A stretch of 38,522 nt of DNA from positions 1 to 38,522 of IMG/VR virus record IMGVR_UViG_3300033149_003124; one strand, 5' to 3'. Below the pieces are notes generated by a model. It had not been told where the DNA came from, did not search any database, and worked only from the letters and a program-made list of their open reading frames with translations. A program made the translations under genes and the position numbers. This stretch comes from a virus. This document shows, in pieces, positions 1 to 38,522 of the stretch (within the stretch, counting starts at the first letter, position 1; every line of letters begins with the position of its first letter).

Positions 1-114
1 TGCTGACGCCCTACTACTCCGAAGACGGCATAACAATCTATCACGGTGACTGTCTGGAGATACTGCCGCAGTTGCCGGAAGACAGCGTGGACCTGGTACT
101 GACGGACCCACCGT
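1..114. repeat. Terminal direct repeat, left copy
   Basis: These 114 bases are identical to 38409-38522. Either the contig is circular and the assembler duplicated the junction, or the linear genome carries a short exact terminal repeat. The repeat cuts through the 5' end of the DNA methyltransferase gene, which is intact only when the two ends are joined. Confidence 0.97.
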
Positions 115-662
115 ATGGCATGGAGTATCACAGCGGCCGCTACAAGCACGGAAATCCCCACGGAAAACTCAAGGGTGATACGGAGTACCCAGTAAATACC
201 ATCAGAGAGTGCCTGCGTTTAGCGCGTGCTGGCGTCTTGGCCTTTTGTCGGTGGGATAACCTGGCAGTCCTGCCGAAGCCGCGGTCTGTAATTGTATGGG
301 TGAAAAACAACCATAGCGCCGGCAACCTTGCACACGCTTACGCGCGCAAGTGGGAGGCTTGCGCGTTTTGGGATGGGCCGGAGCATGAATTTATTTACCG
401 CCCTCAGGACGTTATTTTGTGCCGTAGGGTTACGTCCTCCCGCTTGCAGCATCCAACCGAAAAACCAGTCCAACTATGCAGGGCGCTTATCAAGCCACAT
501 CGTGCGGATATCATCCTCGACCCGTTCATGGGGAGCGGGACAACGCTCGTGGCGGCGAAGCAGCTGGGACGTAAGGCTATCGGCGTCGAAATCGAGGAGC
601 GCTACTGCGAGATAGCGGTCAACCGCCTGCGCCAGGGCGTCCTATTCGGGAAAGGAGACTGA
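1..662 (+). CDS. DNA amino-methyltransferase (N6-adenine or N4-cytosine), start lost at window edge
   Basis: This transfers a methyl group from S-adenosylmethionine to an exocyclic amino group in DNA. The start codon is at 38408 with GAGGAG upstream; its first base is missing here, so the window begins inside codon 1. Joined across the ends the protein is 220 aa. Catalytic motif IV (TDPPYG) lies near the N-terminus and the SAM-binding motif I (DPFMGSGTT) near the C-terminus, preceded by HPTEKP. That order is typical of beta-class amino-methyltransferases. No restriction partner is visible, so an orphan enzyme that protects phage DNA or alters regulation is the simplest reading. Adenine versus cytosine specificity cannot be decided by eye. 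The reading frame is also open with an internal TTG at 72, which a gene caller could mistake for the start. Confidence 0.9.
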   Translation, partial: LTPYYSEDGITIYHGDCLEILPQLPEDSVDLVLTDPPYGMEYHSGRYKHGNPHGKLKGDTEYPVNTIRECLRLARAGVLAFCRWDNLAVLPKPRSVIVWVKNNHSAGNLAHAYARKWEACAFWDGPEHEFIYRPQDVILCRRVTSSRLQHPTEKPVQLCRALIKPHRADIILDPFMGSGTTLVAAKQLGRKAIGVEIEERYCEIAVNRLRQGVLFGKGD

Positions 663-663
663 C

Positions 664-939
664 ATGCCTCACCGCCAAAGCCCTATGCACGCTATCCGTG
701 ACTACTGCCTGGGCTACTGCGCACTATCCACTGACCACCGGGACTTCTGCCGAAACCCGCAGTGCCCGCTATACCTCTACCGTTTCGGCCGACCGCCGAG
801 ACCCCACGACTACTACGCCTCGCCGGGCGACGCCACGCAGGACCTCGACATGCTCAAGATACTATTCGTGGCGCGCATAAAGTCAGGCTGGCGTAACCCG
901 TTCGTCAAGGCGTCAAAAAAGGCGCGGGTCGAGCGTTGA
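664..939 (+). CDS. Small Cys-rich phage protein, zinc-finger-like
   Basis: A 91-aa protein beginning one base after the methyltransferase stop, so probably co-translated with it. Residues about 14-42 hold four cysteines spaced as C-x3-C and C-x4-C, followed by PLYLYRFGR. This pattern, an AIR..C..C.. start and a CPLYxYRxGR end, matches a small family I have met in many tailed phages; its function is unknown. The paired cysteines suggest metal binding. The C-terminal half is basic and carries no recognisable motif. The stop codon lies inside the -35 box of the next promoter. Confidence 0.75.
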   Translation: MPHRQSPMHAIRDYCLGYCALSTDHRDFCRNPQCPLYLYRFGRPPRPHDYYASPGDATQDLDMLKILFVARIKSGWRNPFVKASKKARVER

Positions 940-963
940 CAATGCCGGCAGGTATGGTATACT
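936..963 (+). promoter_or_regulatory. Strong sigma-70-type promoter
   Basis: A perfect -35 box TTGACA (936-941) and a near-consensus -10 box TATACT (958-963) are separated by 16 bp. The predicted start is about 969-971, which coincides with the first paired base of the structured RNA downstream. Short arms GGCAG (948-952) and CTGCC (962-966) flank the -10 box and could form an operator. Confidence 0.8.
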
Positions 964-969
964 GCCAGC

Positions 970-1078
970 GAACCCGACCCAAGGAGCAACGTATGAAATC
1001 AGGATCAGCGGCAGGTACCCGGGCGCTCGGAGTCTCACTCCTTGGGCGGGTTCACCCGGGGCCTGCCGCTTGCTTTTT
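970..1078 (+). ncRNA. Short structured RNA between promoter and terminator, two mutually crossing long stems
   Basis: Bases 970-986 pair with 1038-1053 over 16 bp with one bulged A (977). This stem buries the AAGGAG ribosome binding site at 981-986. Bases 1007-1023 pair with 1055-1070 over 15 bp with a small internal loop, followed by TTGCTTTTT. The two stems cross each other, so the RNA must switch between them or form a knot. A small hairpin 1029-1033/1037-1041 lies in the loop. Expected transcript size is about 108 nt. It could be a free-standing regulatory RNA, or an attenuator leader controlling the genes from 1103 on. I recognise no known RNA family. Confidence 0.7.
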
Positions 1079-1100
1079 ATCCCTTGCGGAGGTGGAATAG
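993..1100 (+). CDS. Possible 35-aa leader peptide
   Basis: An ATG 7 bases after AAGGAG opens 35 codons ending with TAG at 1098-1100, just before the start at 1103. The whole frame lies over the structured RNA and its terminator. It could be a leader peptide whose translation chooses between the two stems, or a chance reading frame. The predicted peptide has no motif. Confidence 0.25.
   Translation: MKSGSAAGTRALGVSLLGRVHPGPAACFLSLAEVE
1007..1078 (+). terminator. Intrinsic terminator or attenuator
   Basis: The stem AGCGGCAGG/CCTGCCGCT (1007-1015 with 1062-1070) is extended inward by CCCGGG/CCCGGG (1018-1023 with 1055-1060), and a T-rich tail follows at 1071-1078. It stands between the promoter at 936 and the gene at 1103. 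Confidence 0.8.
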
Positions 1101-1102
1101 CC

Positions 1103-2095
1103 ATGCCGAGAAGCGATTACATGAAGATCGAGGTCTACGGATTCCTCGATGAAGAGGCCATGTCCATGACCCCAATCGAGTTCCGAGTCTACATCTGCGG
1201 GCCATGGAGATTGGCCTGGGAAGCAGGTCAGACCCGGCTCAATAGACGCGCTTTAGTCGCTAAAACCGCTGCATTGACCGACCTCCGGCCGAATATTGTA
1301 GGCCGTGTGATACGCTCAATAATCGACAAGTACCCATCTATTGATTACCCCGACGCCCGGCGGCTCCTCTCCCTGTCCGATGACGGTAAGTACGTGATAG
1401 TACACGGGGTTGCAAGAGTTCACAAGGCCTTGAAACGCTTCGCCGACCAGCCCGAAACCACTCCTAAACCGGAACCTAAACGGGACCAGAAGCGGGAACC
1501 AAACGGGAACCAAACCCGAACCACTACACTCAGTATAGATTCTGACAGCGAGAAACGTCGCCGTAGTGGTGGTAAGCTGTCAAGGGAACGGTGTGGGGAT
1601 TCGCAGGCCGGGCCAGCCGCTCCAAAACCCCAACCACGCGGCGATGATGCTCACGCATCTGAAACCACCAACCGCTCAGAGCCACCACCTCAGCCGGTCC
1701 AGCAGGCATCACCTCCCGAGCCTGACAAGCCGCCTGAGCCCGTGGAGCCCGGCACCGGCAACGGCTATACCGCCAAGGTCAGGGACTTCGCCGCACGCTT
1801 CTCCGCCGACCCGGCAATCCAGTTGTCCGTCTCGAAGTGTCTCGCTGGTATCCTCCAGCCACGGCACCGGCAGAAGGTGCTGCGCTCTATCGCCTCCGGT
1901 GACCCGGCCCACCACTGGCGGCTTGCGGCTATCGCCGTCGAGGCGTGGCGTGACGACAGGGTCAAGCGCAAGGGAGGGGTTGTCGCGGCGAAGATCAAGA
2001 GCCGGGGGCATGAGCCGCCCGAGAAACTTGTGCGGCAGGTGCGCCTGGCGTATAATTCCCAGGGGGGTGACCGCGAAGCGGAGGAGCCGCCATAG
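1103..2095 (+). CDS. Putative replication-initiator-like protein
   Basis: A 330-aa protein; I chose the ATG at 1103 because GGAGGTGG stands 7 bases upstream. Residues about 1-115 form a compact helical domain that reads like a winged helix at the start of phage replisome-organiser proteins. Residues about 120-225 are a Pro-, Arg- and Lys-rich low-complexity linker. Residues about 230-330 form a second helical domain. This architecture and the position upstream of the sigma-like gene and the terminase would suit a replication or DNA-binding protein, but I see no catalytic motif. It may be controlled by the attenuator-like RNA just upstream. Its stop overlaps the next GTG start by one base. Confidence 0.45.
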   Translation: MPRSDYMKIEVYGFLDEEAMSMTPIEFRVYICGPWRLAWEAGQTRLNRRALVAKTAALTDLRPNIVGRVIRSIIDKYPSIDYPDARRLLSLSDDGKYVIVHGVARVHKALKRFADQPETTPKPEPKRDQKREPNGNQTRTTTLSIDSDSEKRRRSGGKLSRERCGDSQAGPAAPKPQPRGDDAHASETTNRSEPPPQPVQQASPPEPDKPPEPVEPGTGNGYTAKVRDFAARFSADPAIQLSVSKCLAGILQPRHRQKVLRSIASGDPAHHWRLAAIAVEAWRDDRVKRKGGVVAAKIKSRGHEPPEKLVRQVRLAYNSQGGDREAEEPP

Positions 2096-2562
2096 TGCAC
2101 AGTGACCAGCTGCTCGGGAGAGCCAGGCGTATTGCCGTCACCGCCGTCCGTTCCGTGGCCCCGCGGTTTCTCCGCCGTAACCTCGACCTGGAGGACATAG
2201 CCCACGAGGCTGTCTGGCGGATGCTCCGCTACGGCCAGCCCGACCGGGCGCTCAGCGCAATCGTCCGCAACGTGCTCAGGGCCCGCATAGCCTTCGAGGC
2301 TCACCGGTCACCGACGCTCAGCACCGACGGCACAATCCCGGACCGGCATACCACCGAGGTAATCGCCGAGGACTTCTACGCCGTCTCCGAGGCCGCACTG
2401 CCGAGCACTCTCCGGGAGGTCTTCCGCCTGCACTACAAGGCCGGGCTGCCGGTGGGTGATATCGCCGAGAGGACCGGCCGGAGCCGGTCGGCGGTGTACG
2501 CAAGCCTCCGGCGGTGCCGTGCAATCCTGCGGGAAAAATTTGACGGGAGGCGTGGAGCGTGA
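2095..2562 (+). CDS. Sigma-70-family-like transcription factor (ECF type)
   Basis: A 155-aa protein starting at GTG 2095, with a GGAGGAG-type site upstream in the previous gene. Residues about 32-46 (LDLEDIAHEAVWRML) resemble region 2 of ECF sigma factors. Residues about 103-150 contain the region 4 helix-turn-helix pattern: a FRLHY segment, then a GLPVGDIAERTGRSRSAVY stretch. It would direct host RNA polymerase to phage promoters, perhaps the late genes, since it sits directly ahead of the terminase. Region 3 is absent, as in ECF factors. A second protein with a region-4-like domain is encoded at 35569. Confidence 0.7.
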   Translation: MHSDQLLGRARRIAVTAVRSVAPRFLRRNLDLEDIAHEAVWRMLRYGQPDRALSAIVRNVLRARIAFEAHRSPTLSTDGTIPDRHTTEVIAEDFYAVSEAALPSTLREVFRLHYKAGLPVGDIAERTGRSRSAVYASLRRCRAILREKFDGRRGA

Positions 2563-2589
2563 TAATATGCCGGTGAGGAGGATGCGGCT

Positions 2590-3012
2590 ATGAAACGCTA
2601 TACCGAGCAGGACTACGCCAACGTCCTCGCCGAGTACACCTACGGGCCCGAAACGGTCCTCGAAGTTTGCGAACGCCACGGGATGCCGTACCGGCGCTTC
2701 CTCGACTGGATACGAGACGATGAGTCGATGGCCGAGCAGTACGAAGCGGCGAAGCGTAAGCACGCCGCGTACCGGGTCGAGGAGGCGTGGCGGACGCTTG
2801 AGGCCGCTATGCGCCAGCGGAATAGAGACGGCCAGGTGACTTCGATAGCGCTCAAGGCTGCAATGGCGGTGCTGTACTCGCGCGGCGAGCTGGTGGATTC
2901 GAGGTACAGCCAGACGGTGACGGCGGAGTCGCAACACGGCAAACTGGTGGTGACGTTCGGCAGTGCGGAGAAGCCGGGGGGCGAGGCTGAAGACGGTGGC
3001 GGCGAAGGCTGA
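2590..3012 (+). CDS. terS: Terminase small subunit
   Basis: A 140-aa protein with GAGGAGG 9 bases before the ATG. The N-terminal half reads as a helix-turn-helix domain (a VLEVCERHGMPYRRFLDW-type segment at about 23-40). This is followed by a helical region and a flexible Gly/Glu-rich tail. It recognises the packaging site and loads the large subunit. The assignment rests on the fold-like pattern and on the immediate overlap (about 50 bp) with the large terminase gene, the usual arrangement. Confidence 0.75.
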   Translation: MKRYTEQDYANVLAEYTYGPETVLEVCERHGMPYRRFLDWIRDDESMAEQYEAAKRKHAAYRVEEAWRTLEAAMRQRNRDGQVTSIALKAAMAVLYSRGELVDSRYSQTVTAESQHGKLVVTFGSAEKPGGEAEDGGGEG

Positions 3013-4237
3013 GGTCAGCTTCCGGTTGCACTCCGGCGGGCAGTCGGAGTTTGTCCGCGACCGGACGAGGTTCAAGGTGGCCGCGTGCGGCAGGCGGTGG
3101 GGGAAGACGGTCGGCGGCGTGGCCGACGTGGTAGGCTACCTGCTTGAGCGGGGCGCACCGGCAAGGGCGCTGTGGGTGGCCCCGACCTACAGCCAGGCGG
3201 ACGAGGCGGTCCGGATTGTGTTTGACGGGCTCGGCGGTACGTGGGCCGAGCCAGCCTACAACCGCTCGACGCGGGTGATGGAGTTCGTGGGCGGCGGGAT
3301 GCTGTTCTTCCGCTCCGGCGAGATACCCCGCAACCTGCGCGGCCGGGGCTGGGACCTGGTGGTGGTAGACGAGGCCGCGTTCATCCCTGACGACGTGTGG
3401 CTCCAGGTCCTGCGTCCAGCGCTTGCGGACCGCGGCGGCCGGGCTGTCATGCTGTCCACTCCCTGCGGCGCGCACGGCTGGTTCTGGGAGGAATACCAGA
3501 AGGGCATAGACAGCGGCAACGGCGAGGTGAAGGCGTGGCAGTTCCCGACGTGGGACAACCCGGCAATCCCGGCGTCGGAGATTGAGCAGATGCGCGCCTC
3601 GCTGCCGGAGCGTGTGTTCCGGCAGGAGGTGGCCGCGGAGTTCCTTGCCGGCGAGGGTGCGGTGTTCTCACACCTGGCGCTGACCGATGACCCGGTCCCC
3701 GTGCCGCTGGACGAGGCGAAGGGAGGCGTAGTAGTCGGCTGCGACCTCGCCAAGATTGTCGACTACACGGTGGCGGTGGCGCTTGATGCGGGCGGCCGGG
3801 TGCTTGACATGCTGCGGATGAACCAGGTCGACTACTCGGTCCAGGTGGTGAGGGTGGCGGAGTTTGCGAGGCGCTACCAGGCCGCGGTATACCTCGATGC
3901 GACCGGCGTCGGCGTCCCGGTGCTCGAACAGTTCCACGTCCAGCGGCCGCCGCTGTCGATTGTGCCGGTGAAGTTCACCAACGACAGCAAGCGACAGATG
4001 GTGCAGAACCTGCAACTGATGCTGGAGCGTGAGGACGTGAAGATACCCCGGGCGCTTGACGTGCTGGTCCAGGAGTTGCAGGTGTACTCGGCGGTTGCGA
4101 CGGCGTCGGGGCCGAAGTACGGAGCGCCGCGCGGCCTGCATGACGATTGTGTGACGGCCTTGATGCTTGCGGCGTGGGGCCAGAGCGTGTATGCTAACCC
4201 GCCGGTGCATGAGAGCATCGGCGGTAGTTTTCTGTGA
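2963..4237 (+). CDS. terL: Terminase large subunit (packaging ATPase-nuclease)
   Basis: The motor that pumps DNA into the prohead and cuts it. The 424-aa protein carries Walker A ACGRRWGKT at residues 41-49, Walker B LVVVDEAA with D136-E137, and an LSTPCG coupling motif at about residue 160. The C-terminal RNase-H-like nuclease shows GCDLAK (D261) and the downstream acidic pairs DATG and HDD. The annotated GTG start at 2963 is inside the small-subunit gene; a second GTG at 2996 is an alternative. Length is on the short side but all motifs are present. Clustering of this protein by headful or cos type would tell how the 114-bp end repeat arises. Confidence 0.95.
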   Translation: MRRSRGARLKTVAAKAEVSFRLHSGGQSEFVRDRTRFKVAACGRRWGKTVGGVADVVGYLLERGAPARALWVAPTYSQADEAVRIVFDGLGGTWAEPAYNRSTRVMEFVGGGMLFFRSGEIPRNLRGRGWDLVVVDEAAFIPDDVWLQVLRPALADRGGRAVMLSTPCGAHGWFWEEYQKGIDSGNGEVKAWQFPTWDNPAIPASEIEQMRASLPERVFRQEVAAEFLAGEGAVFSHLALTDDPVPVPLDEAKGGVVVGCDLAKIVDYTVAVALDAGGRVLDMLRMNQVDYSVQVVRVAEFARRYQAAVYLDATGVGVPVLEQFHVQRPPLSIVPVKFTNDSKRQMVQNLQLMLEREDVKIPRALDVLVQELQVYSAVATASGPKYGAPRGLHDDCVTALMLAAWGQSVYANPPVHESIGGSFL

Positions 4238-4250
4238 GGAGGAGCGTGAC

Positions 4251-5606
4251 ATGATACTCGACTGGTATCGAGCTAAGAGGGCGGAGCTCAAGGCGCGGCG
4301 GGCCTACGCCGACGCCGAGGCGCGGCTGTACGAGGCGCTGAACGACCCGTTCGGCGAACCGCAGGCGGACGACGAGTCGGACTGGATACCGATAGGGCTG
4401 GAGGGCAGCATCGCCGAGACGGGGCATCCGCAGGACCGACTGACCATGCTCAAGAAGGCGCGGGCCCTGCATATCGGCAACCCGACCGGCCGGGCAATCG
4501 TCGAGACGCTGGTGGCGTTTGTCGTGGGTGACGGCTTCCACGTCCGGGCGGTGGCGGAGGACGAGGAGCAGGCGGACCTCGCCGCTCCGGTACAGGAACG
4601 GGTTGACGACCTGATGGCGGACCTCGGCAACGGGCTGGGGTGGGACTGGTTCACCGAGGAGTCAATCCGCCGGTGGGCGCGGGACGGCGAGACGTTCATC
4701 CACCTGTTCCCGGAGAGCCGGGACGTGCGGTTCCTCGAACCCGACGACGTGGTTGACAGCGGGTCCTATACCAAGGCGGTAATCACCGATTCGGATGACG
4801 CCTTAACGGTGACGGGCTACCGGACGGCAAGCCTCGGCGTCGTGGAGGCGGACCGCATCATCCACCGGAAGTTCGGGGTGGACGCCAACGTCATGCGCGG
4901 CTTGCCGCTGCTCTACCCGGTGCTGTCGAGGGTCCGGAAGTACGACACGTGGCTGGACGACCTCGGCACGCTCATCAAGCTGCGGACGGCGATAGCGCTG
5001 ATACGCAAGCACACGGCGGCCCCGTCGGTTGTCCAGACGTTCGCGGACAACCAGAAGACCGACACGGTCTCGAAGAAGGAGGGCACGCTGCGGGTCCAGA
5101 AGATTCGGCCCGGGGCGATAATCGATGCGTCGGGCCTGGAGTACGAGTTCAAGAGCCCGAACGTTGACGCCTCGGACCTCGGCGAGTACGGGCGGTTCAT
5201 CATGCTGAACATCGCCAGCGGTGTCGGGCAGGCGGAGTACATGGTGTCCGGCGACGCCTCGAACAACAACTACGCCAGCATCAGCGTTGCCGAGACCGCG
5301 CCGTTTGAGCGGTTCCGGCGGTACAAGCGCTCATGGGCGCGGACGTTCCGGACCGTCTTGCTGCGGCTGCTCAACGGCTCGGACATCGAGGTGCCGGAGG
5401 GCGTGAGCCTCAACGTGCAGCCGTCGGCCCTGCCGGTGCGTGACCTCGAAGCGATGGTCAAGGCGCTGTCGCTGGCGCGTGCTGACGGCGTGCTGAGCAA
5501 GCAATCGTACATGGCCCGGCTCGGGCTGGACTACACCGAGGAGGCCCGGGCGTTGACGCAGGAACGGGAGGAGGCGTCGGCCTATGCCGCAGCCGCGGGA
5601 GAGTGA
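4251..5606 (+). CDS. Portal protein
   Basis: A 451-aa dodecameric channel protein at the capsid vertex through which DNA enters. The start at 4251 has an excellent GAGGAGGAG site 6-14 bases upstream; the same frame is open further upstream without one. The central part (about 90-330) shows the pattern of lambda/HK97-type portals. It includes a GNPTGRAIVETL segment, an IIHRKFG motif and a membrane-like RVRKYDTWLDDL helix. The C-terminus is Ala/Glu-rich. It lies between the large terminase and the MuF-type gene, which fits. The end overlaps the next gene by 23 bp. Confidence 0.9.
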   Translation: MILDWYRAKRAELKARRAYADAEARLYEALNDPFGEPQADDESDWIPIGLEGSIAETGHPQDRLTMLKKARALHIGNPTGRAIVETLVAFVVGDGFHVRAVAEDEEQADLAAPVQERVDDLMADLGNGLGWDWFTEESIRRWARDGETFIHLFPESRDVRFLEPDDVVDSGSYTKAVITDSDDALTVTGYRTASLGVVEADRIIHRKFGVDANVMRGLPLLYPVLSRVRKYDTWLDDLGTLIKLRTAIALIRKHTAAPSVVQTFADNQKTDTVSKKEGTLRVQKIRPGAIIDASGLEYEFKSPNVDASDLGEYGRFIMLNIASGVGQAEYMVSGDASNNNYASISVAETAPFERFRRYKRSWARTFRTVLLRLLNGSDIEVPEGVSLNVQPSALPVRDLEAMVKALSLARADGVLSKQSYMARLGLDYTEEARALTQEREEASAYAAAAGE

Positions 5607-6687
5607 CCCGCTCGACGCCACGCTGGTATGGCGGGCGTCGCTGATACGCGCCGAGAACCGGGTGGCCGCGGAGGTCTCCCAGGCTTTCGCCAAGTCGCTT
5701 GACCTTCGCGCCTTGCACGCGCTCCACGACAACATGCCGCTGGAGCAGATGGAGAACGTGCTCGGTGACGTTGCCGGTGCGATAGACACGGCGCTCGTTG
5801 CCGCGGTCAACGCGTACCGCAACGAGGCGGTGGCGCTGGTGACGCAGGCATGGGAGGTCTACGACGCCCTGATGCGCGACGCGTTCGGCGGCGGTGAGGT
5901 GAGGGAGGAGGTGGGGCCCGCGGCTGGTGGAGCTCCGCCGGAACCGGCCCCGCCGATAGGCGGGATAGCGACGGTGACGATGGGCGGCGGCCTGGACCCG
6001 GCGAAGGCGGTGGCGCTGGTGAGCAAGCCGTACAAGGGCATGGACTTCCGCTCCCGCATCCGGACGCTGTCGAGCACGCAGGCTGCGCGGATGCGGCAGA
6101 TGGTGGCGTCCGGCCTGGCGAACGGCCAGAACGGCATCACGATTGCACGGCGGGCCAAGCGGGAGCTGGTGAATCTTGCCACCTGGGAGCTGGTACGGAT
6201 AGCGCGGACCGAGGTACAGCACGCGTTGACGCAGATGCAGGAGGACTGGTTCGAGGAGAACGCCGACCTGATACAAGGCTATACCTACCTGGCAACGCTC
6301 GATGAACGCGTCTGTGCTATCTGTGCAGAGAGCGACGGGCGGTTCTACCGCAAGGGCGCGGCGCGGCCGGAGCTGCCCCGGCACCCGCAATGCCGGTGCA
6401 CGTACGCGCCGGTGCCGAAGGCGTGGGGCCGGAACCGCTACCCGGCGGAGCGGCACGCGTACGCGCCACCGGACGGCGGCGGCCGGAGGTCACGGTGGCG
6501 TACCGTGCCCGGGAAGACCACGGCGCGGGAGTGGTTGAAGACGCAGCCGAAGCACGTGCTGACGGCGGTATTCGGCTCGGAGAAGCGGGCGCAGTTGTTC
6601 CTTGCGAACCCGAAGATGTCGTTGGCGAAGATAGGCACGGCACCCGCCGCGACCGTTGCGCGCCTGCTCTTACGCAAGGGCGGATGA
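5584..6687 (+). CDS. MuF-like head morphogenesis protein
   Basis: A 367-aa minor head protein of the phage Mu gpF family, thought to sit at the portal and be injected or help assembly. The diagnostic C-terminal signature is clear: an RTEVQHA helix (about 210), then a CAICAESDG segment with two cysteines, and finally HPQCRC at about 265-270. The ATG lies inside the portal gene, preceded by GGGAGGAGG. The C-terminal 90 residues after the signature are basic and unassigned; some MuF proteins carry toxin domains there, but I see no toxin motif. Confidence 0.88.
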   Translation: MPQPRESDPLDATLVWRASLIRAENRVAAEVSQAFAKSLDLRALHALHDNMPLEQMENVLGDVAGAIDTALVAAVNAYRNEAVALVTQAWEVYDALMRDAFGGGEVREEVGPAAGGAPPEPAPPIGGIATVTMGGGLDPAKAVALVSKPYKGMDFRSRIRTLSSTQAARMRQMVASGLANGQNGITIARRAKRELVNLATWELVRIARTEVQHALTQMQEDWFEENADLIQGYTYLATLDERVCAICAESDGRFYRKGAARPELPRHPQCRCTYAPVPKAWGRNRYPAERHAYAPPDGGGRRSRWRTVPGKTTAREWLKTQPKHVLTAVFGSEKRAQLFLANPKMSLAKIGTAPAATVARLLLRKGG

Positions 6688-6707
6688 AAATTTTTTTGAA
6701 AAAGTGC

Positions 6708-6737
6708 TTCACAAAAACCGTGTTGCGCTGGTCTAAT
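6708..6737 (+). promoter_or_regulatory. Possible weak promoter before the protease gene
   Basis: The AT-rich 63-bp gap has TTCACA (6708-6713) and TCTAAT (6732-6737), 18 bp apart. It is preceded by an A/T run and AAAGTGCTT, which also occurs before the better promoter at 26913. Confidence 0.35.
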
Positions 6738-6750
6738 AGGGTAGGAGGCA

Positions 6751-7956
6751 ATGGAATCCGCTATGGCTGAGTGGAGCGTGCAGTACATCAACAACCTGCC
6801 GGATGCAGCGTTCGCGTGGATTGAGCCCGGCGGCGAGAAGGACGACGAGGGGAAGACCGTCCCGCGCACGTTGCGGCACCTGCCGCATCACAACGCGAGC
6901 GTGACCAACCCGAACGACGACGCCTCCGTTGACCGCGCCCACCTCCGGAACGCACTTGCCCGGGCAAGCCAGGTGCAGGGGCTTCCGAGTTCCGCGCTGT
7001 CCCACCTCCAGCGCCACGCCGAACGCCTCGGCATCGGTACTGCGGCCGAGACACAGGAGTCGGTCAAGGAGGAGAGCCTGCGTGAGTACGTAGCGGCCTC
7101 GGCCGGGGCCGTCCGTGACGGCGTGATACACGGCGTGTCGGTAATCAGGGAGAAGAGCGCCAACGGCTTCCGCTATACCCGGGAGGCATTGAGGGCGGCG
7201 GTGCCGCTCTTCGAGGGCGCGAAGGTCTACGCCAACCACGCGGACGGCATCCGCCGGGACGTGAGGGACACCATCGGCATCCTGCGTGCGGCGAGGTACG
7301 AGGAGGACGCGCAGGGCGCGGTGGTACGGGCGGACCTGCACGTGTTCGAGAGCGTGGCGGCCTGGCTGCTGGAGGCCGCGGAGAAAGCGCCGGACGCGCT
7401 GGGCCTGAGCATCAACGGCCGGGGCCGGGCGAGGAAGCGCTACGGCGAGGAAGTCGTCGAGGAGATAACCGCTATCAGGAGTGTTGACATAGTTGCCGAG
7501 CCTGCCACGGTCTCGGGGCTGTTCGAGGAGAAACGCAAGGACGAGGAGCGAAAGATGGACCTTGAAAAACGCGTGAAGGACCTGGAGGAACAGGTACGCA
7601 CTCTGGAGGCCGATATCGCCAAGCGGGAAGAGGCGATGAAGGCGCTCAAGGAGGAGAACGACGAGTTCAAGGCGAAGGCCGCGCTTGCCGAGAAGAAGGC
7701 GAAGGTGGACGCCGCAATCGAGGAAGCCAAGCTGCCCGAGGAGGCGGTGACGGACGTGTTCCGTGAGAGCCTCCTGGAGGCCGACGAGGAGCGGATGAAG
7801 AAACTCCTCGAGGACCGGGTCGAGATGGTCAAGAAGGCCGGCGGCCTGAAGCCGTCCTCGAAGCGCCGCGACGAGGAGGACCTCAAAGAGGACGTCAGGG
7901 GCAAGGGCGGCGAGGAGGCGAAACTCGAAGATTACGTGGCCGCGGTACGCTCCTAA
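6751..7956 (+). CDS. Prohead protease fused to scaffold
   Basis: A 401-aa protein with AGGAGG 4 bases from its ATG. The N-terminal part (to about 255) has features of capsid maturation proteases: a GLSINGRG segment at about 215 and SVDIVAEPAT at about 245, the serine-protease-like core. The region 265-330 is a long charged coiled coil and the rest is acidic/basic helix. That is what an internal scaffold looks like. Fusion of protease and scaffold in one frame is common in this type of phage. It precedes the decoration and major capsid genes. The catalytic residues cannot be confirmed by eye. Cleavage between the two parts during maturation is expected. Confidence 0.82.
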   Translation: MESAMAEWSVQYINNLPDAAFAWIEPGGEKDDEGKTVPRTLRHLPHHNASVTNPNDDASVDRAHLRNALARASQVQGLPSSALSHLQRHAERLGIGTAAETQESVKEESLREYVAASAGAVRDGVIHGVSVIREKSANGFRYTREALRAAVPLFEGAKVYANHADGIRRDVRDTIGILRAARYEEDAQGAVVRADLHVFESVAAWLLEAAEKAPDALGLSINGRGRARKRYGEEVVEEITAIRSVDIVAEPATVSGLFEEKRKDEERKMDLEKRVKDLEEQVRTLEADIAKREEAMKALKEENDEFKAKAALAEKKAKVDAAIEEAKLPEEAVTDVFRESLLEADEERMKKLLEDRVEMVKKAGGLKPSSKRRDEEDLKEDVRGKGGEEAKLEDYVAAVRS

Positions 7957-7986
7957 GCGCCGGGCCGCAAGACTGGAGGATAGAAG

Positions 7987-8469
7987 ATGAGTCATGTTCA
8001 GCGACACAGGAAGTTCGATGCGGACCTTATCGAACTGCCGGTGGCCTCTGCTACGGTCATCGAGCAGGGCGACATGGTTGCCTGGGATTCGAGCAACAAC
8101 GTGGCGTACCCGGCCTCCTCGGAGACCTGGGACACCAACCTCGCCACGACCCAGGCGAACTTTGCCGACAACTTTGTCGGCGTGGCGCACCGCGCCAGCC
8201 CGAGCGGAGAGACGACCGTGCTGGTAGCCACCCGCGGCCTGCACGAGTTCACCTGCGCTTCGGCGAACTTCGACCCGGGCGATACGGTCGGCCCGGCGAA
8301 GGCAACCGGTAACGCGCTGGAGGACCAGAAGGTCGTGGCCGCGACCGGGACCTCCTGCATCGGGGTTGTTGCCGATGCGGATGCGGTATCGACGGCCGCG
8401 ACGAAAATCGACGTGATGATAGGCTCGATCCTGCAGCCCGGCTCAATGGCCGCAAGCGCCATAGGCTAA
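7987..8469 (+). CDS. Capsid decoration/stabilisation-like protein
   Basis: A 160-aa beta-rich, acidic protein with no charged coil or membrane segment. It starts after GGAGGATAGAAG. Its size, composition and place between the protease-scaffold and the major capsid gene match head-decoration proteins of the lambda gpD or DUF2190 type, which trimerise on the shell. The segment VEQGDMVAW-like (about 25-35) and the closing G-rich end are typical of the latter group. Assignment is mainly positional. Confidence 0.55.
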   Translation: MSHVQRHRKFDADLIELPVASATVIEQGDMVAWDSSNNVAYPASSETWDTNLATTQANFADNFVGVAHRASPSGETTVLVATRGLHEFTCASANFDPGDTVGPAKATGNALEDQKVVAATGTSCIGVVADADAVSTAATKIDVMIGSILQPGSMAASAIG

Positions 8470-8504
8470 GGCCCGGCAGAGACCAGCCTGAGAGGAGCGG
8501 AAAC

Positions 8505-9638
8505 ATGAACGGACAGGACCTCAGGAAACTGTACGAGAGCGACGGGCCGCAGGAGTTCTGCGGGAAGATGCTTGCTCTCCTGCGCGAGGAGAAAGACAAG
8601 CGCAAGGTGAAGCCGGAAGACTTCTCCCTGCGCGAACTGTGGGAGGCCGTCGGCCGGCCCGCGTTCGGCAAGATGCGCCAGGACCTTGCCATGCTCGACG
8701 AGCGGGTGCTGCGTGAGGATGCTCTGAACACGCAGGCGTACTCGGTTATCACCGGCGAGCTCATCGCCCAGAAAGTCATCGAGGGCTACGATGCGGTCGA
8801 GGCAATCGGAGACCAGTTGGTCACCGTGATGCCCTCGAAGCGCCGGAACGAGAACATCCCCGGCTTCAATGCGCTCGACATGCCGGTCGAGGTAAGCGAG
8901 TCGGAGGACTACCCGGAACTCGATGGCCTCGGCGAGAAGTACGTCACCTCGCAGGCAACCAAGAAGGGGATGATAATCTCCGTCACCGAGGAACTGGTGA
9001 TGGAGGATCAGACCGGCCTCCTGCTCCAGCGGGCGGGCATGGTGGGTGAGCGCATCCGGCTCGACCGGGAGAAGACCATCCTTACCGGCGTGCAGGACGT
9101 GAACTCCACCGTCTACAAACCGTCCGGGTCCGCAAGTGCGCTGTACTCCAGCGGACATAACAACCTCGTGACCAGCAATGCGCTGGCGGACTGGACCGAC
9201 CTCGACAAGGCATACGCTGCGTTCCGCAACCTGAAGGACGAGGTGTCCGAGCACGTCCTCCAGCGGTGGAGCCAGTTCAAGTTGCTTGTGCCCGTCTCGC
9301 TCGGCGGAACGGCGCACCGCATTGTGAGCGCAACCGAGGTGCGGGCAACGGTGGGCTCGAACGAGTCGGTCACGACCGAGAACCGTTTCCGCGGCCTCAA
9401 CCCGCCGCTGTCCTCGCCGTATCTGGATGACCAGAGCACGTCGACCTGGTACGTCGGCGACTTCAAGCGGCAGTTCGTCTGGCACGAGGTATGGCCGCTC
9501 CAGACCTTCCGGCAGCGGGAGGACTCGGAGAGCCGCTTCGTGCGGGACGTGGTGGCCCGCTTCAAGGCGCGTTACCTCGGCGGTATAGCCGCCATCGACT
9601 ACAAGTACGTAGTGAAGAACATCAGCGGAGCCTCCTAA
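8505..9638 (+). CDS. Major capsid protein
   Basis: A 377-aa shell protein. It starts after AGAGGAGCGG. Residues 1-70 are charged helix and may be a delta domain or scaffold-like extension. From about 75 on the sequence has the alternating strand/helix content of HK97-fold capsids, with an ISVTEELVMEDQ-type spine helix near 165-175. Late in the protein is a WHEVWPLQTFRQREDSE segment like those in Mu-type capsid proteins. It is followed at once by a strong terminator, as expected for the most highly expressed gene. Confidence 0.85.
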   Translation: MNGQDLRKLYESDGPQEFCGKMLALLREEKDKRKVKPEDFSLRELWEAVGRPAFGKMRQDLAMLDERVLREDALNTQAYSVITGELIAQKVIEGYDAVEAIGDQLVTVMPSKRRNENIPGFNALDMPVEVSESEDYPELDGLGEKYVTSQATKKGMIISVTEELVMEDQTGLLLQRAGMVGERIRLDREKTILTGVQDVNSTVYKPSGSASALYSSGHNNLVTSNALADWTDLDKAYAAFRNLKDEVSEHVLQRWSQFKLLVPVSLGGTAHRIVSATEVRATVGSNESVTTENRFRGLNPPLSSPYLDDQSTSTWYVGDFKRQFVWHEVWPLQTFRQREDSESRFVRDVVARFKARYLGGIAAIDYKYVVKNISGAS

Positions 9639-9670
9639 ACGAGGCCGACGTGAGTCAACCTCCTATCATT

Positions 9671-9707
9671 GGGGAGGCCGCTTACCCGGGCGCGCCTCCC
9701 CGCTTTT
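9671..9707 (+). terminator. Intrinsic terminator after the capsid gene
   Basis: GGGGAGGC (9671-9678) pairs with GCCTCCCC (9694-9701) over 8 bp with a 15-base loop, and GCTTTT follows. It lies 33 bases after the capsid stop and would partly separate head from tail expression. Confidence 0.75.
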
Positions 9708-9737
9708 GTAGGAGCGGATGCTGAGGAGGTATAGGTC

Positions 9738-9968
9738 ATGGCGAGCAGCGAGGCGGACATCCAGGCGCTCATCGACAAGATTGACGCGGAGATAGAAGCG
9801 ATACTCACCGGTGACGGCTCCGGCCTCGTTGACTACCAGGTGGGTGACGAGCGGTACGGCAAGAGCCTCCGGCTCTACCGCCTGCAGGAGTTGCGGAAGA
9901 TGTACGTCAAGCAGCTTGAGGGATTGCCGTCGGAGGAGTTGACGTACTTCGACGACCCGTCGGCGTAA
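9738..9968 (+). CDS. gpW-like head-tail joining protein
   Basis: A 76-aa protein preceded by GAGGAGGT. It has two helices around a beta hairpin: an N-terminal acidic helix, a DYQVGDERYGKS hairpin and an LYRLQELRKMYVKQL helix. That matches the small head-completion proteins of the lambda gpW type, which plug the portal after packaging. Position directly after the capsid gene supports this. Confidence 0.7.
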   Translation: MASSEADIQALIDKIDAEIEAILTGDGSGLVDYQVGDERYGKSLRLYRLQELRKMYVKQLEGLPSEELTYFDDPSA

Positions 9969-9980
9969 GGGGATTGACGC

Positions 9981-10334
9981 ATGGCGCTGGCAACAGGCAG
10001 GGCAACCGATTGGGCGATGGTTGAGTCGGACCTCGGCGAGACCGTCACCCTGCAACGGCTGTCGAGCGTAGACCTCGACACCTCGACCGGGGTGTTGTCA
10101 CGGACCGAGAGTGACGAAGAGATAACGGCGGTCTTCGCGCATTACAACAGCAACGTCAAGAGCGACCCATCCGGCCTGCCGAACGGAGAGCCGGAGGACC
10201 GGCTGGTGATGAAGTGCAAGGTCGATACAGCGCCGGCACGCCGTGACCGGGTTGTCCGCGGGTCCGATACCTACGAGGTATTGAGCGTTACGGGGTCGGT
10301 GGTCTACCGCTGCGAGTTGCGGAGGGTGGGCTGA
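9981..10334 (+). CDS. Head-tail adaptor-like protein
   Basis: A 117-aa protein with beta-rich content, including an ETVTLQRL start and a YEVLSVTGSVVYRCELRRVG end. It reads like the head-tail connector (HK97 gp9/SPP1 gp16-type stopper) that normally lies between the gpW-like and gp10-like genes. No catalytic motif is seen. The stop codon overlaps the next start. The assignment depends on order and size more than on sequence. Confidence 0.6.
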   Translation: MALATGRATDWAMVESDLGETVTLQRLSSVDLDTSTGVLSRTESDEEITAVFAHYNSNVKSDPSGLPNGEPEDRLVMKCKVDTAPARRDRVVRGSDTYEVLSVTGSVVYRCELRRVG

Positions 10335-10732
10335 TGCCTGACGCCGTGTCGGTGGAGATCAAGGGCCTGGCCAAGCTGAACCGCATGTTGAACCGCCTGG
10401 CGAAACAGGACCGTGTCGAGGCGATGAAGGTTATCCGTGAGGCGGCAGCGGACTTCCAGGCGCGTGTCATACCGCTCACCCCGTGGAAGACCGGGGCCTT
10501 GCGTGGAGCATGGACGGCGAGGGGCGCGTGGCGTGAGGGGCGGGACTACGTGGACATCCACAACGCCATGGAGTACGCGCCTTATGTTGAGTTCGGCACG
10601 CGGCGGCGCGGCGGCCCGACAAAGATGCGGCGTGACATCAAGGGCCGCTTCGTGGCGAGTTTCCGCGGAGCGCACATGGCCGAGAAAGCGATTGCCGGCA
10701 CGTACGCGGCAATGAAGCGGAGGTTGCGGTAA
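10334..10732 (+). CDS. HK97 gp10-like tail component
   Basis: A 132-aa protein of the HK97 gp10 family, a minor tail or tail-completion component. The family signature is good: an IKGLAKLNRMLNRLAK helix near the start, TPWKTGALRGAW at about 52-63 and AMEYAPYVEFGTRRRGG at about 78-94. It overlaps both neighbours by one base, so the three connector genes are translationally coupled. Confidence 0.85.
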   Translation: MPDAVSVEIKGLAKLNRMLNRLAKQDRVEAMKVIREAAADFQARVIPLTPWKTGALRGAWTARGAWREGRDYVDIHNAMEYAPYVEFGTRRRGGPTKMRRDIKGRFVASFRGAHMAEKAIAGTYAAMKRRLR

Positions 10733-11103
10733 TGGCGGCGCTGGTCTATATAGCAGAGAAGCGGAGAACACTCGAAGACGGTATTACCGTTGTGCCCGAC
10801 TACCCCGGGCTTACACGGTGGCGGTGGATAGCACAGGACCCGTGGTGGTATTTCGAGAGCGCGACCGAACTGGACGCTCCGCCAGCACCGAGGCGATATC
10901 CCAACGGTGTACCTGTGTGGGACAAGCGCCTCATTGCACAGATGGAAGACCACGCCGAAGTGGTGAAGCGCGTGGCGAAGGCGGTGGCCGCAGAAACAAT
11001 ACGTGCGTCTGCGCTTGGTGACGATGAACTGATTGCAGAGGTGCAAAGGCGAAACCTCTCCGACCGAATAGCCCTGCTGTCTCGGGAGGTCCGCCGTGGC
11101 TGA
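10732..11103 (+). CDS. Hypothetical protein in tail-completion position
   Basis: A 123-aa protein I do not recognise. Its first 60 residues are aromatic-rich (RWRWIAQDPWWYF segment at about 29-41) and the rest is alpha-helical and charged. It stands where many siphophages encode a tail terminator or completion protein, but nothing in the sequence proves this. It overlaps the next gene by 8 bases. Confidence 0.6.
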   Translation: MAALVYIAEKRRTLEDGITVVPDYPGLTRWRWIAQDPWWYFESATELDAPPAPRRYPNGVPVWDKRLIAQMEDHAEVVKRVAKAVAAETIRASALGDDELIAEVQRRNLSDRIALLSREVRRG

Positions 11104-11668
11104 CTACAACGTGATTACCGATACCAACTGGTCTGACCTAAGCCCTACACCCACGTTGTCAGACGACGTGTATGTTTCACGTGGAGCGCATTTGACAATT
11201 GACGAGGATGCTTATTGTAATCGAATTAGGCTTGGCGAGGAAAGCACCGGTGCAAGCCCGGCTGGGCAGAGGTACGGGATACTTACTGGTGATGGTAACG
11301 CCCATACCGTGACCTTCGCAGGCAATGCCACCAACACAAACAGCGGTCTGTGGATGAATCCTGCCAGTGCCGATTCCTCGTCCAAAGGATGCAAACTTCA
11401 GCCGGACGGTCTGACGTTCACTAACGATGGCGACGCACTTGATAGCAATAAAAGATGGTGTCTCTATTTGGTGTATGGCTATATCGACAACAGCGGCGGT
11501 TCGTGGACAATCAAGAACACATATGGTTACGGCATCTTGTGCCGCACATCAAGCACGTATGTCTCAGTATCGGAAACCAACTGGGGCGATTTGACTTTCG
11601 TAAATCACCGCAATGCTATCGCTTTCCAGCCCTTCAGTCAGAACGCGGCCATTGATGTTGATCCGTGA
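11096..11668 (+). CDS. Beta-rich surface-type protein of unknown role
   Basis: A 190-aa protein starting at GTG 11096. It is rich in Asn, Ser, Thr and Gly. Short strands such as DDVYVSRGAHLTID and IRLGEESTG resemble parallel beta-helix or adhesin repeats. The base composition is visibly lower in GC than the flanking genes, as is the start of the next gene, suggesting later insertion into the connector/tube interval. It ends in a GTGA overlap with the FN3-bearing gene, so both are probably made together. It may be a virion-surface decoration. There is no signal peptide. Confidence 0.55.
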   Translation: MADYNVITDTNWSDLSPTPTLSDDVYVSRGAHLTIDEDAYCNRIRLGEESTGASPAGQRYGILTGDGNAHTVTFAGNATNTNSGLWMNPASADSSSKGCKLQPDGLTFTNDGDALDSNKRWCLYLVYGYIDNSGGSWTIKNTYGYGILCRTSSTYVSVSETNWGDLTFVNHRNAIAFQPFSQNAAIDVDP

Positions 11669-12774
11669 AGGTAGATGGCGGGGCGGGAAACTCTTTAGAC
11701 TGGGGTTTTTACGTTCCGGCCAAAACAGGTATCCCTGTTTACCAGTCCAGTATACTCTGGAACACTGACGACATCACACCAACCGAAGTTGTCCCTGCTG
11801 GGCTGGCAGCTTCGGACGCTGGTACAAACGGCGAGATAATAGTCACCTGGACAAACGCGGCATCATACCGTGACGTGGACGACGGCGATGCTGTAACGGA
11901 TTACGTGTTTGTGTACGACGACTCTGATGACAGCCTGCTCGGGATAGGCAAGGCCGATGAAGGCTCGCTGCGGATTACCGGCCTGACGAATGATACGGCC
12001 TATACCGTCTACGCAAAAGCCTCGACGGACGGATACCATTTCAGCGGTGCCAGCGGGACAGCCTCGGCAACACCGACGTCCGGTATCTCGGTCCCATCCG
12101 CGCCGACTATCACCGCGGCCGCCGCGGGCGACGGGCAGGTGACGCTCAGCATCACCGGAGTGACCGGCACCTGCAAGGCGTACTACCGCGCCACCGGCAC
12201 GCAGGCATGGACCGAGTTCACTGGCTCGACGCTCGGGGCCGACGGTGACCTCGACGTGACCGGCCTGACCAACGGGACCCCGTACGCGTTCTTTGCCGTC
12301 AACCTCGACGGCGGGCTCCTGTCGCTCCCGTCGAATGAGGTTACCGCCACCCCTGACGACGGCAACGGCGTCACCTACAAAGGCATGTGCAAGGCGCTCT
12401 ACGGGCAACTGGCGCAACTGGCAACTGCTGAGTCCTACACGATAGAGTTCCCGGGCGAGGAGGTAATCGAGTCGACGGCCGCGTTTATCCGGGCCGAGCG
12501 GCCGGACTACACCGGCCGGTACAAGCCGGTACAGAACCGCATGGGAGACGGCTCGTGGCGGGTGTCGGTATACTACAAGGGTACGAGCACCTACACGGCG
12601 GCGGAGATGGTTGACAAGCTCAAGGACTGGTTCAACAATACCGACGTTCCGGTGGCCGCCGGCGGGGCCTACCTTCGCATGAGCGAGGCGGAGGTCGAGG
12701 ACCTCGGCACGGACCCGGGGGACCGCGAGTTGCAGCATATCCAGTTGACATGGGACTTTTTTGTGACACGCTAA
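11665..12774 (+). CDS. FN3-repeat protein with tail-terminator-like C-terminus
   Basis: A 369-aa protein (GTG start at 11665). Residues about 45-135 and 140-230 are two fibronectin type III-like domains, each ending in a TGLTN(D/G)T.Y motif followed by a SATPT or TATPD strand. Residues about 235-369 differ: CKALYGQLAQLATAESY through a Trp-Asp-Phe-Phe end. They resemble in size and place the tail terminator that normally precedes the tail-tube gene. The fusion would display immunoglobulin-like domains at the head-tail junction. The first 50 codons share the lower GC of the previous gene, so an acquired decoration may have been spliced onto a terminator gene. Confidence 0.6.
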   Translation: MKVDGGAGNSLDWGFYVPAKTGIPVYQSSILWNTDDITPTEVVPAGLAASDAGTNGEIIVTWTNAASYRDVDDGDAVTDYVFVYDDSDDSLLGIGKADEGSLRITGLTNDTAYTVYAKASTDGYHFSGASGTASATPTSGISVPSAPTITAAAAGDGQVTLSITGVTGTCKAYYRATGTQAWTEFTGSTLGADGDLDVTGLTNGTPYAFFAVNLDGGLLSLPSNEVTATPDDGNGVTYKGMCKALYGQLAQLATAESYTIEFPGEEVIESTAAFIRAERPDYTGRYKPVQNRMGDGSWRVSVYYKGTSTYTAAEMVDKLKDWFNNTDVPVAAGGAYLRMSEAEVEDLGTDPGDRELQHIQLTWDFFVTR

Positions 12775-12792
12775 AGGTATAAGGAGAGAGAC

Positions 12793-13281
12793 ATGGAGAC
12801 CAGAAACTTCAGCGACGGCACGCTCGTAATCAGCGACGGGACCACGCCGACCGCGAACAGCATCACCGTCACCTCGGCCGACGGGCAGTTGTCGTTCGAG
12901 GAGGCGGTGGCGCGCCGCCAGATATTCCGGCGTGATACGTTCGTGGAGAAGCGCGACGGCCGGACCGAACTCGTGAGGCTGTCGTTCGTCCTGCAGTTCA
13001 AGGAGTTCGTGGTGGCCGCTGGCGGTGACCCGACTCCTTACGAGGCGCTCAAAGGGATAGGCGAGGCAGCCTCGTGGGAAAGCACGGACGACGCAGGCAA
13101 GTCCGATGCGCGCGACCTCAAGTTCACCATCGACGACCCGGCCGGCGGCGCGGATGAGGAGATAACCTTCTCCGGCTTCTCGTTCGAGCGCATCTCGTTC
13201 GCCGAGGGTGAGGACTACGACACGCTGACCGTCGAGGGTATCGCCAACAGCATTAGTATCGCCAAGGCTGCAGGCAGCTAA
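12793..13281 (+). CDS. Tail tube (major tail) protein
   Basis: A 162-aa beta-rich acidic protein with AAGGAGAGAG before its ATG. A DGTLVISDGTTPT start, central FVLQFKEFVV strand and SFAEGEDYDTLTVEG end fit the tube fold of siphophages. It lies between the terminator-like gene and the tail chaperones, the canonical place. Its position, size and composition carry the call. Confidence 0.68.
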   Translation: METRNFSDGTLVISDGTTPTANSITVTSADGQLSFEEAVARRQIFRRDTFVEKRDGRTELVRLSFVLQFKEFVVAAGGDPTPYEALKGIGEAASWESTDDAGKSDARDLKFTIDDPAGGADEEITFSGFSFERISFAEGEDYDTLTVEGIANSISIAKAAGS

Positions 13282-13333
13282 CAGAACGAGAACGGCAACA
13301 CCAAACCTTTGACCGGGCGGCTGGAGGTGCAGT

Positions 13334-13915
13334 ATGAAGGTGAACGGTCACGGCCCCATGCGCCGGGAGCAGGAGGTATCTCTAACTGTTGACACCGGCG
13401 AGACGGTAACGCTGAAGCTCCGTGCGCTAAGCGCTGCGGAGATAGCCTTCGTTGACGAGGTCTTCCCCGACCCCGACGTGCCGTACAAGGCGAAGGTGTC
13501 GAAGTCCGGCAAGCGGACGCCGGTCCTCGACTATACCAACCCTGAATACCGGAAGGCGGCGGACGAGGCGGCAAACAAGCAGGGCCGGTTCGCCTGCTAC
13601 CTGGCGCTGGCGCACAACGACATCATCCAGTTCGATGCCGGGCCTCCGCCAGCCAAACTCGTGAAGGGCAACGGAGAGAAGGTCCGCGAGTGGGCGGAGC
13701 GCATCCTTGACGAGATGCAGGAGTTCCTTGGTACACAGGAGATGATGAGCCTGCTACAGGCGTTCACCACCCTGCACAACGTCGACCCGGAGGCCATCCT
13801 GCGCGGGGGCCGGTTTCGGGAGACCGGGTCAGAGGACGTTGTGGTGGTGGGTGCATCGAGTGGCGGTGGAGTATCAGTCGACGTTGTCGGAGACGATGAG
13901 CCTGCCGATACCTGA
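13334..13915 (+). CDS. Tail assembly chaperone (gpG-like)
   Basis: A 193-aa protein starting after GGAGGTG. It is helical with an ALSAAEIAFVDEVFPD start region and an acidic, Gly/Val-rich tail. It immediately precedes a short overlapping frame (13896-14024) and then the tape measure gene, the usual gpG/gpGT layout. It would coat the tape measure protein before tube growth and is not kept in the virion. Confidence 0.65.
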   Translation: MKVNGHGPMRREQEVSLTVDTGETVTLKLRALSAAEIAFVDEVFPDPDVPYKAKVSKSGKRTPVLDYTNPEYRKAADEAANKQGRFACYLALAHNDIIQFDAGPPPAKLVKGNGEKVREWAERILDEMQEFLGTQEMMSLLQAFTTLHNVDPEAILRGGRFRETGSEDVVVVGASSGGGVSVDVVGDDEPADT

Positions 13916-14024
13916 GTTGATGGAGCGGGCCGCGTTCCTAACGGCCCGTGACGAGGAGCAGATATGGCGCTCTCAAACACAATGGGCCTCACAGTCAGGT
14001 TCAAAGCCGACACCACCTCGTTGA
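13896..14024 (+). CDS. Second tail-chaperone segment (gpT-like), start uncertain
   Basis: A short frame overlaps the end of the first chaperone gene and the start of the tape measure gene. The ATG at 13896 has GGAG only 3 bases away. The frame is open back to 13749, so it could be read by a +1 or -2 ribosomal shift from the first chaperone, as in many phages, though I cannot point to a slippery site. The segment LSLPIPELMERAAFLTARDEEQIW looks like a real helix pair. Separate translation is equally possible. Confidence 0.45.
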   Translation: MSLPIPELMERAAFLTARDEEQIWRSQTQWASQSGSKPTPPR

Positions 14025-15568
14025 TGAACGGAATCAAGCGCACCTCCATAGCGCTCAACACGAGTTTTCGCAACGGGGTGCGTATAGCAATCTCTGTCGT
14101 CAAGAAGCTCACCTACGCGCTGGTTGGGGCAAGCGGGCTGGTAACCGCGCTTGCCAAGAGCGCGGCGTCGGCAGTTGACGTGCGTAACAAGTTCCGGGTG
14201 GTGTTCAAGGGCGTCGAGCGTATAGGTCTATCGTGGGCCAGGCAGATGCACAAGAACTTCCGGTTGCCGATGACCGACCTCAAACAGTACCTTGCCACGC
14301 TCCAGGACACGCTGTTCCCGCTGCTGAAGAACCGCGAGGAGGCGGCGAAGCTCAGCGTCGAGCTGGCGCAGCTGGCGCTCGACGCTTCGTCGTTCTACAA
14401 CGTTCCGGTCGAGGAGGCAATCGAGCGTTTCACCAGCGCGCTTGTCGGCAACCACGAGGCTGTCCGTCAGTTCGGCGTTGTGCTGACCGAGGCGGAGCTG
14501 AAAGCGGAGGCGCTGCGGCAGGGGATAGAGACGAACTGGAACGAGCTGACGAACGCGGAGAAGGCAACCCTCCGGCTGAAGCTGATAACCGACAGCATGA
14601 CGGACGCGCAGGGTGACTTCGCCCGGACGGCTGATGAGGGGTCCAACACGTTCCGGACGTTGTGGGCGAACATCAAGGAGCTCGGGCGCACAATCGGCGA
14701 GATCTTCCTGCCTTACGTCGAGAAGTCAAACAAGAAGCTCACGGAGTGGATTAGCAATTTGAGCGAGAAGCTGAAGGGTGCCACAATCAAAGGCTTGTTC
14801 ATGTACCTCAGGTGGAAATTCGAGGAGTTGACGTGGTATGTTGACTGGTTTTTCAGCGACCTAATCGGCGAGGACAAATGGGAGAGGTTCAAAGGCCGGG
14901 CGAAGGCAGCGGTTGACGCAGTTATCAACACCTTCAAATATTGGGCTGACGTATTCACCAGCGAAGAGGGCGTCATGAAGCCGATAAAGGACGTCGGCTA
15001 CCTGCTGTATGAGAACCTCGGCAAACCGGCCTGGGACAAGATTAAGGAGCAGTGGACTCTGGTTCGCACGTTCTGGAAGGACGTGTTCACGAGCGAGGTA
15101 TGGGGCGACGCGCTCGACGGTATTGACCAGGCGCTGGAGCGTGTTTTCGGAGAGCAGCGCTGGCGCAACATCAGGAAACGTATTGCTGACTACTCGAAGG
15201 ATATCTGGCACGACCTCAGAGAGATGGGTCTGGACGTGCTCGAAACGGCATTCCCGGGAGCCTTTCCGGAGCAGCCCTATACTCCTCCCTCAAAATTTGA
15301 ATGGCCCTCGGAGGGGAGCGGGAGGTCGCAGGGAACCCCGGCATCAGAACTCCCGTTGCCTAACTGGTGGCACCCGACCGGCGCGGCGAGACCACCTGAG
15401 CCGCAGGTAGTCACGCTGAGCAACGAGACCCCAATCTTTATCACCATAAGCATGGACACCAAGACAATCACCGAGGAGTTCCTGCGGTACATCCAGCGAA
15501 ACAATATCCGCTTAATAGGCCCAGACTACCTTGAAGTTGAGGGCAGCAGAAAAATAGTGGAGTACTGA
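13964..15568 (+). CDS. Tape measure protein
   Basis: A 534-aa protein that sets tail length and is ejected with the DNA. The N-terminal part has the usual coiled-coil and Ala-rich pattern (RFKADTTSLMNGIKR start, VVKKLTYALVGASGLVTALAKSAA membrane-like segment at about 45-70). A region about 100-245 resembles the conserved core of phage tail-length proteins. Trp-rich helices and a Pro-rich stretch (about 440-480) follow. It is short for a siphophage; at roughly 1.5 angstroms per residue it predicts a tail of some 80 nm. The GAGGAG site sits inside the chaperone overlap. Confidence 0.88.
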   Translation: MALSNTMGLTVRFKADTTSLMNGIKRTSIALNTSFRNGVRIAISVVKKLTYALVGASGLVTALAKSAASAVDVRNKFRVVFKGVERIGLSWARQMHKNFRLPMTDLKQYLATLQDTLFPLLKNREEAAKLSVELAQLALDASSFYNVPVEEAIERFTSALVGNHEAVRQFGVVLTEAELKAEALRQGIETNWNELTNAEKATLRLKLITDSMTDAQGDFARTADEGSNTFRTLWANIKELGRTIGEIFLPYVEKSNKKLTEWISNLSEKLKGATIKGLFMYLRWKFEELTWYVDWFFSDLIGEDKWERFKGRAKAAVDAVINTFKYWADVFTSEEGVMKPIKDVGYLLYENLGKPAWDKIKEQWTLVRTFWKDVFTSEVWGDALDGIDQALERVFGEQRWRNIRKRIADYSKDIWHDLREMGLDVLETAFPGAFPEQPYTPPSKFEWPSEGSGRSQGTPASELPLPNWWHPTGAARPPEPQVVTLSNETPIFITISMDTKTITEEFLRYIQRNNIRLIGPDYLEVEGSRKIVEY

Positions 15569-15936
15569 TGGCTGTTTCTCTGACCAGAGGCGCTACGTCA
15601 ATCACGATTCCCAACCCGGAGTTCGCCAACTCCGAGGTGGCAACACCATCCCAGGTTGTCGGCCGGACGGCGGCGGGCAACGTCTACGTCTACGACCGCG
15701 CGGTCGAGGTCCGCACTCTGAGGCTGGCGTTCGCCTACCTGACCGATGACGATAAGGACGACCTGGAGAGCTTCTACCGGACGACGGCAAGCGGGGCGCT
15801 GAACACGTTTACCTACATTGACCATCGGGGCCGGTCGTGGACAGCGCGCTTCATGAGGCCGATAGAGTTCACCGAGATAATGGACGACCGGTGGAACGCT
15901 AACGTCGTGCTTGAGGTGGAGGCTCAGGGCTCGTGA
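15568..15936 (+). CDS. Distal tail protein-like
   Basis: A 122-aa beta-rich protein in a TGATG overlap with the tape measure stop. It has alternating strands with an LTDDDKDDLESFYRTT helix at about 58-72 and a WTARFMRPIEF strand near the end. Similar short proteins sit just after the tape measure in many siphophages and build the tail-tip ring. A role in the distal tail is likely but not proven. Confidence 0.6.
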   Translation: MAVSLTRGATSITIPNPEFANSEVATPSQVVGRTAAGNVYVYDRAVEVRTLRLAFAYLTDDDKDDLESFYRTTASGALNTFTYIDHRGRSWTARFMRPIEFTEIMDDRWNANVVLEVEAQGS

Positions 15937-18900
15937 GCAGGACGCTTACCGCTGCGGCTCAGGCGCTGGCGGATAGCCAGTCGGCAAAGCCGTTCTACGT
16001 GCTCAAGATTGAGCGGACCGGATACTCGCCGTTGTACCTGTCCGATGCGGCCCGCGTACTCAACGGCAGCGGCATTACAACCTACGGCTGCGTGACCTCG
16101 TGGGGCCAGCTGTCAATGCCGGGCACCCGTGTCGGTTCGCAGCAGGAGGGGTCCACCTATCCGCTGGCGGACCTGTCGATTGCAATCGACCTTGCCGACC
16201 CGACGCTCCGCGGTATCTTCCTATCGAATACGCTGGCCCCGGTCGGCGAGGAATGCACGCTGTACCTGTTTTGGGATGACGCTTCGGTCACGTGGGGAGC
16301 CGACGAGGTTACGTTGTACGTCGGCACGCTTGGCGACCTTGCCGGCGGCGTGCCGCTCAAGTTCGACGACAGCAGCGTGACCATGCGGCTCAACATCCTC
16401 GACCGGTTCAAGATCCTGATTGACAAGGAAGTCGGCGTCCGCGCTACCGAGAGCGTGTTCGCCGACATCTACCCGCAACACGACGGGCAGGTTATACCGC
16501 TGGTGTTTGGCAAAGCCCGGAAGGTCCGCGGCGTGCTCGTCAAGGGACCGCACACCGGCAGGCTGATGAAGGCCGTTGACGATGATGACACCACGCTCTA
16601 TATCGACGGCCTCGACGACTTCTGTGACGACGGCGAGGACATTACCGTCCGCATCGGCTGGGAGTATATCCGCGGAACCAAGAGCGGTAACACGCTGTCC
16701 AGTTGTACGCGCGGCGCCGGCCCTGCGGCTGGCGGTGCGGCGATATCCGTCACCTGCACCGGGCACAAGACCAACGCCAGCGGCCAGAAGGACTTTAGGA
16801 AACTGACTATCTCCTCCCCGCCCGGGACTGATGACCAGTACATCGGGCTGTGGCTCGGCGCGCCGATAGGTACGCAGTACAACACCGGCGAGGTAACCTA
16901 CCAGGTATTGAGCCCGTCGAACCCGTTCCAGCCGTACACCTCCCCGGACAACGTTCCGCACGACGCGAGGCAGTGGCGGCCGATAACCGCCTATGACCAG
17001 GCCAATGGGATAATCTCGATTGGGTTCCCGTACATCCGCGAGAGCGAGCGGTCGTTGACACCGGACGACATGTTCGTGGCGTCTGGCACGCAGGTGCTTA
17101 TCGGCAACGGCACGACGCTGAAGATAGCCTCCCTGCCGACGCCGCACACGGAGGGCGACGCGGTCTACGAAGTGCTTGACGAGTACGTCTACGCCTTCAA
17201 CTCGCAGCCGTCGAAGGAGATTACCGCCGTATACTTCCGGGGTATCAAGGGCGAGTGGAAGACCTCGGAGGACTACGCAGACCAGAACGTTATCCGTATG
17301 GGCGGCGGTATGCTGGGCATCGGGGCCTACGAGCGGCCGGGGACAATCTCCTACGCCGGGGCGCACAGCGCCGCGCTCGGCATGAGCCAGCTGAGCGGCG
17401 GCGCGTGGGAAGGGCTCGTGGGCGCTGTCTTCCCCACCGAGGAAGCGGACTGGCAGGAGGTGCCGCCGCGGTTCTACTCGGCGAACCTTGACGACAACAC
17501 CTGGGTGGCGGACCTCGGCGTCGATATCACCACGGTCACCTTTGACACGCTGCCTCTACACGTGCCGTGGTTCAAGCCGGAGAGCATCGAGCTGTACGCC
17601 GACGTGTCGGGCGTCACGAGCGGCGGGTCTCTGCTGGAGAACCCGGCCGACATGATTGAGTACGTCCTGACCGACATGCTCGACGTCAAGCCTGCGAACA
17701 TCGACGGCACGTCGTTCGCAGCGACAAAGAGCGCAACCGACTGGCTGGAGGAGCGCTACTGCGGAGCACTCCGCCGGGTGGTTCGCGGGGCGCAGCTGCT
17801 GGCGGACATGGCGTTCCAATGCCGGTCACGTATACGGTTCGAGGCGGGGAAGATATACCTCGACTACATTACCAATGCCAAGGGGGGCCCTGTAAGCCCG
17901 GCGGTCTCGAAGCCGATAATCAGCATGGGGAGTTTCGGCCTGGATTGGGAGGACCCCGGCGAGGTCGTCAACGAACTGGAGTTTACCTGGCGGGACCGCA
18001 ACGGCGACCCGAGGCGTGACGTGGTGACCGTTGACGCCAGCGTGACCGCATACGGCAGGCTCCAGCCTCGCCACCGGTCGATACCGTTCTGGCTGCACGA
18101 GCAGCGGGCGTCGGCGAAACAGGTGGCGTCGTTCTGGGTCAACCGCTGGGCGTGGCCGTGGCGTCGAGCAAGGGCGTCGGTATACCTGCCCGGTATCACC
18201 TACGAGCGCGGCGATTGGGCAAGTATCGACTTCTCGGACTGGAACATGGACAGCCAGCCCGCGGAGATAGTCGGCGTCCTCCACAAGCTGGGTGACCAGA
18301 GGCGCATTGACCGCATCGACCTGACGTTCCGGCTCCCGGTGTACGCCGGGTGCTCCGGCTCCTGCGAGGTCGAGTGTGAGACCGGATGCGTGACCGCGTG
18401 CGAGAACTGGTGTCAGACCGGCTGTGAACTTGCCTGCCAGACCACCTGCGAGTCGTCCGGGTGCGAGAGCCTCTGCCAGTTGGCGTGCGTGACACTGGCC
18501 GAGGCTGAGGGCGGGGACCTGTGTATCGCCTGCGAGATAGGCTGCCGGGTAGCGTGCGTCAACGGCGTTACCGTACAGGACTGGTCAACCACCTGCTCCG
18601 GGTGCGAGAGCTGCCAGGCCAGTTGTGTAAGCACGTGCCAGACCACCTGCGAACTCGCATGCGAAGCTATTTACATCACCAACGACTGCGCGTCCTCGTG
18701 TATTGTCGGCTCGTGCGAATCAACCTGCGAGGTTGCCTGCGAACCCGGCTGCACGGTCGGGTGCGAGGCCTCCTGTGAAGTCCCGTGCGAGATTGTCTGC
18801 GAACCCGGCTGTGTCAGCACCTGCGAATCTGCCTGCCAGTCCGCCTGCCAGGCGTGCGAGTCCTGCGAGACCGGCTGCGTCGGTGCGTGTATGGCAACCT

Positions 18901-19037
18901 GCGAAACCACCTGCCAGGCCGGGAGCACAACGGATACCTGCGGGACCGTCTGCGTAGTGGACGGTTGCGAGACCGGATGCGAGGACGGCTGCCAGGTCGG
19001 AGGCTGCGAACTCACGTGTGAGGTAGACTACCAGTGA
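15933..19037 (+). CDS. Tail hub/tip protein with 50-cysteine C-terminal domain
   Basis: A 1034-aa protein (GTG start at 15933, overlapping the previous stop). Residues 1 to about 800 are a structured, beta-rich protein with conserved-looking tail-tip features. These include a VFADIYPQHDGQVIPLVFGK segment near 175-195 and a hub-like region about 570-800. Residues 807-1029 form an abrupt change: 50 cysteines in about 223 residues, mostly spaced C-x3-C with Glu or Gln after Cys. Three longer spacers (about 11, 12 and 8 residues) divide the tract into blocks. There is no signal peptide, so export is through virion assembly. The tract could bind metal or form disulfides after release, or be modified by the radical-SAM enzyme encoded at 25570. 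Confidence 0.8.
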   Translation: MSRTLTAAAQALADSQSAKPFYVLKIERTGYSPLYLSDAARVLNGSGITTYGCVTSWGQLSMPGTRVGSQQEGSTYPLADLSIAIDLADPTLRGIFLSNTLAPVGEECTLYLFWDDASVTWGADEVTLYVGTLGDLAGGVPLKFDDSSVTMRLNILDRFKILIDKEVGVRATESVFADIYPQHDGQVIPLVFGKARKVRGVLVKGPHTGRLMKAVDDDDTTLYIDGLDDFCDDGEDITVRIGWEYIRGTKSGNTLSSCTRGAGPAAGGAAISVTCTGHKTNASGQKDFRKLTISSPPGTDDQYIGLWLGAPIGTQYNTGEVTYQVLSPSNPFQPYTSPDNVPHDARQWRPITAYDQANGIISIGFPYIRESERSLTPDDMFVASGTQVLIGNGTTLKIASLPTPHTEGDAVYEVLDEYVYAFNSQPSKEITAVYFRGIKGEWKTSEDYADQNVIRMGGGMLGIGAYERPGTISYAGAHSAALGMSQLSGGAWEGLVGAVFPTEEADWQEVPPRFYSANLDDNTWVADLGVDITTVTFDTLPLHVPWFKPESIELYADVSGVTSGGSLLENPADMIEYVLTDMLDVKPANIDGTSFAATKSATDWLEERYCGALRRVVRGAQLLADMAFQCRSRIRFEAGKIYLDYITNAKGGPVSPAVSKPIISMGSFGLDWEDPGEVVNELEFTWRDRNGDPRRDVVTVDASVTAYGRLQPRHRSIPFWLHEQRASAKQVASFWVNRWAWPWRRARASVYLPGITYERGDWASIDFSDWNMDSQPAEIVGVLHKLGDQRRIDRIDLTFRLPVYAGCSGSCEVECETGCVTACENWCQTGCELACQTTCESSGCESLCQLACVTLAEAEGGDLCIACEIGCRVACVNGVTVQDWSTTCSGCESCQASCVSTCQTTCELACEAIYITNDCASSCIVGSCESTCEVACEPGCTVGCEASCEVPCEIVCEPGCVSTCESACQSACQACESCETGCVGACMATCETTCQAGSTTDTCGTVCVVDGCETGCEDGCQVGGCELTCEVDYQ
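18351..19022 (+). repeat. Region encoding C-x3-C repeat tract
   Basis: A 12-base periodicity (one Cys codon, TGC or TGT, every fourth codon) runs from 18351 to about 19022 within the tail-hub gene. Individual units are diverged at the DNA level, so this is an old or selected repeat, not a fresh tandem expansion. Confidence 0.85.
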
Positions 19038-20761
19038 GCCTGACCGACAAAGCAATACAGGTATACGACGCAGGCCTCCCGAACCCGCGCTGGCGCGAGG
19101 GCTCGGTTGACGATGACACCGTCGAGATAACGGATGGCCGCGTGCTCCAGGTCAAGCAGGTCCCGGACACCAAGGTCTTGATGCAGGCGCTTGCTGGGGC
19201 AACGTATGATACCTTGCGGGAATGGGTAAACGCGACGGCCTCCGTCGGCTACGTCGAGGGCGGGGAGATAACCGACAACGGTGACGGGACCGTTGCAGTA
19301 GCGGCCGGGAAGGGCATCCTGCGGACTACCGACAGCGATATCGGCGAGACGGTGATGTTTGACTGGAGCGCCGACAGTTCGGTGGCGTTGACCAACAATA
19401 CGCTCAACTATATCACGGTATCCTACAACGGCGGCTCCCCGGTAATCGGCGTCGAGACCAACTTCGACGACCTGACCTTTACGACCCAATTCGTTGTCGG
19501 TATCGTTTACCGCGAGGGGACGGACCTCTATATCCTGCGGGCGGGCAACCATATCCCGAACGACAACACCGACAACTGCGTCCGCTTGTATCTGCGTGGC
19601 GGTGAATGGAAAAGCGGAGCGGAAACTTCAGAGACCGGCACGCGGCAACTGGCAATCACCGCCGGGGTATTCCATCTCGGCGAGACGAGGATTGACACGA
19701 ACGCCGTCGATACGAGCGTGACCGACTTCGCCGGCTACTACTACCGTGACGGCGTCGGAGGGTGGAACACGGTATCGCCCGCCACCGGGCAGATAGACAA
19801 CACGCACTATGACGACGGCAGCGGGACGCTTGCCACTCTGAATCCGAACCGCTACGGCGTGCATTGGGTCTACCTTCTCTTTGATGGACACGTTGCGGTG
19901 ATTTTTGGGCAGGGTAACTACACCCTTGCTCAGGCTGGCGAAGCACAACCGCCAGGGTCGCGGCCCGGCATCATTAACAGTTTCGGAGTTTTGGCCGCGA
20001 AGGTTATTGTCAAGAATGGTGCTTCGAGTTTGTATGATGTAATTCCCGCCTTCGGGCAAAAGTTCACCCCGACAGAGGTGTCAGACCACGGCAACCTCGC
20101 CGGGCTTGGAGATGATGACCACACTCAATATCTCCGTGCCGACGGTAGCCGGGCCATGTCCGACGACCTCAATATGGGTGCGAACGCCATTACCAATGTC
20201 GGGAACGTTGACGGCCGGGACGTATCAGTTGACGGCACGAAGCTCGACGGCATCGAGGCCGGGGCAGAGGAGAACGACCTGGCTGTCGTGGCGTCGGGAG
20301 ACAACGAGAGTATCACGACCTACAAGTCGATAACCGGCTTGTCCGCCAACAAACACTACCGTCTGTACTGGAGCGGGTGGCTGAACAACGGCGGTAACAC
20401 CGCTGATAACAAGTTCTACCTGCGCTTCAACAACGACTCGACTGCCGGGCATTACAGGGGTTACCGGCGTGCTCAGGGTAGCGCCGGGATTGCTGATTGG
20501 TCAGACACGAGCAGGCTGGAGTTTGCCCGGACCGCCTACAACAAGGACACCTACTTCGAGTTTGTCGTCGACATTTTCACTGGCGATGCCGGGTCGTATT
20601 TCGCGACCGGCTCCATCAAGGCCGCCGGCGTGACCTGGGATAATGCAAGCGACAACAGGCTGTACGTGTGGGATTCCGGCGGTGTCCTCCTTGACACCGT
20701 CGCTGCGGCTATATCGTCAATCCAGTTTGGGATATCGGTGACGGGCGCAGAGGTTAAGTGA
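19034..20761 (+). CDS. Tail fibre / receptor-binding protein
   Basis: A 575-aa fibre protein starting at GTG 19034, overlapping the hub gene by 4 bases. Residues about 345-410 contain a classic fibre signature: DHGNLAGLGDDDHTQYL followed by DGTKLDGIEAGAE, found in many trimeric phage fibres. Residues about 410-575 form a beta-rich, aromatic C-terminal head that probably binds the host. The N-terminal 340 residues include a strand-rich attachment domain. It likely attaches to the hub and determines host range. Confidence 0.85.
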   Translation: MSLTDKAIQVYDAGLPNPRWREGSVDDDTVEITDGRVLQVKQVPDTKVLMQALAGATYDTLREWVNATASVGYVEGGEITDNGDGTVAVAAGKGILRTTDSDIGETVMFDWSADSSVALTNNTLNYITVSYNGGSPVIGVETNFDDLTFTTQFVVGIVYREGTDLYILRAGNHIPNDNTDNCVRLYLRGGEWKSGAETSETGTRQLAITAGVFHLGETRIDTNAVDTSVTDFAGYYYRDGVGGWNTVSPATGQIDNTHYDDGSGTLATLNPNRYGVHWVYLLFDGHVAVIFGQGNYTLAQAGEAQPPGSRPGIINSFGVLAAKVIVKNGASSLYDVIPAFGQKFTPTEVSDHGNLAGLGDDDHTQYLRADGSRAMSDDLNMGANAITNVGNVDGRDVSVDGTKLDGIEAGAEENDLAVVASGDNESITTYKSITGLSANKHYRLYWSGWLNNGGNTADNKFYLRFNNDSTAGHYRGYRRAQGSAGIADWSDTSRLEFARTAYNKDTYFEFVVDIFTGDAGSYFATGSIKAAGVTWDNASDNRLYVWDSGGVLLDTVAAAISSIQFGISVTGAEVK

Positions 20762-20785
20762 CGGCGCGCGCCACCGTGGTATAAT
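20758..20785 (+). promoter_or_regulatory. Possible promoter before the lipoprotein gene
   Basis: A perfect TATAAT (20780-20785) lies 31 bases before the ATG at 20816. The best -35 candidate, GTGACG (20758-20763), is weak and 16 bp away. Confidence 0.35.
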
Positions 20786-20815
20786 GATGTCGGGACCGGG
20801 CATAGGAGCGGAACG

Positions 20816-21358
20816 ATGCACAGAACGATGCTGGTTGCAGTGGTAGTGCTGGCGCTGGCTGGATGCCTGCCGCCGGAACAGCAGGCGCGGGTCGAGGCGA
20901 TACGCCTCGAACTCATGGACATCTCACAGACCGCGGAGGAGTTGTGGCCTAAGCTCGCGGAACTCAACCGCAAGATCGCCGACGTCTACGAGGCAATCAC
21001 ACAGAAGCGGCTGCCCATCGAGGAGGGCAAGGCGCTCATCGAATCGTACATGGCGGAGAAAGATTTCCTGATTGCCCGGGGCCGGGAACTACAGGAGAGT
21101 GCTGAGGCGCTCAAGGCGGAGTTGGAAGCGCTGCGTGCCGAGGGGGTCCCGTGGTGGCGGATTGCCGGTGTGATTGTTCTCGCCCTACTTACCGGCGGTG
21201 CCGGTATCAAGATGCGGACAACGGCCAACGTTCTCGGCGCGGTAATCCGCGGCGTCGAGAAGGCCGGAGACCAAGCCGTCAAGAAGGCTATAGCGGCTGA
21301 GGCTGGTAACGCGGGGGTGGCGTCTGCCCTGCACGCGGAGGTTAAACGACTGACGTGA
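20816..21358 (+). CDS. Lipoprotein with coiled coil and one membrane segment
   Basis: A 180-aa protein. The N-terminus is a short signal with lipobox LAGC (Cys17), so a lipidated cell-envelope protein is predicted. Residues about 23-105 form a coiled coil of charged helix. Residues about 110-130 (PWWRIAGVIVLALLTGG) are a second hydrophobic segment, followed by a basic, Ala-rich end. Being first after the tail fibre, with a coiled coil and membrane anchors, it could be a holin- or spanin-like lysis protein. No peptidoglycan hydrolase is found beside it. A superinfection-exclusion lipoprotein is an alternative. Confidence 0.65.
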   Translation: MHRTMLVAVVVLALAGCLPPEQQARVEAIRLELMDISQTAEELWPKLAELNRKIADVYEAITQKRLPIEEGKALIESYMAEKDFLIARGRELQESAEALKAELEALRAEGVPWWRIAGVIVLALLTGGAGIKMRTTANVLGAVIRGVEKAGDQAVKKAIAAEAGNAGVASALHAEVKRLT

Positions 21359-21618
21359 CGCCGATACTGTATACTGCAGAGGTGGCACTGCCTACGCCGG
21401 AGGCGCATCGGGCGGCGCGCTCCGTGCTCAGCCTCAACGACTGGCGCATTGACGAGCACCGGGTATCGTACAAGGCGTTCGGCCGCCTGCACAGTATCCG
21501 GCTTGAGTGGCCGGAGGGTGCCGTGCGGCTGGTGGCGGACAGCGAGGCAGCCGACATCGAGGCGGTGAAGGTGTTGGCGGAACTCATACACAACAGCGTC
21601 GAGAGGAGCAGCGAATGA
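21355..21618 (+). CDS. Small hypothetical protein
   Basis: An 87-aa protein with GTG start overlapping the lipoprotein stop (GTGA). The middle has a beta-meander pattern (DEHRVSYKAFGRLHSIRLEWPEGAVRLV split by short turns) and a C-terminal helix. I recognise no family. It sits between two membrane-anchored proteins and is probably co-translated with them. Confidence 0.55.
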   Translation: MTPILYTAEVALPTPEAHRAARSVLSLNDWRIDEHRVSYKAFGRLHSIRLEWPEGAVRLVADSEAADIEAVKVLAELIHNSVERSSE

Positions 21619-22001
21619 GACGGGCATCCAACTACCAGATTGCAGCGGTGGGCGTGTCGCTCATCAGCACGGTCATAGCGTGTTACGCGCTCGTCACGAG
21701 CCGCACGGTTACCGTGCGTGACGCCTCGCAGGACACGCGCCTCGCTGTGATTGAGCAGTTGGCGGCGCGGCGGGCGGAGGACGCCGCCGAGATGCGTAAA
21801 TGCCAGAGCAGCATAGTCCGGGATATCAGCCTGATACGGCAGGACATTGCCCGCATCAAGGGCCTGCTGGAGCTGCAGAGTTACCATCGGGGCTCCCCGT
21901 GGATGGAAAAAGCAGTGAGCCTGTTTGCCGTTGAGGAGCCCCATGATGGAGATAGCGATATTCGTCAGCCGCAACCGGATAGCGCGGGCGCTGAGGAATG
22001 A
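21615..22001 (+). CDS. Membrane-anchored coiled-coil protein (possible holin/spanin-like)
   Basis: A 128-aa protein starting at the ATG at 21615 in an ATGA overlap, with GAGGAGCAGCG upstream. Residues about 8-28 are a single transmembrane helix (IAAVGVSLISTVIACYALV), followed by a helical coiled coil to about residue 85 and a polar tail. Small phage membrane proteins of this pattern are often holins or spanins. Its last 59 bases overlap the glycosyltransferase gene. Confidence 0.6.
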   Translation: MRRASNYQIAAVGVSLISTVIACYALVTSRTVTVRDASQDTRLAVIEQLAARRAEDAAEMRKCQSSIVRDISLIRQDIARIKGLLELQSYHRGSPWMEKAVSLFAVEEPHDGDSDIRQPQPDSAGAEE

Positions 22002-24084
22002 CCCGCGCGTACGCCTGCACGAGAGCGTAGGGCCGCAGTGCAACGCCGCTGTAATCCCGCCGCTTGACGGGACGGCGAACGACGGAGGGCTGAAGGAGTT
22101 CGTTGACGCCGCTAACGCTCTCGGCCTCCCGGTGCTGTACTATCCGCGTGATTCGGTACGCGGCATCAAGCACCCGTACCCGGTGGCGAACGGCCGGAAC
22201 AACGTCCTCCCCTGGCTGCGGGCGCTCAAGCGCTGCACGGCGCGGCCTCCCCGCCCGGAGATACCTGAGCGCAAGGCGCCGCCTCAACCCGTGACCGGCG
22301 CTCAGTACGACGTGCTGTTCACCCTAATCCACCCCGGTATAGGTTGGGGTGGCGGCAACCTGAGCCAGGGCAACCTGGCGGCGGCCATGCGGATGCGCGG
22401 ATACCGCGTACAGATAATCGGCGCGGACCTGCTGGCAGACTCACCGCCGAAGGCCCGAGCCTATATACTGCCGGGTAATATCTGCTGCAGCCGGAAGGGG
22501 CGGCTGGTAGAGACGTTGCGGGAGTGCTGGCCGGACGCTGTGCTGATACAGTTCGTGGACAACGTTCTTGACCGGCACATCAACACCGACTGGTCTGCGT
22601 TCGACGCCGTCATCTGCAACAGCGAGTTCACCCGGCGGCGCATCCTCGACCTCGGCGGACCGGATGCTCCAATCCAGACGCCGATACTCAACCCTGCCTA
22701 CTCACGGGTTGACGGCAAGGTCAAGGGCGAGTACGTCCTGAGCCTCAATCTGACTGAGGCGCGTGGCGGCGAGATATTCAAGGCGCTGGCGGCGCTCATG
22801 CCGGAGACGGAATTCCGCGGGGTCTACCCGCCGAACGATGACCGGTCGGTTAACGAGCCTATACAGGAGACGCATAACCTTACCATCCTCCCGTTCCGCA
22901 TCGAGACCCGCGACTACTACCGTGCAGCATCGGCGCTTGTCCTCGCCAACCAGCCCGGCATCGAAGAGGCTTACGGGCGGGTAGTTGCCGAGGCGCTGGG
23001 TAACGGTATACCGGTGGTGGCAACCGCAACCGGCGAGATACCCAACCATGCGCAGCGTGTCAAGGGGATGGTGTTCACGGTCCCGGAGGACGCTCCGGTC
23101 AAGGCGTGGCACGCCGCGCTCGTGAAGGCGCTCAAGGTCCGCAGGCGCAAGCGGTGGCAGGCGGCATGGCACCGGGACGCAAGCCCTCTGTTGTCCGTAC
23201 TCAATGACCTCGACGTCGAGCCTCAGCAGGAGCGGCAGGCGTTTGTCATCAACTGCTACGGCGGGATAGGGGACGTTATCGGCCAGTACCCGGTGCTCCG
23301 CGCCCTCACCAAGGTCGGGACCGTATACCACATGGGGAGGATACGCGACAAGTGCGCCGCGGCCTATCAGGTCTGCCCTTACGTCCAGCCCGGGCCGCCG
23401 CCGGCCGGAGCGATACCGCTCAACATCGGACCGCTTGACCACCGAGACGCGCCGGTCTGTTGGGGGCAGGAGAGCCGCAACGTTGGCTACGAGCGGCGAA
23501 ACCTCGTGGTTGTTGATGAGTGGCGCTGGGAGTTCGCGTGGAAGCCGGAGGTCATGGCAACCGCTGCGGCCCGGCTGCCGAATAACGGCAAGCGCAACCT
23601 CGGGCTGGCGCTCAACGCGGCCGATGCCTACCAGATGCGCTCGATGCCGTTTGAAGCGCAGGAGGCCCTCGCCTCGGCGCTGGAACGACTCGAAGATTGG
23701 AACGTGCTTGTCCTGCACTCCCGCCGGTCGCTCGGCGACGGTGCCAACCGCTACGACCTCGGCGGCCGCACGTCCGCGGTCGAGGCGCTCCACCTGATAC
23801 ACCTGCTCGACGCGTTCATCGGCGTTGACAGCGGCCTTGCCCACGTTGCCGCCGCGTGCCGGATACCGGCGGTGTTCCTGATGGGCGCGGTCGGCAAGGG
23901 CGGGCACATCCGGTTCACCGAGGGGTACGGGCACCCCAACAGTATAGAGTTGTGCCGGAACCTCGATTGCCAGCCGTGCTGGCACGACTCGAAGTACGGC
24001 TGCAACAAGCCGGGGAGGTGCCTGGCGTTCGACCCTGACGAGGTCCTGAGCGCGTTCCGGGAGGTGGTAGACAATGCGCTTTGA
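21943..24084 (+). CDS. Double glycosyltransferase: GT4-type fused to GT9 heptosyltransferase-type
   Basis: About 712 aa. Two ATGs at 21943 and 21946 follow TGAGGAG; the frame also opens at TTG 21925. After a 110-residue leader domain, residues about 115-400 form a GT-B fold. It has a GGGNLSQGNLA loop and the GT4 Glu-x7-Glu signature GIEEAYGRVVAEALGNGIP (about 340-355). Residues about 425-712 form a second GT-B unit with FVINCYGGIGD and the GT9 signature DSGLAHVAAA (about 633). It ends with a Cys-rich segment common in phage GT9 proteins. The two units could add two sugars, probably including a heptose, to a virion protein or the host surface. GT identities are family-level inferences. Confidence 0.8.
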   Translation: MMEIAIFVSRNRIARALRNDPRVRLHESVGPQCNAAVIPPLDGTANDGGLKEFVDAANALGLPVLYYPRDSVRGIKHPYPVANGRNNVLPWLRALKRCTARPPRPEIPERKAPPQPVTGAQYDVLFTLIHPGIGWGGGNLSQGNLAAAMRMRGYRVQIIGADLLADSPPKARAYILPGNICCSRKGRLVETLRECWPDAVLIQFVDNVLDRHINTDWSAFDAVICNSEFTRRRILDLGGPDAPIQTPILNPAYSRVDGKVKGEYVLSLNLTEARGGEIFKALAALMPETEFRGVYPPNDDRSVNEPIQETHNLTILPFRIETRDYYRAASALVLANQPGIEEAYGRVVAEALGNGIPVVATATGEIPNHAQRVKGMVFTVPEDAPVKAWHAALVKALKVRRRKRWQAAWHRDASPLLSVLNDLDVEPQQERQAFVINCYGGIGDVIGQYPVLRALTKVGTVYHMGRIRDKCAAAYQVCPYVQPGPPPAGAIPLNIGPLDHRDAPVCWGQESRNVGYERRNLVVVDEWRWEFAWKPEVMATAAARLPNNGKRNLGLALNAADAYQMRSMPFEAQEALASALERLEDWNVLVLHSRRSLGDGANRYDLGGRTSAVEALHLIHLLDAFIGVDSGLAHVAAACRIPAVFLMGAVGKGGHIRFTEGYGHPNSIELCRNLDCQPCWHDSKYGCNKPGRCLAFDPDEVLSAFREVVDNAL

Positions 24085-24736
24085 GCACACACGGTATATG
24101 GTTGTAACGGGCACCGGCCGGATTGCTACGGCGTGGTTGGCGTCCATGCTTGACCAGCACCCCGACTGCCGCTGCGAGTGGGAGCCGTTCGACAAGTCCA
24201 CGTGGCCGGCCGGCTTCGAGCAGTGGGCACGGCCTGACGCTCCGCTGGTAGCAATGATCTCGCCGATTGCCCGTGACTACGTGCCGGAGATAGAGGCCCG
24301 GTGCAAACCGCTGTGGGTGTTCGGCTGGCGGCCGGTCTACGAGACGCTGTGGAGCACGGCCCGCAGGCATTGCAGGCTGGACCTGCCGGACCTCGCCGCG
24401 TGGTTGTACGGCGGCGTCGAGCGGGCGCTGGCGTTCCTGTCGACGGAGCGCGCCGACGTGCACAACTGGCGGTGGGACTACTACACGACGCCCAAGGGCT
24501 TCGCCGCGTTGACCCGGCTGGCGGGACTAAGCCCGTATGAATATACCTGGCAGGCAAGCGTAAACACGAGCGCCGACCCGCTCAAGGTCGACCGGGTCCT
24601 CGACCTGCCACCGCCGGAGGACTGGAGCAACGTTACCAAGGCAAACATCCGCCGGGCAATAGCACCGTTCCGGCGTGTGCGGAAGGCGCTGCTGGACCTG
24701 TGGGAACTGGAGGAACTGGCGTATGGCGAAACGTAA
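24074..24736 (+). CDS. Sulfotransferase-like protein
   Basis: A 220-aa protein overlapping the glycosyltransferase stop by 11 bases. The N-terminus MVVTGTGRIATAWLASML (about 9-26) has the position and hydrophobic strand of the P-loop-like 5'-phosphosulfate site of sulfotransferases, followed by an HPD.EWEPF segment. The usual Ser/Thr of that loop are partly replaced (GRIATAW), so activity is uncertain. A second signature for the 3'-phosphate is not evident. Placement inside a sugar cassette favours sulfation of a glycan. A nucleotide-binding protein of another sort is possible. Confidence 0.5.
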   Translation: MRFEHTRYMVVTGTGRIATAWLASMLDQHPDCRCEWEPFDKSTWPAGFEQWARPDAPLVAMISPIARDYVPEIEARCKPLWVFGWRPVYETLWSTARRHCRLDLPDLAAWLYGGVERALAFLSTERADVHNWRWDYYTTPKGFAALTRLAGLSPYEYTWQASVNTSADPLKVDRVLDLPPPEDWSNVTKANIRRAIAPFRRVRKALLDLWELEELAYGET

Positions 24737-25583
24737 CGAGCGGCCGCTGGTGATAGGCGTGGACTTCGACGGCGTCTGTGCCGAGGACTGCGGGACCTGG
24801 CAGGGGCGCGGTGTGTTCGGGAAACCTATACCAGAGACGCGGGTCCTGTTGAAACTCCTCAAAGCATGGGGCTGGGAGGTGGCGCTGTGGACGACCCGCG
24901 GTGAGGTCGATGACCTCAAGCGCTTCTGCGCCGAGCACGACCTCCCCGTTGACTACTGGCCCGGCGAGAACCCCTACCGGCACGAGGAGCGCGGGGCGTC
25001 GGATAAGCTCAAGGCGGATATCTACCTCGATGACCGCGGCGTCCGGTTCTCACGCGACATCCAGACTGTACTCGATACCATAATGGCAACCCGTAACTAC
25101 CGGGACCGGCTGTGTAAGGTGTCAACCGTCGACGCGCTTGTCGGTGTAGTCGAGGCTTACCAGAGCGTCGGCCGGACGGTGGTGTTCACCTGCGGCTGCT
25201 TCGACCTCCTCCACCGCGGCCACGTGCGGATGCTCCAGGAGGCCCGTGACCTCGGTGACCTGCTGATTGCCGCAGTCAACAACGACAGCGCGGTCCGCTC
25301 ACTCAAGGGTGACGGGCGGCCCTACGTCCCGCTCGACGGCCGGGCCGAGATGCTGTCCGCTTTGCACTGCGTGGACTTCGTGCTTCCGTTCGGCGTGGAC
25401 CCGCTGCCGCTCATAGATGCGCTGATGCCGGACGTGTTCGCAAAGGGCGAGCACAGCCCGCTGGAGGTTATGTGGTGCGAGAGGCGGGGCATCAAGATAC
25501 ACTCCTGCCGTCTGCTTGACGGCTGGAGCACAACCGAACTGTCACGGTCAATCCGCGAAGGGAAAACTCATGGCATGGATTAG
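24723..25583 (+). CDS. HAD phosphatase-like domain fused to heptose-type adenylyltransferase
   Basis: A 286-aa bifunctional-looking protein; the ATG at 24723 follows GGAGGAACTGG. Residues 9-120 are a HAD-like domain with D14-F-D16-G, WTTRG and YLDDRG motifs. Residues 150-286 are a nucleotidyltransferase of the RfaE2/HldE C-terminal type, with CGCFDLLHRGHVRML (about 157-171) containing the HxGH motif (H164, H167). It would make an ADP- or similar nucleotide-activated sugar from a sugar phosphate, feeding the neighbouring GT9. HAD plus adenylyltransferase are two of the steps of ADP-heptose synthesis. The exact sugar is not shown by sequence. Confidence 0.75.
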   Translation: MAKRNERPLVIGVDFDGVCAEDCGTWQGRGVFGKPIPETRVLLKLLKAWGWEVALWTTRGEVDDLKRFCAEHDLPVDYWPGENPYRHEERGASDKLKADIYLDDRGVRFSRDIQTVLDTIMATRNYRDRLCKVSTVDALVGVVEAYQSVGRTVVFTCGCFDLLHRGHVRMLQEARDLGDLLIAAVNNDSAVRSLKGDGRPYVPLDGRAEMLSALHCVDFVLPFGVDPLPLIDALMPDVFAKGEHSPLEVMWCERRGIKIHSCRLLDGWSTTELSRSIREGKTHGMD

Positions 25584-26806
25584 GCGGCGCTTTCGCAACC
25601 GCACCTTCTGGCTCGATGAGAACTCCCTTGAAGTAACCCACGGAGACGACCCGCCGGACAAGATGCCCGCCCCTGTCTTCCAGCACCGGAAGACACCCGT
25701 TCACCCACCGCTGTAACCTCGCCTGCGACTACTGCTTCGTCCGGAACTACTACCCGGATGACCTGCCCATCATGCCGCTCGGGATTGCCGTCCGTGCCCT
25801 GCGCCTGCTCGAACCGAAGCGGCCCTTCAGCATATCGTTCTTCGGCGGCGAACCGCTCATGGCGTGGCCGACGCTGGTTCACCTCACCGAGGCTGCGCTC
25901 TCAATGGCCGCGCACTCCGGCGTCAGGCCGAGGTTCCACGTCACCACCAACGGAACGCTCCTCGATGAGCGCAAGGCCCGCTGGCTGGACGAGCGCGGCT
26001 TCTCCCTTATCGTCAGCCTCGACGGCCCGGAGCGGCTACACAACGAGGCCCGGCCGATGCGCGGAGGGACCGGCTCATTCGATGAGGTCATGGCCGGGCT
26101 TGAGGCGGTGAAGGCCCATCCCAAACTGGCGCAGAGGACCACGCTCCGCGGAACCTTCTCCGCCGCCCGGCTCGACCTGGTTGATCGGGTCGAGTTCCTC
26201 AACCGCCTGTGTGACGACGGCTTCGCAGCCAACGTCTCCGTCGAACCGGCAAGCCTCGTCACCGAGGGATGCGCGGTCCTGCCCGCCGGACACGAGCACG
26301 CGCTGAAGCGCTCGGACGCCAAACGCCTGCGCCGCGAGTATGACGCTCTCGCCGACTGGTGGCTGGAGCGGGAGCGGGCGGGGAAGAAGCCGCGCTTCTT
26401 CCACTTCCGCAAGATGCTGGACCGGCTGGAGAAGAAGCGCCCGGTGTGCTCCGACTGCGGGGCGGGATGGGGGTACGTCTGTGTGAACCCGGCCGGCGAA
26501 CTCCATGCCTGCCACCGCGAGGGGAACCCGATAGGTGACGTGTGGAGGGGGTTCGACGAAGAGGCCCGGGCACCGTGGCTCGATAACCGCTACTACGCCC
26601 GGGACCGGTGCGTCCGCTGCTGGGCGAGGAACCTCTGCGGAGGCGGCTGCCGGAAGGATTCATGGGACAAGTTCGGCGACCTCAGCCGGACCGACTCCCT
26701 CGCCTGCTTTGTCCGCAAGACCTGGCTCCTGGAAGCGGTATACCTGTCTGGTATCCGGGAAATCCGGGACGCCGGGACGCGCGAATCCGCCGGGTGCGGG
26801 GGCTGA
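25570..26806 (+). CDS. Radical-SAM/SPASM peptide-modifying enzyme, one frame break near 25699
   Basis: It would generate a radical from SAM and modify a peptide, often at Cys, Ser or Thr. The first frame starts at ATG 25570 and stops at 25716. The [4Fe-4S]-binding motif C-N-L-A-C-D-Y-C is encoded at 25709-25732 in the next frame, which has no ATG until 25772. A +1 shift at CCC-G (25696-25699) joins them into a 411-aa protein of normal family size. Downstream are FFGGEPLM (SAM binding) and a full SPASM domain: CSDCGAGWGYVC, HACHREG, CVRCWARNLCGGGC and a final Cys. Programmed shifting, a real inactivating mutation or a one-base assembly error are all possible. A start at 25772 alone would lose the cluster motif. 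Confidence 0.8.
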
Positions 26807-26912
26807 AAAATCGGCGCAAGGGGGGCGCAGGGGGGACGGCAAATCCCGTAACACCCGATGCCACCGGCACTTACAGCGCAAAAATAATCTCAAAAAAATC
26901 TCAAGAAAGTGC

Positions 26913-26940
26913 TTGCGCCTGCCGATAATAGTGGTATAGT
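26913..26940 (+). promoter_or_regulatory. Promoter upstream of the HNH gene
   Basis: TTGCGC (26913-26918) and TATAGT (26935-26940) are 16 bp apart in an A-rich stretch (from about 26878), in the 155-bp gap after the radical-SAM gene. AAAGTGCTT precedes the -35 box, as at 6701. It probably starts the early transcript. Confidence 0.65.
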
Positions 26941-26961
26941 ACTAATAGATAGGAGGATGAG

Positions 26962-27384
26962 ATGAGCGGGACCGGGCGTAACGAGCAGGGGTGGCAGGGC
27001 TCCAAATGGATTCGCCGCACGACCCGCCTTGCTATCTACCTGCGGGACGGCCTCTCCTGTGCATACTGCGGGGCGTCCATCGAGGACGGCGCAATCCTCA
27101 CCATCGACCACATCAAGCCCCGTTCGAGGGGCGGCTCGAACGAGCCGCGCAACCTGGTCACCGCCTGCAAGCGGTGCAACAGCGCCCGCGGTGACCGGCC
27201 TCTCCGCCGGTTCGCACGCTCGGTTGCCGACTACCTGAACCACGGCGTTGAGGCCGACGCAATCGTCAAGCACGTACAGACCTGCCGCCGCCGCCGGTTA
27301 CCCCGGGCGGAGGCACGCGAACTGATAGAGCGCCGCGGCTCGGTGGCCGCGGCTCTCGCCTACTCCTCCACGGGGGAGGAGTAG
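26962..27384 (+). CDS. HNH endonuclease
   Basis: A 140-aa nuclease with AGGAGG 5 bases upstream. The zinc and active-site pattern is complete: C33-x2-C36, D49-H50-I-K-P, N64 and C69-x2-C72-N73. The remaining 65 residues are helical and basic. HNH proteins of this size help terminase cleavage in some phages or act as homing or anti-host nucleases. Here it starts the early block, far from the terminase, so a packaging role is less certain. The stop codon lies inside a 12-bp hairpin. Confidence 0.88.
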   Translation: MSGTGRNEQGWQGSKWIRRTTRLAIYLRDGLSCAYCGASIEDGAILTIDHIKPRSRGGSNEPRNLVTACKRCNSARGDRPLRRFARSVADYLNHGVEADAIVKHVQTCRRRRLPRAEARELIERRGSVAAALAYSSTGEE

Positions 27385-27386
27385 GC
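27358..27386 (+). terminator. 12-bp hairpin spanning the HNH stop codon
   Basis: GCCTACTCCTCC (27358-27369) pairs perfectly with 27375-27386 across a 5-base loop and includes the TAG stop. No T tract follows, so it may be an RNA-stability or translational element, not a terminator. Confidence 0.6.
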
Positions 27387-27396
27387 CATCCACGGG

Positions 27397-27423
27397 GGGC
27401 CTCGGATCGCCCGGCCGAGGCCC
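27397..27423 (+). promoter_or_regulatory. Second hairpin downstream of HNH
   Basis: GGGCCTCGG (27397-27405) pairs with CCGAGGCCC (27415-27423), 9 bp around a 9-base loop, 10 bases after the first hairpin. No T-run follows. Confidence 0.6.
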
Positions 27424-27459
27424 ACCCGCTACCGGGCGACCGGGCGGAGGAGACCTGTG

Positions 27460-27582
27460 ATGGCCGAGATCAGAGAGAAGTTGGAGCGGTTGGCCGGCGC
27501 TGAGTGGGCGGACGACGACAGCCGCCGGATAGCCCGAGAGGCGTTGGCACTGCTACGGTGCCACTACTCCGTGGATGGGTGA
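27460..27582 (+). CDS. 40-aa small protein
   Basis: A 40-codon frame with GGAGGAG 7 bases before ATG 27460. It is a single amphipathic helix pair (REKLERLAGAEW, SRRIAREALALL) with one Cys. Its stop overlaps the next ATG by 8 bases (ATGGGTGA), supporting translation. Function unknown. Confidence 0.6.
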   Translation: MAEIREKLERLAGAEWADDDSRRIAREALALLRCHYSVDG

Positions 27583-27760
27583 GGAGCACGCGGACGCGGA
27601 AATCGGGGCACTCGTGGTCGGCGACGTGCTGGCCGCTGTCAACACCTACTACAGGTCCAATCGACTCACCGAGATAGACGGAGCCAGCGTACGTCAGTGG
27701 TTCCCCAGCCTGTCCAGTTGGCTCGATAGGGTCGAGCGTGACGCCGAAACGGGGGAGTAA
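27575..27760 (+). CDS. 61-aa small acidic protein
   Basis: Starts inside the stop of the 40-aa gene. It has a helical region (VGDVLAAVNTYYRS) and a WLDRV helix. The final residues RDAETGE and the stop are encoded by the first copy of the intergenic hairpin element, and the same C-terminal end is seen in the repeat protein at 28217. Function unknown. Confidence 0.5.
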   Translation: MGEEHADAEIGALVVGDVLAAVNTYYRSNRLTEIDGASVRQWFPSLSSWLDRVERDAETGE

Positions 27761-27811
27761 TCCCCCGTCGCTCGGGGCAAGCCCCTCCCCGGGCCTGACG
27801 AGGCAGGGGCA
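27737..27811 (+). repeat. Intergenic hairpin element, copy 1 (75 bp)
   Basis: Identical over 75 bp to 29498-29572. It begins with CGTGACGCC, contains a 7-bp hairpin CGGGGGA/TCCCCCG whose loop holds the end of the stop codon, and then GCCCCT...AGGGGC enclosing GCCT-GACG-AGGC. It ends 14 bases before the next start codon. Confidence 0.9.
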
Positions 27812-27825
27812 CGAGGAGACCTATA

Positions 27826-28131
27826 ATGATGGAGATAGTCGGATACGAGGACGGACACATGGGGTGGACGGAGGGTGACATGGTCACGGCGGACAACCTC
27901 GATGAGCGGGGTCGCGCGACGACCGCCTACGTCCGCAACGCCATCAAGTCCATGTTAGGCCGTCGAGGGACGGCCGCCGAACTCTACCGCCGAGCGTACG
28001 GGTGCCTGTCCATCGGCGATATGCGCGGCATGACGTTGGTGACCCGCGGCGGGGGACGGATCGTAGTCAGTCTCTATGACGAGCACGAGACTGGCGTGTG
28101 GGACTCGCGCGGCCGTAAGATATGGTGGTAG
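27826..28131 (+). CDS. Hypothetical protein between element copies
   Basis: A 101-aa protein (ATG 27826 or 27829) that begins 14 bases after element copy 1 with ACGAGGAG before it. It has no hydrophobic stretch. A central RGRATTAYVRNAIKSMLGRRGTAAELYRRAYG helix region (split by turns) may bind nucleic acid, and the C-terminus is strand-rich. I recognise no family. Copy 2 of the element follows directly after its TAG stop. Confidence 0.5.
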   Translation: MMEIVGYEDGHMGWTEGDMVTADNLDERGRATTAYVRNAIKSMLGRRGTAAELYRRAYGCLSIGDMRGMTLVTRGGGRIVVSLYDEHETGVWDSRGRKIWW

Positions 28132-28178
28132 CCGTCGCTCGGGGCAAGCCCCTCCCCGGGCCTGACGAGGCAGGGGCA
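28132..28178 (+). repeat. Intergenic hairpin element, copy 2 (47-bp core)
   Basis: It shares the last 47 bp of copies 1 and 3 exactly but lacks the first, stop-spanning hairpin. It starts directly after the stop of the 27826 gene and ends 39 bases before the next ATG. Confidence 0.88.
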
Positions 28179-28216
28179 CGTCGAGGAACTGAGGACGATA
28201 GTGAAGGAGAAGCGGA

Positions 28217-29521
28217 ATGGCTAAGCACGCAGTTACCCCTGTATGGCAGTGGACGTACGACGGGGACAAAGTGTTGTTGGTCAAATGGGTCAACAAGGAC
28301 GGAACATCGTATGGCGGTTTTCAATGGCCGGAGAGCGGGCCGGTTGAAGCCCCGGATTGGGACCCTGAACCTAAGTGTGGTGGCGGCCTTCACGGCTGGC
28401 CCTGGGGAATCGGTGTCGGCGCGGGGAAAGAACCGGACTATTCTGGGCGGTGGCTGGTATTCGCGGCTGACCCGGAAGACGTAGTATGGGTGGATAACGA
28501 GAAGGCGAAGTGTAGAACGGCGGAGGTCGTCTATTGCGGCCCGTGGTGGGGTGCCTACAAGTGTATCGCCGCCGGGCAAGCCGCGTGGATTCAGCACGCC
28601 GCGAGCGGAGCGGCCTCGGCAACAGGGCAGAGCGGAGCGGCCTCGGCAACAGGGGAGAGCGGAGCGGCCTCGGCAACAGGGTATAGCGGAGCGGCCTCAG
28701 CAACAGGGCAGAGCGGAGCGGCCTCGGCAACAGGGTATAGCGGAGCGGCCTCGGCAACAGGGCAGAGCGGAGCGGCCTCGGCAACAGGGAAGAGCGGAGC
28801 GGCCTCAGCAACAGGGTGGAGAGGAGCGGCCTCGGCAACAGGGAAGAGCGGAGCGGCCTCGGCGACAGGCCGGAACGGCGCAGCCTCGGCAACGGGCCAG
28901 AACGGCGCGGCCTCAGCAACAGAACAGAACGGCGCGGCCTCGGCAACAGGGCAGAGCGGAGCGGCCTCGGCAACAGGGCAGAGCGGAGCGGCCTCGGCAA
29001 CAGGGTGGAGAGGAGCGGCCTCGGCAACAGGGTGGAGAGGAGCGGCCTCGGCAACAGGGGAGAGCGGAGCGGCCTCGGCAACAGGGTATAGCGGAGCGGC
29101 CTCGGCAACAGGGCAGAGCGGAGCGGCCTCGGCAACAGGGGAGAGCGGAGCGGCCTCGGCAACAGGGCAGAGCGGAGCGGCCTCAGCAACAGGGAAGAGC
29201 GGAGCGGCCTCGGCAACAGGGCAGAGCGGAGCGGCCTCGGCAACAGGGCAGAGCGGAGCGGCCTCGGCAACAGGGGTTGGGTCGGTGGCTGCCGTAACCC
29301 AAGCCACGGAATACTCGCACGTCGAGGCCGGCCCTGGCGGAATAGCGGCAGTGATAGGCGAAGAGGTCAGGTGGACCGTACACAAGCAGGCCGTGCTTAT
29401 CCAGCGGTGGAAACACGGCAACGGTTGGCGTACAGCGGTATTGTACGGCCGTGATTATCCGCACGAGAAGACCGTCCGAATAGTGAAAGGAAAGCGCCGT
29501 GACGCCGAAACGGGGGAGTAA
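28217..29521 (+). CDS. Nonapeptide-repeat protein A
   Basis: A 434-aa protein with AAGGAGAAGC before its ATG. Residues 1-129 are a folded N-terminal domain with WQWTYDGDKVLLVKW, GGFQWP and GGGLHGWPWG segments. Residues 130-354 are 25 tandem copies of a 9-residue unit, (S/R/N)GAASATG-x, in which only the two residues at the unit boundary vary (mainly QS, ES, YS, KS, WR, RN, QN, VG). A short C-terminal domain (about 355-434) follows. The regular Ala/Gly/Ser/Thr spacing suggests a beta-solenoid. A paralogue lies at 33165. The gene stands between element copies 2 and 3. Function unknown; it has no signal peptide. Confidence 0.8.
   Translation: MAKHAVTPVWQWTYDGDKVLLVKWVNKDGTSYGGFQWPESGPVEAPDWDPEPKCGGGLHGWPWGIGVGAGKEPDYSGRWLVFAADPEDVVWVDNEKAKCRTAEVVYCGPWWGAYKCIAAGQAAWIQHAASGAASATGQSGAASATGESGAASATGYSGAASATGQSGAASATGYSGAASATGQSGAASATGKSGAASATGWRGAASATGKSGAASATGRNGAASATGQNGAASATEQNGAASATGQSGAASATGQSGAASATGWRGAASATGWRGAASATGESGAASATGYSGAASATGQSGAASATGESGAASATGQSGAASATGKSGAASATGQSGAASATGQSGAASATGVGSVAAVTQATEYSHVEAGPGGIAAVIGEEVRWTVHKQAVLIQRWKHGNGWRTAVLYGRDYPHEKTVRIVKGKRRDAETGE
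28604..29278 (+). repeat. 27-bp tandem repeat, 25 units (gene A)
   Basis: Each unit encodes nine residues. About 21 bases of each unit are nearly invariant (GGAGCGGCCTCGGCAACAGG core), and the two boundary codons vary. Slippage or recombination during replication could change the count. Confidence 0.95.
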
Positions 29522-29572
29522 TCCCCCGTCGCTCGGGGCAAGCCCCTCCCCGGGCCTGACGAGGCAGGGGCA
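29498..29572 (+). repeat. Intergenic hairpin element, copy 3 (75 bp)
   Basis: Identical to copy 1. It supplies the final RDAETGE codons and stop of repeat protein A, and ends 17 bases before the next start. Confidence 0.9.
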
Positions 29573-29589
29573 AGAGCATGAGAGGAGCG

Positions 29590-29934
29590 ATGATGACCGA
29601 CACTCTCGATGATGCGCTGTTGCGTCTGCTCCGCCCGGGCCGGGCGAGGGCCGTTACCTCGCGGCGGCTGCGGCAGACGCTGTCGGTTGAGTTGGGCCGG
29701 AGGGTTGGAGACGCCAGCCTCCGCCGGGCGGCGAAGCGCCTGCTACTCGCCGGGCACCCGGTCGTGTCGGACCGTAACGGGTTCTACCTCGCCGAGGACC
29801 TCGCCGAACTGCTGGCTTACCGGGACAACCTCGACCTGAGGATGCGGGGATTACTCCGCGACCTCCGCGCAGTGGACAACCTGCTCAAGGCCGAGCGGGT
29901 TGCGGACCTGTTCGACCGGAGGGCGGCTCAGTGA
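29590..29934 (+). CDS. Winged-helix-like DNA-binding protein (putative)
   Basis: A protein of about 114 aa; ATGs at 29590 and 29593 follow AGAGGAG, and another in-frame ATG lies at 29578. Residues about 20-65 show a helix-turn-helix and wing pattern (TSRRLRQTLSVELGRRVGDASLRRAAKRLL, then a HPVVSDRNGFYLAED hairpin). The C-terminal helix is charged. It could be a small phage repressor or DNA-binding factor of the early region. Ends in a GTGA overlap with the next gene. Confidence 0.6.
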   Translation: MMTDTLDDALLRLLRPGRARAVTSRRLRQTLSVELGRRVGDASLRRAAKRLLLAGHPVVSDRNGFYLAEDLAELLAYRDNLDLRMRGLLRDLRAVDNLLKAERVADLFDRRAAQ

Positions 29935-30182
29935 CGTGGGCGGAATTCGACCGGCTCTGCCGGGAGCGGAGCATCGGTGACGTCGGAGACCTCTGCGAGG
30001 CTATCGGTGTCACCGAACCGGGCCGGGCGCTTATCGGCGGGATAGCATGGTATCTCGCCCGCCAGGCGTTCGGCGGCTCAATGCCGTTGCAAGTGCTGTG
30101 GGAAGTATTGGACGACGACGCGCGCGAAGGGCTCGTGCGCGCCTTGACAGAGAAGGAGAAGCAGTATGCCGGAGAAGAATAG
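29931..30182 (+). CDS. Small hypothetical protein
   Basis: An 83-aa protein starting at GTG 29931 (GTGA overlap). It is helical with an LIGGIAWYLARQAFGGSM segment that is moderately hydrophobic. I recognise no family. It is co-translated with the winged-helix gene and overlaps the Gp157 gene by 17 bases. Confidence 0.55.
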   Translation: MTWAEFDRLCRERSIGDVGDLCEAIGVTEPGRALIGGIAWYLARQAFGGSMPLQVLWEVLDDDAREGLVRALTEKEKQYAGEE

Positions 30183-30711
30183 CGAGAAACACGCCACGCT
30201 GTACCAGTTGCGGGACGACTACCTCGACCTGCAACGGGCCTATGACGACCTTGCCGAAGAAGGCCTGACCGACGAGGAAATCAATGAGCGGCTCGGCGAC
30301 CAACTGAAAGGCATCGAGGACGAGTTCGGCGCGAAGGTCGAACGCATCGCACTGCTCTGCCGGAACGACCAGCTGATGGCCGGGGTTGCCAGGGAGGAAT
30401 CGGCGCGGCTGGCGGCGCGGGCGAAGCGCCTGCATCAGCGGGTGGAGTTCTTCGAGCGCTACCTCTTGCACTCGATGCGGCTCGTAAACAAGCGCAAGGT
30501 CGAGGGGGCGCTCGTCACGGTGTCAATCCGCAAGGCCCCGGTGTCCGCGCACGTGCTGGACCCGGAGAAGGTCCCCGAGCCCTTCATGCGCCACGTGCCC
30601 GAGCAGTGGGTGCCGGACAAGAAGGCGCTGGTCAAGCACTACCGGGAGAGCGGCGAGGAAATCGAGGGCGTCACCTTTATCACCGACAAGGAAACCATCC
30701 AGATACGATAG
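30166..30711 (+). CDS. Siphovirus Gp157-family protein
   Basis: A 181-aa protein. It has an N-terminal acidic helix pair (LYQLRDDYLDLQRAYDDL), a long coiled coil at about 45-110, then a KVEGALVTVSIRKAP strand and a VPDKKALVKHYRESGEEIEGVTF end. That is the complete pattern of the phage Gp157 family. The proteins are widespread next to single-strand annealing genes and were first linked to phage-resistance phenotypes in Streptococcus; the biochemical role is unclear. The next gene is a recombinase, as expected. Confidence 0.85.
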   Translation: MPEKNSEKHATLYQLRDDYLDLQRAYDDLAEEGLTDEEINERLGDQLKGIEDEFGAKVERIALLCRNDQLMAGVAREESARLAARAKRLHQRVEFFERYLLHSMRLVNKRKVEGALVTVSIRKAPVSAHVLDPEKVPEPFMRHVPEQWVPDKKALVKHYRESGEEIEGVTFITDKETIQIR

Positions 30712-30723
30712 GAGTATATACCA

Positions 30724-31416
30724 ATGCGGGAAGACAGGGAAAAGAACCTTGCGCTCTGGCGTGAGGTCGAGCACACGCCAGCGGAGTTCCGGAAGGAGGT
30801 GGACTTCGGCCGGAAGTTCACGGCCATTGACCCCTACTACCGCCTGCGGCTGGCAACGGAGTTGTGGGGTCCGTTCGGCAACCGATGGGGTGTCCGCAAC
30901 GAGCGGTTCGACTGGCCGCTGGAGGGGGAGCACCTGCTGGTCTACCAGGCCGAGCTCTACTACCCGGCGGACGACGGCGAGGGCGTGGTACCTCTCCACT
31001 CCAGTATACTGGCGGCGAATAAGCGCGGCCTTGACGCGGACGCGGTCAAGAAGGTAGCGACCGACGCCTTGACCAAGGGGCTGAGCAAGCTCGGGTTCAG
31101 CGCCGATATCTTCCTCGGGTCATTCGAGGACGAGCCGTATACCAGCCGCGCTCAGTCGGCGGACGTTGTTGAGCAGGCGGCGAAGGAGGCCCCGCAACAC
31201 AAGGAGGTGTACGACCTCATGAAGGCGTACGCGCTGGCAACGGAGACCAAGTTCGAGACCGTCTTCGCCAAGGCGACGAAAGGCATCGAGGCCGGGAACC
31301 GCTACAAGGTACTGGACATTGCAAGCGGTGACCTCGCCGAGGTCCGCAGCCGCCTGGAAATCCTCTGTGACGAGGCGGGCTACAGCGCGAGTCAACTGCT
31401 CGGGAGCGGTGACTGA
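30724..31416 (+). CDS. Single-strand annealing recombinase-like protein
   Basis: A 230-aa protein. The N-terminal half (TAIDPYYRLRLATELWGPFGNRWG and ATDALTKGLSKLGFSADIFLG, about residues 34-57 and 120-140) matches the core of phage annealing proteins of the Rad52/Sak type. These coat single strands and drive recombination. The C-terminal 80 residues are a helical extension with acidic content. It sits between Gp157 and a DUF1064 nuclease-like gene, the typical phage recombination cluster. Which annealing subfamily it belongs to needs profile comparison. Confidence 0.75.
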   Translation: MREDREKNLALWREVEHTPAEFRKEVDFGRKFTAIDPYYRLRLATELWGPFGNRWGVRNERFDWPLEGEHLLVYQAELYYPADDGEGVVPLHSSILAANKRGLDADAVKKVATDALTKGLSKLGFSADIFLGSFEDEPYTSRAQSADVVEQAAKEAPQHKEVYDLMKAYALATETKFETVFAKATKGIEAGNRYKVLDIASGDLAEVRSRLEILCDEAGYSASQLLGSGD

Positions 31417-31874
31417 TGCGGCGGCCGATGAGACTGGAAGACTTCGCGAACGCGCCGGAGCACATCAAGCGGCAACTCGGCTTACCGTGCGAGGCCACGA
31501 ACGGCAAGCCGCCCTGGGCGTCTGAGGATAGACCGCAGAAGTATAACGCAGAGAAGACCGAGGTCGACGGCGTGACGTTCGCCAGCAAGGCCGAGGCCGC
31601 GAGGTGGCGGGAACTGCAACTGCTGGAGCGGGCCGGGGAGATAGAGCACCTGAGGCACGAGGCGATACGGTTCATCCTCGGCCGGAGCGCCAAAGGAAGG
31701 CTGACGTGGTACAAGCCCGACTTCACCTACATCGATAATCGCAAGGGTCCGGGCTGGCTGGTGGCGGAGGACTTCAAGGGCTGCGCCGCCCGTGACTGGC
31801 CGGTGCGGTCGGCCGCATTCAAGAGGCTGTTCCCGGAGTGGGAACTGCGGGTATCCCGAAAGGAGCAGACATGA
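31416..31874 (+). CDS. DUF1064 nuclease-like protein
   Basis: A 152-aa protein (ATG 31416 in a TGATG overlap; a second ATG at 31428). The KYNAEKTEVDGVTFASKAEAARWRELQLLERAGEI segment (about 42-76, split here by turns) is the hallmark of the DUF1064 family. A WYKPDFTYID strand and an EDFKG segment carry acidic residues that could bind metal, as in VRR/PD-(D/E)xK nucleases. It is likely a structure-specific nuclease in recombination or DNA processing. The last bases overlap the next gene. Confidence 0.8.
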   Translation: MRRPMRLEDFANAPEHIKRQLGLPCEATNGKPPWASEDRPQKYNAEKTEVDGVTFASKAEAARWRELQLLERAGEIEHLRHEAIRFILGRSAKGRLTWYKPDFTYIDNRKGPGWLVAEDFKGCAARDWPVRSAAFKRLFPEWELRVSRKEQT

Positions 31875-32248
31875 CTGATACTGACATGCTCACGTTGTTT
31901 GTCGATGACGACCCCGAGATACTGTCGATGTGGGGCGACCAGTGCAAGGACGCCGGGATCAAGGCGGCGTTCGCCCGGACGCGAGACGACGCAATCGCTA
32001 TAATCCTCGGAGAGCGTGTCTGTCACCTGATATGCGACGGCAACATCCCGGTGCGTGCCGGGGGTATCCCGGCGGGGCGGCATGGGCTGGCTGTGCTGGA
32101 GGCGGCCAAGCGCGCTGGCGTGCCTGAGCGCTGGATTGTCTCAGGGAACGATATACTCTGTAGGAGAGCGGTCAAGGACGGGCTGGCAACCCTTGCCTGC
32201 GCCAAGGTCCTTGCCGTTGAGAAGGCTTTGAAGGAGCGGAACCGATGA
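31871..32248 (+). CDS. CheY-like receiver-domain protein
   Basis: A 125-aa protein with AGGAG 6 bases before the ATG. It has every landmark of a response-regulator receiver: acidic pocket D12-D13-D14, phosphoacceptor D56 in LICDGN, S91 in WIVSGND and K112. It is a stand-alone receiver with no output domain. It could intercept host two-component signalling, or use the fold for another job. It lies between recombination genes and a glycyl-radical-motif gene. Confidence 0.75.
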   Translation: MTDTDMLTLFVDDDPEILSMWGDQCKDAGIKAAFARTRDDAIAIILGERVCHLICDGNIPVRAGGIPAGRHGLAVLEAAKRAGVPERWIVSGNDILCRRAVKDGLATLACAKVLAVEKALKERNR

Positions 32249-32601
32249 CAATGGCGGAAGTCCTGTCTATGTTTAAGTGCCACCCGGAGTGGCGGCTCCA
32301 CGAGGTCGTTGAGCCGGGGAGTGAGCTCTACAGTACCACGCGGTGCCCGAGCGGGAAAGGGCTGGTCGTCGAGAACCCGGGCACCGGGAGGGTCTATCTG
32401 GTTGACCTCAGCGTATTTGCCGACGCCACCGAGGAGGAGTTTGCGGCAATCATCGAGGGTGAGCGGGAGCCCGATCCTATCTACTACATGACGAGGATAG
32501 TCGGCTACTACAGCAGGACCACCAACTGGAACGCCTCGAAGCTGGCCGAGCGAGAGGACCGCAGGAGGGGCGATTACGCTCTGCCGGGCCGTAAGGAGTG
32601 A
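32245..32601 (+). CDS. NrdD C-terminus-like small protein with glycyl-radical motif
   Basis: A 118-aa protein with AAGGAGCGG upstream of ATG 32245. Residues 84-105, RIVGYYSRTTNWNASKLAE, resemble the C-terminal glycyl-radical segment of anaerobic ribonucleotide reductases (R-x-x-G-Y ... W-N-x-x-K). G87 is the candidate radical site. The large catalytic domain and the Zn-binding cysteine pairs of NrdD are missing. It might be a spare radical domain that repairs a damaged host enzyme, as GrcA does for pyruvate formate-lyase, or a remodelled regulatory protein. No NrdD, NrdG or other reductase is encoded here. Confidence 0.6.
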   Translation: MTMAEVLSMFKCHPEWRLHEVVEPGSELYSTTRCPSGKGLVVENPGTGRVYLVDLSVFADATEEEFAAIIEGEREPDPIYYMTRIVGYYSRTTNWNASKLAEREDRRRGDYALPGRKE

Positions 32602-32606
32602 GACGC

Positions 32607-32798
32607 ATGAGAACCGTTGAGGACCTGAGGCTGGAGGCATACGCCCGGACGCGGGACGACGGGGAGGCCGCGAGGATGCTGTCGATTAGCCGTAACGCGT
32701 TCCGCGCCTGGCGGGAAGCGCGCGGGCTTCCGCCGAAGCGGAGGCCCGGCCGGCCGCGGCTGGACGAAACCTATCTGGAGGAGACCGACAATGACTGA
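32607..32798 (+). CDS. Small helix-turn-helix protein
   Basis: A 63-aa basic protein; the ATG at 32607 follows AAGGAGTGAGACGC. Residues about 10-50 (AYARTRDDGEAARMLSISRNAFRAWREARG) form a compact helix-turn-helix of the homeodomain-like/resolvase kind, followed by a KRRPGRPR hook that would bind the minor groove. It could be an early regulator. The stop overlaps the next start. Confidence 0.65.
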   Translation: MRTVEDLRLEAYARTRDDGEAARMLSISRNAFRAWREARGLPPKRRPGRPRLDETYLEETDND

Positions 32799-32961
32799 CG
32801 ATCACGTATGCGCCTTGTGCGGGGAGCCCATTGACGAGGCCGAACTGGTGTGGAACGGCGCGGAACCCCTGCACCGGGAGTGTGACCAGGCGCGCATGGA
32901 AGCCGAGTTCGAGGCCCGATGCGAACAGGTCGCGCGGGCCAATCCGACGCAGACGCCGTGA
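32791..32961 (+). CDS. 56-aa zinc-ribbon-like protein
   Basis: Starts inside the previous stop region. C7-x2-C10 and H28-x2-C31 are spaced like a small treble-clef or zinc-ribbon site. The rest is charged helix. The function is unknown. Confidence 0.6.
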   Translation: MTDDHVCALCGEPIDEAELVWNGAEPLHRECDQARMEAEFEARCEQVARANPTQTP

Positions 32962-32971
32962 GGGATAGCGG

Positions 32972-33172
32972 ATGAATACTGACCGCATTAGCATCCTGCT
33001 TGTATTGATGGCCCTCCTGTTTGGCATCATCATAGCCCTGCTCTGTGGATGCTCCCGGGGCTATGTGTACGAGGACCATCATGGTTACCGGGACCCGCGC
33101 TGGGATATCCCGAAGGTCAAGAGCGTCGAGGAACTGAGGGCGATAGCGAGGAAGGAGCGCAAGGATGACTGA
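32972..33172 (+). CDS. Small membrane protein or lipoprotein
   Basis: A 66-aa protein. Residues 6-24 are a strongly hydrophobic helix ending LLCGC-S (C25/C27), which may serve as an unusual lipobox. The tail is charged. The ribosome site is weak. It overlaps the repeat gene B by 8 bases. A role at the inner membrane is likely. Confidence 0.55.
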   Translation: MNTDRISILLVLMALLFGIIIALLCGCSRGYVYEDHHGYRDPRWDIPKVKSVEELRAIARKERKDD

Positions 33173-34238
33173 GCACGCAGTTACCCCTGTATGGCAGTGG
33201 ACACACGACGGAGACAAAGTACTGCTGGTGAAGTGCGTCAACAAGGACGGAACATCGTATGGCGGTTTTCAATGGCCGGAGAGCGGGCCGGTCGAAGCCC
33301 CGGATTGGGACCCTGAACCTAAATGCGGCGGCGGCCTCCACGGCTGGCCCTGGGGAATCGGTATCGGCGCGGGGAAAGAGCCAGACTATTCTGGGCGGTG
33401 GCTTGTGTTCGCGGCTGACCCGGAAGACGTAGTATGGGTGGATGACAAGGCGAAGTGCCGAAAGGCCGAAGTGGTCTATTGCGGCCCGTGGTGGGGTGCC
33501 TATGCGCGTATACTGCCAGGTCGGGAAGCATGGATTCAGCACGCCGCGAGCGGAGCGGCCTCGGCAACAGGGTGGAGAGGAGCGGCCTCGGCAACAGGGA
33601 AGAGAGGAGCGGCCTCGGCAACAGGGTGGAGAGGAGCGGCCTCGGCAACAGGGGAGAGCGGCGCGGCCTCGGCAACAGGGGAGAGAGGAGCGGCCTCAGC
33701 AACAGGGGAGAGAGGAGCGGCCTCAGCAACAGGGTATAGCGGGGCGGCCTCGGCAACAGGGTGGAGAGGAGCGGCCTCGGCAACAGGGGAGAGCGGCGCG
33801 GCCTCGGCAACAGGGCAGAGGGGAGCGGCCTCGGCAACAGGGTGGAGAGGAGCGGCCTCGGCAACAGGGTGGAGAGGAGCGGCCTCGGCAACAGGGCAGA
33901 GAGGAGCGGCCTCGGCAACAGGGTGGAGAGGAGCGGCCTCGGCAACAGGGCAGAGAGGAGCAGCCTCGGCAACAGGGTGGAGAGGAGCGGCCTCGGCAAC
34001 AGGGGAGGAATCAATCGCCGCTGTCACCCAAGCCACGGAATACTCGCACGTCGAGGCCGGCCCGGGCGGAATAGCGGCAGTAATCGGGGAGGTGGTCCAC
34101 TGGACGGTCCATCGGCAGGCCGTGCTTATCCAGCGGTGGAAACACGGCAACGGTTGGCGTACAGCGGTATTGTACGGGCGGGATTATCCGCACGAGAAGA
34201 CCATCCGAATAGTGAGAGGAAAGCGCCGTGATGACTGA
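33165..34238 (+). CDS. Nonapeptide-repeat protein B
   Basis: A 357-aa paralogue of the protein at 28217, with a closely matching N-terminal domain (residues 1-128) and C-terminal domain. It carries 17 tandem copies of (S/R)GAASATG-x (residues 129-281) in place of 25. The boundary pair is more often WR, ER, QR and KR than in protein A. The DNA of the N-terminal part is also closely similar, so duplication is recent. Unlike gene A it is not bracketed by the intergenic element. Function unknown; no signal peptide. Confidence 0.8.
   Translation: MTEHAVTPVWQWTHDGDKVLLVKCVNKDGTSYGGFQWPESGPVEAPDWDPEPKCGGGLHGWPWGIGIGAGKEPDYSGRWLVFAADPEDVVWVDDKAKCRKAEVVYCGPWWGAYARILPGREAWIQHAASGAASATGWRGAASATGKRGAASATGWRGAASATGESGAASATGERGAASATGERGAASATGYSGAASATGWRGAASATGESGAASATGQRGAASATGWRGAASATGWRGAASATGQRGAASATGWRGAASATGQRGAASATGWRGAASATGEESIAAVTQATEYSHVEAGPGGIAAVIGEVVHWTVHRQAVLIQRWKHGNGWRTAVLYGRDYPHEKTIRIVRGKRRDD
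33549..34007 (+). repeat. 27-bp tandem repeat, 17 units (gene B)
   Basis: The same 27-bp unit as in gene A, with the same invariant core and the same variable boundary codons. Confidence 0.95.
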
Positions 34239-34311
34239 AACCAATGAGCACCCGGTGCTTTTCAAGCCGTGGGTGCTGGTGTATACGTTCTTGAAGGAGA
34301 TAGACGAATGA
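34231..34311 (+). CDS. 26-aa microprotein (possible)
   Basis: A 26-codon frame starting at ATG 34231, 3 bases after GTG of the shared end of gene B. It is hydrophobic in the middle (VLVYTF) and ends in ATGA overlap with the next gene. AGGAAAGCGCC may act as its site. It may be only a translational bridge. Confidence 0.35.
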   Translation: MTETNEHPVLFKPWVLVYTFLKEIDE

Positions 34312-34655
34312 GCATGTATTACATTGACCAGACCTCCCGGCAGGCGCGGGATGACTGCCTCCGGGGCATCCGGCAAAACCCGCGGGACCGCCTGCGCTGG
34401 TGGGGCTGGATACTGTTGGCGGCATTGGTGCTGATGCCGCATGAAAAGGAGAAAGACATGGGACACTCGCAGGGCTTGGTGTTGAAATACTTCGTCCTGA
34501 ACCCGACGAAAGACGATCCATACGGAGAGGCCAGCAGACAAGCGATGCGAACCTACGCGCGTATCATCCGGGAGCATAACGCGGGGCTTGCCTTCGACCT
34601 AAGAGCCTGGCTGGACGATATCGAGGCGGGCATAAAGCGCGAGAAAGGAGCGTGA
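34308..34655 (+). CDS. Small membrane-associated hypothetical protein
   Basis: 115 aa from ATG 34308; a second strong start at 34458 (AGGAGAAAGAC before it) would give a 65-aa soluble protein. The long form has a WWGWILLAALVLM hydrophobic segment at about 30-42, the short form none. The C-terminal half is helical with YARIIREHN. Both forms may be made. Function unknown. Confidence 0.55.
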   Translation: MSMYYIDQTSRQARDDCLRGIRQNPRDRLRWWGWILLAALVLMPHEKEKDMGHSQGLVLKYFVLNPTKDDPYGEASRQAMRTYARIIREHNAGLAFDLRAWLDDIEAGIKREKGA

Positions 34656-34656
34656 G

Positions 34657-34806
34657 ATGGTTGTTCTCGGGATACTGATACTGGAGCATATCCTGGTGAT
34701 TGGCCTGATATTTTGGCAAAGGTGCATCATTCAGGCCCTTCACCGCGAACTGGACGAGGCGCGGCTGCAAGCCCGCATTGTTGGCCGGAATACGTTACCG
34801 CGATGA
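34657..34806 (+). CDS. 49-aa small membrane protein
   Basis: A frame with GAAAGGAG before ATG 34657. Residues 2-20 form a clear transmembrane helix and the rest is basic helix. It sits among other micro-membrane proteins of the early region (36087, 37455). Function unknown. Confidence 0.6.
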   Translation: MVVLGILILEHILVIGLIFWQRCIIQALHRELDEARLQARIVGRNTLPR

Positions 34807-34821
34807 TAGTGGGGAGACCAG

Positions 34822-35049
34822 ATGACTGTCCGTGATATCGTCAGGGACTACCTCAGGAAGCATGGTTACGACGGCCTGTATAACGACGCCGGCGATTGTG
34901 CCTGCCTGATTGACGACCTGATGCCGTGCACTGCCTGCGAAGGTGCCTATGTGGACGAGTGCGTGCCGGGCTACAAGACACCCTGCGATTGCGGAGAGCA
35001 CGACTGGCATGTCGAGGCGCTGGCAGAGAGGGGAAACGATGCCGAATAA
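34822..35049 (+). CDS. Cys-rich phage protein of the VRDYL...DLMPC type
   Basis: A 75-aa protein with GGGGAG before its ATG. It contains VRDYLRKHGYDGLYN and DDLMPC, features of a small phage family I have met in many siphophages. Seven Cys fall in C-x-C, C-x2-C, and C-x-C spacings, with a final acidic end. It may bind zinc. Function unknown. Overlaps the next gene by 11 bases. Confidence 0.7.
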   Translation: MTVRDIVRDYLRKHGYDGLYNDAGDCACLIDDLMPCTACEGAYVDECVPGYKTPCDCGEHDWHVEALAERGNDAE

Positions 35050-35203
35050 GCAGGACCCGCGGGTGGCCCTTTGGGGAGCCTTCTGCGATATCACGGACCG
35101 GTACGCCTTGCTGAAGTCGGCGAGGTTGCGGCGGGCTTCCGAGGAAGTAGCCCTGCATACTTACTTGGTCTATCTGTCTCTTGGCGGAAGGAGGATACGG
35201 TAA
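35039..35203 (+). CDS. Small protein of a three-member paralogous family, member 1
   Basis: A 54-aa protein. It shares the WGAFCDITDRYAL start with the start of the protein at 37788 and the LGGRR end with 35203. It lacks the central Cys-rich part. The final Gly-Gly-Arg-Arg codons read GGCGGAAGGAGG, which also supplies the ribosome site of the next gene. Confidence 0.6.
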   Translation: MPNKQDPRVALWGAFCDITDRYALLKSARLRRASEEVALHTYLVYLSLGGRRIR

Positions 35204-35568
35204 TGCCAGGGAGATGCATTGTCTGCGCGTTGCCGGGTGATTACTACTGCAAACATTGCCAGCAACGGGCCAGAAACGCAACCTGGGAATCGTTCTTGCA
35301 TTGGGCGGACAACTATGCTCTGGCTATAGATGGTTGGCCGCCCAACATCAGCGAAGAGGACTGCGCGCTTTGTGCGCTACACGACTGTTATGATTGCCCT
35401 CTGGAGCGATACGGTATGGGATGTATACCGTGGGGCGAGGAGACCACGCCTTACGGAGAGGTATATATGGCGTTATGCCATGGACAGCCTACAGACCAGC
35501 CTGCCGAGGTAATGGCTCTATGTTTGCTGTTTGTCTACTATGCCCTCGGCGGAAGGAGGACCGCATAG
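35203..35568 (+). CDS. Cys-rich protein, paralogous family member 2
   Basis: A 121-aa protein (TAATG overlap). C5, C8, C17 and C20 form an N-terminal zinc-like site; further cysteines lie in CALCALHDCYDC at about 63-74. The segment EVMALCLLFVYYALGGRR near the end is repeated in the protein at 37788. As with member 1, the end encodes the next ribosome site. The function is unknown. Confidence 0.65.
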   Translation: MPGRCIVCALPGDYYCKHCQQRARNATWESFLHWADNYALAIDGWPPNISEEDCALCALHDCYDCPLERYGMGCIPWGEETTPYGEVYMALCHGQPTDQPAEVMALCLLFVYYALGGRRTA

Positions 35569-36090
35569 ATGGACCCCATCAAGAAGCGAGAACGCCGCGA
35601 CATGAGGAACCGGATGCGCTCCTCCGAGTCGGCCCTGCTCTATCTCGATGAGCGCCGCCGGCTGGCTCGTAACCGCCAGGCAACGTCTCTGTGCTGGCGA
35701 GGCGGTCGGGCCTTCTCGAACGACGAACAGATAGCGCTATCGGTAATGGGTATCCCCATCCATGCGCTCAATGGGGAGTTATGCCCTTTCGGGGTATACA
35801 CCAACGCCCTCCTACGCTTCGCTGACAACTCCGGCTGGTGGCGGTTTGATGACGACCTCGCTGAGCAGGCGCGGCAGGCAGAGACCCGCGGGCTGCGTGA
35901 CAGCCTCGCTGAGGCCCTCGACAGGGCAGGATTGTCGGAGCGGGAACTGGCAATCCTCGAAGCCCGGCTGGAGAACGGCATGACACTCGAAGCGACGGCG
36001 CTGCGCTTCGGCGTCACGAGGTCCCGCATCCGCCAGATACAGGAGAAGGCTTTGCGGAAACTGCGTATCACGAAAGGACTGACCCAATGA
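35569..36090 (+). CDS. Sigma-70 region-4-like transcription regulator
   Basis: A 173-aa protein. Residues about 122-167 are an almost textbook sigma region 4: LSERELAILEARLENGM, then TLEATALRFGVTRSRIRQIQEKALRKLR. The N-terminal 110 residues carry no sigma region 2. Phage proteins of this shape control late genes with host RNA polymerase. The window has a second sigma-like gene at 2095, so transcription may be switched in two steps. Confidence 0.75.
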   Translation: MDPIKKRERRDMRNRMRSSESALLYLDERRRLARNRQATSLCWRGGRAFSNDEQIALSVMGIPIHALNGELCPFGVYTNALLRFADNSGWWRFDDDLAEQARQAETRGLRDSLAEALDRAGLSERELAILEARLENGMTLEATALRFGVTRSRIRQIQEKALRKLRITKGLTQ

Positions 36091-36167
36091 CACCGGATAC
36101 CCTGACCGACTGGCGGCTGGTGGTGGCGGCGATAGCCTTCCTGCTGGCCGCGGTGCTGATGAGGTGA
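36087..36167 (+). CDS. 26-aa single-pass membrane microprotein
   Basis: ATG 36087 overlaps the previous stop (ATGA). After a short polar start, residues 9-25 are a pure hydrophobic helix (WRLVVAAIAFLLAAVLM). It is too short for ordinary gene finders, but its coupling makes translation plausible. It could be a toxin-like or membrane-regulating peptide. Confidence 0.5.
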   Translation: MTPDTLTDWRLVVAAIAFLLAAVLMR

Positions 36168-36173
36168 GATGCA

Positions 36174-37100
36174 ATGCCGAACAGGGCATTAACAGTTGAT
36201 TTGATGACCGCAGGCTTCCCCTGCCAGGATGTCTCTGTGGCAGGCAAACGGAAAGGACTGAATGGTGAACGGACAGGATTGTTCTGGGAAATCATACGCC
36301 TTGCCCGAAGGCTACGACCGCGTTGGCTTCTCCTTGAGAATGTTCCCGGACTACTGTCTTCATCCACAGGGGCCAGAGGGAGAGATTTTGCGGTCGTCCT
36401 GGCCGCGTTGGGCCAACTCGGGTACGGTGTGGCGTGGACGTGTCTGGATGCACAATGGTTCGGACTGGCGCAGCGGCGCAAGCGTGTGTTCGTTGTCGGA
36501 TATCTTGGAGCCCCATGTCCAGCGGAAATACTTTTTGAGCCCGAAAGCGTGCAGAGGCGTACTCCGCCGTGCCGAGAAACGGGGGAAGGAACTGCCAGAG
36601 AAACTGCGGCGTGTCTTAGAGGCAGTGGCGTCGGGACAGAGCGTGTCAGAGATACGAGAGGACAAGACAACGTGATTCCCGACATTGCGTGGGCGTTACA
36701 GGAACGTGACGCCAAAGGCCCCGATAGCGACACAAAAGAAGGACACCTGCTCCCTGTCTCGTATGGCGTGCGCCGTCTTACCCCGCTGGAGTGCGAACGT
36801 CTACAGGGCTTCCCTGACGGATGGACCGCGGTCAACGGGAGGAGCGACAGTGCACGCTACAGGATGCTCGGCAATGCCGTTCCGGTACCGGTGGTGGAGT
36901 GGATTTTGAGGCGAATTGCAAACGCCGGCGCTCAGACAATGGCGGACCTGTTCTGCGGGATAGGCGGGTTTGCCCTGGCCGCCGAGCGCGCTGGTATCGG
37001 AGTAATGTGGGCCAGCGAAGTTGAGAAGCAGGCCGTAGCAGTTTACCAAGCGCACTTCCCGGCGGTAGAAATGCTCGGCGATATCAGGGAGATTAAATGA
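36174..37100 (+). CDS. Circularly permuted cytosine-C5 DNA methyltransferase
   Basis: A 308-aa protein that would methylate carbon 5 of cytosine. Motif order is changed. Motif IV GFPCQ (catalytic C17) comes first, then VI E55-N-V57, VIII QRRKR (100-104), a target-recognition region (about 110-195), IX RRLTPLE and LQGFP (200-214) and X GNAVPVPV (233-240). Last come motif I DLFCGIGG (258-265) and motifs II-III, ending at GDIREIK. In ordinary enzymes motifs I-III come first and the REIK-like end runs straight into motif IV, so the cut is exactly between III and IV. The gene is complete and in one frame. Target sequence unknown. Confidence 0.88.
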   Translation: MPNRALTVDLMTAGFPCQDVSVAGKRKGLNGERTGLFWEIIRLARRLRPRWLLLENVPGLLSSSTGARGRDFAVVLAALGQLGYGVAWTCLDAQWFGLAQRRKRVFVVGYLGAPCPAEILFEPESVQRRTPPCRETGEGTARETAACLRGSGVGTERVRDTRGQDNVIPDIAWALQERDAKGPDSDTKEGHLLPVSYGVRRLTPLECERLQGFPDGWTAVNGRSDSARYRMLGNAVPVPVVEWILRRIANAGAQTMADLFCGIGGFALAAERAGIGVMWASEVEKQAVAVYQAHFPAVEMLGDIREIK

Positions 37101-37139
37101 AGTGCTAACTTTACAGTTTTTGGCACTTCCTTAGCACTT
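37100..37139. promoter_or_regulatory. 9-bp perfect inverted repeat after the C5 methyltransferase
   Basis: AAGTGCTAA (37100-37108) and TTAGCACTT (37131-37139) are separated by 22 bases and sit in the 50-bp AT-rich gap before the next gene. It includes a GGCACTT half-copy. It may be an operator; no T tract follows, so a terminator is unlikely. Confidence 0.5.
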
Positions 37140-37150
37140 GGAGGAATGAT

Positions 37151-37465
37151 ATGACCGGTAAAAACCACGAAACGGCCAAACCACCTCGCGGCAATTGCAA
37201 CAATGCCCGCCTCATCATCCAGCAACAGAGACGGCGCATCGAGCACTTGGAGGCCGAGATACGGCGGCTGAGGGAGGAGCAAGAGCAAACGGCCTATTCT
37301 GTCCTCCCGCCGCATCCGTGTTTTGAGGAGCCGGATTGTGTTGTGTCGTGCGACGGGTACACTGGCGAAGAGTGCCTGCACAAAAGCCGCGGTGGCACTT
37401 GGGAGAATTGCTCCAGTGGTAAGTTGAGCGTCTATCACCATGAGGAGACGCCTGATGCGCCTTGA
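37151..37465 (+). CDS. Coiled-coil and Cys-rich hypothetical protein
   Basis: A 104-aa protein starting after GGAGG. Residues about 20-48 are a charged coiled coil (RRRIEHLEAEIRRLREEQ). The rest carries five Cys in short motifs (C-F-E-E-P-D-C, E-C-L-H, N-C-S-S). No family is recognised. Its stop overlaps the next ATG by 11 bases. Confidence 0.55.
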   Translation: MTGKNHETAKPPRGNCNNARLIIQQQRRRIEHLEAEIRRLREEQEQTAYSVLPPHPCFEEPDCVVSCDGYTGEECLHKSRGGTWENCSSGKLSVYHHEETPDAP

Positions 37466-37562
37466 CTTCATCGTTGATTGGGTGCTCTTGTACTCGATAT
37501 TCGGCATCGGTCTTGTTACGGGCTGGCTGGCAAAAGGAGAATGGGATGAACGAGCAGACTGA
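37455..37562 (+). CDS. 35-aa single-pass membrane microprotein
   Basis: ATG 37455 follows GAGGAGACGCCTG. Residues 4-25 are a hydrophobic helix (FIVDWVLLYSIFGIGLVTGW) and the tail is charged. Overlaps its neighbours on both sides. Confidence 0.5.
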   Translation: MRLDFIVDWVLLYSIFGIGLVTGWLAKGEWDERAD

Positions 37563-37791
37563 CTACGCCGTTGCACCAGGCGAGGTCCTGTTTGACGAAC
37601 TCCTCGCCCGCTGTGCCGAGCGCTGCGGGTTGCCGCAGGAAACCGTAGAGGCCGTGGTATGCGGGAACCAGCCGGTGACTGAGGATATCGCCGAGGCCCT
37701 CGAACGCGGCTTGGGCATCCGGGCATGTCTGTGGCTCAACCTCGAACGGAACTACCAGAGGGACAAGCGCGAAGCGGAGGGGGCACCTTGA
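37546..37791 (+). CDS. HigA/XRE-type antitoxin-like protein
   Basis: An 81-aa protein with AAAGGAGAATGGG before ATG 37546. It opens with PGEVLFDELLARCAERCGLPQE and ends with LGIRACLWLNLERNYQ, the typical first and last motifs of the HigA family. The middle helix-turn-helix is recognisable but has unusual Cys residues. No HigB-like toxin is encoded nearby, so it may be a solitary regulator or an antitoxin that neutralises host HigB. Confidence 0.75.
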   Translation: MNEQTDYAVAPGEVLFDELLARCAERCGLPQETVEAVVCGNQPVTEDIAEALERGLGIRACLWLNLERNYQRDKREAEGAP

Positions 37792-38108
37792 AGCGCGCTA
37801 TCTGGGAAGCATTCTGCCGATGGACTGATAAGTTCGCCGCGGCCATGCAGGGGGACTACTACAGCGTGCACGGCAATCCCTCTGCTCCGCTCTGTCAAGC
37901 GTGTCGCACCGGTCACCAGGTGGACTGCCGCCGGTGCCCCCTAACCATCCACGGGATGCGGTGTGAGGCACCGTCGGGGAAGCCGTCACCGTGGCAGGAC
38001 GTTGTTGTCAACAGGTCCGGCAACCGGTGCCGGGAGACCGAGGTTATGGCGCTGTGCCTGCTGTTCGTCTACTATACCCTACTCACAAGGAGGATTGACG
38101 ATGCCTGA
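37788..38108 (+). CDS. Cys-rich protein, paralogous family member 3
   Basis: A 106-aa protein starting at TTG 37788 with GGAGGGGG upstream. Its start WEAFCRWTDKFA matches member 1 and its ETEVMALCLLFVYYTL end matches member 2. The middle has cysteines in CQACRTGH and CRRCP patterns plus HGMRC, suggesting one or two zinc sites. The AAGGAGG near its end is the site for the next gene. Confidence 0.65.
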   Translation: MKRAIWEAFCRWTDKFAAAMQGDYYSVHGNPSAPLCQACRTGHQVDCRRCPLTIHGMRCEAPSGKPSPWQDVVVNRSGNRCRETEVMALCLLFVYYTLLTRRIDDA

Positions 38109-38394
38109 CCAACACAGAGTGCCAAGCGTAAGCGTGTGCTGCCAGACCTGTGTCTTCTTCGAGCCGCTACTGGCCGCCGGAAAGGAATGTCCGTATGCTC
38201 AATGCGAGCCTCCGGGCGAGGGCGTGGCCCCCGGGAACTGGACTGCATCCGACGACTGCCCGGTCTTCCAGGCCGACTGCTTCGCCGCGGTCATACGCTC
38301 GGCGCTGGAACACTCCGGCTCACCGCAACACCTGCGGTCTATCGCCAGGTACCTCCCTGGCGAGATGCGGGCCCGGGTTGGCCTTGACGACTGA
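38101..38394 (+). CDS. Cys-rich hypothetical protein
   Basis: A 97-aa protein starting at ATG 38101, overlapping the previous gene by 8 bases. Cysteines occur as C13-C14-x2-C17, then C-P-Y-A-Q-C, then C-P and C, so it might be metal-binding. A C-terminal helix pair is present (CFAAVIRSALEHS). Precedes the amino-methyltransferase by 13 bases. Confidence 0.6.
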   Translation: MPDQHRVPSVSVCCQTCVFFEPLLAAGKECPYAQCEPPGEGVAPGNWTASDDCPVFQADCFAAVIRSALEHSGSPQHLRSIARYLPGEMRARVGLDD

Positions 38395-38407
38395 GAGGAG
38401 CAGGCCC

Positions 38408-38522
38408 ATGCTGACGCCCTACTACTCCGAAGACGGCATAACAATCTATCACGGTGACTGTCTGGAGATACTGCCGCAGTTGCCGGAAGACAGCGTGGAC
38501 CTGGTACTGACGGACCCACCGT
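38408..38522 (+). CDS. 5' part of the DNA amino-methyltransferase
   Basis: The true start codon ATG (38408) with GAGGAG upstream. The window ends in codon 39, in the TDPPYG motif. The rest is at 1-662, and the overlapping 114 bases are identical. Confidence 0.92.
   Translation, partial: MLTPYYSEDGITIYHGDCLEILPQLPEDSVDLVLTDPP
38409..38522. repeat. Terminal direct repeat, right copy
   Basis: Identical to bases 1-114. Confidence 0.97.

Follow-up and report, generated by a model that had tools for sequence, protein, structure and literature searches.

The window analysed here is an entire IMG/VR virus record of 38,522 nt, the ends of which carry a 114-bp terminal direct repeat (positions 1-114 and 38409-38522), and the record can therefore be taken as a circularly closed phage genome of ~38.4 kb. 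All recognised phage genes lie on the + strand, so that the genome is one-directional. At the locus of interest, a DNA methyltransferase gene ending at 662 and a gene for a 91-aa protein (664-939) are followed by a short element carrying a promoter and a terminator, then by a gene for a 330-aa protein (1103..2095), a gene for a sigma-region-4 protein (2095-2562) and the genes for the small and large terminase, portal and head, all on the + strand. Searches of Pfam and PHROGs with the 330-aa product gave no match, and an AlphaFold model of its N-terminus had a pLDDT of 38, too poor for use. The gene can be called replication-initiator-like only by its position and layout; judged by eye, a distant phage (L009) encodes an apparent replication-type protein in the corresponding position behind its methyltransferase.

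The promoter, of the sigma-70 type, comprises TTGACA (936-941), a 16-bp spacer and TATACT (958-963), with a TG preceding the -10 hexamer as in extended -10 promoters. This + strand site (936-963) is the only 11/12 sigma-70 match in the 38.5 kb, and this sole consensus promoter of the genome precedes the packaging and structural genes. Transcription is predicted to start at about G970, 7 nt past the -10. Together with a U-tract downstream, this spacing predicts a terminated leader RNA of about 108-109 nt on the + strand (970..1078), with a fold z-score of -2.46 against shuffles. Two minor features may mark an operator: a dyad, GGCAG-N10-CTGCC, that lies over the -10 (947..966) and is a weak candidate with arms of just 5 bp, and the 9-mer CGGCAGGTA, found in the promoter spacer (946-954) and again in the 5' arm of the terminator stem described below (1009-1017). 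A second promoter-like site, GTGACG-16-TATAAT (10/12), occupies a 54-nt intergenic gap at 20758-20785. On the minus strand there is no promoter of at least 9/12 near the element, and a pT181-like antisense control was rejected.

Three helices are predicted within the leader, from stem searches and folding. The first, S1, is a stem of 16 bp in which the 5' arm (970..986) pairs with the 3' arm (1038..1053) as 970-976/1047-1053 and 978-986/1038-1046, leaving A977 bulged. Its 5' arm contains a Shine-Dalgarno (SD) sequence, AAGGAG (981-986), and its 3' arm the anti-SD CUCCUU. The second, S2, is the terminator stem, 15 bp between 1007..1023 and 1055..1070 (1007-1015/1062-1070 and 1018-1023/1055-1060, with U1016-A1017 opposite G1061 as an internal loop). 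Directly 3' of S2 lies UGCUUUUU, the terminator U-tract being TGCTTTTT (1071..1078). The third is P3, a hairpin nested in the S2 loop (1024..1048) that pairs 1024-1033 with 1037-1041 and 1044-1048. An earlier note on this DNA had described a promoter-RNA-terminator unit whose first long stem begins at the RNA 5' end and sequesters AAGGAG; the 11/12 promoter, the terminator stem and its U-tract bear out the unit, the predicted start at G970 coincides with the first base of S1, and 981-986 indeed falls inside the S1 5' arm. The pairing had also been called perfect, which is slightly wrong given one defect per stem (the S1 bulge and the S2 internal loop). Nor do the two stems compete base for base, as had been proposed: although they cross, S1 and S2 have no nucleotide in common, and it is P3, which uses the S1 3' arm, that is the direct base competitor of S1.

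To gauge the chance level of this arrangement, we scored crossing pairs of stems in 17,091 dinucleotide shuffles of the 109 nt. A crossing pair as strong as S1 and S2 (score 40; best shuffle 32) occurred in none, while a single stem as strong as S1 appeared in 19 of them, about 0.1%. In a scan of the window and 166 fetched phage loci, both strands, about 1.3 Mb in all, the S1/S2 pair ranked at the top of all crossing pairs; outside the window the next best, which lacks a U-tract, scored 37.5 and the best pair that has one 33, and within the window the next reached 35.0, on the minus strand (29.5 when a slightly different routine had earlier been run on the plus strand). The claim that the crossing stems are improbable by chance is thus upheld. 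A stem at the terminator is what any transcription unit would have; the feature that goes beyond this is S1, at odds of about 1 in 1000. We conclude that the element is real and non-random, while its function is inferred from one genome.

The SD sequence hidden in S1 belongs to an open reading frame that the earlier note had missed. Six nucleotides after AAGGAG lies an AUG (993), the start of a 35-codon leader ORF on the + strand (993..1100; product MKSGSAAGTRALGVSLLGRVHPGPAACFLSLAEVE) that stays open through S2 and the U-tract. Its stop (1098-1100) falls 2 nt before the next ATG, between the SD of the downstream gene (GGAGG, 1088..1092, itself within the leader ORF) and the AUG of that gene (1103). 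Sites of the AAGGAG-N6-AUG type number about 25 on the + strand, where nearly all coincide with a predicted gene start or share its frame; the non-coding strand of the 38.5 kb has 3, and the SD-AUG at 981-995 is therefore unlikely to be a chance occurrence (roughly 1% in 109 nt, by our estimate). The codon score of the leader ORF, -2.0, is indecisive, lying between the in-frame 5th percentile (-1.5) and the out-of-frame 95th percentile (-4.3); constraints imposed by the structure could be the reason for this intermediate value. The product MKSGSAAGTRALGVSLLGRVHPGPAACFLSLAEVE contains no run of regulatory codons, the element has no known ligand, and an amino-acid attenuator was rejected on the lack of a codon run. 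The promoter, terminator, S1, S2, P3, the SD-AUG and the layout of the ORF are all evident from the sequence itself; an intrinsic terminator lies inside a leader ORF with a good SD, as in attenuators of the pyrBI type.

Free energies computed with ViennaRNA were -28.1 kcal/mol for S1, -30.1 for S2, -43.0 for S2 with P3 and -48.4 for the full MFE structure. A pseudoknot containing both S1 and S2 scored about -58 kcal/mol, against -48 for the best knot-free fold, a value that is only indicative since it uses a rough Dirks-Pierce-like penalty. The loops of such a knot would measure 20 nt (987-1006), 14 nt (1024-1037) and 1 nt (1054), a geometry that would be tight yet may be feasible. In predicted nascent folding, S1 would be complete before the 3' arm of S2 emerges: its probability is 0.94-1.0 with about 1045 to 1066 exposed, and S2 with P3 takes over from 1069. 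Folds constrained by a ribosome predict that S2 is lost with the ribosome at codon 5 or 12, that its outer pairs can re-form (0.58) with the ribosome at codon 18, and that a ribosome parked on the AUG blocks S1 and leaves S2 at 0.73-0.86.

Rfam 15 covariance models gave no match to the leader RNA at the gathering score, and a permissive search returned only chance-level matches, to two microRNA models and one lncRNA model. This agrees with the earlier statement that the element matches no RNA family, and a known riboswitch or other Rfam RNA was rejected. In viral, genome, phage and plasmid collections we found no relative keeping the flanks of the element. The viral contigs held no close kin of the 330-aa protein, TerL, capsid, portal or the 91-aa upstream protein, nor the genome contigs of the 330-aa protein or TerL; the nearest TerL (L088) is about 40% identical and its gene order is different. 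Relatives of the methyltransferase (L008-L010, up to 58%) were set aside, other genes lying downstream of theirs. A DNA pattern for the S1 core had five matches in the viral contigs, chance-like by eye, and the phage and plasmid DNA searches yielded nothing useful. In two other phage contigs (L133:1593-1699 and L150:1672-1928), a short RNA and a strong terminator come after a strong promoter that holds a dyad between its -35 and -10, in a structure unlike that of the window's element.

We propose, at a probability of roughly 45%, that the element is a cis-acting, translation-gated transcription attenuator heading the operon of the 1103 gene, the sigma-like gene and the terminase genes. Its position just upstream of the gene at 1103 supports the earlier suggestion that it is placed to control downstream genes. 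On our best reading, S1 would govern ribosome loading on the leader, combining pyrBI-like attenuation with IsrK-like translational coupling. When the promoter fires, the SD (981-986) and AUG (993) would emerge first and stay open until the S1 3' arm (1038-1053) has been made, a window of ~50 nt of transcription to judge from the layout. A ribosome loaded in that window would translate through the S2 arms, so that the terminator could not form and RNA polymerase would read on; the ribosome would finish at 1100 and hand over to the start of the next gene at 1103. Without a ribosome, S1 would shut the leader start and S2 would form, either with P3 or knotted with S1, leading to termination near 1078 and release of a dead-end RNA of ~108 nt. 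Within this scheme the folding order and the block of S2 by ribosome positions are predictions of the folding models, and the loading, the readthrough, the coupling and a signal setting the balance are what the layout would imply. Coupling to the 1103 gene is suggested by the end of the leader ORF at the next start; against it, that gene is preceded by an SD of its own, which may make coupling unnecessary. In E. coli, the terminator of the pyrBI attenuator is located within a leader peptide gene of 135 bp, and it is suppressed when ribosomes follow the polymerase closely (PMC4824070; also PMC5021804). One study reports that ribosomes do little to suppress a terminator situated within the first ~100 bp of an ORF unless the polymerase pauses (PMC4824070). 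The S2 stem lies 14-77 nt past the A of the leader AUG, which counts against our reading given that caution.

The strongest rival, though in our judgement unlikely, casts S1 as an antiterminator. S1 would form first, take the P3 strand and hinder the closing of S2, sterically or topologically; readthrough would be the default, and the terminator would be freed by the binding of a ribosome, a protein or a ligand to the 5' arm, leader translation not being required. The nascent folds fit this, with S1 at a probability of ~1.0 until 1066 is exposed, by which time the polymerase would be at or past the U-tract, and S2 with P3 winning only from 1069; so does the constrained fold with a ribosome at the AUG, in which S1 is blocked and S2 remains. 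However, S1 need not stop S2, because the stems have no common base and the fold with both scores better, if only under the rough penalty, and loops of 20, 14 and 1 nt might still permit the knot. The SD-AUG and the ORF layout are also left unexplained. Very unlikely, in our view, is a late gate of the lambda PR'-tR' kind, in which a constitutive promoter with a proximal terminator is overcome by a Q-like protein or an HK022 put-like RNA. It would suit the sole consensus promoter preceding the packaging and structural genes, the two sigma-like proteins encoded by the phage, and the promoter-proximal terminators that follow strong promoters in seven other loci of the set; but in the ORFs scanned with PHROGs and Pfam, many of which are without a match, we recognised no antiterminator, Q-like or otherwise, Rfam gave no match either, and S1 is given no role.

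Least probable, and about equally so, are a role for the RNA in trans and no role for S1 at all. As a stable small RNA, the leader could act like Gifsy-1 IsrK on its own readthrough mRNA, or through CUCCUU on start sites of the phage. Pairing at both ends would favour stability, IsrK provides the precedent (PMC4825925), and 1032-1044 is complementary over 13 nt to 32592-32604, the SD region of a small gene starting at 32607. The trans role raised in the earlier note nevertheless fares poorly, since phage-wide complementarity is at chance level (top score 34, against shuffled-RNA maxima of 30.5-38.5), and complementarity to the readthrough part (1079-1400) never extends beyond 11 nt. That S1 is instead a chance pairing, in an otherwise ordinary promoter unit insulated by its terminator, gains from the presence of the element in a single genome, with no covariation evidence; it has to contend with the absence of such a pair from all 17,091 shuffles, with the 1-in-1000 rarity of a stem of S1 strength, and with the fact that S1 starts at the predicted +1 and covers an SD of the type found at genes.

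Attenuation by a leader ORF and a terminator is of a known kind; what sets the element apart is the SD-hiding stem that crosses the terminator. As in E. coli pyrBI (pyrL), where a ribosome following the polymerase suppresses it, an intrinsic terminator lies in a short leader ORF. Unlike pyrBI, which heads a pyrimidine operon and has UTP-sensitive pausing, the element belongs to a phage, offers no evidence for such pausing, and has an extra 16-bp stem, crossing the terminator, in which the SD of the leader itself is hidden. The Gifsy-1 IsrK short RNA arises by termination, and the upstream orf45, with a structured RBS, is coupled to anrP (PMC4825925). Our element resembles this system in its phage promoter, short terminated RNA, readthrough mRNA and upstream ORF with a structured RBS before the next gene, coupling having been shown for orf45 and being only proposed here. 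It differs in that orf45 lies beyond the IsrK terminator, whereas the phage leader ORF starts before its terminator and runs through it, and in that the leader has neither an Rfam match nor a complementary trans target above shuffled RNA. The LEU element of actinobacterial leuA also combines a leader ORF, a pseudoknot-capable leader and an alternative fold involving an SD (PMC1262725), but the phage leader has no Leu codon run, one of its stems is a terminator, and the SD that it hides serves the leader ORF. P4-type immunity (CI RNA, seqA/seqC) is a phage precedent for premature termination ahead of replication genes; it works through an antisense RNA that is processed and has complementary sites, none of which were found in this phage. 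The 6S RNA of lambda PR'-tR' is a short terminated RNA ahead of phage genes, as the leader would be, and HK022 put offers the likeness of an RNA element acting on termination; unlike in those phages, no Q-like protein or put-like element was recognised here.

If the translation-gated attenuator is real, the phage would read host translational capacity in a window of ~50 nt of transcription to commit its main operon, and the gate would need no protein, only an intrinsic terminator and a crossing stem that hides an SD. The element would, moreover, offer a small system in which to ask if long crossing stems can form fast enough to halt RNA polymerase. It is a further step, and quite an unlikely one, that it represents a novel attenuator class, two crossing full-turn stems (16 and 15 bp) being combined such that the 5' stem closes the ribosome site and its knot with the terminator is the OFF state, with ribosome loading in a fixed window of transcription time choosing between a dead-end RNA and the main operon.

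Elsewhere in the genome, a GC-rich 79-nt repeat that looks structured occurs in or near gaps between genes at 27737-27815, 28104-28182 and 29498-29576, two copies being 99% alike and the third having the second half in common. Two collagen-like/DUF7666 genes (28203-29521 and 33151-34238) carry 27-nt repeat arrays, and their first ~299 nt are 90% identical, indicating a duplication.
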